DNA from: Flammeovirgaceae bacterium
Lineage (GTDB): Bacteria > Bacteroidota > Bacteroidia > Cytophagales > Cyclobacteriaceae
Assembly: GCA_012032815.1 (NCBI GenBank)
Contig: JAAUQD010000010.1
Coordinates: forward strand, 1 to 44,854
Length of the DNA stretch: 44,854 nt
Direction of reading: 5' to 3'
Shown: piece after piece, positions 1 through 44,854 of the stretch
Layout: each line of letters begins with the position of its first letter
Position numbering within the stretch: position 1 is the first letter of the stretch
Position numbers and translations under genes: made by a program
Notes under the pieces: model-generated
Database searches by the model: none
What the model saw: only the letters and a program-made list of their open reading frames with translations
What the model was told of the DNA's origin: nothing

Positions 1-858
1 CTGATCATGCTTTCATCTACAAACGATGAGTCCTGCCGTTACCCTTCCATCCACGGCAATTTTTTCTCCGGGCCGCACTATAATAAGATCCCCCTTATGT
101 ACTTCTGAAATGTTGATTTCAACTTCCTTTCCATCCCGGATGGCTCTTACCGTGTTGGGTTGAAGACCCATTAATTTTTTGATTGCCGTTGACGTTTTTG
201 ATTTTGCTTTTTCTTCCAACAGTTTACCAAGTGAAATGAATGTGATGATTACGGCAGCCGCTTCATAATAAACATGCGGGTGAATTCCCTTGTTGTGCCA
301 GAATTCTGGAAATAACGTATTGAACAAGCTGAACAAAAAAGCGATGCCGGTGCTCAACGCAACGAGTGTATCCATGCTGGCTCTGCTATGTCGCGCTTGT
401 TTGACAGCATGAATAAAAAAACTTCGGCCAAACCAAAAAACTACCGGCAATGTAAGGATGAGGGAAATCCATTTTCCGGGAAGCCAGTCCATAAAAAACA
501 TTCCAATGATGAAAACGGGAATGGTTAGAATAGCTGATCCAATTGTGCGGTTTTTTATTTCCAAAAATTTCTTTTCCTGAATTTCCTCCTGAACTTCGGT
601 TTGATCGCCTTCCTGTATGAGCAGGTCATATCCGATGCCCTGTAATGCCTTCTGAAGGTTAGTTGGTGGGAGTGTTTTATCGAATTCCACTGCCACAGAA
701 TTCGTAGCCAGATTTACATTAGCCTTTGCCACTCCTTCAATATGTTGTAAAATGGATTCAACGCTTGAGGCGCACGATGCGCAGGTCATGCCTGTTACGG
801 GGAATGACTTTTTTATCAGGTTGCGTTTTCCTTGCTCTATCGCGATTGCTTCTGACAT
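1..858 (-). CDS. copA: Copper-translocating P-type ATPase, N-terminal part (runs off window; frameshifted)
   Basis: This is the N-terminal third of a P1B-type heavy-metal ATPase that would pump Cu(I) out across the inner membrane. An HMA domain comes first (about residues 18-85) with the copper-binding motif GMTCASC at residues 23-29. A block of membrane helices follows (about 105-215), then the start of the actuator domain with PGEKIAVDG. The ORF stops at 13, but removing one base near 28-33 continues the family sequence as GSSFVDESMI, so the stop is an apparent one-base insertion. The TGE loop, the DKTGT phosphorylation site and the ATP-binding domain lie outside the window. A TAnnTTTG element sits just upstream. 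The family is certain. Copper specificity rests on the CASC motif. Confidence 0.88.
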
Positions 859-882
859 GCAGTTGAATTTCTATGAACAAGA

Positions 883-890
883 CAAAAATA
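883..890 (-). promoter_or_regulatory. Candidate Bacteroidota -7 element upstream of copA
   Basis: The minus strand reads TATTTTTG, an exact match to the Bacteroidota -7 consensus TAnnTTTG, about 25 bases before the copA start. I found no well-spaced -33 element, so this rests on the -7 match and its position. Confidence 0.35.
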
Positions 891-932
891 GAACGGAAGA
901 AGTTTACTTCGGGTACAAAATTTTATCCCGAA

Positions 933-1706
933 TCATATAAGTCCGATACCAAGGGCCAGTGAAATTAGGATAAGCGTGAATGCTACCAATCGCTGTACGA
1001 AGATCAGCGTGACTTTCTTTATCAATTGATTGCCAAGATAGGCACCTGCTATAGCCGATAAAGTTGCTGATAAAACAAGGATCAGGTTTTCATCAAGACC
1101 GGACTGACCAAACCGGGTTGAATAGACACCCAGTCGGGTGAAATCTATAAAGCAGGCAATGACTACCGATGTACCGATATAGGCATCTTTGGATAAACCG
1201 GCTTTTATTAAAAATGCACTTCGCAAAGCACCCTGATGTCCGGATAGTCCTCCAAAAAATCCACTTAAAGTTCCGCCTAGAGGTAAGGCTCTCTCACCAA
1301 ATTTTATCTTGTCGAAAAATGGGATGAGATCCATCAGGGAGAAGGTGATCAACATTAGGCTAATAATTAATTTGATGGGGGTGATCTCAAAAGCATTTGC
1401 TCCGATTGTGTAACTGTAGAGTGGAGCGAGATCTGTAATATTAATTAACACCCATGCGCCTGCAAAAGCAGCCAGGATAGCCGGTAGTCCAAATCGAAAT
1501 ACAATTTTCCGGTTGGCCTGCTTACCTACCAGGAATAGTTTGAAAATATTATTGAAAAAATGAACGACTCCGGTGAGCGCGATAGCCAGATCAATCGGAA
1601 AGAACAGAATAAAAACGGGAGTCAGGATGGTGCCTAATCCAAAACCAGAAAAGAACGTGAGGATGGAAGTAATGAAGGCAGCAAGACAAATGAGGATTAT
1701 ATCCAT
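933..1706 (-). CDS. TSUP family (TauE/SafE) membrane permease
   Basis: This 257-residue protein is nearly all hydrophobic, with about eight predicted membrane helices. It has the glycine-rich repeats of the TauE/SafE family (GTILTPVFILFF near the N-terminus, GFFGGLSGHQGALRS in the second half). Family members move sulfite, sulfonates, organosulfur compounds or other anions across the inner membrane. The substrate cannot be read from sequence. It lies upstream of copA on the same strand with about 74 bases between them, so a shared transcript is possible, though copA has its own candidate promoter. The length is normal for the family and the frame is intact. Confidence 0.88.
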   Translation of the reverse strand: MDIILICLAAFITSILTFFSGFGLGTILTPVFILFFPIDLAIALTGVVHFFNNIFKLFLVGKQANRKIVFRFGLPAILAAFAGAWVLINITDLAPLYSYTIGANAFEITPIKLIISLMLITFSLMDLIPFFDKIKFGERALPLGGTLSGFFGGLSGHQGALRSAFLIKAGLSKDAYIGTSVVIACFIDFTRLGVYSTRFGQSGLDENLILVLSATLSAIAGAYLGNQLIKKVTLIFVQRLVAFTLILISLALGIGLI

Positions 1707-1798
1707 CCGGTTATTTATTAGCCGTTAACAACATACAGCAAACATCGCCATTCTTTTTTTTTGTTCGGTTACAATGTTGCCAGGCAGTTTGAATAAAC

Positions 1799-1830
1799 TT
1801 TGGCATTGGCCGTCAATAAAATTAGATTTG
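1799..1830 (+). promoter_or_regulatory. Bacteroidota-type promoter for the TfoX-N gene
   Basis: A TTTG at 1799-1802 is followed after 20 bases by TAGATTTG at 1823-1830, matching the Bacteroidota -33/-7 arrangement (TTTG, about 19-21 bases, TAnnTTTG). The ATG at 1845 follows 14 bases later, so the transcript leader would be only about 8 bases. This decides against the upstream TTG start in the ORF track. Confidence 0.5.
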
Positions 1831-1844
1831 TTTCTCACTTGACA

Positions 1845-2186
1845 ATGGCATCCGATCAAAAATTTGTCGATTTTATTGTTAACCAGATACACCGTGCAGG
1901 TGAAATTACTGCGAGAAAAATGTTTGGCGAGTACGGTATTTATGCTGACGCCAAGATCTTTGGACTTATTTGTGATAATAAATTATTCATCAAACCTACC
2001 GAAGCCGGAAGAAAATTTATTGTTGATGTTGTAGAGGCACCTCCATATCCGGGTGCCAAACCTAGTTTTCTTATTGAAGAGAGGATTGAGGATAGCCGAT
2101 GGCTGAGTCAACTTGTGCGGACCACAATTAAAGAACTTCCTGAACCAAAACCAAAGAAGAAAAAGGCCAAAAAGAAAGCAAAGTAG
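1845..2186 (+). CDS. TfoX/Sxy N-terminal domain protein
   Basis: A small protein (113 residues from the ATG at 1845) with the TfoX N-terminal fold: MASDQKFVDFIVNQI, then the hallmark ARKMFGEYGIY and GLICDNKLFIKPT. In gammaproteobacteria two-domain TfoX/Sxy proteins regulate competence. Single-domain versions like this one are common and of unknown function. The last 16 residues are almost all Lys, Pro and Ala (KPKKKKAKKKAK), a basic tail that could bind nucleic acid. The ORF track starts at TTG 1800, but those 15 residues do not fit the family and overlap the promoter, so I prefer 1845. It converges on the LolA-like gene with a 3-base gap. Confidence 0.8.
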   Translation: MASDQKFVDFIVNQIHRAGEITARKMFGEYGIYADAKIFGLICDNKLFIKPTEAGRKFIVDVVEAPPYPGAKPSFLIEERIEDSRWLSQLVRTTIKELPEPKPKKKKAKKKAK

Positions 2187-2189
2187 ATT

Positions 2190-2921
2190 CTACTTCTTCA
2201 ATGATGCCTTTGTAAAAATATGTTCCGGAATTTCGGCATTGAATTCAATTTTATCAATGATGAAATCGGTTCCTTCTCCGTCTTTTAACACATCCTTGTA
2301 GTTCATTTTGGTTGGATACCAACGGCCCTCCACTTTTTTGACTTCACTCAATGTTACCCGTTTTAATAGCTGCCCGCTTTTAGCGAATAGCTCTTCTTTC
2401 AAGGGTACATAGCGTTCCTGATCAATCCATGCTTTCCGGCTGTGGTAGGTTGCATCTTCTACTTTGGAGATTAGTTCAACTACCCAAACTTTTCTTCCAT
2501 CAATAGCCTCTTCGCCAATTACTTTCGAGTTGTACATCTCTGTAAGTTTGCGGTCTTCCATCATATCCTCATACGATAGGTCTGATCCCATTACGGATTG
2601 TCGTAGCATGTGGCCTGACAATTGAATCGTTCTATCCGTAGAAGGGGAATAGATCCACAAGCGATCTTCCAGCTTCAACATTTTAGTGCCCATCTCGCGA
2701 GCAGGTGCCAGATATTCAGAAAAAGACTTTTTGTATCCTTCACCATAACTCCTTGATACTACCGTTCGACTGTTTCTTTTACCATGGATGACCATGCTGG
2801 ATTCAGTGATATTGGTATCAGACGACATGTTGGCATCAACTTTCTTTAATATCCCATCCGCATCAGGATAATTTTGAAATGCAAAGGATAGCGAGAGTAT
2901 TGTAATCAATAAGTATTTCAT
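2190..2921 (-). CDS. LolA-like outer-membrane lipoprotein-sorting protein
   Basis: A 243-residue exported protein: signal peptide at 1-17, then a LolA/LppX-like fold of the 'outer membrane lipoprotein-sorting protein' type. Family-like features are DGILKKVDANMSSD at the start, EYLAPAREMGTKMLKLEDRLWIYSP in the middle and KAWIDQERYVPLKEELFAKSGQLLKRV near the end. Such proteins form a half-barrel that shields lipid or acyl chains in the periplasm. It is the last gene of the tetR operon, 14 bases after an FtsX-type permease, so the likely role is carrying whatever the ABC transporter extracts from the inner membrane. It is not the housekeeping LolA by context. The cargo is unknown. Confidence 0.82.
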   Translation of the reverse strand: MKYLLITILSLSFAFQNYPDADGILKKVDANMSSDTNITESSMVIHGKRNSRTVVSRSYGEGYKKSFSEYLAPAREMGTKMLKLEDRLWIYSPSTDRTIQLSGHMLRQSVMGSDLSYEDMMEDRKLTEMYNSKVIGEEAIDGRKVWVVELISKVEDATYHSRKAWIDQERYVPLKEELFAKSGQLLKRVTLSEVKKVEGRWYPTKMNYKDVLKDGEGTDFIIDKIEFNAEIPEHIFTKASLKK

Positions 2922-2935
2922 CTTAATTATAATTT

Positions 2936-4207
2936 TTAAACTTCAAGTTCTTTAAATAGTATAGCGGTTTCACGCTTATAAATTCCAATTCCGGAAAGCA
3001 TATTGCCAATTACCATAGCAAAAAGTCCAGGAATAAAACCAATGTACAATAACTGTGCTGTGAATTTTGAGCGTAATACAGAGGGCATCATCATTGTACT
3101 GTTTTGTAAGTAGGCACTAATATCAATTCCTGTTTGTTGCCAATACAATGTAATTCCGACACCAATTGTTGTCCCAATAACCGAACCAATCGTTCCGATC
3201 AGCACCGCCTCCATAATAATGTTCCTATAAATTCTTCCTTTCGATTCGCCAAGTGCTAACCGAATGCCAAACTCCTGATAACGCCTGAGGCCTCCAAGTA
3301 ATCCTGTATTCCACAACACCAAAGACATCGCAAAAACGAATATTCCCACAAACAAACCCGAATAAACATCTACCATATCCAGGTAACTACCCAAATTGTT
3401 TTGTTCTTTTAAGGTTAGCATGGTTGGCGCAAATTCATCGTTTGTATCTGCCTTGCTATTAAAGTCATTTTTTAGAGCCTCAGCTTTCTCATGGACATAA
3501 ACACCATCATTTAAAAATCCAAGAATTTCGGTAGAACCATCTTCAAGGTCCAGCATCTCTTGTGCATCCGAGATATCAATAATGATGGCTCCTTTGTCCA
3601 AAGCCGAAGAGCCGAAACGAATGGTTCCACTAACAATAAAACTTTTGAACGACATGCTGCCATTCATCGTAGAACCCACATAGGTGATTTCATCACCGAT
3701 TTTTACTTTCAGTTTATCAGCGAATTCCTGACCGATTATCGCCTCACCAGGTTTGGATGGAATCTTACCCACCACAATTGAACTCAGTATGTTCATGCGT
3801 TCAATTTCATTGCTAGTTGGATCAAAAAGTTCGAGCGCCATACCGGCAGCAGGACCTTGTCCTTTTGTTTCACCATTTGCATCAGGCACATCAATCAATC
3901 CACCAAAATTTGTTCGCTTAACCCACTGTAAGTTTGGATATTGTTTTTGCAAAGATTCTAAAAGTGAATCAACGCCAAGGATTGCCAGGTCTATCGGCAT
4001 TTGATCCATGGCCTCTTCATAAGCCTTTGTAACTATTTTTACATGCCCAGTTTGAAAACGCGCGCTCTGATCGGTCATATCGCCCATTACACCACGCAAG
4101 TATCCACTTAACACAATGGTTAAGGTAACACCAAGTATAACTATGGTGATGGGTAATACACTTCTGCTCTTGTCCCGAAGTATACCCTTGAATAAGAATT
4201 TTATCAT
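2936..4207 (-). CDS. FtsX/LolE-type ABC transporter permease (third, divergent copy)
   Basis: A 423-residue inner-membrane permease: an N-terminal helix at about 14-36 (ILRDKSRSVLPITIVILGV), a large periplasmic MacB_PCD-like domain (about 40-275), then three helices of the FtsX domain in the C-terminal third (LFVGIFVFAMSLVLWN, VLIGTIGSVIGTTIGVGIT, LYIGFIPGLFAMVIGN). The topology is that of LolC/LolE. It is longer and clearly diverged from the two neighbouring permeases, so it probably forms the other half of a heterodimer. It sits 20 bases after the second permease and 14 bases before the LolA-like gene. The frame is intact. Substrate unknown. Confidence 0.86.
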   Translation of the reverse strand: MIKFLFKGILRDKSRSVLPITIVILGVTLTIVLSGYLRGVMGDMTDQSARFQTGHVKIVTKAYEEAMDQMPIDLAILGVDSLLESLQKQYPNLQWVKRTNFGGLIDVPDANGETKGQGPAAGMALELFDPTSNEIERMNILSSIVVGKIPSKPGEAIIGQEFADKLKVKIGDEITYVGSTMNGSMSFKSFIVSGTIRFGSSALDKGAIIIDISDAQEMLDLEDGSTEILGFLNDGVYVHEKAEALKNDFNSKADTNDEFAPTMLTLKEQNNLGSYLDMVDVYSGLFVGIFVFAMSLVLWNTGLLGGLRRYQEFGIRLALGESKGRIYRNIIMEAVLIGTIGSVIGTTIGVGITLYWQQTGIDISAYLQNSTMMMPSVLRSKFTAQLLYIGFIPGLFAMVIGNMLSGIGIYKRETAILFKELEV

Positions 4208-4227
4208 TTTCTTTTCGTTTAAATATT

Positions 4228-5379
4228 TTACTGTTGCTTTCCTTTTATGGCAAGAACAGGATTCATTTTAGAAATTTTTTGCGCAGGCAGGAAACTCACA
4301 ACCGTAGCAGATCCAACAATCAGAAAAGCGGTAGTGAACAATAGATATATATTAAAAACCGGGTAAATGGTTTCCCCCATGGTAAACCCCATTTCACTGC
4401 TTATTCCACCTATATGAATCCCAATGCCTGATACATATAGTAAAAAAGGAATACCGACTATTGATCCCATAATCATTGCAAAAATGCTATACATAGCCCC
4501 CTCAACGGTAAAAAGGACCATCACTTGCTGCCGGGTCATCCCAAGCGCAATGCAGGTTCCTATTTCTTTTTGTCTTCTGAAAATGGATAAGACTTGCGTA
4601 TCAAAAATTGCCAGTAATGCTATGCTCAGAAGGATTCCATAAATAATGCTGCCACTAAATGATTCAATGGCAATCAATGCTCTGATCTCCTCAAGTAAGT
4701 CGTCTTGCGAATGAAATTTCCAGTTGCCTGTGCTTGGATTCTTATTTTGTTTGCCCACTAAGTAATAGGTGGCTTCATTTTCCAATCCGGTAATTTCCCA
4801 GATAACATCAATAGGCATCCAAATCTGACCCTGATCTACGGTAGGCACATGCGTATCGAATATGTCCACGATAGTTATGTTACCCGCATCAAAAGTTCCG
4901 TTCTTGTCACGCCACCTCATTAATACGTCATCACCAATTTTCAGTTGAGCTGCCTTGGCCATTCTCTTACCGATAATGGCCTGGAGTTTATTATCACTTG
5001 TGAAAGAAGGGGTTGGAATCTTCACCACGTTTTGATGCGCCTCTATCCCTTTAACGGTAACATTCATTAGTCTTCCATCGGGATAAATCGAAGCTTGCCT
5101 AACGAGTACCGGAATAAGACCTTGATCCTTTGCATCTACCAATTGGCCATGAGCATCTTGAATCGACAGAAAATCTGCTGGCTCATACGTTGGATGATGA
5201 ACTTGTCCATTTGCATATTCCCAGTCTATATTCTGAAGAACTGCATCTTGATTCCAACCTTCAATAAATCCTTTATAAAATAAAACAACTATAAACACGA
5301 ACGACAAAACCCCCACATTGAGCCAGGTGCGCAATCCTGCATTGACTAAATTTTTGTATGCGAGTTGTATAGCGAGCAT
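4228..5379 (-). CDS. FtsX/LolC-type ABC transporter permease (second copy)
   Basis: The ORF track runs from 5616, but its first 79 residues are the antisense-free upstream gene read out of frame. The true start is the ATG at 5379, which gives MLAIQLAYKNLVNAGLRTWL, parallel to the neighbouring paralogue. That start shares one base with the stop of the upstream gene (TAATG), so translation is probably coupled. The product is 383 residues: one N-terminal helix, a periplasmic domain, and a C-terminal FtsX domain containing the coupling-helix region FRRQKEIGTCIALGMTRQQV. It is roughly half identical by eye to the upstream permease, so the pair arose by tandem duplication. Confidence 0.86.
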   Translation of the reverse strand: MLAIQLAYKNLVNAGLRTWLNVGVLSFVFIVVLFYKGFIEGWNQDAVLQNIDWEYANGQVHHPTYEPADFLSIQDAHGQLVDAKDQGLIPVLVRQASIYPDGRLMNVTVKGIEAHQNVVKIPTPSFTSDNKLQAIIGKRMAKAAQLKIGDDVLMRWRDKNGTFDAGNITIVDIFDTHVPTVDQGQIWMPIDVIWEITGLENEATYYLVGKQNKNPSTGNWKFHSQDDLLEEIRALIAIESFSGSIIYGILLSIALLAIFDTQVLSIFRRQKEIGTCIALGMTRQQVMVLFTVEGAMYSIFAMIMGSIVGIPFLLYVSGIGIHIGGISSEMGFTMGETIYPVFNIYLLFTTAFLIVGSATVVSFLPAQKISKMNPVLAIKGKQQ

Positions 5380-6533
5380 TACTGCACTTTTCCTTTTATA
5401 GCCAAAACCGGATTCATTTTTGCAATTTTTCTTGCGGGCAGGAAACTTACTATCGTAGCCGAGATAATGACCAGCAGCATAGTACCTGTGATTAATGCGA
5501 AACCATAAACGGGATAAATACGATCGGCCACGGTAATACCCATATCTTGTGATGCTGCGGGCATGCCAATACCTGTATAGGCAGCATAAAGTAGAAGGGG
5601 AATTCCATATGCGCATCCTACGATCATGGCAAAGAAACTATACATGCTTCCTTCCACCGTAAACAGTCCTACCACTTGCCAACGGGTCATTCCGAGTGCG
5701 ATGTAGGTTCCGATTTCCTTTTGTCTCCTGAAGATGGAGAGTACCTGCGTATCAAAGATGGCTAGCAACGCAATCAATAATAAGAGTAGGTACATTATTG
5801 AGCTACTCACTTTTTTCGTCTCAATAATATCAGACAATACACTCAGCAACTCTTCCTTGCTTTTATAAACCCAACCATCTTCACTGTATGATTTGTTGGT
5901 ATGCGCAATTAAAATAGTTGCTTCATTTTTTAGGCCGGTCATTTGCCAAAGTGTTTCGATGGACAACCAGATTTGTCCATTGTCTACAGTACCCACATCC
6001 GTATCAAATATGTGAACAATCGTAATGTTGAGTGCATCATATGTACCGTGTTGATCGCGCCAGCGAAGTAGTACCTGCTCACCAACTTCAAGCTTGGCGG
6101 CATTAGCCATCCTCTTTCCAATAAGCGCAGGGATTTCTGCATCAGAGTTTTTAAGTGTGGATGTAGGTAATTCCAAAATAGATTGATTGACATCGATACC
6201 TTTCAGAGTAACTGAAAGCATTCTTCCTTCCGGATAAATAGAACCTTGTCGTAAAAGAATGGGTGTAACTTCATTTGTAATTGACGATGGAATTATTCCA
6301 TGTCCGTCCTGTAACGTAAAGGGATCATACGGATCGTATTCTTCTTGTAGCAATTGTCCATTTCCATATTCCCACATAACACCATCACGTCTTGCCTGCT
6401 CATTCCATCCATCAATAATTCCATTGAAGAACAGGATCATCACAAAGGCAAACGAAAGAATAGCCGCATTGAGCCAGGTCCGAAGGCCGGCACCTAGTAA
6501 ATTTTTATAAGCAAGCTGAAATGCGAGTTTCAT
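5379..6533 (-). CDS. FtsX/LolC-type ABC transporter permease (first copy)
   Basis: A 384-residue permease of the MacB/LolCE class: N-terminal helix (AAILSFAFVMILFFNGII), periplasmic domain to about residue 255, then three FtsX-domain helices. The cytoplasmic coupling segment RRQKEIGTYIALGMTRWQV is typical of the family and contacts the ATPase. Its ATG overlaps the ATPase stop by four bases (ATGA), and its own stop overlaps the next permease start (TAATG), so the three cistrons are translationally coupled. The frame is intact. Three permeases for one ATPase is one more than a LolCDE-type complex needs. Confidence 0.87.
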   Translation of the reverse strand: MKLAFQLAYKNLLGAGLRTWLNAAILSFAFVMILFFNGIIDGWNEQARRDGVMWEYGNGQLLQEEYDPYDPFTLQDGHGIIPSSITNEVTPILLRQGSIYPEGRMLSVTLKGIDVNQSILELPTSTLKNSDAEIPALIGKRMANAAKLEVGEQVLLRWRDQHGTYDALNITIVHIFDTDVGTVDNGQIWLSIETLWQMTGLKNEATILIAHTNKSYSEDGWVYKSKEELLSVLSDIIETKKVSSSIMYLLLLLIALLAIFDTQVLSIFRRQKEIGTYIALGMTRWQVVGLFTVEGSMYSFFAMIVGCAYGIPLLLYAAYTGIGMPAASQDMGITVADRIYPVYGFALITGTMLLVIISATIVSFLPARKIAKMNPVLAIKGKVQ

Positions 6534-7242
6534 GCTGTTTGCATTTTTGGTGTGTGTAATTCATCCTTCTCAACCTTACCATCACGCAACGATACGATGC
6601 GATCTAAATATTGCATAACCTTTTCGTCATGCGTGGAAAACAAGAAGGTGGTGTTTAATTCCTGATTTAATTTCTTCATCAATTGAACAATGACATGTGC
6701 ATTCTTTGCATCAAGGTTTGCCGTAGGTTCATCCGCTAATAAAATAGCAGGTCTTTTCACCATCGCCCGGGCTATTGCCACACGCTGTCCTTCACCGCCC
6801 GAAAGTTTGCTTGGCTTTTTGTCTTTCATGTTTTCAAGCCCAACCCACTCCAGCGACTCCATTACCATTTTCTTTCGCTCTGTAGCAGAATAATTTTGAA
6901 GCAGTAATGCAAATTCTACATTTTCAAAAACTGTATAAACAGGAAGTAGGTTGTACACCTGAAAATAAATCCAATATGTTTATTCCGTAATAACGCTGAT
7001 TCTTTATGTGATAACGATGAAACTTCTTTGCCCATCACGATAGCTTTGCCTTCAGTTGGACTGTCGAGACTTCCAATAATATTCAAGAGGGTAGTCTTTC
7101 CCGAGCCACTTGGCCCAACCAATCCGGCAAACTCGCCTTTACTGAATTCAAGATTGATTTTGTTTAATGCTGTAAATTCACCAATGCCATCCTTAAACCG
7201 CTTGGTTACATTTTGAATTGAGATGATTGTTTCCTTATCCAT
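6530..7242 (-). CDS. LolD/MacB-type ABC transporter ATPase (frameshifted into two ORFs)
   Basis: The ATPase for the adjacent FtsX-type permeases. The upstream ORF (6916-7242) holds the A-loop region and Walker A (GPSGSGKTTLLN). The downstream ORF (6530-6958) holds the signature LSGGEGQRVAIARA, Walker B (ILLADEP), D-loop and H-loop (STHD). The break falls exactly in the Q-loop: adding one T near 6961-6965 restores GFIFQVYNLLPVYTVFENV, a standard LolD/MacB sequence. The joined protein is about 237 residues, normal for this class. The break is most likely a homopolymer error, because the genes on both sides are intact and tightly spaced. It begins 15 bases after the outer-membrane protein gene. 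Confidence 0.88.
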
Positions 7243-7257
7243 AGCTGTGTTTTTTTA

Positions 7258-8397
7258 TTAATGATTAAATACGATCATGAGTCTCATACCAGGCCCGGTT
7301 GTTGAAGTTTGAATATCGTTTTCGATCAACCCCTGTGGTGTTTCGGGATTGTAGTAAAGCATTACGTACCCGGCAAACTTTTTGAATTGATGTTCATAGT
7401 TTAAAAAGAAAGAGCCAGTCTTACTATCCCAACTGTAAGTAGAAACCATGCTCATGTTATCAAAGAAACTTAGTGGGTAGGCTAACGTAACAGCGGTGGT
7501 ATTTGAAATCTCTTCAAACTGAAATGCTTTTTCATCATACGAACCAAGCAGGTGCTCAATTACAAAGTTGAGCCCACTGCCAATACCAAATGTATAGTCC
7601 GTACCCACATTAATAAGTGTTTGATTAGTGAGCAGTCCAAGATTTTTGGATTTGGTAATATGTGAAGCCTCTAACCAAAGACCCACGGTAACATCCCATT
7701 TAACATCAAGCCCAAATCTGTTTTCTGGAATTTTTTCATATGAAGGTATTTCAGGAATTCCTTCTGAATCGCCTATACGGTAATGATAGGTAAGGCCAAT
7801 TTCTCCCTTTGGTATCGGCAGTTGAACACGCCCACCAATTTCTGGAAAGGATTGGCTGGTGGGAATAAGTTCAAACCCTTTTGTTTTTTCATTACCGTAT
7901 AAAACCCAAAACCAGAGATTGGCATTGTTTAAAAAGTAGTAACGAGCAAGGCCTCCATATACACCGTTTGTTATTCCCAAGGGATCGCGGGGGTCAACCT
8001 GGTTGAACCATTGTAGTGGGCGCAACACTGTTGCTACACCAAAATCGATTTTTTGGAGCCCTAATCGGACTTCATATTGGCGTCCGGTTAAACGTGCCCA
8101 AATCCGATAAGCAGTGATGTCTCCGGTGTTATTTGATGAGTCAAAAGGATGGAATGAGGTGCTTCCAAAAATATTAGCGGAACCAAAAAAATCAAGTGTT
8201 GTTGATGTGTCAAGTGGTACGGTATACCGAAGTTCCGGAATATATCTTCCTCCAAGCAAAAAATCCAAATCATTTTTTGGTGCGTAATTAGAGTACAATG
8301 ACAATTGTCCATTGAAGCGAAATCCTTTTTCATCTTGTGAAAGTAACTCCGTACTGGAAACCAAACTTAACAATATGATCACTTGAATTTGTTTCAC
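7258..8397 (-). CDS. Outer-membrane beta-barrel protein of the export operon
   Basis: A 379-residue exported protein with a GTG start and a signal peptide (about 1-20, IQVIILLSLVSSTELLSQ). The rest alternates polar and aromatic residues in short strands separated by turns, as in a porin-like barrel, and ends ...TTGPGMRLMIVFNH, with strand-like aromatic residues. It contains GLQKIDFGVATVLRPLQWF and ANLWFWVLYG. I cannot place it confidently in a named family. Its start shares one base with the tetR stop (TAGTG), and the ATPase follows after 15 bases, so it is an integral part of this operon and a candidate outer-membrane acceptor or channel for the transported substrate. Confidence 0.72.
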   Translation of the reverse strand: MKQIQVIILLSLVSSTELLSQDEKGFRFNGQLSLYSNYAPKNDLDFLLGGRYIPELRYTVPLDTSTTLDFFGSANIFGSTSFHPFDSSNNTGDITAYRIWARLTGRQYEVRLGLQKIDFGVATVLRPLQWFNQVDPRDPLGITNGVYGGLARYYFLNNANLWFWVLYGNEKTKGFELIPTSQSFPEIGGRVQLPIPKGEIGLTYHYRIGDSEGIPEIPSYEKIPENRFGLDVKWDVTVGLWLEASHITKSKNLGLLTNQTLINVGTDYTFGIGSGLNFVIEHLLGSYDEKAFQFEEISNTTAVTLAYPLSFFDNMSMVSTYSWDSKTGSFFLNYEHQFKKFAGYVMLYYNPETPQGLIENDIQTSTTGPGMRLMIVFNH

Positions 8398-8975
8398 TAT
8401 TCGCTGGATGCTTTTGAAATCCCGTACAAGAAAAAATTGGTCACCTCCATAATAGCATCATGAGGAGTGTTATAATTTTCAATAAAGTTTTTATCCAGCA
8501 TCATCTTTTCAAATGTTGCTAGTATCTGAGGAATGAAACTTAATTGCAATTCTTTACGGATATGTTCTTCACGCTGGGCAACAGCCAAGTCCTCCATAAA
8601 TTCTTTGCGCATTTTTGATTGAAAAGATTCGATGAGATCTTTTAATTCTGTGATTTCCTTTGAGTAGATATCTTGAATGAACTCTTTACTTATATCAATA
8701 GAACCCTCGTGCTTTTGAACAACCATTTGTGCCATCTTTTGCGCAAATGGTTTATCGGCACGCATATTCGCGCGATAGTCCATCAACACTTTTTCGAATA
8801 ACTGTGTTAAAATCTTTTTGGCAACCTCCTCTTTATTCGAAAAATTTCGGTAGAAAGTCATTTTACTTATACCCGCTTCTTTGCAGATATCTTCCACCGT
8901 AACCCGCTTTATACCATGTTTCCAGAATAATTTTCGAGATGCTTCAACAACACTTTTATCTGTTTTGGAGATCAT
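8397..8975 (-). CDS. TetR/AcrR family transcriptional regulator
   Basis: A 192-residue one-domain-plus-ligand-pocket repressor. The N-terminal helix-turn-helix is clear (residues about 8-54): KRVTVEDICKEAGISKMTFYRNFSNKEEVAKKIL. The C-terminal helical region would bind a ligand of unknown identity. It is the first gene of the seven-gene export operon and is preceded by repeated TACTAAT motifs around its promoter, so it most likely represses itself and the downstream transporter until an inducer appears. It ends ...FFLYGISKASSE, with its stop overlapping the next start. Confidence 0.9.
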   Translation of the reverse strand: MISKTDKSVVEASRKLFWKHGIKRVTVEDICKEAGISKMTFYRNFSNKEEVAKKILTQLFEKVLMDYRANMRADKPFAQKMAQMVVQKHEGSIDISKEFIQDIYSKEITELKDLIESFQSKMRKEFMEDLAVAQREEHIRKELQLSFIPQILATFEKMMLDKNFIENYNTPHDAIMEVTNFFLYGISKASSE

Positions 8976-8976
8976 A

Positions 8977-9032
8977 TTGTATACTAATAAGTACTAATGG
9001 TACAAATATAGTAAAATAACCTAATATTAGTA
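8977..9032 (-). promoter_or_regulatory. Promoter and candidate TetR operator of the export operon
   Basis: On the minus strand a TATATTTG at 9010-9003 matches the Bacteroidota -7 element TAnnTTTG, about 28 bases before the tetR ATG. Around it lie two direct TACTAAT copies (8982-8988, 8992-8998), one inverted copy (ATTAGTA, 9026-9032), a perfect ten-base palindrome CTAATATTAG (9021-9030), and an outer TTGTA/TACAA inverted pair (8977-8981, 9001-9005). Repressor bound here would cover the promoter. The match to TetR is by position only. Confidence 0.5.
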
Positions 9033-9367
9033 ACATCATGAACAATTGGATATCTACCCCTCCGGGCTTTTCGCCAGTGTTTGATAAACGTCTTAGGAAT
9101 TTTTTCAGAGATTACGATTGGGTAATTAAAAACCCATATAAGTGTGATTTATATGGGCTTTACAATTTTAATTCAGCGCATAGAAGTACACAAATAGCTT
9201 TCATAGTTAATTTAGGTTGGTTTAGTTAAATATACCCCATATAAATAGGGCTGTCCAAACCAATTAATATAATCCTAATATGCAATCATTCTATGAAGCA
9301 ATCAGAGCATGTTCATTCTGATTTTTTGAAAATCTGATAATTGAGTGGGTGTGAATGGCATTTAAGT
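9033..9367. other. Intergenic region with hairpins, no convincing gene
   Basis: This stretch between the divergently placed tetR operon and the DoxX-like gene holds no ORF with family-like features; the 63-codon ORF at 9038-9229 has none. It is AT-rich and contains a strong hairpin at 9133-9157 and a second nested structure: TTGGTTT at 9217-9223 pairs with AAACCAA at 9255-9261, enclosing CCC...GGG. The word CCCATATAA occurs three times (9133 plus strand, 9157-9149 minus strand, 9236 plus strand). Confidence 0.4.
9133..9157. repeat. Nine-base-pair inverted repeat (hairpin)
   Basis: CCCATATAA at 9133-9141 pairs perfectly with TTATATGGG at 9149-9157 around a 7-base loop. It lies in a gene-free stretch and is not followed by a T-run on the plus strand long enough to call a terminator with confidence. 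Confidence 0.55.
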
Positions 9368-9727
9368 TTAGCCTACACTAAACAATTTTTTATCATATAT
9401 AAAGGAACCAATCAGCAATACAATGGCAACGGAAGCAGTCATCCATCCATCATCTCCCACTCTCACATGACTTGCTATTGCCGCCAAAAAATCCAGACCA
9501 AGCCCATAGTAGGCCAGATTCTTTAGCATGGCAGACTTCTTGGTCAGAATAGCGACAACTGCCAAAAATTTTGCAATGCCCAGTGGGATAATCAACCAGT
9601 GAGGCATGCTCAACCGCGTAAATATCTCTGCTACCGCATCTGAATTGAAAATGAACATGTACGATTGCATCAGCAACATTAGACTTAGCAGTCCTGTGAA
9701 AATCCAATAGATGACTTTATTCTTCAT
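9368..9727 (-). CDS. DoxX-like family membrane protein
   Basis: A 119-residue protein with four hydrophobic helices (about 5-25, 44-63, 70-90, 96-113) in the DoxX-like arrangement. Typical elements are LSMPHWLIIPLGIAKFLAVVAIL, a proline-containing second helix with the Lys after the first half, and a charged loop before the last helix. DoxX-like proteins of this size are widespread in Bacteroidota, often next to VOC/glyoxalase or stress genes, and their biochemical role is not established. It is transcribed away from the VOC lipoprotein gene, which begins about 130 bases away. The 85-residue ORF in another frame of the same strand (9450-9707) is a shadow. Confidence 0.78.
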   Translation of the reverse strand: MKNKVIYWIFTGLLSLMLLMQSYMFIFNSDAVAEIFTRLSMPHWLIIPLGIAKFLAVVAILTKKSAMLKNLAYYGLGLDFLAAIASHVRVGDDGWMTASVAIVLLIGSFIYDKKLFSVG

Positions 9728-9856
9728 GATTAATTGATTTGATATGTTTTAAACTGTTTTCCTCAAGGAAAGTTTCATTTTTTCATTTGAGAGCAACTAT
9801 GCATGCACTTATAGAAAAAATTTATCCGATTAAACTAAAATTCAGTACTTTGAAAA

Positions 9857-10393
9857 ATGAAAAACGAGATCATAATTCCATTTCTGTTAGTACTTGCTGG
9901 TTGTACGTTTACGACCAGTCAAAACGGTGAAAAGAATGCAGAAACGACAAATCAAAAAAATGAAATCATGAATGACACAACACCAAAAGTTACGGGTATA
10001 GGAGGGATTTTTTTTAAATCAAAAAATCCGGATCAAACAAAAGAATGGTACGGCAAAAACCTTGGCTTATCCATCAGTGAGTACGGATCGTCTTTCGAAT
10101 TCAGAAATGCTAACCGGCCCGATGAAATCAATTATTTGCAATGGAGTACGTTTGATCAGGACACCAAATACTTTGATCCCTCTACTAAAGAATTCATGAT
10201 CAATTACCGAGTGCAAAATATTGAAGGCCTGGTTCGGCAGCTTAAAGCCAATGGGGTCACGGTTGTTGACGAAATAGAGACCTATGACTACGGAAAATTC
10301 GTCCACATTATGGATCCTGATGGAAATAAGATTGAATTATGGGAGCCCGTGGATATTGTTTTTACTAAAATGGGCGGCCCGACTACCAAGTAA
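9857..10393 (+). CDS. VOC (glyoxalase-fold) family protein with lipoprotein signal
   Basis: A 178-residue protein. Residues 1-16 form a lipoprotein signal ending in the lipobox LAGC (Cys16), then a low-complexity linker of about 25 residues, then a VOC domain (about 45-170): GIGGIFFKSKNPDQTKEWYGKNLGL at the start and FVHIMDPDGNKIELWEP at the end, with the Glu of IELWE in a metal-ligand position. VOC relatives in Bacteroidota are usually cytoplasmic and would begin near Met38 (MNDTTPK), which is an alternative start here. If the upstream ATG is used the protein is a membrane-anchored periplasmic VOC protein. The stop is three bases before the mnmE-like repeat. Confidence 0.8.
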   Translation: MKNEIIIPFLLVLAGCTFTTSQNGEKNAETTNQKNEIMNDTTPKVTGIGGIFFKSKNPDQTKEWYGKNLGLSISEYGSSFEFRNANRPDEINYLQWSTFDQDTKYFDPSTKEFMINYRVQNIEGLVRQLKANGVTVVDEIETYDYGKFVHIMDPDGNKIELWEPVDIVFTKMGGPTTK

Positions 10394-10395
10394 GG

Positions 10396-10424
10396 TTACT
10401 TCCCGATACAGAACTTTGAAAAGA
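10396..10424 (-). repeat. Distal direct repeat: second copy of the mnmE 3' end (att-like)
   Basis: Read on the minus strand this encodes FSKFCIGK and a TAA stop, identical in peptide to the mnmE C-terminus. Compared with the true gene end (11637-11665) 26 of 28 aligned bases (10397-10424) match, including TACTTCCCGATACA. Over the final nine codons the three differences are all synonymous third positions (Ser, Phe, stop). Confidence 0.82.
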
Positions 10425-10480
10425 CTTTTTTTTTAATGACTCTTACGAATCTACGGTCCATGACAAATGCTTGAGATCCT

Positions 10481-11077
10481 TTATGATCGGGCAAAAGTCA
10501 TCAATAATCTGTAATCACCATTGTCGGCAGTTTTTAAGGCTTTTAGATATGCAGTCCTGCTATCCTCCTCGTTGCTTATGTTAGCAGCACCCCAACTGAA
10601 AACAGGTGACTTGAATATTTTATCAATAATTATATCGGCCATTAGTCTGCTGTGTCTGCCGTTGCCATTTGAAAAGCAATGAATGCTTACCAGGCGGTGC
10701 TTAAAACGAATTGCTAGTTCTTCGGGGAGGTAGGTGTCATGTTCTGCCCAGAAGATAGCATCATCCAATAGCGCTTTTAATTCTGTAGAAACTCGCCAAT
10801 TGTCTACCCCAATATTTTTATTAGTTTTTCTGAACTCTCCTGCCCAACTCCAAACCTGATTATACATGCGTTTATGGACTTCCCTCACAAAGGTTTCAGA
10901 AAAAATATCTTGTTGTTTGAAGTTCCGCGTTAAGGTCCATTGTATAGCTTGTTCAATATTTTGTTGTTCAAACTCGTCTAACTCACCACGGGTAGCTATA
11001 GTAGGTATAAGCAATCCCTCTTTTTCATCATCTTCTAATGGAGTTTGGCCGTCTACATAGTCTAAATCTAATCCCAT
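10481..11077 (-). CDS. Mobile mystery protein B (Fic/DOC domain protein)
   Basis: A 198-residue Fic-domain protein. The catalytic loop reads HCFSNGNGRHSR (about residues 133-144), matching HxFxxGNGRxxR. It also has a characteristic EEKEG-like start (LEDDEKEGLLIP) and the VREVHKRMYNQVWSWAGEFRKTNKNIGV segment seen in mobile mystery protein B. Fic enzymes transfer AMP or other phosphate-linked groups to target proteins. The histidine and the GNGR anion-binding loop are intact, so activity is plausible. The start overlaps the mobile mystery A stop by 10 bases, so the two are made together. I see no clear self-inhibitory Fic helix motif. The target is unknown. Confidence 0.86.
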   Translation of the reverse strand: MGLDLDYVDGQTPLEDDEKEGLLIPTIATRGELDEFEQQNIEQAIQWTLTRNFKQQDIFSETFVREVHKRMYNQVWSWAGEFRKTNKNIGVDNWRVSTELKALLDDAIFWAEHDTYLPEELAIRFKHRLVSIHCFSNGNGRHSRLMADIIIDKIFKSPVFSWGAANISNEEDSRTAYLKALKTADNGDYRLLMTFARS

Positions 11078-11525
11078 AAAATCTTAGGCCTTTCGTTTAC
11101 AATTTTTGCTGCCCTTTCCTTAATGGCTTTCTCAATCCGCTTTTTAGAATTAGCCTGATCTTCCAGCTTCATCGTGTTGGCTGTACGGTGCACTATTTTG
11201 GTTGCCAGTTTTATAGCATATTTTTTTATCATAGCCTCCAACGATCCATCATTGGGTACAAAGCCATACACGAGCTGCATATCCATTGCTCTTGCTATTT
11301 CTTTCAAAGACTTGATGGTAATTGAACCGTCAGCCTCACGTTTCTCGATATCCTGAATGGCCTGCTTGGAAACAGAAAGTTTGCTTCCCAATTGAAGCAT
11401 GGACATACCAATAGAGGTACGGATAGCCTTAATCCAGCCTGTTGGAGGAACAGCTATCTGCCTAAGGGAGGTAAAACCTAACATTTTACTGTTTAACTGC
11501 TCCAGTTGAAGTTTTTTTTACTCAT
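11068..11525 (-). CDS. Mobile mystery protein A (HTH protein; N-terminus frameshifted)
   Basis: A small DNA-binding protein with an XRE-type helix-turn-helix: GWIKAIRTSIGMSMLQLGSKLSVSKQAIQDIEKREADGSITIKSL, then LVYGFVPNDGSLEAMIKKYA and TANTMKLEDQA, as in mobile mystery protein A. The ORF track begins at 11484. Upstream, ATG 11525 opens MSK, and one more A in an eight-A run (11512-11519) joins it in frame to KKLQLEQLNSKMLGFTSL, which is the usual N-terminus. It likely represses its own promoter and may control the Fic partner, as in toxin-antitoxin pairs. The toxin-antitoxin role is inference. Confidence 0.83.
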
Positions 11526-11554
11526 AACATGAAATTTAGATTGACTTAATAGAT

Positions 11555-11610
11555 CAAAAGTAAAGCTATAACTTGACAATAGCAATTGTAAAGTAAAGTT
11601 ATAACTTGAC
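11555..11610 (-). promoter_or_regulatory. Promoter and repeated operator for the mobile mystery pair
   Basis: Two 21-base direct repeats with one mismatch lie at 11557-11577 and 11590-11610, 33 bases apart. The second contains the perfect palindrome AAGTTATAACTT (11596-11607). On the minus strand TACTTTTG (11562-11555) matches the -7 element TAnnTTTG, with TTG 20 bases upstream. The repeats cover the promoter, as expected for autorepression by the HTH protein. Confidence 0.6.
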
Positions 11611-11636
11611 CAAATTATGATGATCAAAATAAGGAT

Positions 11637-11665
11637 CTACTTCCCGATACAAAACTTGGAAAAGA
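11637..11665 (-). repeat. Proximal direct repeat: 3' end of mnmE (att-like)
   Basis: This is the last part of the mnmE coding sequence (FSKFCIGK, TAG stop). It is the proximal partner of the copy at 10396-10424, in the same orientation, and would be the recombination site used by an incoming element. Confidence 0.8.
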
Positions 11666-13034
11666 TGTTTTCTAAAAGGTCATCAGTGGTAATGGTACCA
11701 GTTATTTCACCCAGGTAGTGCAACGCCTGCCTGATGTCCATCGCTAGTAAATCTCCGGTTACACTTCCGTTTAAACCAATCAATACTCTATCCAGCGATT
11801 CTTTGGTTTGTGATAATTTTTCGAAATGGCGGAGGTTAGTCACCAGCACATCACCTGTCTTTACACTGCTCCATTGAAACATGGAAAGTATCTTTTCTTT
11901 CAGTTCTTCAATGTGTTCATTGTGCTTCGCTGAAATGAAGATAAAATCTTCTTTTCTCAACGTATCGATTAATTCAGCATCAGCTTTATCCAGTTTGTTT
12001 CCAACCTTTATAAACGGAATACCAAGTTCAATCAAATCCTTTGTCTCTTTTTTAATTTCGTCAGCAGTCGTATTGGTCAGATCTACCATATAGATGATCA
12101 GCGAAGCTTTTTTCATCTTTTCTCGGGTACGTTCCACACCCATGGCTTCAATTATATCCTTGGTATCACGAAGTCCTGCTGTATCAATAAATCTAAAATT
12201 GATTCCGCCCAAAACAATTTCATCTTCAATGGAATCGCGCGTGGTGCCCGCAATATCCGAGACAATGGCCTTTTCTTCGTTGAGCAGTACATTCAACAAA
12301 GTGGATTTTCCAGCATTAGGTTTTCCGGCAATCACCGTTGGCACTCCGTTCTTGATCACATTTCCCTGATCAAAGGATTGAATGAGCTTTTGTAAATAGG
12401 ATTGGATTTTTAGAATGAGTGCTTTGAGGTCATCCCGTTTTGCAAATTCCACATCTTCCTCACCAAAGTCCAGTTCCAGTTCAATCAGGGATGCAAAATG
12501 AATAAGTTCTTCGCGTAGCTGGTTAATCTCATTCGAAAATCCACCACGCATCTGGTTTATTGCTACCTGCCGTGCATTATTCGTTTCGGCATTGATCAAA
12601 TCCGCCACCGCCTCGGCCTGAGCCAGATCAAACCGGCCATGAAGAAATGCTCTCTTGGTAAATTCACCGGGTTCGGCCAATCGCGTCCCTTTTTCAATCA
12701 GGAGTTTGATGATTTCCTGAATGATCACCGGTGAACCGTGACACGAAATCTCCACCATATTTTCAGTCGTGAACGATTTGGGTTCTTTGAAAAGTGAAAC
12801 CAGGACTTCATCAATGATCTGTTTCTCATTATTACGTATGGTTCCAAAATGAATAGTGTGCGTATTCTGATCAATTAACTTCTTGCCATAAAATACCTGA
12901 TCTGCTATTTGAATAGCCTCTGTACCTGAAAGCCGGATCACAGCAATGCCGCTGACACCTTCTGCTGTACTTAACGCAACTATCGTATCGTGTGCACTCA
13001 AGATTAAATTCTGAATTTTATTTTTCGCGTACAA
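11637..13034 (-). CDS. mnmE: tRNA-modification GTPase MnmE
   Basis: MnmE works with MnmG to modify the wobble uridine of certain tRNAs. The 465-residue product has the N-terminal folate-binding domain (about 15-130), a helical domain, and an inserted Ras-like G domain (about 228-385) with G1 GKPNAGKS, G2 region AGTTRD, G3 DTAGL and G4 NKLD. It ends in the conserved FCIGK, whose cysteine is catalytically important. The ORF opens at ATG 13034, overlapping mntH by 17 bases. A TTG at 13001 giving MSAHDTIVAL fits other MnmE proteins better, so the start is uncertain. Third gene of the mntR-mntH cluster. Its 3' end is the att-like site described separately. Confidence 0.95.
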   Translation of the reverse strand: MYAKNKIQNLILSAHDTIVALSTAEGVSGIAVIRLSGTEAIQIADQVFYGKKLIDQNTHTIHFGTIRNNEKQIIDEVLVSLFKEPKSFTTENMVEISCHGSPVIIQEIIKLLIEKGTRLAEPGEFTKRAFLHGRFDLAQAEAVADLINAETNNARQVAINQMRGGFSNEINQLREELIHFASLIELELDFGEEDVEFAKRDDLKALILKIQSYLQKLIQSFDQGNVIKNGVPTVIAGKPNAGKSTLLNVLLNEEKAIVSDIAGTTRDSIEDEIVLGGINFRFIDTAGLRDTKDIIEAMGVERTREKMKKASLIIYMVDLTNTTADEIKKETKDLIELGIPFIKVGNKLDKADAELIDTLRKEDFIFISAKHNEHIEELKEKILSMFQWSSVKTGDVLVTNLRHFEKLSQTKESLDRVLIGLNGSVTGDLLAMDIRQALHYLGEITGTITTDDLLENIFSKFCIGK

Positions 13035-14898
13035 TTAACACAGGAATGTTCACCCGGTGTCGAACGGTATCCACGGTGGTTCCAAAAATTAAGTCTTTGA
13101 TGAATGTGTGACCATGCGCTCCCATGACCAGCAGATCGGCATCAAAATCTTTAACGATTTCCGGGATCTTGCGTTTTGGACTTCCATGACCAACCTTCAT
13201 GGTGACCGCATAGTTCTGCTCCTTCAGTTGAGTAACATAATTTTGCAGAGCGGATTTATCTTCTCCTGTTTCAAGGTCGGCAATTTCGCTTCCGTACACC
13301 ATCGCGCCCGCTGATTCCACCACATGGATGAGTCTATACTCCGCATCCCTACCACCTTGTGCTAATGCACTTCGAATGGCCAGGGAGTCGATTGAACTAA
13401 AATCTATACAGATGGCAATCTTTTTATAAACAGGTTTGTCGATACCTTCCAACTGAATAGCTGTACCATGTGGAATTTTAATCTCTTCTTCTTTTTTGCC
13501 AAACATAGGCTTAAAGGTAATATAAGCCAGAAGGAATGCCGCACCTATGCAAATCGGAATAGCGGTAGCATAGATGATCCAGGGCTGATCCGTTGCCGCA
13601 AGCCATCCGTTAATTTCATTGATAACGAGTTGGCCGTTCAGGATGATAATGATTAACGCGATTAACCAGGCTAAAATTTTAACCCATAGTTTAATAGCGA
13701 ATTTTCCCATCTTAATTTTGTCGCTTGTGAAATGAATGAGTGGTATAACGGCAAATCCAAGTTGCAGACTTAATACTACCTGGCTGAAAATTAACAGCGT
13801 TCCTGTTTCGCTCTCGCCATATATAAGAATAACTACGTATGCTGGGATAATGGCGATGATCCGTGTGATTAATCTTCGCAACCAGGGAGCGATCCGTATA
13901 TTAAGATAACCCTCCATCACAATCTGGCCAGCCAGTGTTCCGGTAATGGTTGAACTTTGACCTGCGGCAATTAACGCAACTGCGAACAGGATAGGAGCCA
14001 TGTTGGTGCCCACCAATGGTGCAAGAAATTTGTAGGCATCCTGAATTTCAGAAACTTCATACATCCCTGCTTTAAAAAATGTAGAGGCAGCTAACACCAG
14101 TATTGCTGAATTGACAAAGAAAGCAGCGTTTAGCGCAATAGCTGAATCAATAAAATTATATCGAATGGCTGACAGCAATCCTTTTTCACTGGTATCAATC
14201 CTTCGGGTTTGAACAAGCGATGAATGTAGATAAAGATTATGCGGCATCACGGTAGCTCCAATAATCCCGATAGCGATATAAAGAGCCTGATCATTTGGGA
14301 TAGATGGAATAAATCCTTTTACCAATTCTCCCATATCCGGTTTTGCCCAGAACATTTCAAAACAAAAAGCCACACCGATGATGGCAACAAGAGCAATAAT
14401 AAAAGCCTCAAGTTTTCTAATGCCGTAACTCTGCAGAACCAAAATGAGAAGGGTGTCCATGACCGTCAGTGATACCCCCCAAATTAATGGAAGTCCAAAA
14501 AGAAGTTGCAGACCAATGGCCATTCCCAATACTTCGGCAAGGTCAGTGGCAGCTATGGCTACTTCTGCCAGAATCCACAAACAGAAATTGACAACCGGAT
14601 TATAGGTTGCGCGCGATGCCTGTGCAAGATCAAGTTGACGTACAATACCGAGGCGGGCACTTAAACTTTGCAGTAGGAGTGCCATCAGGTTCGACATCAG
14701 CAGCACCCAGATCAATGTATACCCAAACTGGCTACCACCGGCTATATCGGTAGCCCAGTTGCCGGGATCCATATAACCCACACTCACTAAATAGGCGGGG
14801 CCTAAAAAGGCCAATAGTTTTCTCCAGCCTTTCTTTTTTGAAGGATCTACTGAGGAGTGAACTTCACCTAAAGATTTTCGTTGATTCGGCTGGGACAT
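13018..14898 (-). CDS. mntH: Nramp family metal (Mn/Fe) transporter fused to a UspA domain
   Basis: A 626-residue fusion. Residues about 1-470 are an Nramp/MntH transporter with about eleven helices, the helix-1 motif DPGNW and the helix-6 motif MPHNLYLHSS, both of which bind the metal. A short linker leads to a C-terminal universal stress protein domain (about 490-626) with the ATP-binding signature GAHGHTFIKDLIFGTT. Nramp proteins import Mn2+ or Fe2+ with protons. The Usp domain may tie transport to nucleotide state. The start follows the mntR stop by one base, so the pair is coupled and co-regulated. Ordinary MntH is about 410-440 residues, so the extra 150 or so residues are a true fusion, in frame. 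Confidence 0.92.
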   Translation of the reverse strand: MSQPNQRKSLGEVHSSVDPSKKKGWRKLLAFLGPAYLVSVGYMDPGNWATDIAGGSQFGYTLIWVLLMSNLMALLLQSLSARLGIVRQLDLAQASRATYNPVVNFCLWILAEVAIAATDLAEVLGMAIGLQLLFGLPLIWGVSLTVMDTLLILVLQSYGIRKLEAFIIALVAIIGVAFCFEMFWAKPDMGELVKGFIPSIPNDQALYIAIGIIGATVMPHNLYLHSSLVQTRRIDTSEKGLLSAIRYNFIDSAIALNAAFFVNSAILVLAASTFFKAGMYEVSEIQDAYKFLAPLVGTNMAPILFAVALIAAGQSSTITGTLAGQIVMEGYLNIRIAPWLRRLITRIIAIIPAYVVILIYGESETGTLLIFSQVVLSLQLGFAVIPLIHFTSDKIKMGKFAIKLWVKILAWLIALIIIILNGQLVINEINGWLAATDQPWIIYATAIPICIGAAFLLAYITFKPMFGKKEEEIKIPHGTAIQLEGIDKPVYKKIAICIDFSSIDSLAIRSALAQGGRDAEYRLIHVVESAGAMVYGSEIADLETGEDKSALQNYVTQLKEQNYAVTMKVGHGSPKRKIPEIVKDFDADLLVMGAHGHTFIKDLIFGTTVDTVRHRVNIPVLIVREK

Positions 14899-14899
14899 A

Positions 14900-15559
14900 T
14901 CAACTACTTACTAATATATTTTGTGAAACCTCTTTCGATAAAAAAATACGCTCATTGTTGAGTGATATCTCCATCGACTGATCGTATTTTTCTTTTCCGA
15001 TAACCTGAATCTTTTTTCCTGGAGTTGCCCCGATTTTATTCAGGTAGATGAGCAGGTTGGAGTCAGAATCTTTTACAGCTGCTATGGTACCCTTGTACCC
15101 AGCCTTCTGATCAAACAGTGCGACCTTTGGTTTTAGTTTAATTTTCCCCTTAGCATCGGGGATAGCATCACCATGCGGGTCCGTTTCAGGGAACCCTAAA
15201 AATTCATCCAGTTTTTCTATAAGATGAGGAGACCGAATATGTTCCAGTTGTTCGGCAACGTCATGCACCTGATCCCACCGAAAGCCAAGTTTCTCAACCA
15301 GGAACGTTTCCCACAACCGGTGTTTTCGAATAACAAGAAGGGCACTGGTTTTCCCTTTGCCGGTAATCTTCACACCATAATATTTTTCGTACGTGATTAA
15401 ATTCTTTGCTGAGAGTTTTTTAATCATGTCTGTCACCGAGGCTGCCTTGTTCGACATGGCTTCAGCGATTTCATTTGTCATGACCGACTTCTCTCCACCT
15501 TCGGAAAGGTGGTAAATCGCTTTGAGGTAGTTTTCTTCGGCTAGGCTGGGCATTGTCAT
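14900..15559 (-). CDS. mntR: DtxR/MntR family metal-dependent transcriptional repressor
   Basis: A 219-residue metalloregulator in three parts: winged helix-turn-helix (about 1-65, LAEENYLKAIYHLSEGG, NKAASVTDMIKKLSAKNL), metal-binding dimer domain (about 66-140, HRLWETFLVEKLGF, EQLEHIRSP, DPHGDAIPD), and a C-terminal FeoA-like SH3 domain. With Mn2+ or Fe2+ bound it should repress itself and mntH. Overlapping palindromes lie in its promoter. Two in-frame ATGs exist at 15559 and 15553. Because the -7 element ends about 6 bases from the first, the mRNA may be leaderless or the second ATG used. Mn versus Fe specificity cannot be told from sequence; the Nramp partner favours Mn. Confidence 0.9.
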   Translation of the reverse strand: MTMPSLAEENYLKAIYHLSEGGEKSVMTNEIAEAMSNKAASVTDMIKKLSAKNLITYEKYYGVKITGKGKTSALLVIRKHRLWETFLVEKLGFRWDQVHDVAEQLEHIRSPHLIEKLDEFLGFPETDPHGDAIPDAKGKIKLKPKVALFDQKAGYKGTIAAVKDSDSNLLIYLNKIGATPGKKIQVIGKEKYDQSMEISLNNERIFLSKEVSQNILVSS

Positions 15560-15564
15560 AGGCT

Positions 15565-15604
15565 CAAAGATAAAATTTAGGCATGTCTAAAAAATATTTA
15601 GACA
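15565..15604 (-). promoter_or_regulatory. mntR promoter with overlapping DtxR-type operator palindromes
   Basis: TTTAGGCATGTCTAAA (15576-15591) closely resembles DtxR/MntR operators such as TTTAGGnnnnCCTAAA. A second palindrome overlaps it, TGTCTAAA at 15584-15591 with TTTAGACA at 15597-15604. On the minus strand TATCTTTG (15572-15565) matches TAnnTTTG. The operators sit between the -33 and -7 positions, so metal-loaded repressor would block RNA polymerase. Confidence 0.65.
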
Positions 15605-15623
15605 ATAATTATTTCGAAGAATT

Positions 15624-16732
15624 TTAAACGGCAGCTAGTTGCCGGAGTAGTTGTAGCAATTTTTCTTCTTCCGAATCCCAGGTGGTTGCTTTTGGTAACA
15701 TTTGGTAAAATTTAATTTCTTTTATTTTAGTAATGGTTTGTGCATACTCCGGATTACGAAAGTCGACTCCAATACATGCAGGGTAGGCTATTGCTTCAGC
15801 AAATAATGAGGAGGTGCTATCCATAAAAAAGGGAAGCTGATGGGAGAGGTATTCAAAATATTTAGTTGGTATCCGGTCGAGGGTGTGGGAAGATTCAGGA
15901 TAATGGATGATACCAAAGTCTGCCGCTTTAATGGCAGCAATAATTTGGTCATGAGGAACACGTTGATTTCCACCAACCAATTGGATAAAATCAAATTCAG
16001 CGATCTTATTCTTGATTCGCAGGAGATCTCGATATAAAGCAGTAAAACCGATTATCGTAAAATTGACATTTAAATTATTCTTTTGAAGTCCGATCACGAA
16101 GTCGATAGCTTCGTAGATACCCGTACTTTCTGCAATAGTTCCAGTGAAGATGATTTTAACCGGTTCAGTCAATTTTCTGTTACTTCTTACTGAGTTTCGG
16201 GCTGACTTATTTTCGATAACCGTGAATCGTTCATTAATAAATGGCAATTGTTGACTGTAAACAAATTCGGCCAAAGTAAAATGGGTAACAAAGGGTGCTG
16301 TAATAATCTCCTTAGCTCTAACATAAAGGGCAATAAGAAGTCTGACCGGCAGTGGAAACGCGGATGAATGCCGGATATTCAGGTAGTAATTTTCACGGAC
16401 ATCATAAATAATTTTTGTTCGTGTAAACAATCTTAGAAGTAAAGAAGGCCATAAAAGTTCATGAGTTCCAATAATCAGAAGTGAGGGTTTTAGTTTTAGG
16501 TAAACCCTCATATGTCGGATGCCAGCCAATAATCGACTCAGACTAAGTCTTTTATTAACAGGAATCGAAATAAAGCGAATATGCGTGTGTACGGGTATAT
16601 TAATTACTGAATTTCCAACAAGCACTACATTGACGTTACCTTTGAGGAAATAGATTCAGCAAATTTTTCATACATTCTGGTGTCATCGACCGGCTTCAGT
16701 ACAGAGGCAATGACTATTGTGGGTTTTTTCAT
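15624..16732 (-). CDS. GT-B fold glycosyltransferase (GT4-like), N-terminal frameshift
   Basis: A glycosyltransferase that transfers a sugar from a nucleotide donor. The ORF track starts at 16625 (GTG), but ATG 16732 gives MKKPTIVIASVLKPVDDTRMYEKFAESI, the standard opening, and one extra A at about 16641-16643 joins it to GNVNVVLVGNS. The C-terminal half holds the GT4-like donor site: VKIIFTGTIAESTGIYEAIDF, then IAAIKAADFGIIHYPE and PTKYFEYLSHQLPFF. Full length is about 369 residues. It is divergent from dapD with a 33-base gap. The acceptor and pathway are unknown. No polysaccharide cluster is present. Confidence 0.78.
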
Positions 16733-16765
16733 TTCTTGCTGACGAATTTTAAAAATAGATGAATA

Positions 16766-17577
16766 ATGGAACTCCGTAAAATCATTGAAGAGGCATGGGA
16801 AGACCGAACGAGATTATCAACCGATGATGTCCAATCCGCGATTCGACATGCTATTGAAAAATTAGATAAAGGCAGTCTTCGTGTTGCATCACCGGATGGC
16901 GATAAATGGGTTGTAAATGAATGGATCAAAAAAGCGGTGATTCTGTATTTTCCAATTCAGAAAATGGAAACTCTTGAAATTGGACCGTTTGAGTTTCATG
17001 ATAAAATAGCCTTAAAAAAGAATTACAAAGAACTGGGAGTACGGGTTGTTCCACACGCGATTGCGCGCTATGGATCTTATGTGAGTAAGGGAGTTATCAT
17101 GATGCCCAGCTATGTCAATATAGGTGCTTATGTAGATGAGGGTACGATGGTGGATACCTGGGCAACCGTTGGAAGTTGTGCTCAGATTGGAAAGAACGTG
17201 CACTTGAGCGGAGGAGTGGGCATTGGGGGAGTTCTTGAACCCATTCAAGCAGCACCGGTAATTATAGAAGACAATGCATTCATTGGAAGCCGATGTATTA
17301 TTGTTGAGGGAGTTCGGGTAGGAAAGGAAGCCGTGCTGGGTGCTAATGTTGTTTTGACTGGAAGTTCTAAAATAATTGATGTCACGGGAAAATCTCCAAA
17401 AGAGTATAAAGGATATGTACCCGAAAGGTCAGTGGTTATTCCGGGTTCCTACACGAAGAAATTTGAGGCGGGGGATTATCAGTGCCTTGTGCTTTGATAA
17501 TAGGACAGCGTAAAGAAAGTACCGATAAGAAAACCTCACTCAACGAAGCTTTGCGCGAAAATAACGTATCGGCTTAG
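16766..17577 (+). CDS. dapD: 2,3,4,5-tetrahydropyridine-2,6-dicarboxylate N-succinyltransferase (3' frameshift)
   Basis: DapD succinylates tetrahydrodipicolinate in the succinylase branch of lysine and diaminopimelate synthesis. The N-terminal helical domain (1-95) is followed by left-handed beta-helix hexapeptide repeats (about 100-215), including MMPSYVNIGAYVDEGTMVDTWATVGSCAQIG and HLSGGVGIGGVLEP. The ORF stops early at 17497. One missing G at about 17481 (CAGTG for CAGGTG) restores VPCALIIGQRKESTDKKTSLNEALRENNVSA with a stop at 17577, giving about 270 residues, the normal length. As an essential biosynthetic enzyme it is unlikely to be truncated in reality. Confidence 0.95.
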
Positions 17578-17605
17578 CTGGCACGACCTTTGAATCAGTA
17601 CCTGT

Positions 17606-18442
17606 ATGCGTTATTTTTGGAAAATGAGATGGGTATTTTTACTCGCATTGTCAGGTCTAATGCTGCTTGCTTTCTCGTACAGGACAAAGCAGGTTTCGTA
17701 TCCTGCCATCAGAAACTCAAGTTTTCATAAAGGAGAGGTACTGAATTACAGAGTAAACTTTGGCATTTTCACAGTGGGAAAAGCTACGACCCGTATTGAT
17801 CCTAAAATCCATTCGATCAATTCCCGACCTACCTATAAAGTGGATGCAATCGGAGAAACAAGCGGTATGGTGTCATGGATTACTAAAGTGAATGATGTGT
17901 GGGGTGCATACATTGATACGAGCGCTCTAGTAACGCATGTATCCTATCGTAAAATACGCGAAGGAAGATATAAGAAAGACGAACTCATCACTTTTGATCA
18001 TGAGCAAAATACTGCGGAGGTCAAAGTAAAGGATCAGGAGTCGGGTATTTATAAGGATACCAAGGAGTATAAAACTCCGGAGAATGTTCGTGACCTGGTA
18101 GGCGGGTTTTTATTCTTAAGGGTTATTGAGTTTGAGAAATATAAACAGGGTGACACACTTTCCATTTCCGGTTTTTTTGAAGACACCTCATACAATCTTA
18201 AGATCTTGTATGATGGACGGGAAGTAATTAAAACTTCCTTTGGCAAGGTTCCCTGTTATCGGTTAATACCCATCATGCCGGATAATAAACTGTTTGATGG
18301 AGAGAATTCAATCACCTGCTGGATATCTGATGATAAAAACAAAATTCCGGTTAAAATTCAGGCCAAAATGTTTATTGGAAGTACCGGTATTGAGTTGACC
18401 AGCTTTAGCGGATTACGAAATCCATTCAAAATTTTATACTGA
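17606..18442 (+). CDS. DUF3108 domain-containing protein
   Basis: A 278-residue protein with a membrane anchor or signal sequence (about 8-28, WVFLLALSGLMLLAFSYR) followed by a DUF3108 domain: FHKGEVLNYRVNFGIFTVGKAT, KVNDVWGAYIDTSALVTHVSYRKIREGRYKKDELITFD, and GFLFLRVIEFEKYKQGDTLSISGFFEDTSY. The family is envelope-associated and common in Bacteroidota. Its function is not established. It follows dapD by 28 bases on the same strand, so it may be co-transcribed. No catalytic motif is visible. Confidence 0.8.
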   Translation: MRYFWKMRWVFLLALSGLMLLAFSYRTKQVSYPAIRNSSFHKGEVLNYRVNFGIFTVGKATTRIDPKIHSINSRPTYKVDAIGETSGMVSWITKVNDVWGAYIDTSALVTHVSYRKIREGRYKKDELITFDHEQNTAEVKVKDQESGIYKDTKEYKTPENVRDLVGGFLFLRVIEFEKYKQGDTLSISGFFEDTSYNLKILYDGREVIKTSFGKVPCYRLIPIMPDNKLFDGENSITCWISDDKNKIPVKIQAKMFIGSTGIELTSFSGLRNPFKILY

Positions 18443-18446
18443 TTAT

Positions 18447-18870
18447 CTATTGACCCGGGGTCAGGGTATGATTGGCGGTGAGGATTTCTTTTACCAGCTC
18501 AATGTCCAAGGGCTTTGAAATAAACCCTTTGATTTCTGAATACGATTTTGATTGGGCTATATCCCTGGGATCAATAGAGGAGGTAACCAAATAGATCGCT
18601 ATCTCTTTGCAAACAGTTGATTTCATTTTTCTATAGGAGTCAATGAACATCCATCCATCGGTCACTGGCATATTAAGATCTAACAATAGTATATCGGGTA
18701 ACTTTTCAAACTTGTCGCAATTATTCTTTATTGCATCAAGCGCTTCATCACCGGTCAGGTATTGATGAATCTCGCCTGCCTTATTGGATAATTGCAATAT
18801 TTTTTTTTGCGGTAAATTGATATATCGGATCATCATCTACGATAGCCACTGACATTGCACTTTTATCCAT
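18447..18870 (-). CDS. Single-domain response regulator (CheY-like), frameshifted near N-terminus
   Basis: A receiver domain that would be phosphorylated by the adjacent histidine kinase. Starting at ATG 18870 the peptide reads MDKSAMSVAIVDDDPIYQFTAKK, with the acidic pocket DDD, and then a nine-A run at 18800-18808 (one A too many) shifts the frame into the ORF-track piece, KILQLSNKAGEIHQYLTGDEAL. The phospho-acceptor Asp is in ILLLDLNMPVTDGW and the conserved Lys in GFISKPLD. It has no output domain, about 140 residues in all. Its start overlaps the kinase stop by 8 bases, which fits a two-component operon. The upstream ATG 18855 is an alternative start. Confidence 0.82.
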
Positions 18871-20399
18871 CTGTTTTCTTATTAAAGTTTATTGTAATTG
18901 TTGTTCCCACATTTTCCTTACTTTCCAAAGTAATTTCGCCACCCATCGAATCCACTTGATTCTTAACCATGAAAAGTCCAATTCCCCGGCTATCAGGATG
19001 CCGGTGAAAAGTTTTTCTCATTTTAAAAATCAGATGACCATACTTCTTCAGGTTAATACCAAGTCCATTATCTGAAACCTTAAGCACTACATTGCCATTT
19101 ATTGACTGAGTCTTAAAATGTATTTTAGGTGTTAAATTATGTTGGCGATATTTCAAAGCATTGCTTAAAAGATTTAAGAAAATACTTTCTAAATAAATGT
19201 TAACGTAGTTAACGGTGGGGGCTTGATCAAAGTTTGAGGTTACTATCGCATCGATCTCCGAAATCTTGGCATGAAACATCTGCAATACGCGATTAAACAC
19301 ATCAGAAAATTCCAGTTGTTGACGCTCAATATTTTCGTTTTGTTTAATCTTTAAACTTCGTTCAATTCCTGCATTGTTATTAATAACGATTTGCTTGTCT
19401 GTTGTAGCAATTCGAGAATCTCATCTTTTTCTTCTTGTGTACTGGTTTGCTTTAATAAATCAAGCAGCGTACTGATGTTGCCCACCGGAGATCGGAGATT
19501 GTGAGAAACAATCTGTGTAAATTCTTCCAGTTGATCATTTTTTCGAGTAAGATTTTGTGCAATGGAAGACAGCCTTGTTTTTTCCTGTAGCAAAAGTTGT
19601 TCAGCTTTTTTTCTTTCTGTAATGTCTCTAAACTCGGTTACGCGCACTGTTTTACCTGAGTATGGAATGCTCTTACCCTGCACTTCAAGAAATACTTTTG
19701 ATCCATCCTTTCGTATGCCCTCAACATCATAAGGTTTGTCATGTCCAGATTGAATGTTGTCCATAACCAGCTTCCTATAAATTGGATCAATGAGTTGGAG
19801 GCCATTCATTCCGATGAGTTGGTCAAGAGGGTATCCTGTAATATCCGATAATCCCTGATTCGCATCGATCATTACACCATCCTCATGTATGCATATACCT
19901 CCGAAAGAGGCCTCCTGAAGTCGTTTGAAGCGTGCCTGACTTTCTTTAAGATTTTCTTCATACCTAACCTGATTCGTGATGTCTCGAAAACTCCACACAC
20001 GACCTACAACACGATCGGCAATTCGTTGTGGTTTGGAGTATCGCTGAAATACCCGACTATCCTTAAAGTGAATGATATCTTCGCTTGATAATGTTGGATT
20101 ACTATAAAGATATTTGACTTTTCAAGGAAAAGATCGGGGTCTGTCAGCTGATCAAGCACATGAGCAATTAATTTATTGTCATCTTGCTCACGGACAAGGG
20201 TGGGAGGTATGTGCCATAGTCTTAAAAACTTCTTATTGAAAGCAGATACTTTACCGGTTGAATCAACAACTAAAATTCCATCAGCTGTAGATTCAATTGT
20301 TGCAGTAAGCAATGAAAGAGATTCCTGAAGTTTGTGTTGAGCCGATTTCATTTTGTCCGATTCAACATTTCTTTCATTTAGTACTTTGAAATCACTCAT
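18863..20399 (-). CDS. PAS-domain sensor histidine kinase (two frameshifts, three ORF pieces)
   Basis: One cytoplasmic sensor kinase of about 512 residues is split in three by single-base losses near 20119-20122 and 19353-19355. Joined, it has a coiled N-terminus, PAS1 (ATIESTADGILVVDSTGKVSAFNKKFL), PAS2 with PAC motif (CIHEDGVMIDANQGLSDITG, FRDITERKKAEQLL), the H-box EFTQIVSHNLRSPVGNISTLL with phospho-accepting His, and the ATP-binding N, G1 and G2 boxes (LLSNALKYR, VSDNGLGINL, GIGLFMVKNQVDSMGG). No membrane helices are visible, so it is a soluble PAS sensor. The signal sensed is unknown. It is followed by its likely response regulator. Confidence 0.85.
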
Positions 20400-20593
20400 T
20401 CTAACGGTTTAACATGAATAGTTGAAGTCTGTTCATTTGCACTGCTCACTAAAACGTACTCCATAATTTCATCTCCAAAAGCTCCTAAAAGGTAAGAAGT
20501 TAAGGTGACCTAAAAAGTAATATTTTGGCAAAAAGCTTACTTTGGTTGGAATAAACAGAAAGAAATTACACTTTGTAAAAAAAACTAAAACTT

Positions 20594-20965
20594 ATGCTTA
20601 AAGAATTCAGAGACTTTGCCATGCGGGGTAACGTAATCGACCTGGCCGTTGGCGTTGTAATTGGAACTGCGTTTAATGCCATTGTTACCTCCCTGGTGGG
20701 CGATATTTTTATGCCCATTATAGGAGTTATGACCGGGGGTTTAAATTTTGCCGGTTTGGCCTATTCGACAGGGCAGGCATCCATTGCCTACGGCATGTTT
20801 CTCCAAGCAACTTTTGTGTTTATCATCACTGCTTTTGCCTTGTTTTTAATGATAAAGGGAATTAACAAGATGAAAAGTGACAAGCCAAAACAGCCGGCTG
20901 CACCCGCTGAACCCCCAGCCGATATAAAATTGCTAATTGAAATACGGGATTTATTGAAAAAGTAG
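20594..20965 (+). CDS. mscL: Large-conductance mechanosensitive channel MscL
   Basis: MscL opens under membrane tension to release solutes on osmotic downshock. The 123-residue sequence has the amphipathic N-terminus MLKEFRDFAMRGNVIDLAVGVVIGTAFNAIV, the first pore-lining helix with small residues, the periplasmic loop, a second helix FVFIITAFALFLMIKGIN, and the C-terminal helical bundle PADIKLLIEIRDLLKK. Length and layout are normal. The linker before the C-terminal helix is rich in Pro and Ala. It converges on the dehydrogenase gene with a five-base gap. Confidence 0.96.
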   Translation: MLKEFRDFAMRGNVIDLAVGVVIGTAFNAIVTSLVGDIFMPIIGVMTGGLNFAGLAYSTGQASIAYGMFLQATFVFIITAFALFLMIKGINKMKSDKPKQPAAPAEPPADIKLLIEIRDLLKK

Positions 20966-20969
20966 AATT

Positions 20970-21860
20970 CTATTTTCGGAAACGCGCAGCAACGACTAGA
21001 TCTTTGCTTCCCGCTTTATATTGGTAAAATCCTGATCCGGTTTTTACTCCTTTGTGTCCTGCTAGTACCATATTCACAAGGAGCGGACACGGAGCGTATT
21101 TTGGATTTCCGAATCCCTGATGTAAAACCTGAAGGATAGAGAGGCACACATCTAACCCAATGAAGTCAGCCAATTGCAACGGACCCATAGGATGGGCCAT
21201 TCCCAACTTCATAACAGTATCAATTTCCTCCACACCGGCTACACTTTCATGTAAGCTGTAAACCGCTTCATTTATCATCGGCATAAGAATGCGATTGGCT
21301 ATAAAACCAGGGTAGTCATTTACTTCAACAGGCGTTTTACCTAGTTTCCTGGAAATATCCATGATTGTACTGGTCACTGAATCACTTGTATTATACCCTC
21401 GAATTACCTCTACCAGTTTCATTACGGGTACAGGATTCATAAAATGCATACCTATAACTTTTTCCGGATTTTTAGTTACCGAAGCAATTTTAGTAATAGA
21501 TATCGAGGAGGTATTTGTGGCCAGGATAGCATTGGGCTTACTCGCATCGTCCATTTCTTTAAAGATTTTCAACTTCAAAGACTCGTTTTCTGTTGCTGCC
21601 TCAATGATAAGATCGGCATTGGAAACACCTTCCTTCAAAGTAGTAGTAATTGACAGGTATGCCAATGCTTGTTTTTTTATCTCCTCAGTGATAATTTTTT
21701 TTTCAACCTGCCTTCCCAGATTTTTTTCAATCACCTGCTGTGCTTTTTTTAATGCATCCTCAGAAACATCAATTAAAGAAACAGAGTATCCATGTTGAGC
21801 AAAAACATGTGCAATTCCATTTCCCATTGTACCGGCACCGATAACCGAAATATTTTTCAT
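20970..21860 (-). CDS. 3-hydroxybutyryl-CoA/3-hydroxyacyl-CoA dehydrogenase
   Basis: A 296-residue NAD-dependent dehydrogenase of fatty-acid or butanoate metabolism. The N-terminal Rossmann fold has the dinucleotide motif ISVIGAGTMGNGIAHVFA, then LATNTSSISITKIA and HFMNPVPVMKLVEVI, with the catalytic His of HFMNP. The C-terminal dimerisation domain includes DYPGFIANRILMPMINEAV and LGMAHPMGPLQLADFIGLDV. It is close in size and motifs to Hbd/PaaH. Beta-oxidation against a biosynthetic direction cannot be told here. A TATATTTG promoter element lies about 30 bases upstream, in the divergent gap. Confidence 0.93.
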   Translation of the reverse strand: MKNISVIGAGTMGNGIAHVFAQHGYSVSLIDVSEDALKKAQQVIEKNLGRQVEKKIITEEIKKQALAYLSITTTLKEGVSNADLIIEAATENESLKLKIFKEMDDASKPNAILATNTSSISITKIASVTKNPEKVIGMHFMNPVPVMKLVEVIRGYNTSDSVTSTIMDISRKLGKTPVEVNDYPGFIANRILMPMINEAVYSLHESVAGVEEIDTVMKLGMAHPMGPLQLADFIGLDVCLSILQVLHQGFGNPKYAPCPLLVNMVLAGHKGVKTGSGFYQYKAGSKDLVVAARFRK

Positions 21861-21889
21861 TTCCCTTTGTTAGATATTTTATATTCACA

Positions 21890-21897
21890 CAAATATA
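21890..21897 (-). promoter_or_regulatory. Candidate -7 promoter element for the 3-hydroxyacyl-CoA dehydrogenase
   Basis: The minus strand reads TATATTTG, an exact TAnnTTTG match, about 29 bases before the ATG. The divergent gene begins at 21909, so the region serves both directions. No good -33 element was found. Confidence 0.45.
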
Positions 21898-21908
21898 GTG
21901 CTTAGGAT

Positions 21909-22406
21909 ATGCCAGAAAAGAAACGAATCAAGAACTTATCTACCCGTTGGCTTAAACCCTTTAAAGTTTTGGCCATTGGAATTTATGTTACTTTTTGTTT
22001 AATGCTCCTTTGGATGGTTCTTCAGGAACCCGGCCTAAAGAATATCATTTTCAGCTTACTTCAGTTTGGTATATACTTTTATGGAGGGTATTTCCTAATC
22101 AGGATGTCCGCAAAACTTTATCATGTTGAATTTGATGATGAATTTCTATATGTCCTGTCCAGGAAGCAAGATCTGATCATTCCCCTGGAGAATATTAGGT
22201 CAGTTGAAATTTCAACCTTAGGCGGAACATATAAAGTAAACCTTTTTAACCCGGAACAATTGGGAGCTGAGTTTTACTTTAAGCCTTCCTTATTGTATCC
22301 GCTTAATTATAAGATAAAGGATGCAACGGTAAACTTGCTTAGAAGAAACATTGATTTGGCAAAACGCAAGCAAACAAAGCTTCCTGCAAATGCCTTGATG
22401 AGTTAG
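21909..22406 (+). CDS. Hypothetical membrane protein with two N-terminal helices
   Basis: A 165-residue protein I do not recognise. Two membrane helices lie at about 18-40 and 44-66 (LAIGIYVTFCLMLLWMVL, IIFSLLQFGIYFYGGYFLI), followed by a soluble C-terminal domain with alternating polar and hydrophobic strands (HVEFDDEFLYVLSRKQDLIIPLENIRSVEIS), which resembles a bacterial PH-like domain. The pattern of two helices plus a PH-like domain would fit, but no defining motif is present. It overlaps the ArsC-like gene tail to tail by four bases. The frame is intact. Confidence 0.6.
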   Translation: MPEKKRIKNLSTRWLKPFKVLAIGIYVTFCLMLLWMVLQEPGLKNIIFSLLQFGIYFYGGYFLIRMSAKLYHVEFDDEFLYVLSRKQDLIIPLENIRSVEISTLGGTYKVNLFNPEQLGAEFYFKPSLLYPLNYKIKDATVNLLRRNIDLAKRKQTKLPANALMS

Positions 22407-22813
22407 GCCTGGTATTTTCTCAGGTGCGGAAGAATTTTGCTATCGGATTTTACATTTTCAAGTTTTAGTATGTCAGTTGGCTTCTGACAGAAAACAGCAT
22501 GTCCATTATATATGGCGATGGGTCCTTTAATAAGATGAGGGTAGTGAGACAATACTTCAAGCCATCCATTCATAGTGTACTTGTTTCCAGCCACTTTATT
22601 CTGATAGTCCAGTTGTGATTTATCAAGTAATTTTTTGGGTTCTAGCTTGAGCATGTTTACAATTTCCTTCCAGTACATCGGAGATAACTTCTCCTGAATA
22701 ACATTCACTTCATTCACATTCTTGCAAATCGATAAGGCCATTGCTTTTGTTTGCTTACCGGGGCTCGTTTGCGGGTTATACAGCAAGAACAGTTCATTGT
22801 GATGAAATTGCAT
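22403..22813 (-). CDS. ArsC-family (thioredoxin-fold) protein lacking catalytic Cys
   Basis: A 136-residue protein of the arsenate-reductase-like/Spx thioredoxin fold. It opens LFLLYNPQTSPGKQTKAMALSI, where true ArsC proteins have a nucleophilic Cys (NPxCSxSR). Here the Cys is replaced and no cysteine lies near the site. The C-terminal part HLIKGPIAIYNGHAVFCQKPTDIL matches the RP(L/I)xxxG region loosely. It is probably a Bacteroidota variant with a non-reductase role. I would not call it an arsenate reductase. There is no ars operon around it. Confidence 0.68.
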   Translation of the reverse strand: MQFHHNELFLLYNPQTSPGKQTKAMALSICKNVNEVNVIQEKLSPMYWKEIVNMLKLEPKKLLDKSQLDYQNKVAGNKYTMNGWLEVLSHYPHLIKGPIAIYNGHAVFCQKPTDILKLENVKSDSKILPHLRKYQA

Positions 22814-22864
22814 GGTTGAGGTTTTAACTGAGTGAATTTACAAGAAAATAAACTCAGGGTCAAA

Positions 22865-23247
22865 TCATTGATTCAGAAGCGATTCAATCGTAATTTCCTG
22901 TGAGCGACCCATGGCACTGAATCGTACGACAAGTCCATTGAATGGAGTTTGCTGAGAGCCGCATTCCGAACTGCTCATCGTATAGATGAAGAATTTTTGG
23001 TTTCTCTGGTAAAGTTGAATCTTGTCAGGCTTACCCAACAACTTCATAATTTGACTTTCTGTAAGTTCCAGAAGCTTTTCTTTTGATCAAAAAGATTGTC
23101 AATCATAATTTTCCGATCGCCAAGACATCCGTTCTTGTCGACTTCCCATTTTTTCCCGTCAAAATCTGATAGCTCAGGAAGGGGATGCTGACATCCATTA
23201 AGGATAAAGAGGATGAAAAGAAAACTAATTATTTTGAAGCCTGACAT
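22865..23247 (-). CDS. Small hypothetical lipoprotein (frameshifted into two ORFs)
   Basis: Starting at ATG 23247 the peptide MSGFKIISFLFILFILNGCQ has a lipoprotein signal with lipobox LNGC. A missing base in the T-run at 23081-23084 splits it: adding one restores FDQKEKLLELTESQIMKLLGKPDKIQLYQRNQKFFIYTMSS in one frame through to the stop at 22865. The joined product has about 127 residues. The middle (LTESQIMKLLGKPDKI) resembles SmpA/BamE-like 'bind, then IxxLLGxP' modules. Its start lies 23 bases inside the end of the upstream hydroxylase gene, which suggests coupling. Function unknown. Confidence 0.6.
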
Positions 23248-24451
23248 GTGATGTGGCAAAATAGTACAAAGCAACAGAGATGAACAAATAGCTCATAGAA
23301 ACCAAATGTAGAATTGGTGGCCAGCTCTGGAGTAATGTCAATACGATTAAAAGGATTGGATACAAAATAATTCGGAACCATTCGGCCAGGTAAACCCATT
23401 TTTTATTTTCAAATAAAACACCACAATTAACAACGGTAAAGGAAATGATGATCGTAACCAGTGCCTTTTCGATCATACTAAATTCTGACTGATTGAATAA
23501 AAATAAACCTGTGCCAACTAAACATAAAATGTATTGAAAAAGGACATAATAGTTGAGTTTAAATGAGGCAGGTGTTTCAAATTTTTGATACGTCTCTTTA
23601 GAAACTTCAGGAGCACTTCGGTAGCCTCCCAGGTTTTCCGGCATCCAACCGGGTTTCATAAACAAGTACTTGATTTTGTCTTTCCAGTTTGAAATGCGCT
23701 TCAGGTCTTTACCCATCTCTGCATAATGACTAAAATTTGCCCACACCGCATTCCAACTGTTAATGGGTTTTGTAATTCCATAGGTAGGTCTTTCTTCTTC
23801 GGGTTGAAAAGTACCAAACATCCTGTCCCAGATTATCAGTGTGCCCGCGTGATTTTTATCAATGTACTTAGGATTTCGCCCATGATGCACTCTGTGGTGT
23901 GAAGGTGTGTTCATAAACCACTCCAGAAAGCCAAGCTTGTTTATTGTTTCTGTATGAATCCAAAATTGATATAAGGTGTTGAGTGCTGAGATCAGGACGA
24001 AGTCCAGGGTTTCGAAGCCAATAAGAGCGAGAGGAAGATTAAAAGCAAAAGTCCAGACAACCTGAAAACTGCTTTGCCGAAGGGCAACGGATAGATTGTA
24101 CTCTTCACTTTGGTGATGAACGACATGTCCACCCCAAAAAAGATTTATTTCATGGCTCATCCGGTGAGCCCAGTAATAGGCGAGGTCTACCAGGAAAAAC
24201 AAAGCCACCCAATACATCCAGTTTTTCTCCAGTTGGAAGATGGCAAAGTTGTGAAACAGAATCTCATAAACCCCTATAGCAAGGATTTTCAAAAATAAGC
24301 CTGAGAGTTGCGAGGTCACGCCACAGCTTAAGTTGGCAATGGAGTCGGGCAACCGGTAGAGATTTTTATGAGAAAGTCTTTCAACAACCAGTTCTATCCC
24401 AATTAAAACAAAAAAAATAGGAATAGATAATACGATCGGATTCAGATTCAC
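23225..24451 (-). CDS. Sterol desaturase/fatty acid hydroxylase family membrane protein (alkylglycerol monooxygenase-like)
   Basis: A 408-residue di-iron membrane enzyme with the histidine boxes HRMSHE, HVVHH and HHRVHH, arranged as in the fatty acid hydroxylase superfamily. The first 270 or so residues hold the catalytic part and the C-terminal third adds about four helices, as in alkylglycerol monooxygenase (TMEM195-type) proteins. Such enzymes hydroxylate or cleave lipid chains using O2. Start is GTG, with a TAAATTTG element about 26 bases upstream. It is followed by a small lipoprotein gene overlapping its 3' end. The exact substrate is unknown. Confidence 0.85.
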   Translation of the reverse strand: MNLNPIVLSIPIFFVLIGIELVVERLSHKNLYRLPDSIANLSCGVTSQLSGLFLKILAIGVYEILFHNFAIFQLEKNWMYWVALFFLVDLAYYWAHRMSHEINLFWGGHVVHHQSEEYNLSVALRQSSFQVVWTFAFNLPLALIGFETLDFVLISALNTLYQFWIHTETINKLGFLEWFMNTPSHHRVHHGRNPKYIDKNHAGTLIIWDRMFGTFQPEEERPTYGITKPINSWNAVWANFSHYAEMGKDLKRISNWKDKIKYLFMKPGWMPENLGGYRSAPEVSKETYQKFETPASFKLNYYVLFQYILCLVGTGLFLFNQSEFSMIEKALVTIIISFTVVNCGVLFENKKWVYLAEWFRIILYPILLIVLTLLQSWPPILHLVSMSYLFISVALYYFATSHVRLQNN

Positions 24452-24476
24452 CTGAAAATATTGGTTTATTTGCAGC

Positions 24477-24484
24477 CAAATTTA
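24477..24484 (-). promoter_or_regulatory. Candidate -7 promoter element for the hydroxylase gene
   Basis: The minus strand reads TAAATTTG, matching TAnnTTTG, 26 bases before the GTG start. The divergent gene starts at 24491, so the element overlaps its leader. Confidence 0.4.
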
Positions 24485-24490
24485 AGTACA

Positions 24491-24937
24491 ATGGTTTTAA
24501 AACTATTTAAGGCAGTCTGGTTTATTTCACTATGTGCTGTTATGCTGAACCTCTTATATACCTATGCTTCACTTCCTGAGGTTGTAGCGTTCGAAGAGGT
24601 AAGCAGTGGGGTAGTGGTTGCCCGGGATGGATTATTTTACGGTGTTTTACTTGCTGTCGCAATGGTTAACGTACTTTCCTTCATAATGAAAAAATTCTAC
24701 TCTAGTGGAGAGGATTTTAATACCTGGCTGCATGGATTAATCATTTCATTAAATATTTTCTTTATTGTTTCCATATCGTTCATTGGGCTGTACAATAGTG
24801 GTGAGCGCTTTGATTACAATCGCTTAGGACCACTAATTTTTGGGAGCCTGATCCTTATTGTAATCTGGGCTGCAAGTTGGCCGTCCTATCAATTGTGGAG
24901 GCGGTTAACAGATAAAGCTATAGTTGGAAATAAATAG
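24491..24937 (+). CDS. Hypothetical four-helix membrane protein
   Basis: The ORF track starts at TTG 24461, but ATG 24491 (MVLKLFKAVWFISLCAVML) is the better start because it opens directly with a membrane helix. The product is 148 residues with four hydrophobic segments: 5-25, 47-65, 85-105 and 118-137. A short soluble loop with EVSSGVVVARDGLFYG lies between helices 1 and 2. I do not recognise a family. It lies upstream of parE on the same strand with a 187-base gap. Confidence 0.6.
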   Translation: MVLKLFKAVWFISLCAVMLNLLYTYASLPEVVAFEEVSSGVVVARDGLFYGVLLAVAMVNVLSFIMKKFYSSGEDFNTWLHGLIISLNIFFIVSISFIGLYNSGERFDYNRLGPLIFGSLILIVIWAASWPSYQLWRRLTDKAIVGNK

Positions 24938-25124
24938 ATTGGTCATCTGAATATCAGATAGTTGTATACGATCTGTTCAGAAATAATTGTAGTTCATGTT
25001 TTGGTTGAAACTCTTGACATCACTCTAAAAATTACTTTATTGGTGGAGAGAAATCATTTTTTAGACTTTGGTAATCTCTCAGATTAATTTTTTTATCGGG
25101 TTCACGGTTTCATATTGATCATTT

Positions 25125-27000
25125 ATGGCGAAGGAATTATTTGAATACAATGAGTCGAGTATTAAATCTCTGGACTGGCGCGAGCATATTCGACTGCGTC
25201 CGGGGATGTACATCGGTAAACTGGGCGATGGATCGGCAAAGGATGATGGCATTTATGTGCTGGTAAAGGAGGTAGTTGACAATTCCATTGATGAGCACAT
25301 GATGGGTTATGGTAAGATGATCGATATTAAGATCAATGAGCACCGTGTTTCCGTTCGCGATTATGGCAGGGGTATCCCCTTGGGTAAGGTTGTGGATTGT
25401 GTGTCAAAGATTAATACAGGTGCCAAGTACGATTCCAATGCTTTTCAAAAATCGGTTGGCCTTAATGGTGTCGGTACCAAAGCCGTCAACGCACTTTCTG
25501 ACTATTTTAAAGTTCAGGCTTATCGCGATGGTCAAACTAAAATAGCAGAATTCAAGAAGGGTAAGATTTCAAATGATTCCCGAATTGGAAAAAGCAGCGA
25601 TCGCAATGGAACTTTAATAACGTTTGAGCCGGACGGCTCCGTTTTCAAAAACTTTCATTATATACCTGAGTACCTGGAGGATCTGATGTGGAATTATGCC
25701 TTCCTTAACGCGGGTCTGACCATCAACTTCAATGGAAAAAAGTTCTTTTCAAAAAAACGGATTGTTGGATCTGTTGGAACAGAAATCTACAAATGAGGAG
25801 AACCGGTACCCGATTATACATCTTAAGGGAGAAGATATCGAGGTAGCGCTTACTCACGGAAACCAGTATGGAGAGGAATATTACAGCTTTGTAAACGGCC
25901 AGCACACCACACAGGGAGGAACACATCTTTCGGCATTTCGTGAGGGTGTTGTTAAGGCAGTAAGGGAATATTATAAAAAGGATTTTGATGCGTCCGATAT
26001 CAGGGCCAGCATCATCGCAGCTATAGCAGTAAGGGTACAGGAACCTGTTTTTGAATCACAGACGAAGACTAAGCTGGGATCTATTCATATGGCTCCCAAC
26101 GGAGCAACAGTACGTTCATTTGTAAGCGAGTTTGTTTCAAAAGAATTGGAAATCTATCTGCACAAAAATCAGACTGCTGCAGATGCGCTACTGAAGAGGA
26201 TTCAGCAATCGGAGCGGGAGCGCAAAGAGATAGCCGGAATAAAGAAGCTAGCCAATGAGCGGGCTAAAAAAGCGAATCTTCATAATAAGAAATTGCGCGA
26301 CTGCCGATTCCATCTTAATGAAAAGGGGGAGAAGGCGGGAGCATCCATGATTTTTATAACAGAAGGAGATTCGGCCAGCGGCTCGATAACAAAATGCCGG
26401 GATGTGGAAACCCAGGCTGTATTTAGCCTTAGAGGTAAGCCGTTGAACTGCTTTGGATTAACAAAAAAGGTTGTCTATGAAAACGAGGAGTTCAATTTGT
26501 TGCAGCACGCATTGAATATTGAGGATGGCCTTGAGGGCCTCAGGTATAACCAGGTAATTGTTTCAACAGATGCGGATGTGGATGGCATGCATATCAGACT
26601 GTTATTGTTGACTTTTTTCCTTCAGTTCTTTCCGGATTTGGTCAAAGCAGGACATGTTTTTATTCTGGAAACCCCATTGTTCAGAGTTCGGAATAAAAAA
26701 GAAACGATATACTGTTATTCTGAAGAAGAAAAGCAGGCAGCAGTAAACAAGTTGGGGAGCAAACCTGAAATAACCCGGTTTAAGGGTCTTGGAGAGATAT
26801 CGCCTGATGAATTCAAAAATTTCATTGGCGAGGATATCCGGCTTCAGCCGGTAATCCTTAAAAAGGACAACCAATTGGCCAGGTTGCTTGAGTTCTATAT
26901 GGGAAAAAACACGCCCGATCGACAAGATTTCATTATTGATAATCTCAGAATAGAAATGGATGAAGTGAAAGGTGAACTTGAGGAAGCTGTTGCTGAATAA
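25125..27000 (+). CDS. parE: DNA topoisomerase IV subunit B (ParE), frameshifted
   Basis: The ATPase subunit of topoisomerase IV, which decatenates daughter chromosomes. The first ORF has the GHKL ATPase motifs ([37 protein letters not shown]). The second has the transducer and Toprim parts ([36 protein letters not shown]). They are split by one extra A in a seven-A run at 25751-25757; removing it gives [16 protein letters not shown] in one frame. Joined length is about 624 residues, normal for ParE. Its partner parC follows after 36 bases, so it is a topoisomerase IV rather than a GyrB. It is essential, so the break must be a sequence error or be bypassed. Confidence 0.94.
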
Positions 27001-27036
27001 ATATTTAAAGAAACTCTAAATCGCTCTGATAAATAG

Positions 27037-29736
27037 ATGAGTAAGAAGAAAATTTCAAAAAGGAAGGCACGGAAATCACTCCCTCCTCAAGAAGAAGATG
27101 TTATCCATGATGTAATTCACCTGGACGGACTCTATAAGAATTGGTTTTTGGATTATGCTTCTTATGTAATTCTTGAAAGAGCGGTTCCAAGCATCAAAGA
27201 TGGTTTAAAACCCGTTCAGCGCAGAATCTTGCACGCTATGCATGAGATGGACGATGGGAGATACAATAAGGTAGCCAACGTTATTGGTAGTTCCATGCAG
27301 TATCATCCACACGGTGATGCGGCAATTAGGGATGCTATTGTTCATATTGGTCAAAAAGACCTTGTCATTGACACACAGGGAAACTGGGGAGATGTGCGCA
27401 CGGGAGACAGTTCGGCCGCACCGCGGTACATTGAGGCGCGTCTTTCAAAGTTTGCGCTGGAGGTTGCTTTTAATTCCGACACTACCGAATGGCAACTTTC
27501 TTATGATGGCCGTAAGAAGGAGCCTGTTTCGTTGCCCGTCAAGTTTCCTTTGCTTTTACAGCAGGGGGTGGAGGGAATTGCCGTGGGACTTTCCACTAAA
27601 ATACTGCCCCATAATTTTCATGAATTAATAAAGGCATCCATTGATGCCCTAAAAGGTAAAAATCCTAAAATCTATCCGGATTTTCCTACCGGGGGTTATG
27701 CCGATTTCTCAGAGTATGATCAGGGATATAGAGGCGGAAAAATTAAGGTTCGGGCTAAAATTGAAATAGTTGACAAAAAATCGTTGGTTATCAAAGAGAT
27801 ACCACATGGAACCACAACTCTTTCATTAATAGATTCCATAGTTAAAGCGAGCGAGAAAGGTAAAATCAAAATCAAGCAAATCATCGACAACACGGCTCAG
27901 GATGTCGAAATTCAGATACACCTGCAGTCCGGTCAGTCGCCTGAAATTGCGATGGATGCTCTCTTTGCGTTCACCGACTGTGAAGTATCTATTTCACCCA
28001 ATGCCTGTGTCATCGTAGAGGGCAAGCCACAGTTCATGAAAGTGAATGAGATTCTCAAGTTTAATGTTGAGGACACAACCAATTTATTAAAGCTTGAACT
28101 GGAAATAAAGCGTGATCATCTGAAGGAGCGGATCCTTTTCAGCTCCCTGGAGAAAATATTTATTGAAAAGCGAATTTATCGGGACATTGAAGAATGCGAA
28201 ACCTTTGAAGATGTAATCAAAACAATCGACAAAGGATTAAAACCATTTAAGAAGCAATTCTATAGAGAAATTACAGAGGAGGATATCATTCGACTGACAG
28301 AAATCAAGATCAAGCGTATTTCAAAATACGATTCATTCAAAGCGGATGATTTGCTTCGCGACCTTGAAAAAGAGTTAAAAGAAACGTTGCATAACCTTAA
28401 AAACCTGGTAGAATTCGCGATAGCGTATTACCAAAATCTTTTAAGCAAATATGGTAAGGGTCGCGAAAGGAAAACGGAGATAAAGAGCTTCCAAAGCATA
28501 ACAGCAGTGGAGGTAATCGCCAATAATCAGAAGTTATATGTCAATAGGGCTGATGGATTTGTGGGGTGGGGATTAAAGCGAGACGAGTTCATTGCCGAAT
28601 GTTCAGAGATTGACGACATCATTGCCATCCGAAAAGATGGTAAAGCAGTTGTCTCCAGAATTTCTGAACGGGTGTTTATGGGGAAAGACATTTTATATGC
28701 GGGTGTTTGGAAAAAAGGAGATGACCGTATGATCTTCAACATGATTTACAGCGATGGAAAATCCGGAAAGTCATTTGTTAAGCGGTTTGCAATTCCTGCT
28801 ATTATACGGGATAAGGAATACGACTTGGGTCAAAACAATCCAAACAGCCGGGTCCATTACCTGAGCGCTAATCCCAATGGCGAAGCAGAAGTTGTTGAAA
28901 TCAAACTCACCGCTTCATCATCAGCAAGGAAGAAAATTTTTGAATTTGATTTTTCAGAACTGGAAGTGAAAGGAAGGGGTGCTCGCGGAAACACCCTAAC
29001 CAAGTACCCGATTCGGAAGGTAGATTTTAAGGAATCGGGAGGGTCTACGCTGGGCGGCCTTGAGCTGTGGTATGATGATGCTTCGGGTAAGCTAAATAAA
29101 GATACCAGAGGGAAATTCTTAGGGAAGTTCAACCATGAGGATAAGATAATCACCTTTACCCGGGGTGGTACCTACCGCATTTCAGGCTTTGATCTTACAA
29201 CGCGTTTTGAAGCAGAAAAAACACTAAACGTTGAAAAATTCAATCCTAAAAAAGTTGTGTCTGCTGTCTACTGGGATGGCCAAAGCAAGCAACCATTTGT
29301 AAAGCGTTTCCAGATTGAAACCATTACACCTGATAAGGAATTTGGATTTATTTCTGAAGCCATTGGCTCCCGACTTGAATTTGCAACCCAGGCCGACAAT
29401 CCCGAGCTGGAAATAGAAGTCGTAAAAGGAAAATCAAAGTCAAAGCAAAAGGAAGTTATTAACCTCGAAGATGTCATTGACGTGAAAGGGTGGAAGGCTA
29501 TGGGTAATCGGTTGTCCACATTTAAAGTCACAAAAATTTCTGCAATTGCTGAAGAGGAAGAAATAGAAGCTGAAGTGGAGGAACCACGTAAGGAAAAAGT
29601 AAAAAAAAAAAGAAGAACCGCAACCAAAGCAAAGCCAAACAAAATTATTCGCAGAAGCCCCAAGTCAAAAAAAGCAAAGAGTCAAAAAAATACCTCAAAA
29701 GGCAAAAGCAAAAAAAGAAAAGGTAAACGGAAATAA
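27037..29736 (+). CDS. parC: DNA topoisomerase IV subunit A (ParC)
   Basis: The breakage-reunion subunit. The winged-helix/tower region includes DGLKPVQRRILHAMHE, YHPHGDAAIRDAIV and the active-site region SSAAPRYIEARLSKFA, with catalytic Tyr131. A C-terminal beta-pinwheel domain follows (about 480-830). The last 60 residues are extraordinary: an acidic stretch (EEEEIEAEVEEP) and then an almost unbroken Lys/Arg/Ser tail ending KSKKRKGKRK. The product of 899 residues is long for ParC mainly because of this tail, which likely adds non-specific DNA affinity. The frame is intact throughout. It is in an operon with parE. Confidence 0.95.
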   Translation: MSKKKISKRKARKSLPPQEEDVIHDVIHLDGLYKNWFLDYASYVILERAVPSIKDGLKPVQRRILHAMHEMDDGRYNKVANVIGSSMQYHPHGDAAIRDAIVHIGQKDLVIDTQGNWGDVRTGDSSAAPRYIEARLSKFALEVAFNSDTTEWQLSYDGRKKEPVSLPVKFPLLLQQGVEGIAVGLSTKILPHNFHELIKASIDALKGKNPKIYPDFPTGGYADFSEYDQGYRGGKIKVRAKIEIVDKKSLVIKEIPHGTTTLSLIDSIVKASEKGKIKIKQIIDNTAQDVEIQIHLQSGQSPEIAMDALFAFTDCEVSISPNACVIVEGKPQFMKVNEILKFNVEDTTNLLKLELEIKRDHLKERILFSSLEKIFIEKRIYRDIEECETFEDVIKTIDKGLKPFKKQFYREITEEDIIRLTEIKIKRISKYDSFKADDLLRDLEKELKETLHNLKNLVEFAIAYYQNLLSKYGKGRERKTEIKSFQSITAVEVIANNQKLYVNRADGFVGWGLKRDEFIAECSEIDDIIAIRKDGKAVVSRISERVFMGKDILYAGVWKKGDDRMIFNMIYSDGKSGKSFVKRFAIPAIIRDKEYDLGQNNPNSRVHYLSANPNGEAEVVEIKLTASSSARKKIFEFDFSELEVKGRGARGNTLTKYPIRKVDFKESGGSTLGGLELWYDDASGKLNKDTRGKFLGKFNHEDKIITFTRGGTYRISGFDLTTRFEAEKTLNVEKFNPKKVVSAVYWDGQSKQPFVKRFQIETITPDKEFGFISEAIGSRLEFATQADNPELEIEVVKGKSKSKQKEVINLEDVIDVKGWKAMGNRLSTFKVTKISAIAEEEEIEAEVEEPRKEKVKKKRRTATKAKPNKIIRRSPKSKKAKSQKNTSKGKSKKRKGKRK

Positions 29737-29797
29737 TGGTAACGCGAAGCTCTTTGGAGTTGGGGATACGATTGAACTGGAGCTATAGGAGCACTAA

Positions 29798-29823
29798 AAA
29801 GGCCATCTATTCAGACAGCCTTT
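29798..29823. terminator. Weak bidirectional hairpin between parC and the DUF-like gene
   Basis: AAAGGC at 29798-29803 pairs with GCCTTT at 29818-29823 around a 14-base loop between two converging genes. The stem is only six pairs, so terminator function is uncertain. Confidence 0.3.
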
Positions 29824-29848
29824 ACTAGTTAATGTTTGCGTTTCTTAA

Positions 29849-30307
29849 TTAATCCGTTTGGACTTCTTTAAGAATCACTTCATACCGCTGTTTCACGGCT
29901 TCATCATTCTTCAAGGCTGTCTTAATTGCATTGTAAGTCTTTGCTCCAATGTAATCAACAGCAAGTGATTGGAAGGTTGCGTTAATTTTAGCGGTTTCCT
30001 CTTCCTTTTTCTGGGCTACCAGATTTACAAATTCAATTTCTTCAGGAGTAGCTTCTGCTTCAGCAAGTTTTACTTCGTCAGAAATGATTTTGGACAAATC
30101 ATTATAGCGGGCAGCGCTGATATTTTCATTAGAGTTAACCATTTCGGTTATTCTTTGAATGAAACCAGCTTTCATGTTTTCAATGGAATCCATGGATATG
30201 GCATAACGCTTTAGATCATCATCTGTTATAGCATCCTGAGCTATAGCCATAGGAGCAAATAATAGCAGGAAAGCGAGTACGGTTACTATTTTGAGTTGCA
30301 TGTTCAT
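29849..30307 (-). CDS. Exported helical protein, possibly DUF4168-like
   Basis: A 152-residue secreted protein: signal peptide about 1-23 (IVTVLAFLLLFAPMAIAQ), then an all-helical mature part rich in Glu, Lys and Ala (ITDDDLKRYAISMDSIENMKAGF, NDLSKIISDEVKLAEAEATPEEIEFV). The layout resembles DUF4168-type periplasmic proteins, but I see no defining motif, so the family is a guess. A TATCTTTG promoter element lies about 35 bases upstream. It converges with parC. Confidence 0.6.
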   Translation of the reverse strand: MNMQLKIVTVLAFLLLFAPMAIAQDAITDDDLKRYAISMDSIENMKAGFIQRITEMVNSNENISAARYNDLSKIISDEVKLAEAEATPEEIEFVNLVAQKKEEETAKINATFQSLAVDYIGAKTYNAIKTALKNDEAVKQRYEVILKEVQTD

Positions 30308-30341
30308 TACAAAAGTTAAGGTTTAAATTTTGACTAAACCC

Positions 30342-30349
30342 CAAAGATA
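30342..30349 (-). promoter_or_regulatory. Candidate -7 promoter element of the exported helical protein gene
   Basis: The minus strand reads TATCTTTG, an exact TAnnTTTG match about 35 bases before the ATG. I found no clear -33 element. Confidence 0.4.
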
Positions 30350-30443
30350 CGCCCAAATAATGAACCGGGGAGAGAAATTATTTGAGCGGAATTACCTTTT
30401 TTTAAAAGTAGGATAATTTCTTCCGGATTATCTTTATTCAATA

Positions 30444-31127
30444 ATGAACGAAGAAGAATACACAACGGGGCTAACTGAATTTTTAGGACAGTATGTTTCT
30501 GACCATAAAAGGGAGTTACTTGAAAATGTTCTGGGCCAGCGTACACGTTTTATTGCCATCGTTCTGGAAGATATCTATCAATCACAAAATGCCAGCGCTG
30601 CAATCCGGACATGTGAGTGTATGGGTATTCAAGATATACATATTGTAGAAAACAGTAGTAAATATGCTGTTAACCGGAGAGTAATGAAAGGAGCGAACAA
30701 GTGGGTAGATCTTATCCGTTATAAGCAAGCAAGGACAAACAATACAGAAGAATGCTTTAAGATGTTACGATCAAAAGGATACAAGATAGTGGCTACGGAC
30801 CCGGGCACTTCAAGTAAATCCATTCACGAACTTGAAATTGATCAAAAAATAGCATTGGTTATGGGCAATGAACTGAGAGGTTTATCGGAGTTTACGTTGA
30901 ACCATGCGGATTTAAAAGTTCACATCCCAATGTATGGATTTACCGAAAGCATGAATGTATCGGCTTCCATGGCTGTTTGCCTCAACTCACTACTTCCGAA
31001 ATTGAGAAGTTCAAATATACCCTGGCAACTTACTGAAGAAGAGAAGAATGATATACGACTTCGTTGGTATAAAAGCATCATTAAGCGATCAGATGCCTTG
31101 GAAAGACAGTGGCGATCCAAAAGGTGA
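30444..31127 (+). CDS. TrmH/SpoU family RNA 2'-O-methyltransferase
   Basis: A 227-residue SPOUT-class methyltransferase. Motif 1 is NASAAIRTCECMGIQDIHIVE, motif 2 LVMGNELRGLSE, motif 3 HIPMYGFTESMNVSASMAVCL, which form the knotted SAM-binding site. The N-terminal 20 or so residues and the C-terminal basic tail (KRSDALERQWRSKR) match tRNA (Gm18) methyltransferase TrmH better than rRNA RlmB, but the target is an inference. The frame is intact. Close upstream lies TATCTTTA, one base off the -7 consensus. Confidence 0.88.
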   Translation: MNEEEYTTGLTEFLGQYVSDHKRELLENVLGQRTRFIAIVLEDIYQSQNASAAIRTCECMGIQDIHIVENSSKYAVNRRVMKGANKWVDLIRYKQARTNNTEECFKMLRSKGYKIVATDPGTSSKSIHELEIDQKIALVMGNELRGLSEFTLNHADLKVHIPMYGFTESMNVSASMAVCLNSLLPKLRSSNIPWQLTEEEKNDIRLRWYKSIIKRSDALERQWRSKR

Positions 31128-31205
31128 TTTGAAATGATAATCAGTCGTTGAAAATCTTTTGGATGAGTTTATTGTTGCATTACAAATAGTAGCAGTTTAT
31201 TTAGA

Positions 31206-31213
31206 TAACTTTG
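31206..31213 (+). promoter_or_regulatory. Candidate -7 promoter element of the SanA-like gene
   Basis: TAACTTTG matches TAnnTTTG 14 bases before the ATG at 31228, so the leader would be about 8 bases. No well-placed -33 TTG. Confidence 0.4.
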
Positions 31214-31227
31214 TAAAACATTTTTGA

Positions 31228-31875
31228 ATGTCCAGGTTGGGTCGTCTGATTAAATATTTTAGTATCGTTCTGGTTATAACCGTATTGGGCATCTTCCTTT
31301 GTAATGCATGGGTAATTAAAAGTACGGAGGGAGTCATATACTCTAGTTTTGAAACAATTCCTGAAAATAATGTTGCTCTTGTGCTTGGAACAAGCAATAA
31401 AAGAATGGATGGGACCCCTAATCCATTCTTTGAAAATCGAATTAAAACAGCGGCCGGCCTTTTTTTTAGTGGCAAAGTCAAGCATTTTATTGTTAGTGGT
31501 GACAATCGGACGAAATACTACAATGAGCCTCAGGAAATGCGAAAGGCTTTGATCCGGGCAGGTGTCCCTGATTCTGCTATCACGTTAGACTATGCCGGGC
31601 TACGAACGCTTGACTCAGTTATCAGAAGTAAGGAAATTTTCGGGCAGGAAAGAATAACTATTATCACTCAACCGTTTCATAGCTATCGTGCTTTATTTAT
31701 AAGTCAATACTATAATATACAGGCCGTTGCGATAGTTGCCGCAGAGCCCACCGAAGAACGCCACGTACAAGTGTATTTCCGTGAATATCTTGCGCGAACT
31801 AAAGCTATTTTGGATTTGTATGTATTAAAAACTGCACCCAGGCATTTGGGAGTAAAGGAGCCGGTGAAAATTTAA
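31228..31875 (+). CDS. SanA/YdcF/ElyC family (DUF218) membrane-anchored protein
   Basis: A 215-residue protein with one N-terminal helix (about 10-30) and a DUF218 domain: NVALVLGTSNKRMDGTPNPFFENRIKTAAGLF, KHFIVSGDN, ITLDYAGLRTLDSVIRSKEIFG and TIITQPFHSYRALFI. It matches SanA most closely by length and by the GTSxxxxxGxxNxFFxxRI pattern. SanA and ElyC affect envelope permeability and lipid-carrier use in enterobacteria. The role here is unproven. The frame is intact. Confidence 0.85.
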   Translation: MSRLGRLIKYFSIVLVITVLGIFLCNAWVIKSTEGVIYSSFETIPENNVALVLGTSNKRMDGTPNPFFENRIKTAAGLFFSGKVKHFIVSGDNRTKYYNEPQEMRKALIRAGVPDSAITLDYAGLRTLDSVIRSKEIFGQERITIITQPFHSYRALFISQYYNIQAVAIVAAEPTEERHVQVYFREYLARTKAILDLYVLKTAPRHLGVKEPVKI

Positions 31876-31949
31876 TGCTGTTGGATTCTGTTATTCTTTT
31901 GCGCATCCAACAACATGTTAATTCCTATTTTTACGGTTAATTTAATTGT

Positions 31950-34456
31950 GTGACGAAGGTTAGGTTGTTTGGAGGGTGTCTTGGTTTTGGCTTTTTGCTG
32001 TTTGCCCTGTTCTCACAGGCTCAGGTGACCACAGTACAGGGTAAGGTTACGGATTCCAATTCGGGAGATCCTATTCCATTTGCAAATTTGGTTTTCACGG
32101 GAACAACCATCGGAACTACCACAGATTTCGATGGCAACTATCTTTTAAAAACTTCCACAAAGGTTGATTCACTAAGGGTTACTTATATAGGTTATAAATC
32201 AAAAACTAAACCTATTGTAAATGCAAAAAGCCAGGTTGTTAATTTTCAATTGGATGAAGATATAATTAACCTTCAGGAGGTAGTGGTGCTGGCTGGTGAA
32301 AACCCTGCCTGGGAGGTGATGCGAAGAGTGATTAAGAATAAACCCGAAAATGATAAGCGGAAGCTTATAGCCTATGAGTATGACACTTACACAAAAGTTG
32401 AAATTGATGTAGACAATATTTCTGACGAATTGCGCGAAAAGAAAATCATGAAAAAAATTACCATGGTGCTGGACAGCGTAGATCGCATTGCAGGAGAAGA
32501 TGGAAAGCCAATCCTGCCACTGTTTATTTCAGAGAGTATTTCAAAGATTTATTACAGAGATAATCCATCTCTTAAGAAAGAATTCGTTGAGAAGACTAAG
32601 ATCAATGGCCTAGGTGTGGAAGATGGAACGCTCATTGCGCAGGTTATTGGCTCATCCTTTCAGGAGTATAATTTCTATCAAAACTGGTTAAACATTGTTA
32701 GTAAGGAGTTTGTGTCTCCTATAGCTGATGGCTGGCGCTTATATTATGAATATGATCTGACGGACAGCCTCTTTATTGGCAATCATTACTGTTACCGTCT
32801 CGACTTCTTTCCTAAAAGTGAACAAGACCTTGCATTTAATGGAACGTTATGGGTTACAAAAAATGGTTACGCCATAAAGCAGCTGGATGTAACCGTAACA
32901 CGAACGGCCAATCTTAACTTTATAGAGAAAATAAAAATTCAGCAGGAGTTGGAGCCCACCACGCTAGGCCCCTGGCTTCCGGTCAAGAACAGAGTTCTGG
33001 TCGATGTAGGTGAGCTAACAAAAACATCAGCCGGAATGCTCGCAAAATTTTATACGTCTAACAAAAATTTTGTTGTAAATGCACCCCACAGTGCAAAATT
33101 CTATGAGCGTTCGATCGAAATGGCCGAGGACGTACGGATGTATGAAGATGAAAAATATTGGGACACTCTTCGTCATGAACCTTTATCGCTCACAGAAAAA
33201 AATGTGATTAAGATGATTGATACGCTGCAAAACATACCCATTGTTAAAACGTACGTTGACCTGATAAAAATTGCAGTTAATGGTTATATGAAAGCTGGAC
33301 CACTGGACATTGGCCCCTACATTTTTACAATGGCCATTAACGACATTGAAGGACTTCGATTGCAATCTGGATTTAAAACAAATATTAAATTCAGTAACAA
33401 ATGGATATTGGGTGGCCAACTGGGATATGGATTTGTTGATGAGAAATTTAAATATTCAGCTTATGTAAGGAATATTATATCGCGAAAGAACTGGACAACG
33501 CTTACCGTTCGATATCGTAATGACCTGGCTCGCATTGGTATTGAAGATGAACATCTTAGGATAATCCCCTATTTTACCTGGCACTCCGATGGGGAAACAT
33601 TAGAAGAGGATATTATTTTGATGAGACGTATGTGAATTTTGAACGTCAATTTTTTAAGGGGTATTCACAAAAAGTTGTTTTCAGAAACTGGAGTTTCAAT
33701 CCCACATTTAGTTATGGATACTATTCTGACCCCGGTGATCCAACATCAGCGATAAGGGATACGTACAGGTCTTCAGAAGTAATGATCGAATCAAGATATG
33801 CCCGTGATGAATCATTTCTTCAAAATGACAATGACAGGTTAAGCCTGGGAACTGTTAAATGGCCTATTATCACATTTCGATATACACACGGATTCAGTGA
33901 TGTTTTTGGAAGCGATTTTGATTATGACAAAATACGGGCTGGCATTTCGAAACGAATACGATTTGGTCCGCTTGGTGTTGCCTATGCTGATCTTTCCGGT
34001 GAATATGTTTTTGATACCCTGCCTTATCCACTCTTAGCGTTGCATCTGGGAAATCAGACTCCCATTTTAGCCTCACAAACTTTTAACTTAATGAACTATG
34101 GTGAGTTTGTCAGTGATCGCTACGTATCATTCAGATATCGCCATTATTTTGAAGGTCTGTTGTTAAACAGAATTCCACTCTTGAAAAAATTGAATTGGAG
34201 ATTGTTAGGCACGGCCAATCTGATTTATGGCGGATTGCGTCAATCCAATATCGATATCAATGCTCCTGTCAATCCTGATGGGGAACCAACACTAGGCTAT
34301 GGGTATTTTACAGATAAACCCTATGTTGAATTAGGGTACGGAGTTGAGAATATTTTCAGGTTTTTGCGTGTTGACTTCATTCACAGGGTATCTTACCTGG
34401 ACAATCCTGACGTGAGAAAGTTTGGAATTCTTTTCTCTGTTTTCTTCCAACTCTGA
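31950..34456 (+). CDS. DUF5686 and carboxypeptidase-like regulatory domain outer-membrane protein (frameshifted)
   Basis: An outer-membrane protein of Bacteroidota: signal peptide (about 1-25), a carboxypeptidase-regulatory-like domain (TVQGKVTDSNSGDPIPFANLVFTGT, TDFDGNYLL), then a long DUF5686 region ending as a beta-barrel. The reading frame breaks at about 33610-33615, where one T is missing (GATATTATTTT for GATATTTATTTT). Joined, DIYFDETYVNFERQFFKGYSQ continues smoothly into the second ORF, 836 codons in all. The start codon is GTG. It resembles regulatory outer-membrane barrels that have the same N-terminal domain as SusC proteins but no TonB box here. Function is unknown. Confidence 0.85.
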
Positions 34457-34512
34457 GTTTTTTCTATCCGTATTTTTGAACATCAAAGCAAGCTATCCAC
34501 GATAGAAATCAG

Positions 34513-34520
34513 CATATTTG
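34513..34520 (+). promoter_or_regulatory. Candidate -7 promoter element of thrS
   Basis: CATATTTG, one base off TAnnTTTG, followed by CACC, a context also seen before infC (GATATTTGCACC). It lies 19 bases upstream of the thrS ATG. Confidence 0.35.
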
Positions 34521-34539
34521 CACCTTGTAAAAATGAGAG

Positions 34540-36479
34540 ATGAATATTAAGGTAACGTTACCAGATGGTACACAACGTGAATACCCAAAGGGTATAACCG
34601 GATTTGAGATTGCAAAAAGTATAAGTGAGGGATTGGCAAGAAATGCAATGTCCATTGAAGTAAATGGCGAGATATGGGATTTGAGCAGAGCTATATCTAC
34701 GGATGCTTCCATTCGAATATTTACGTGGAATGATAAAGGCGGGAAGTATGCATTCTGGCATTCGTCTGCACATGTAATGGCCGAAGCACTGGAATCACTT
34801 TACCCGGGCGTGAAATTTGGAATCGGGCCTCCCATCGAAAATGGATTCTATTATGATGTAGATCTTGGAGATAAAGATTTTGGAGAAGATGATTTGCTTG
34901 CCGTAGAAAAGAAAATGATTGAACTGGCCCGACAAAATAATTCGTTTACCAGAAAGGAAGTTTCTAAGAAGGAGGCTGTCGATTATTTTGAAAAGAAAGG
35001 TGATGAATATAAGCTGGAGCTTCTCAAAGACCTGGAAGATGGAACCATTACATTTTATCAACAAGGAAATTTTGTTGACCTCTGCCGGGGTCCTCATATT
35101 CCAGGTACCGGATCGATAAAAGCTGTCAAATTATTAAATGTTGCTGGCGCATACTGGCGAGGTAATGAGAACAATAAAATGCTCACACGCATTTACGGCA
35201 TTACTTTCCCAAAACAAAAAGAATTGGAAGAGCATCTCATGATGCTTGAAGAAGCAAAAAAGCGAGATCACAGAAAACTGGGAAAGGAACTGGAGTTGTT
35301 TGCATTTTCTGAGAAAGTAGGGATGGGGCTGCCTTTGTGGTTGCCGAAAGGTACGATTCTTAGGGAGCGACTGGAGCAATTCATGCGTAAAGCACAAATA
35401 AAAGCAGGATATGATCCGGTGGTTACTCCGCATATTGGAAGTAAATCATTGTACGTAACATCCGGCCACTATGAAAAATATGGCAAAGATTCATTTCAGC
35501 CTATTCATACTCCGGATGAAAGCGAGGAGTTTTGCTTAAACCGATGAACTGCCCGCATCATTGTGAGATTTACAATGTGAAACCGAGATCCTATCGCGAT
35601 TTACCTATACGGCTAGCGGAGTTTGGAACAGTATACCGTTACGAACAGAGCGGTGAGTTACATGGGCTTACCCGTGTCCGGGGCTTCACACAGGATGATG
35701 CCCATATTTTTTGCAGACCCGATCAGGTTAAAGATGAATTTATAAAAGTCATTGATCTGGTATTGCACGTTTTCAATTCTTTAGGATTTGAAAATTACAC
35801 CGCTCAGGTGTCATTGCGCGATCGGGAAAATAAAGAGAAGTACATGGGTGCAGATCATCTATGGGATCGGGCCGAAAAGGAAATACAGGAGGCTGCCGAT
35901 GAACGTGGCTTGAAAACGGTTGTGGTAAAGGGTGAGGCCGCTTTTTATGGTCCCAAGCTTGACTTCATGGTCAAAGACGCGCTTGGCCGCAGTTGGCAGT
36001 TAGGTACAATCCAAGTCGACTATCAGCTTCCGGAGCGTTTCGAATTGGAGTATGTAGGGTCAGATAATCAAAAACACCGGCCCGTGATGATCCACAGAGC
36101 ACCTTTTGGTTCCATGGAGCGTTTTGTAGCGGTACTCATTGAACACTGTGCCGGCAATTTCCCTCTTTGGTTGTCCCCAGATCAGATTGCTGTGCTTCCC
36201 ATTTCTGAAAAGTTTAATGAATATGCTGTGAGCGTTCTGGACGACTTAAAGGAGCATGACATAAGGGGGTTTGTGGACGACCGTGATGAGAAGATTGGCC
36301 GTAAGATCAGAGATGCAGAAGTAAAAAAAGTGCCTTTTATGCTCATCGTGGGGGAGAAGGAGGCTACTGAAGGAAACGTGGCGGTCCGCAGGCATGGAAA
36401 AGGAGACCAGGGATCTGTCACGCTTGACGAGTTTAGGGATGAGTTCCTTAAAGAAACAGCTGTCCCGAACCTGCCATAG
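34540..36479 (+). CDS. thrS: Threonyl-tRNA synthetase (frameshifted into two ORFs)
   Basis: ThrRS charges tRNA-Thr. Domains in order: TGS (1-60), editing domain with [10 protein letters not shown] (zinc-binding-like HxxxH), class II catalytic core, and C-terminal anticodon-binding domain. Motif 2 is [27 protein letters not shown] and motif 3 [13 protein letters not shown]. The first ORF ends at 35547 and the second starts at 35532. One missing T in a T-run near 35530-35533 explains the break: restoring it gives [14 protein letters not shown], the zinc-site region. Joined length is about 646 residues, as in E. coli (642). First gene of thrS-infC-rpmI-rplT. Confidence 0.96.
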
Positions 36480-36513
36480 ACCACAATTCCTTTAATTAAT
36501 CAAATTTTAAGTT

Positions 36514-36543
36514 TTTGATAATTTGAAAATATGGCGATATTTG
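36514..36543 (+). promoter_or_regulatory. Internal promoter candidate between thrS and infC
   Basis: TTTG at 36514-36517, 18 bases, then GATATTTG at 36536-36543, one base off TAnnTTTG, followed by CACC as before thrS. It would give infC, rpmI and rplT a promoter of their own, with a leader of about 44 bases. Confidence 0.42.
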
Positions 36544-36593
36544 CACCCTGTTTGTCAAAAAGGCAGACTTATTTAGTAAACTAACCCCTGTAA

Positions 36594-37189
36594 GTGGCAA
36601 TTTATTCCGGTAACAGACGGCCCTATCAAAGAGGTTTCCGTCCGAGAGTTGTAGAAGAACCGTATCGAGTTAATGAAAGAATAACTGCACCGCGAGTTCG
36701 CGTTGTGGGTGAAAATATCAAAGTAGATGTTTATCCGGTGGCTGAAGCCATTAAATTGGCTGAAGCGCAGGGATTAGATCTTGTGGAGATATCTCCCAAT
36801 GCAGATCCACCGGTTTGCAAGGTTATAGATTACTCTAAGTTTAAATACGAACAGAAGAAGAAACAAAAGGAAATAAAATCGAATGCTCAGAAAACGGTGG
36901 TTAAAGAGATGCGATTTGGCCCCAATACTGAAGAACATGATTTTAACTTTAAGTTAAAGCATGCCACCAGTTTTTGCAGGAAGGTTCTAAAGTGAAAGCG
37001 TATGTTCACTTTGTAGGTCGTTCGATTGTTTATAAAGAAAGAGGAGAGATTTTGCTATTAAAATTTGCACAAGCTCTCGAAGATTATGGAAAAGTGGAGT
37101 TGTTTCCAAAGCTTGAGGGTAAGAGAATGTATATGATGATTGCCCCCAAGCCAAATGCTCCGAAAAGTAAAAAAGTAGAAAAGAAATAA
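36594..37189 (+). CDS. infC: Translation initiation factor IF-3 (frameshifted into two ORFs)
   Basis: IF-3 binds the 30S subunit and monitors start-codon pairing. The N-terminal domain contains [68 protein letters not shown]. The second ORF supplies the C-terminal domain. A missing base at about 36967-36975 (C or T) splits them; with it the text reads [18 protein letters not shown] or the same with S for Q. About 198 residues. The start is GTG 36594, with an ATT codon two codons later; E. coli infC uses AUU for autoregulation, so the start deserves a check. Confidence 0.95.
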
Positions 37190-37194
37190 AGTAT

Positions 37195-37395
37195 ATGCCA
37201 AAGATAAAAACGAAGTCAGGGGCTAAGAAGCGTTTTAAAGTTACTGGTACAGGTAAGATCAAACGCAAAAAAGCGTATTTAAGACACATCCTGACAAAAA
37301 AAGGAACTAAGCAAAAGAGAAGACTGGGCAACTCAACTGTAGTTAAGAAAGTTGATGAGAATAATATTCGCCCAATGCTTCCCTATGCCGTGTAG
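37195..37395 (+). CDS. rpmI: 50S ribosomal protein L35
   Basis: A 66-residue basic protein, [46 protein letters not shown], the classic L35 sequence. It sits six bases after infC and 90 bases before rplT, in the usual infC-rpmI-rplT order. Ends in [17 protein letters not shown]. Frame intact. Confidence 0.98.
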
Positions 37396-37401
37396 TAAGG
37401 T

Positions 37402-37475
37402 GTGACTGAAACGCAGTCACCTATGTTTAACCCGGTTTTTGGCTAAAGTCTCGAAAGAGCGCCAACAACCAAAAA
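37402..37475 (+). promoter_or_regulatory. Structured leader between rpmI and rplT, candidate L20-binding element
   Basis: Two stem-loops fill the 90-base gap before rplT. The first has perfect arms GTGACTG (37402-37408) and CAGTCAC (37414-37420) with a 5-base loop. The second pairs TTTTTGG (37436-37442) with CCAAAAA (37469-37475) and encloses a TGGC/GCCA stem and a CTC-GAAA-GAG tetraloop. L20 regulates its own operon by binding mRNA in several bacteria; whether this leader does the same is inference. Confidence 0.5.
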
Positions 37476-37485
37476 TTAATATTTT

Positions 37486-37830
37486 ATGCCACGTTCGGTA
37501 AACAATGTAGCGTCTCGCGCCAAAAGGAAGCGGATACTAAAAAAGGCCAAAGGATATTTTGGCAGAAGAAAAAATGTTTGGACAGTTGCCAAGAATGCTG
37601 TTGAAAAAGGAATGGTGTATGCGTATCGCGATCGCAAAGCCAGAAAAAGAGATTTCCGTGCCTTGTGGATTCAGCGGATTAATGCAGGCGCCAGGCTTCA
37701 TGGAATGTCCTACTCAGAATTAATGGGTAAACTCAAGAAATCAAATATTGACTTGAACCGTAAAGTTTTAGCTGATTTAGCGATGAATCATCCACAAGCA
37801 TTTGAAGCTGTGGTAAAGCAAACAAAATAA
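37486..37830 (+). CDS. rplT: 50S ribosomal protein L20
   Basis: L20 is an early assembly protein of the large subunit and a translational repressor of its own operon in E. coli. The 114-residue sequence opens [42 protein letters not shown] and contains [23 protein letters not shown], all typical. A structured spacer precedes it and a strong terminator follows 20 bases after the stop. Frame intact. Confidence 0.98.
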
Positions 37831-37849
37831 TTTCTGAAAGATTAATGGG

Positions 37850-37876
37850 AAGGGGCTTTGAGCCCCTTTTTATTTT
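37850..37876 (+). terminator. Rho-independent terminator of the thrS-infC-rpmI-rplT operon
   Basis: AAGGGGCT (37850-37857) pairs perfectly with AGCCCCTT (37861-37868) around a 3-base loop, followed by TTTATTTTA. It is positioned right after rplT. Confidence 0.88.
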
Positions 37877-37915
37877 ATTGGATTTGAACTTAAGTTTGAA
37901 TGTAACCACTACTAC

Positions 37916-38385
37916 ATGGCTCAGTTAATAATCAACAGCTTTAAAGAATTTGAAACGTATACCGGTAAAGAACTTGGTGTTTCTGATTTTCTGGAAGTAA
38001 CTCAAGACCAAATTAATCTGTTTGCTGATGCTACTCTTGATCACCAAGGATACATACAGACCCAAAGCGGTCGGCTTCTGAAAGCCAATTTGGAACTACC
38101 ATAGCCCACGGTTTTCTTACCTTATCGTTAGTACCCCATTTCTGGGAACAAATAGCTGAAGTGAGGAATACTAAAATGCTTATTAATTATGGTATTGAGG
38201 AATTAAGATTTAATCAACCTGTGCTTGTTGGAAGCAGTGTTCGCTTACGCGTTTTTTTAAAATCAATTGTTAACCTTCGTGGAATTGCAAAGGCGTATTT
38301 GAATATAGAGATGGAAATAAAGGACGGCAAAAAATCAGCGTTTAACGGAACCATGGTTTTTCTATACCATTTTACAAATTCATGA
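37916..38385 (+). CDS. MaoC-like enoyl-CoA hydratase family protein (frameshifted)
   Basis: A hot-dog fold dehydratase of the (R)-specific enoyl-CoA hydratase type. The first ORF (37916-38104) opens MAQLIINSFKEFETYTGKELGVSDFLEVTQDQINLFADATLDHQ. A missing T at about 38047 breaks the frame; with it the text reads WIHTDPKRSASESQFGTTIAHGFLTLSLVP, including the catalytic D-x-x-x-H-type region of MaoC (HTDP, AHGFL). The rest continues to 38385 and ends FNGTMVFLYHFTNS. Joined length is about 156 residues. It is followed by an overlapping small ORF. Confidence 0.85.
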
Positions 38386-38568
38386 AACCGAGAAGGTTAT
38401 TCTATATTTTACCGCAGTTTTTATTCTTTTCATTTGTTTTTGAGTTATGATTTTGCGAAGAAAACTACGTTTCCGGGTTCTAAATCGCAGTTAAAGGAAA
38501 GGTTGAAGAAACAGTACAATAATCAGGATACACTCCCTCAAGATTCCTCGCAATTAATTCGTCCGTAA
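38382..38568 (+). CDS. Small hypothetical protein (apparent frameshift)
   Basis: Its ATG overlaps the MaoC stop (ATGA). The peptide starts MKPRRLFYILPQFLFFSFV, a membrane or signal-like segment. One T too many in the T-run near 38437 would interrupt it; without that base it continues LSYDFAKKTTFPGSKSQLKERLKKQYNNQDTLPQ to a TAA at 38568, 61 residues. It is too short and broken for the ORF track. I do not recognise it, but its overlap with the preceding stop makes a real small gene plausible. Confidence 0.45.
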
Positions 38569-38672
38569 TTAAGAACATAATATCTGATCCAATCACCATT
38601 TGTCGGTGACGCATTTCGCATTTGAATTTGCTTACATACCTTGGTTACAGATTAAAGCCAACTATAGACAAG

Positions 38673-38713
38673 AAATCCTCCGGGGTCCAGGACTTTGGGG
38701 GATTTTCTTTTTA
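38673..38713 (+). terminator. Candidate terminator before the cytochrome-like lipoprotein gene
   Basis: GAAATCCTCC pairs imperfectly with GGGGGATTTTC, followed by TTTTT. The stem has a mismatch and the loop is long, so confidence is moderate. The rest of the 192-base gap (38569-38759) shows nothing else clear. Confidence 0.45.
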
Positions 38714-38759
38714 TAGTAGTTTCTCCTTATCTTCATTTATATGTTTAAACATTAAGTAA

Positions 38760-39590
38760 ATGAAGAATCTGATAACACGGAGATTATCAATAGGACTTAC
38801 CTTGATATGGGGGATTTTTCTCTCAGCCTGTGAATCGAACGATATCGAAAAACCTGTTGATTGTTCTACTTCGACTTTAACGATTGCAGTAACCTCAAAG
38901 CAGGATGTTTCTTCATGTACCGCTTCTGACGGAATGATCTCCACGGAAGGAAGTGGAGGAACTGCACCGTATCAATTCAAATTGAATAGCGGGTCATTTG
39001 TTTCAAGCGGAGTTTTTATAAACCTTGGGCCAGGAACGTACACGATTACGATTAAGGATACCGATGGATGTGAGAAGGAAATTTCTGAATCCATTCAGGC
39101 AGCGAACAGTACACTTGCAGCAACTTCGTCTATCGCTGAAGACAATCAATGTTTAAGTGATAATGGATCATTTACAATTACAGCTTCTGGAGGAACAACA
39201 CCCTACATGTTTCAATTAGGATCCGGATCATTTGGATCTGCATCAAGTTTCACAGCGGTTAAGTTTGGATCCTACACAGTAAAAGTTATGGATGCTACAG
39301 GATGCACGATTACAGTGAATGTGAACGTACCCAGGGGAGATACGGGCACTTCGTATAGTTCGCAAGTACAAAATATTATACAAACAAGTTGTACAATTTC
39401 AGGTTGCCATAATGGAGATAATGGATCAAGTATAAATTGGCTTAATTTTAGCAACGTTCAAACCAATGCGTCAAACATTAAGTTGAGAACACAGGCAAAA
39501 TCAATGCCTCCGTTAGGTCAACCAGCATTAACACAAAATCAAATTGACCTGATAGGCTGTTGGGTTGATGATGGAGCAAAATCCAATTAG
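38760..39590 (+). CDS. Lipoprotein with SprB-like repeats and a CX4CH c-type cytochrome-like end
   Basis: A 276-residue exported protein with lipoprotein signal (lipobox SAC, Cys24). Two repeats of SprB type follow: GSGGTAPYQFKLNSGSF, GPGTYTITIKDTDGCEKEI and ASGGTTPYMFQLGSGSF, GSYTVKVMDATGCTITV. The end carries QNIIQTSCTISGCHNG, a CX4CH motif that resembles a covalent haem site with one residue more than CXXCH, and then MPPLGQPALTQNQIDLIGCWVDDGA, as in small c-type cytochromes whose distal ligand is a Met. It precedes a YceI-like gene. Haem binding is plausible but unproven. Confidence 0.72.
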   Translation: MKNLITRRLSIGLTLIWGIFLSACESNDIEKPVDCSTSTLTIAVTSKQDVSSCTASDGMISTEGSGGTAPYQFKLNSGSFVSSGVFINLGPGTYTITIKDTDGCEKEISESIQAANSTLAATSSIAEDNQCLSDNGSFTITASGGTTPYMFQLGSGSFGSASSFTAVKFGSYTVKVMDATGCTITVNVNVPRGDTGTSYSSQVQNIIQTSCTISGCHNGDNGSSINWLNFSNVQTNASNIKLRTQAKSMPPLGQPALTQNQIDLIGCWVDDGAKSN

Positions 39591-39591
39591 A

Positions 39592-40125
39592 ATGAGAATT
39601 TTATATACAATTATACTACTAACCATTGCCAACATTGTGCTGGCTCAAAAGTACACTACGGAAAGTAGTGAAGTTTCATTCTTTTCAAAAGCCACAATGG
39701 AAGATATCAAAGCCGCAAACACAAAAGCCAAAAGTATTTTTGTTAAAGACTCCGGTGAGGTGGCATTTTCAATTCCAATTAAGGATTTTGAGTTTGACAA
39801 AAATTTAATGAAGGAACACTTCAATGAGAAGTACATGGAGACTGACAAGTATCCTAATTCAACTTTTCAAGGAAAGATCACAGGGTACAATTCTGAAATC
39901 ACTGATGAACAACAAGCCAAAGCTATCGGAAAATTATCCATACATGGGATCACAAAAGAAGTGGCGATTGACGGTATTATACAGTTTAATGAAGGAAAGA
40001 TCAGTATGAATTCAAAATTCACGATTAAATTGGAAGACTATAAAATCAAAATTCCCCAACTGCTTTGGCAGAACATTGCTGAAGAAATTGAAGTTTCCAT
40101 CGAGTTCATTTATAAACCATTATGA
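39592..40125 (+). CDS. YceI-like family periplasmic protein
   Basis: A YceI lipocalin-like protein that may bind an isoprenoid or quinone. Signal peptide MRILYTIILLTIANIVLA, then a single beta-barrel domain: YTTESSEVSFFSKATMEDIKAANTKAKSI, FEFDKNLMKEHFNEKYMETDKYPNSTFQGKIT and GKLSIHGITKEVAIDGII. The ORF track includes nine residues upstream (start 39565, overlapping the lipoprotein gene); ATG 39592 right before the signal peptide is better. 177 residues. Its stop overlaps the next start (ATGA). Confidence 0.88.
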   Translation: MRILYTIILLTIANIVLAQKYTTESSEVSFFSKATMEDIKAANTKAKSIFVKDSGEVAFSIPIKDFEFDKNLMKEHFNEKYMETDKYPNSTFQGKITGYNSEITDEQQAKAIGKLSIHGITKEVAIDGIIQFNEGKISMNSKFTIKLEDYKIKIPQLLWQNIAEEIEVSIEFIYKPL

Positions 40126-41012
40126 AAAGTACGTTGATTATTATCATCGGCTTCTTCCTGTGTTGGGAAGTACAAGCCCAGGAGGATCTATTGAAAGAGT
40201 TGGAAAATGAAGGTAAAGAGGAAGTGATCTATGCTCATCAAACCTTCGATGGAACTCGAATTGTTAACGGTCAGTCTGTTGAGACGAAAGGGGCTGGCTC
40301 GCTCGAATTTATCTTTTCACACCGATTTGGAAGAATAAATACCGGAGCCTACAATCTGTGGGGGCTTGATGACGCTTATGTTCGCCTTGGTCTTGAGTAT
40401 GGCATCACCGACCGATTCGGTGTAGGCATTGGAAGGAGTTCAACTGATAAAACGTATGATGGATTTTTACGGTATAAAATAACGCGACAGAGCAGCGGAC
40501 AGAAAAATATACCCGTAACTATAGTTGGGTTTACCAGTATGAACATCAAAACATCGCCCAATAAGGATGATGATCCCAATGTTATATTTAATGACAGGCT
40601 TGCTTATGTAACCCAGTTCATGATTGCCCGGAAGTTTTCATCCAAACTGTCCGCCCAGGTCACACCGGTTTACATTCACCGGAACACGGTGGATCAATCT
40701 ATTGAAAATAATGATGATTTCGCATTGGGTATCGGAGCCCGGTATAAAATTACACGAAGCCTGGCCATTACCGGTGAGTATTTCTATCGAATAAACCCCA
40801 ATAGCGCATCGCCTAACTACAATTCAATGGGCATTGGTCTTGACATCGAAACCGGTGGACATGTTTTTCAATTACTTTTTACTAATAGTCTGGGTATGAT
40901 TGAGCGGTCCTTTATAGAAGAAACTTCAGGCGATGTTGCCAATGGAGATATTCATTTTGGTTTTAATATTTCACGAAACTTCCAGTTGGGCTCAAAGAGA
41001 AGTTGGGATTAA
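40122..41012 (+). CDS. DUF5777 family outer-membrane beta-barrel protein
   Basis: A 296-residue exported barrel. Signal peptide MKSTLIIIIGFFLCWEVQAQ, then GAGSLEFIFSHRFGRINTGAYNLWGLDDAYVRLGLEYGITDRFGVGIGRSS and closely spaced strands ending FHFGFNISRNFQLG-like. The SHRFG and YNLWGLD words are typical of DUF5777. Its start overlaps the YceI stop. The trio cytochrome-like lipoprotein, YceI, DUF5777 is a recurrent Bacteroidota neighbourhood. Function unknown; the gene order suggests electron transfer or a redox link in the envelope. Confidence 0.82.
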   Translation: MKSTLIIIIGFFLCWEVQAQEDLLKELENEGKEEVIYAHQTFDGTRIVNGQSVETKGAGSLEFIFSHRFGRINTGAYNLWGLDDAYVRLGLEYGITDRFGVGIGRSSTDKTYDGFLRYKITRQSSGQKNIPVTIVGFTSMNIKTSPNKDDDPNVIFNDRLAYVTQFMIARKFSSKLSAQVTPVYIHRNTVDQSIENNDDFALGIGARYKITRSLAITGEYFYRINPNSASPNYNSMGIGLDIETGGHVFQLLFTNSLGMIERSFIEETSGDVANGDIHFGFNISRNFQLGSKRSWD

Positions 41013-41070
41013 AATAATTGCTATAAATAAGTGCGGGATGTTTTTTATTTTTAAACCGAACTAACTTCCT

Positions 41071-42473
41071 ATGTCACTTTGCTATTAGGATCCATAATTC
41101 TTTATCTGCTGATTACTATCGGTGTTGGATATTGGGCATCGTTGCGTGTAAAAACTTCTGGTGATTTTATACTCGCGGGCAGGAGCTTACCTTTTTTACT
41201 ATCTTCTTCAGCACTTTTTGCAACGTGGTTTGGTTCAGAAACCGTTTTTGGTGCCTCCTCAGAATTTTTGAAAGGTGGATTGTATGCCGTCATTGAAGAC
41301 CCATTTGGTGCGGCTTTATGTTTGATTTTATTTGGCTTATTATTCGCCAGAAAACTGTACAATATGAACTTATTGACGTTGGGGGATTTCTTTGAGTTCA
41401 GGTATGGTAAGCGTGTCGGGCTGGTGGCTAGTGTATTAATGGCGCCACCCTATGTTGGGTATATCGCAGCACAGCTTGTTGCTATGTCGATTGTACTCAA
41501 TGTAGTAACGGGTATAGATCTTTGGACCGGTGTAGTGATCAGTTCATTTGTGGTAACTTTCTATACATTCGTAGGAGGCATGTGGGCTATTTCGATTACT
41601 GATTTTGTTCAGAGTATTATCATAATAGCCGGTCTTTTTGTCGTTGCTTACATCATGTCTGAAAAAGCAGGTGGGGTTGCGGTTGTATTCAGTGAAGTTC
41701 CAAAGGAGAATTTTCAATTTTTACCCCGCTTTGAGTCAAGAGAAATAATTTCTTACATCGCAGCCTGGTCGGTATTGGGATTGGGATCTTTGCCATCCCA
41801 GGATGTTTTCCAACGAGCCATGTCTTCCGGGTCGGCACAAATTGCAGTACGATCCTGTTATTTCGCAGCTCTTTTATATTTAACGGTGGCCATGTTGCCG
41901 CTGTTTATAAGTCTTTGTGCGAAACATATTTATGGTGATCAACTCAATGTCAGCGAGCAACTCACATTGCCTTTGATGGTAATGGAACATACCAATATTA
42001 TTATTCAGGTCCTGTTTTTTGGTTCCTTATTAAGTGCGATTATGAGTACAACAAGCTCAGCCATTCTGGCTCCGGCATCAATACTGGCCGAGAATATTAT
42101 TAAGCCATTATCAGGAAAAGAGTTTTCTGACAAGCAGTTGCTTCGGATTACACGAATGGGAGTTTTGCTGTTCAGTGCAGTAGCAACGGTAATGGCTTCT
42201 TTCAGGACGAATATTTATCATTTGGTGGGTGAGTCAAGTATACTAAGCCTCGTTACGTTGTTCGCTCCTTTAACGTTTGGACTATATTGGAAAAAGACTT
42301 CTAGGACCGGGGCAATTCTATCGATGATACTTGGTCTCGGAAGCTGGTTCTTATTCAACACCTTGAGGATCACGGATATTCCAAGTTTAATTCCGGCAAC
42401 ATTAATTAGCATGAGCTCGCTAATCATTGGAAGCTTGCTTTTTCGGAAAAGTAGGTTACAATACTTCTATTGA
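41071..42473 (+). CDS. Sodium:solute symporter family transporter
   Basis: An SSS-family permease of about 467 residues with some 13 hydrophobic helices. It contains FILAGRSLPFLLSSSALFATWFGSETVFGASSEF and later LGLGSLPSQDVFQRAMS and STTSSAILAPASILAEN, matching the family's sodium-site helices. The track starts at TTG 41079; the more natural start is ATG 41071, giving MSL before a missing T at about 41078, which then runs into LLLGSIILYLLITIGVGYW. The substrate cannot be told. It overlaps the MoeB-rhodanese gene tail to tail by 18 bases. Confidence 0.84.
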
Positions 42474-43586
42474 ATTATCAATTTGATTTTTCCACGCCTG
42501 AATTCCGCCCTTTAGGTTGATCAGATTAGAATATCCGTGATGTGTGTTGAGCCAGTTGATAATTTTTGCGCTGCTTGTTCCGTGTTTGCAATGGATTATA
42601 GTTTTCTTTTTTTTGGAAAGCAGATCAATTGAATTTGGGATTTCGTCCATCGGTATGTTTATACCTCCTAAGTTACCGGCTTCGAATTCAAAGGTTGGCC
42701 GGATGTCGATCAGAACAAATTCCTTTTTTGACGCGATGAACTTTTGCAATTCTAAAACTGAGACCTCAGCTTGATGGGCATTTGATGAATTGCAATAGGC
42801 TTCGTAATCAATAAGATCAGAAATTGAATCTCTGCTGTTACGGTTTGGAATTTCAACGGTAGTAAATTCGGTACACTGGCTGTCAAAAATCAGAAGCTTA
42901 TCGGTAAGTAATTCTCCGGTTTGTGTTAAGAGTTTAATGGCTTCATTGGCTTGCAATGATCCGATAATACCGGGAAGGACGCCCAAGACCCCAGCCTCAG
43001 AACAATCCGGAACGGAACCCGGTTCTGGAGGATGTGGGAAAAGATCGCGGTAACTTGAACTAAACGAACCATCTGGCTTCTGGACGTTAAACACTGAAAC
43101 CTGCCCTTCATACTGGTGGATTGAACCGAAAACTAGGGGAATGTTTAATAAAATGGAAGCGTCATTGAGCAAGTACCTTGTTGGGAAGTTGTCTGTGCAA
43201 TCAACGATCACATCAAACCCTTTTAAAATTTCTAATGCATTGGACGAATCTATTTTCTTGTCAATAGACTGGAATTGTATTAGAGGATTTAACAGTTGTA
43301 GATGATGAACAGCCCGCTCCGCTTTATTCATGTCAATGTCTGCGTCACAAAACAAAACCTGACGCTGAAGGTTAGAGATAGAGACACTATCAAAATCAGC
43401 GATACCGATACGCCCAACACCCGCAGCTGTAAGGTAGGATAATACAGGAGAGCCTAATCCACCTGAGCCCACTACCAAAACACTGGAATTTTTAAGGCGC
43501 AGTTGCCCTTTTTCGCCAAAGTCTTTGAGCACCAGGTGCCGGCTATACCGTTTATACTCCTCTTTATTTAAAGCGTTATCTTTCAC
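42456..43586 (-). CDS. MoeB/ThiF-family adenylyltransferase with C-terminal rhodanese domain
   Basis: An E1-like enzyme that adenylates a sulfur-carrier protein (MoaD or ThiS), with a rhodanese domain that could supply the sulfur. Nucleotide-binding loop GSGGLGSP, CTDNFPTRYLLND, and DCSEAGVLGVLPG with the active-site Cys. The rhodanese part (about 275-376) has the active Cys in HCKHGTSS. The zinc-binding cysteines of MoeB/MOCS3 (CYRC and a second pair) are absent: SSYRDLFP stands where CYRC should be. GTG start. Molybdopterin or thiamin role undecided, as no MoaD, ThiS or mo/thi gene is adjacent. Confidence 0.88.
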   Translation of the reverse strand: MKDNALNKEEYKRYSRHLVLKDFGEKGQLRLKNSSVLVVGSGGLGSPVLSYLTAAGVGRIGIADFDSVSISNLQRQVLFCDADIDMNKAERAVHHLQLLNPLIQFQSIDKKIDSSNALEILKGFDVIVDCTDNFPTRYLLNDASILLNIPLVFGSIHQYEGQVSVFNVQKPDGSFSSSYRDLFPHPPEPGSVPDCSEAGVLGVLPGIIGSLQANEAIKLLTQTGELLTDKLLIFDSQCTEFTTVEIPNRNSRDSISDLIDYEAYCNSSNAHQAEVSVLELQKFIASKKEFVLIDIRPTFEFEAGNLGGINIPMDEIPNSIDLLSKKKKTIIHCKHGTSSAKIINWLNTHHGYSNLINLKGGIQAWKNQIDNSIEVL

Positions 43587-43635
43587 AACAAAGTAAAAGT
43601 AGGGTTTTGTATTTTAGAGAAAAAATAATCACACT

Positions 43636-44022
43636 ATGACCAACCGCAAGAATATTTCAACAGGCGCAAAATGGGAAGACATTGTGGGATACTCCAGAGC
43701 GGTTTTAGTGGATAATCAAATTGAGATATCAGGAACCGTTGCTGTAGATGATTCGGGCAACGTGGTAGGTAAAGATGATCTCTATCAGCAAACTCAATTT
43801 ATTCTTAAAAAAATCGAATGGGTTTTGAATGATGCTGGATTTTCGATGAGTGACGTAATTCGGACGAGGATCTATGTGACTGATATTTCACAATGGGAGC
43901 AAGTTGGAAAAGCACATGGTGAGGTCTTTAGTTCTATTAAGCCCGCAACATCTATGGTTGAGGTGTCCGGATTAATCTCCCCCGAGTATTTGGTGGAAAT
44001 TGAAGTTTCAGCAAAAAAATAA
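43636..44022 (+). CDS. RidA (YjgF/YER057c/UK114) family protein lacking the catalytic Arg
   Basis: A 128-residue RidA-like protein. The fold features ISGTVAVDDSGNVVGKDDLYQQTQFILKKIEWVLNDAGFSMSDVIRTRIYVTDIS are typical. Canonical RidA hydrolyses enamines and imines using an Arg in ARSCVEVARL; here that segment is ATSMVEVSGL, so the Arg is Thr. This places it with the Rid subfamilies of undefined activity rather than with canonical deaminases. The frame is intact. It is divergent from the MoeB gene with a 49-base gap, and convergent with the LhgO gene. Confidence 0.88.
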   Translation: MTNRKNISTGAKWEDIVGYSRAVLVDNQIEISGTVAVDDSGNVVGKDDLYQQTQFILKKIEWVLNDAGFSMSDVIRTRIYVTDISQWEQVGKAHGEVFSSIKPATSMVEVSGLISPEYLVEIEVSAKK

Positions 44023-44032
44023 CCTCTTGGAT

Positions 44033-44854
44033 TTAGAATCTATTTAGTGCAAGGGAGGCGATGTTATCTCCAATCGAAAGAGAAGACGTAGCGGCAGGAG
44101 AGGGAGCATTACACACATTAATTACACGATGTTCTTCCAAAATCAGAAAGTCATCCACCAAACCGCCATTTCTGTTGCAAGCTTGCGCGCGAACGCCTGC
44201 TCCCCCGGGTACAAGATCACCTTCTTTTATTTCTGGAATAAGTTTTTGGAGAGCCTGTGTAAACGCATTTTTTGAAAACGATCTGTACATTTCTCCAAAG
44301 CCTGTTTTCCAATATTTCCAGGCTACTTTTTGAAAGCCTGGCCAAGCCAGTGATTCTGCTAATTCACCAAGCTTAATGTCCGATTTCTTATATCCTTCTC
44401 TACTGAATGCGAGTACCGCATTAGGGCCAGCTTCCACACCACCACCAACCATGCGGGTAAAGTGGACACCTAAAAATGGAAAATTAGGATCGGGAACCGG
44501 ATAGATTAGATTTTTCACCAAGTGCTCCTTTTCTTTCTTGAGCTTGAAATATTCACCTCTGAAAGGGATGATCTTTACATTCATTTGTTTTGTTGTAAGA
44601 CTGGCGATTTTATCTGAATAAAGTCCGGCACAATTGATTAATAACTTTGCTGAATACGTTGACTTTTGTGTGATCGCCTGAACGCTATCGGTTGATACCA
44701 GGATATCAATAACTTGTTCACCTAAAACCAGCTGCCCGTCTACCTGCTGAAATAGTTTAGCGAGCTTTTCTGAGACTTGCCTGTAATTAATTATACCGGT
44801 TTGCGGTACATAGAGTCCTCTTAGTCCGTAAACGTGAGGTTCGTATTCTTTCAA
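44033..44854 (-). CDS. lhgO: L-2-hydroxyglutarate oxidase LhgO-like FAD oxidoreductase (truncated by window)
   Basis: The C-terminal two-thirds of an FAD-dependent DAO-family enzyme that oxidises L-2-hydroxyglutarate and passes electrons to quinone. Visible features are INCAGLYSDKIA in the FAD domain, IIPFRGEYFKLK, YPVPDPNFPFLGVHFTRMVGGGVEAGPNAVLAF, and the C-terminal FAD contact GGAGVRAQACNRNGGLVDDFLI ... NAPSPAATSSLSIGD. The N-terminal Rossmann motif lies beyond 44854, so the first Met in the ORF track is not the start. The match to LhgO is good. Confidence 0.9.
   Translation of the reverse strand: MKEYEPHVYGLRGLYVPQTGIINYRQVSEKLAKLFQQVDGQLVLGEQVIDILVSTDSVQAITQKSTYSAKLLINCAGLYSDKIASLTTKQMNVKIIPFRGEYFKLKKEKEHLVKNLIYPVPDPNFPFLGVHFTRMVGGGVEAGPNAVLAFSREGYKKSDIKLGELAESLAWPGFQKVAWKYWKTGFGEMYRSFSKNAFTQALQKLIPEIKEGDLVPGGAGVRAQACNRNGGLVDDFLILEEHRVINVCNAPSPAATSSLSIGDNIASLALNRF

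Follow-up and report, generated by a model that had tools for sequence, protein, structure and literature searches.

The window, by which we mean the whole 44,854-nucleotide stretch from a Flammeovirgaceae bacterium analysed here, probably carries a CIME-like toxin-antitoxin (TA) cassette at the mnmE (trmE) attachment site, that is, a non-autonomous unit that is bounded by att sites and has no integrase. A unit of this kind at this type of hotspot is already known in principle. Judging from the parts of the open-access literature that were covered, what is new is that one TA pair recurs as an integrase-less miniature at a single site across a phylum, and that arms are common to integrase-bearing and integrase-less units.

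The mnmE gene (11637..13034, minus strand, 465 aa) matches NF003661 (416 bits) and TIGR00450 (392 bits); the target of the insertion is its 3' end. The proximal att core (attL) consists of the gene's last 18 bp, TTTTGTATCGGGAAGTAG (11637..11654, minus strand), similarity running on to about 11671. A displaced mnmE end, TTCTGTATCGGGAAGTAA (10396..10413, minus strand), forms the distal core (attR), and here similarity to mnmE runs on to about 10430. Taken over 34 nt (11638-11671 for mnmE's own copy and 10397-10430 for the other, both on the minus strand), the repeats are 88% identical and lie 1,241 bp apart. As the original prediction had it, the nine codons of FSKFCIGK-stop show only three differences, all synonymous; the final 18 bp differ at two of 18 positions. 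The 1.24-kb cassette body (10414..11636, minus strand) comprises an attL-side arm, operators, mobA, mobB and an attR-side arm. According to the ORF list and family searches, mobB and mobA are the only genes between the two copies, and no integrase, relaxase, transfer or other gene was found in the body. Beyond the cassette lies a VOC/glyoxalase-like gene (9857..10393, plus strand), whose stop is 2 nt from the distal core. The cassette thus retains both attL and attR, at a known integration site.

Could the repeat be due to chance or to faulty assembly? The assembly is a metagenome-assembled genome (84.8% complete) broken into 202 contigs, which would favour an artefact. However, the degenerate 18-mer TTYTGYATHGGNAARTRR matches only two places in the whole assembly, namely the two copies, so the repeat is not a chance similarity; in 63 genomes of the window's genus the same 18-mer occurs about once per genome, mostly at mnmE. 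Furthermore, the longest exact run common to the two copies is 14 nt, which should be too short for k-mer misassembly through the repeat, and other genomes show this architecture independently. Chance or artefact is accordingly scarcely credible as an explanation.

The cargo is a two-gene operon. The first gene, mobA (11068..11484, minus strand), encodes 'mobile mystery protein A', an Xre-type HTH protein (TIGR02612, 139 bits against a cut-off of 122.6; HTH_3) that is a putative antitoxin and autoregulator. The second, mobB (10481..11077, minus strand), encodes 'mobile mystery protein B', a putative toxin with the Fic domain PF02661 (TIGR02613, 247 bits against a cut-off of 124.4). The pair thus agrees with the mobile mystery A/B families, both proteins scoring above the NCBIfam cut-offs and the HTH gene preceding an overlapping Fic gene (the two genes share 10 nt, from the mobB start to the mobA stop). 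In the mobA promoter region, a repeat search found two operator-like repeats, AAAGTAAAGYTATAACTTGAC, 33 bp apart (11557..11610), with the palindrome consensus GTAAAGTTATAACTTTAC. Of 79 loci, 61 have an operator-like palindrome upstream of mobA (shuffles gave 0.65), the commonest spacing being 33 bp, and in 76 of the 80 nearest loci mobB comes immediately after mobA. The gene order, the overlap and the upstream palindromes support the view that mobA and mobB form an autoregulated module. The repeats at 11557-11610 were also considered as integrase arm sites; this was rejected because the same 33-bp-spaced palindromes precede mobA away from mnmE.

The Fic motif of the window's mobB is HCFSNGNGRHSR, and HxFxxGNGRHSR, or HxFxNGNGRHSR with the Asn written out, occurs in 74 of 81 mobB-family sequences. 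The overlapping operon, the Xre-type partner, the upstream operator-like palindromes and the motif HxFxxGNGRxxR all recall Fic-type/HTH TA systems; the difference is that the mobB members read have Asn at the residue that is acidic in the usual HPFx(D/E)GNGR. By sequence, the solved relatives of mobB are Fic adenylyltransferases (FICD, NmFic), and the Fic/HTH module matches the PADLOC candidate family PDC-S04 (68 bits). No experiments on the mobA/mobB family were found in the open-access literature. On these sequence features, the operon most likely acts as a TA module in which one product is predicted to be toxic and to be neutralised by the other, so that the addiction module originally proposed is probable. 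Comparison of starts shows that the mobA frame of the window begins about 14 codons inside that of its relatives, an eight-A run after the upstream mobA ATG (11484-11530) putting that ATG out of frame with respect to them. The shift may be real, or may reflect decay, sequencing error or slippage.

Is the link with mnmE peculiar to the window? It had been suggested that genomes be searched for mobile mystery A/B beside mnmE with repeated ends, and such loci do exist. We scanned GTDB-species genomes having mobA across the phylum and took the nearest 80 loci, all of which have mobB. In 16 of the 80 the 18-bp mnmE end lies upstream of mobA, always on the mob strand, and this is so in 10 of the 13 nearest; by our own estimate (6 kb per 4 Mb), a same-strand mnmE within 6 kb upstream is expected by chance in about 0.1 of 80. 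Intact mnmE lies within 0.4 kb of the pair in four loci (L204, L205, L234, L264). Some other linked pairs come after a displaced end with an arm like the far arm seen in integrase-bearing elements, most clearly in L202 and L207, indicating that an element has inserted between mnmE and the mob pair. In four loci besides the window, an mnmE end stands on either side of the pair and no integrase was found in the stretch so enclosed. These are L205, L209 and L234, of 2.05, 4.7 and 1.47 kb respectively (the distal copy in L234 including about 180 nt of mnmE), and L206, whose 5.0 kb also contain Septu PtuA (309 bits) and PtuB (165 bits). No second mnmE end was detected in the linked loci L202, L203, L204, L207, L208, L212, L214, L221 and L264. 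In L205 (5645-7698), each mnmE end is followed, after its core, by the same 76-nt sequence, as would be seen if two tandem units had one left arm in common.

In the mobA/B tree, linkage to mnmE is clustered (11 changes against a shuffled mean of 16.0, with none of 500 shuffles as low). Most linked rows fall in one clade, in which Chitinophagaceae and Sphingobacteriaceae are intermingled with the window's genus, support being weak on many branches; a search for degenerate mnmE ends in the unlinked members of this clade gave none. In the window's family, mobA occurs in 30 of 297 genomes and lies within 1.5 kb of an mnmE end only in the window's. The mobA-positive genomes of this family gave no further linked case, and it was the phylum-wide scan alone that brought the link to light. 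The link thus belongs to one branch of the mobA/B family and not to all mobA/B pairs. The family name records mobile contexts and implies no mechanism, whereas here one clade is tied to the mnmE 3' end and to att-bounded cassettes.

A second mnmE-linked pair in the window's genus (G001, locus L203) bears on the possibility that the Fic/HTH operon is simply an ordinary neighbour of mnmE, the distal repeat having been left by an unrelated transient element. Homology between the window and G001 ends at the operon borders, and the operon of G001/L203, L202, L207, L208, L212 and L221 lies after a displaced end, no further end being found, as such accretion would predict. Against it stand the five two-sided cases with their differing lengths, the scatter of hosts within one mobA/B clade, and the presence of the pair at this position in only two known members of the window's genus. 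We therefore judge accretion improbable, while acknowledging that the several linked pairs with no detectable second end, and the usual location of the pair away from mnmE in the wider family, count against the att-bounded cassette that we prefer.

In G077 (L069:1900-4800) and L234 (5500-7200) the duplicated part of the mnmE 3' end is longer, at about 170-180 nt or more, and flanks a Bro-N gene and the mob pair, respectively; a different insertion route may operate in these two cases. The G077 locus was rejected as a cassette because it is a long segmental duplication of the end of mnmE plus the next gene. Both cases are what insertion by homologous recombination would look like, a circle or fragment with a 3' piece of mnmE recombining with the gene and no tyrosine recombinase being involved. 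The window repeat, however, spans only some 34 nt at 88% identity and has the 18-bp integrase site at its centre, in which it resembles the displaced ends that integrase-bearing elements leave. For the window such a route is about as improbable as accretion.

What, then, occupies this site in related genomes? In nine genomes of the window's genus (G041, G043, G035, G001, G023, G049, G037, G051 and G445) a conserved gene pair directly follows the mnmE stop. It encodes an HTH_17 protein of about 120 aa with a Cys-rich start and a tyrosine recombinase of about 375 aa with Arm-DNA-bind_5, Phage_int_SAM_5 (SAM_5) and Phage_integrase domains. Displaced 18-bp mnmE ends mark the far side of the elements at 3.6 kb in G041, 7 kb in G023 and 27 kb in G445. 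In G446 the sequence gcggcacgccatccc comes after mnmE on one contig and after an element end with its core on a second contig. As the same sequence follows both the mnmE end and the element core, G446 has an unoccupied site as well as a right junction. Another family of the order has a 71%-identical integrase at mnmE (G107), and the integrase family lies beside mnmE ends in nine IMG/VR contigs. These contigs (L086-L088, L090-L094 and L096) are catalogued as viral, and L096 has both mnmE ends, about 9.8 kb apart. The small Cys-rich HTH_17 protein (L067:5546-5908 and homologues), which lies nearly always between mnmE and the integrase, is possibly an excisionase. Further matches to displaced ends from the order-wide search (G261, G426, G431, G427, G357, G247, G114, G202 and G137) were set aside, no mnmE having been found in the roughly 16-18 kb covered upstream. 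In the open-access text covered we found no description of mnmE cassettes or of Arm-DNA-bind_5/SAM_5 mnmE integrases in Bacteroidota.

The original prediction likened the site to that of SGI1, and with regard to the DNA target this holds. The SGI1 att site in Gammaproteobacteria is the last 18 bp of trmE/mnmE (PMC2297512), and the window cores at 10396-10413 and 11637-11654 are this same 18-bp target; tandem arrays of different islands at the trmE/mnmE site are also on record (PMC9035990, PMC7449626). With regard to the enzymes the comparison fails, SGI1 being an analogue only: the Bacteroidota integrases at the mnmE end are a tyrosine-recombinase family separate from the SGI1 integrases. SGI1 is moreover a 42-kb mobilizable island that itself encodes Int, Xis and mobilisation functions and is served by an IncC helper, features that the window unit lacks. 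Since its 1.24-kb body contains mobA/B only, with none of the SGI1 backbone (int, xis, rep, traN/G/H, mpsAB, oriT), we did not file it as SGI1-related. SGI1 also qualifies the proposal that the element brought in a donor copy of the mnmE end. In SGI1 the gene-side junction holds the last 9 bp of the element and the far junction holds native bases (PMC9035990, PMC2297512). This rule, together with G446, makes it probable that the distal copy ends in the host's native bases and the proximal copy in bases brought by the element. A donor copy would therefore account for half of each repeat.

Integrase-less units are found at this site in the genus g32 as well. Three species have six displaced mnmE ends with a common 43-nt arm upstream of the core (about ccttaacactatcaaaaacgtagattttaggggtgttagtaag). 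One of the six forms the right end of a 23.6-kb element in G147 that has an integrase; the remaining five terminate units in which neither the family search nor BLAST with mnmE integrases found an integrase, and whose cargo is NACHT, AbiE, HipST, HipBA or other genes. For instance, three successive mnmE ends in G091 enclose first a NACHT protein and next an AbiEi/AbiEii pair; in G147 a 2.0-kb unit, in which HipA is split, comes after the 23.6-kb element; and G200 has two units, one of which contains HipBA. In G134 and G266, mnmE runs straight into tgtaatactaaaaatagtatatagat, the sequence found past the distal copy in G200; G175 has the same join with a few differences, and their MnmE proteins are 98-99% identical. 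As the distal flank of G200 joins mnmE directly in these sister species, their site is empty, so that for these comparable cassettes the empty-site comparison proposed in the original prediction comes out as expected.

Two further observations concern the g32 loci. A 1,398-aa NACHT protein with an NNH5 N-terminal domain lies at mnmE in both G091 (L068:5167-9363) and G175 (L195:656-4852), the two being 80% identical; it has no match in PADLOC-DB 2.0.0. Past the mnmE units in G121, G134, G266 and G200 (L191, L192, L193 and L199, respectively) lies a conserved block with a large SMC-like ATPase that is Wadjet-like by eye, and the two proteins tested from this block had no match in PADLOC.

CIMEs are described as being bounded by attL and attR and having neither integration nor transfer genes (PMC5704250). 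The window unit fits this description, and integrase-bearing elements occupy the same site in related genomes, as expected for a CIME. Units of this type have also been reported in tandem with integrase-bearing elements (PMC5704250). The original claim of an integrase-less, att-bounded insertion is supported, and it is strengthened by the finding of this pair beside mnmE ends elsewhere in Bacteroidota and by the shared arms in g32. Classical CIMEs, however, are described as decayed ICEs or IMEs (PMC5704250), whereas here very small TA or defence units recur at one site in several lineages, and the g32 units share arms with an integrase-bearing element although their cargo is unrelated.

Is the window cassette then a frozen relic of an element that lost its integrase and transfer genes by deletion, so that the TA operon was left, now immobile, between attL and attR? 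Decay is the usual account of how CIMEs arise (PMC5704250), and the poly-A-shifted start of mobA is compatible with it. The original prediction advised looking for an SGI1-like integrase elsewhere in the genome; no integrase of the mnmE family was found in the assembly, which is about 85% complete and has three PF00589 genes with only some 22-28% identity over long alignments. The junction arms of the cassette, too, match no arm family found in integrase-bearing elements and are thus not common to local elements. Among 97 relatives of the window species, the nearest MnmE is 78% identical, and gene order past mnmE differs. On the other hand, the sharing of an integrase-bearing element's arm by g32 units with unrelated cargo fits repeated mobilisation in trans better than separate decays, and several two-sided mob cassettes of differing sizes exist. 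We regard a relic as a real possibility, albeit one that falls well short of even. If the att-bounded cassette is accepted as such, the chances are a little better than even that it was mobilised in trans and a little worse that it is a relic.

From the anatomy of the cassette and from the g32 units we infer the following route for an att-bounded cassette mobilised in trans. A circular form with an mnmE-like attP would recombine with the mnmE end, replacing the last codons of mnmE by a synonymous copy, leaving the MnmE protein sequence unchanged, and displacing the original end to the far side of the cassette. Strand exchange would be performed in trans, most likely by an mnmE-specific Arm-DNA-bind_5/SAM_5 tyrosine recombinase supplied by the full-size elements that use the same site in the window's genus. 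Once integrated, the operon would stabilise the insertion: the HTH protein would repress from the array of 33-bp-spaced palindromes and neutralise the Fic enzyme, so that loss of the cassette would be penalised.

A broader, tentative proposal, to which we give slightly less than an even chance, is that the Bacteroidota mnmE 3' end is a cassette-collecting site at which the recombinases of full-size elements serve small cassettes in trans. The pool would include Fic/HTH, HipBA, HipST, AbiE, NACHT and Septu units with matching att arms. If this is so, mobile mystery A/B is one common passenger of the site, and the site amounts to an integron-like acquisition system on the tail of a housekeeping gene. 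The likeness to integron cassettes is one of logic only (small integrase-less units in arrays, a fixed site, service by a recombinase in trans); a repeated gene end takes the place of attC here, and the integron integrase is not involved. In any event, the 'mobile mystery' pair can now be assigned to a definite site, with a route of spread that is open to testing, and defence and TA genes may travel as tiny integrase-less units that share att arms with larger elements and that tools seeking integrases miss. This bears on the formation of defence islands in Bacteroidota. It also extends the trmE/mnmE hotspot of SGI1 in Gammaproteobacteria, the same 18 bp being used by a separate recombinase family in another phylum.

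It is of note that G043, one of the nine genomes with the recombinase at mnmE, has four displaced mnmE ends (C1:118384-274357; L070-L072) that lie 120-156 kb from mnmE. They share an arm family of their own, the third, taacgYattgacattYaa. A 2.55-kb unit with AraC and DoxX genes, inside which no integrase was found, lies between displaced ends, and the cargo of the units that these ends delimit is partly metabolic.

Follow-up and report, generated by a model that had tools for sequence, protein, structure and literature searches.

A conserved RNA structure between rpmI and rplT of Bacteroidia as a probable translational operator for ribosomal protein L20

In Escherichia coli, ribosomal protein L20 represses the infC-rpmI leader (PMC6962249). 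The operator lies 5' of rpmI and controls rpmI and rplT together, the latter by coupling, and it comprises two L20 sites including a pseudoknot (Lesage 1990; Guillier 2002, 2005, cited in PMC6962249). The L20 leader of Bacillus and relatives (Rfam family RF00558) is found 5' of infC instead and acts by transcription termination (PMC6097659). A further type, the Deltaproteobacterial L20 r-leader motif, is predicted only; it carries an rRNA-like AA dimer and consecutive G-C pairs, while its scaffold and phylum differ from those of the element described here (Eckert and Weinberg 2020, PMC7247131). Published L20 leaders are reported to have consecutive G-C pairs and an AA dimer in common with rRNA (PMC7247131).

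Few ribosomal-protein leaders have been characterised in Bacteroidota, and no L20 leader is listed for this phylum by Eckert and Weinberg 2020 (PMC7247131). The only described Bacteroidota L20 leader that we found in the literature is HMP2_39, a 49-bp candidate directly 5' of L20, mostly from Alistipes (Bacteroidota), which was considered a possible leader (Fremin and Bhatt 2021, PMC8040213). Translation in this phylum proceeds without Shine-Dalgarno sequences. Initiation is favoured by adenines at -12/-13 and by little structure around the start, and bS1 was proposed as reader of the A-rich stretch (PMC6847099).

The DNA analysed here (the window) is a stretch of 44,854 nucleotides from a Flammeovirgaceae bacterium, which carries the operon thrS-infC-rpmI-rplT in this order on its + strand. 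Between the end of rpmI (37395) and the start of rplT (37486) lies a spacer of 90 nt with two hairpins. The conserved motif spans 37424-37475, and hairpin 2 (37434-37470, with a GAAA loop) is its core. The features are as follows.

37195-37395, + strand: rpmI, ribosomal protein L35, the gene 5' of the element (ORF and L35 sequence)
37399-37422, + strand: hairpin 1, variable, typical of the genus of the window and outside the conserved motif (fold; genus comparison)
37424-37432, + strand: single-stranded flank UGUUUAACC with nearly invariant ACC (column frequencies, 99 sequences)
37434-37443, + strand: 5' strand of the outer helix, ending GGC (fold and covariation)
37444-37447, + strand: asymmetric loop ending in the invariant AA (37446-37447), the proposed L20 contact (AA in 97-99 of 99 sequences)
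37448-37460, + strand: inner hairpin with the pair G37448-C37460, one-base bulge U37449, stem CUC/GAG and GAAA tetraloop 37453-37456 (fold; covariation)
37461-37470, + strand: 3' strand of the outer helix, GCC first, its last base at -16 from the rplT start (covariation; spacing)
37471-37475, + strand: AAAAA at -15 to -11, on the A-rich initiation element of Bacteroidota (leader base frequencies)
37486-37830, + strand: rplT, ribosomal protein L20, presumed ligand and regulated gene (ORF, L20 sequence, relatives)
37848-37871, + strand: intrinsic terminator 3' of rplT, the operon end (terminator scan)

Two genes of the operon appear split. Both thrS (34540-36479; overlapping ORFs 34540-35547 and 35532-36479) and infC (36594-37189; overlapping ORFs 36594-36995 and 36974-37189) show an apparent one-base frameshift, likely an indel error of the draft genome in each case. 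The gene pair 31950-33635/33632-34456 has a similar look. In addition, a terminator-like hairpin is located between thrS and infC (36550-36568).

The motif consists, in this order, of UGUUUAACCCG and a helix with GGC/GCC at its end, followed by a loop whose last two bases are AA, a G-C pair and a bulge of one base; then come a variable hairpin and AAAAA, the latter about 10 nt 5' of the rplT start. Spacers from 85 loci have it in common just 5' of rplT: UGUUUAACCCGR is followed by a helix strand with UGGC at its end, by nnUAAG and a variable hairpin, and then by CGCCA, the second helix strand and YCAAAAA. Nearly invariant among 99 sequences are the ACC before the helix, the AA of the loop with the G-C pair next to it, the central G-C pair within GGC/GCC and the A-run 3' of the helix. 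The G-C pair adjoining AA is present in 96 of the 99 (G37448-C37460 in the window) and stacks on a C-G, U-A or U-G pair, and the inner stem covaries strongly. Flavobacterial and Bacteroides-like versions have UAGC/GCUA in place of UGGC/GCCA, which is a compensated change. The window itself holds a short member of the motif: its loop comprises 4 nt compared with 6 nt in the consensus, its inner stem has 3 pairs plus the G-C pair, and its outer helix contains one mismatch, U37438 opposite C37466. In the rplT leaders of four other loci (L062, L065, L066, L068) the inner hairpin is enlarged by a long repeat-like insertion, while the motif core is intact.

A preliminary description of this spacer had pointed to two stem-loops, one of them with a GAAA tetraloop, and folding of 37390-37490 indeed gives these two hairpins, 37399-37422 and 37434-37470. 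The fold has an MFE of -23.7 kcal/mol (z -2.36), with 4 of 200 shuffles equally good; the region of hairpin 2 folded alone reaches -12.9 kcal/mol (z -2.51; 2 of 200 shuffles). Single-sequence folding of the spacer is a modest gain over chance, and it is the comparative evidence that decides. Even an unfitted alignment (plain MAFFT of 45 sequences, no structural fitting) supports the outer helix: 78.7% of its cells are paired, compared with 69.9% in shuffles and 16-52% with slid partners, 53 cells against 21 in shuffles are changed on both sides, and the covariation score is 0.308 against 0.167 shuffled and at most 0.123 for slid partners. A covariance model, R1, was built from 22 sequences and gave 74 leader matches. 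In alignments fitted to the structure, which consequently lean towards it, the covariation score amounts to 0.489 for 69 distinct sequences (0.189 shuffled) and to 0.615 for 99 (0.221 shuffled), with slid partners at 0.120 or below in both.

The preliminary description had tied its reading to compensatory changes in the stems among relatives. Such changes are present, since 386 cells are changed on both sides among the 99 distinct relatives, compared with 124 in shuffles, and the unfitted alignment agrees; paired cells make up 86%, against at most 45% for slid partners. The best 10 of 2,278 column pairs by APC-corrected mutual information in the 99 sequences are all predicted pairs. No other long-range covarying pair stands out in this alignment, and no pseudoknot covariation was found in it. 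On a nucleotide tree of rplT, about 218 double changes from pair to pair are inferred by parsimony, compared with 72 changes to a mismatch. A covarying partner of the flank was also looked for in the 99 sequences and none was found. Pairing of UGUUUAACC with codons 4-6 of rplT, attractive in the window, was rejected, as the codons do not track changes of the flank.

To delimit the spread of the motif, relatives were compared through their L20 protein, starting from the genome of the window (202 contigs) and extending to its genus (63 genomes), family (119) and order (195). A second covariance model, R2, was derived from 72 sequences and applied at E <= 0.001 with strict filters, which scored only 20-26 candidates per genome. 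Under these settings a match was obtained in 90 of 195 order genomes, in 85 of 247 genomes from the class and in 16 of 198 from a phylum sample, with a single match per matching genome. The motif is found across the class Bacteroidia; some class members (e.g., loci L209, L222, L226) are without it. In all 27 class loci that were fetched, rplT follows directly 3' of the motif, and about 45 matches of the order compared by coordinates place it approximately 10-15 nt 5' of this gene. When the rplT locus was searched alone in 30 genomes without a strict match, a leader match was obtained in 11 at E <= 0.01 and in 14 at E < 0.1. These weaker matches include members of the families that carry the RNA Bacteroidales-1, and those in Bacteroidaceae suggest that tractable laboratory hosts carry the element.

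The link to rplT holds as well in a wider set of genomes. An exact-pattern scan of 84,980 species genomes returned 72 matches, 67 of them directly 5' of rplT (65 found automatically, plus L163 and L188, whose rplT starts MRSVN and MSRSVN). Of the remaining five, one is cut off by the locus end. The other four, from Acidobacteriia, Burkholderiaceae, Pseudomonas and Planctomycetota, are not followed by rplT and correspond to the few chance matches expected. No second copy of the motif was found in the window, where the only other match, at 13039, scores 13 bits.

How does this element compare with the E. coli operator? Both reside in the same operon, and the infC-rpmI spacer of E. coli is predicted to fold as AAGGC-CUUCAA-G-U-helix-C-GCCUU. 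The predicted core is therefore shared: the helix has GGC/GCC at its end, the 6-nt loop has AA as its last bases and is followed by a G-C pair, a bulge of one base and an inner helix, and a C is joined directly to GCC. This E. coli stem may correspond to site 2 of the operator. The core geometry was fixed by R1 before the E. coli leader was examined, whereas the scan used stem-length cut-offs that were set with knowledge of the E. coli fold; with these, the strict geometry is found a single time in 6.85 kb of E. coli sequence (both strands), precisely at the infC-rpmI spacer, and dinucleotide shuffles of that leader show it in 9 of 20,000 cases. The same scan is narrow and misses most members of the motif. 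About 84 Bacteroidota loci yielded 15 matches, of which 13 (counting L047) fall in the rplT leader, and rplT regions of Pseudomonas, Burkholderiaceae, Planctomycetota and Acidobacteria yielded none. With R2, neither the E. coli leader nor 23S rRNA scores above noise, so that the link to E. coli is purely one of shared geometry. Differences are evident too: the Bacteroidota element is a single copy between rpmI and rplT, compared with two L20 sites 5' of rpmI, and it has no Shine-Dalgarno sequence, other flanks and a shorter inner hairpin.

A similar likeness exists to the L20 site of 23S rRNA, H40/H41. In relatives of the window this region reads CUAAGGU, with GCUAAGG as in E. coli and AA before G; in both, AA immediately precedes a G whose pair opens the next helix (CAGCUAAGGU). 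At the level of sequence and pairing, the motif in the 99 sequences has an AA dimer and consecutive G-C pairs as 23S H40/H41 does. However, the rRNA strand opposite AA carries GA, while in the Bacteroidota leader C joins GCC directly. As part of a class-wide operator, the module shared with E. coli would, on balance, be either ancient or reinvented under the same protein.

From the database perspective, no Rfam 15 family for the element was found in the window or in 20 relatives. RF00558 shares the presumed ligand and the operon with the Bacteroidota element, which has no terminator, and gives no hit in the spacer at E values up to 5 (gathering score 58.7 bits); its only weak match, at 19.6 bits, is the terminator 3' of rplT. 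The preliminary description had suggested that a Bacteroidota counterpart would be a new leader class or variant. The suggestion stands in so far as Rfam 15 lacks the element, yet the element is probably not wholly unreported, as the description of HMP2_39 agrees with it in gene, phylum and length (PMC8040213). HMP2_39 is probably the same element seen in one lineage. As one of 3,161 automated predictions it came with no link to the L20 site and no class-wide scope, and it is not in Rfam 15. Consequently, it represents a prior partial report, while the class-wide definition of the element and its connection to the L20 site are new here.

Taken together, structure, covariation, linkage to rplT, spacing to the start and the E. 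coli-like predicted geometry lead us to propose, with good confidence, an L20-binding translational operator in the rpmI-rplT spacer, immediately adjacent to the A-rich -12/-13 initiation element. Among 142 leaders, the A-run starts 14-17 nt 5' of AUG in 137, and A is found at -12 in 96% and at -13 in 99%. Thus the outer helix ends exactly where the initiation element begins, at -16 in the window. We infer L20 as the ligand, repression, a block of initiation and an action on rplT alone. L20 in excess over 23S rRNA would bind the end of the GGC/GCC helix together with AA and the G-C pair and would hold the outer helix shut. The 3' strand of the shut helix, lying against the A-rich element and inside the region required by the 30S subunit, may then exclude this subunit and block initiation at rplT. 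With rRNA plentiful, L20 would be drawn to 23S H40/H41, the helix would open and rplT would be translated. In this way L20 would very probably stop its own production through the rplT leader once it is sufficient, acting on rplT alone where the E. coli operator controls rpmI and rplT together. The broader proposal, a class-wide operator of Bacteroidia that has the L20-recognition module of E. coli on a different scaffold, is wired to a non-Shine-Dalgarno initiation region and lets L20 control rplT alone, we consider somewhat better than an even prospect.

Should the helix work without a ligand, it might insulate rplT from ribosomes leaving rpmI, or fix rplT translation or mRNA stability with no protein sensor. 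Its position is intercistronic and beside the initiation region, a place at which structure influences initiation in Flavobacterium (PMC6847099), and is in line with such a role. However, a hairpin of this kind has no need for a class-wide invariant unpaired AA, G-C pair, one-base bulge and ACC flank, nor for the geometry of the L20-repressed leader of E. coli, and we therefore regard it as unlikely. Slightly less probable still is a regulatory RNA read by another factor, be it L35, IF3, bS1 or an unknown protein. While infC and rpmI share the operon and an A-rich stretch, a possible bS1 target, lies directly 3' of the element, the latter is found 10-15 nt from the rplT start only and not 5' of infC or rpmI, with no second copy in the window, and its geometry points to L20.

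The operator for L20 proposed here would act on translation. An attenuator or terminator of transcription, as in the L20 leader of Bacillus (PMC6097659), appears very improbable, although a lax terminator scan flags hairpin 1, with the tail CUAUGUUUAA. The conserved hairpin is followed by an A-run and not by a T-run, and no uninterrupted T-run was found 3' of either spacer hairpin. The preliminary description was hence right that these stem-loops are not terminators; that of the operon is at 37848-37871. Hairpin 1, moreover, is not conserved beyond the genus. A stable hairpin 5' of the motif is present in 28 of 30 leaders of the genus, with unrelated sequences, compared with 31% of leaders outside it, and the flank UGUUUAACC is conserved also in relatives without hairpin 1. 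A GGU...ACC hairpin 5' of the motif was rejected, as its 54 occurrences barely exceed the 44 expected from shuffles. Hairpin 1 thus belongs to the genus level and stands apart from the conserved element. The preliminary description had taken the spacer with both stem-loops as a possible L20 autoregulatory RNA; for hairpin 2, which is conserved, covarying, tied to rplT and E. coli-like in its core, this view gains support, whereas hairpin 1 falls outside. Chance folding of an ordinary spacer, with which the modest single-sequence z-scores would agree, is already refuted by the covariation and by class-wide conservation.

If the proposed L20 operator is real, Bacteroidota, a phylum of gut, marine and soil bacteria, would have their first defined L20 feedback element, and it would show how a protein-RNA switch controls translation without a Shine-Dalgarno sequence to mask. 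As an independent copy of the E. coli geometry, it would furthermore isolate the target of L20 (AA, G-C pair and GGC/GCC helix end) and make rRNA mimicry testable.

Two other RNAs are found near rplT. Bacteroidales-1 (RF01693), an RNA possibly linked to L20, was tried as an identity for the spacer motif and rejected: it matches a 6S-like RNA 3' of rplT in some Bacteroidaceae and not the spacer. Its distance from the 3' end of rplT is about 120 nt in two genomes of Bacteroidaceae type and about 700 nt in a third (L211:1962-2137, L216:1205-1382 and L213:2553-2731). Besides, HMP2_3043, a 57-bp candidate 5' of L20 in Treponema (PMC8040213), suggests yet another L20 leader in Spirochaetota.
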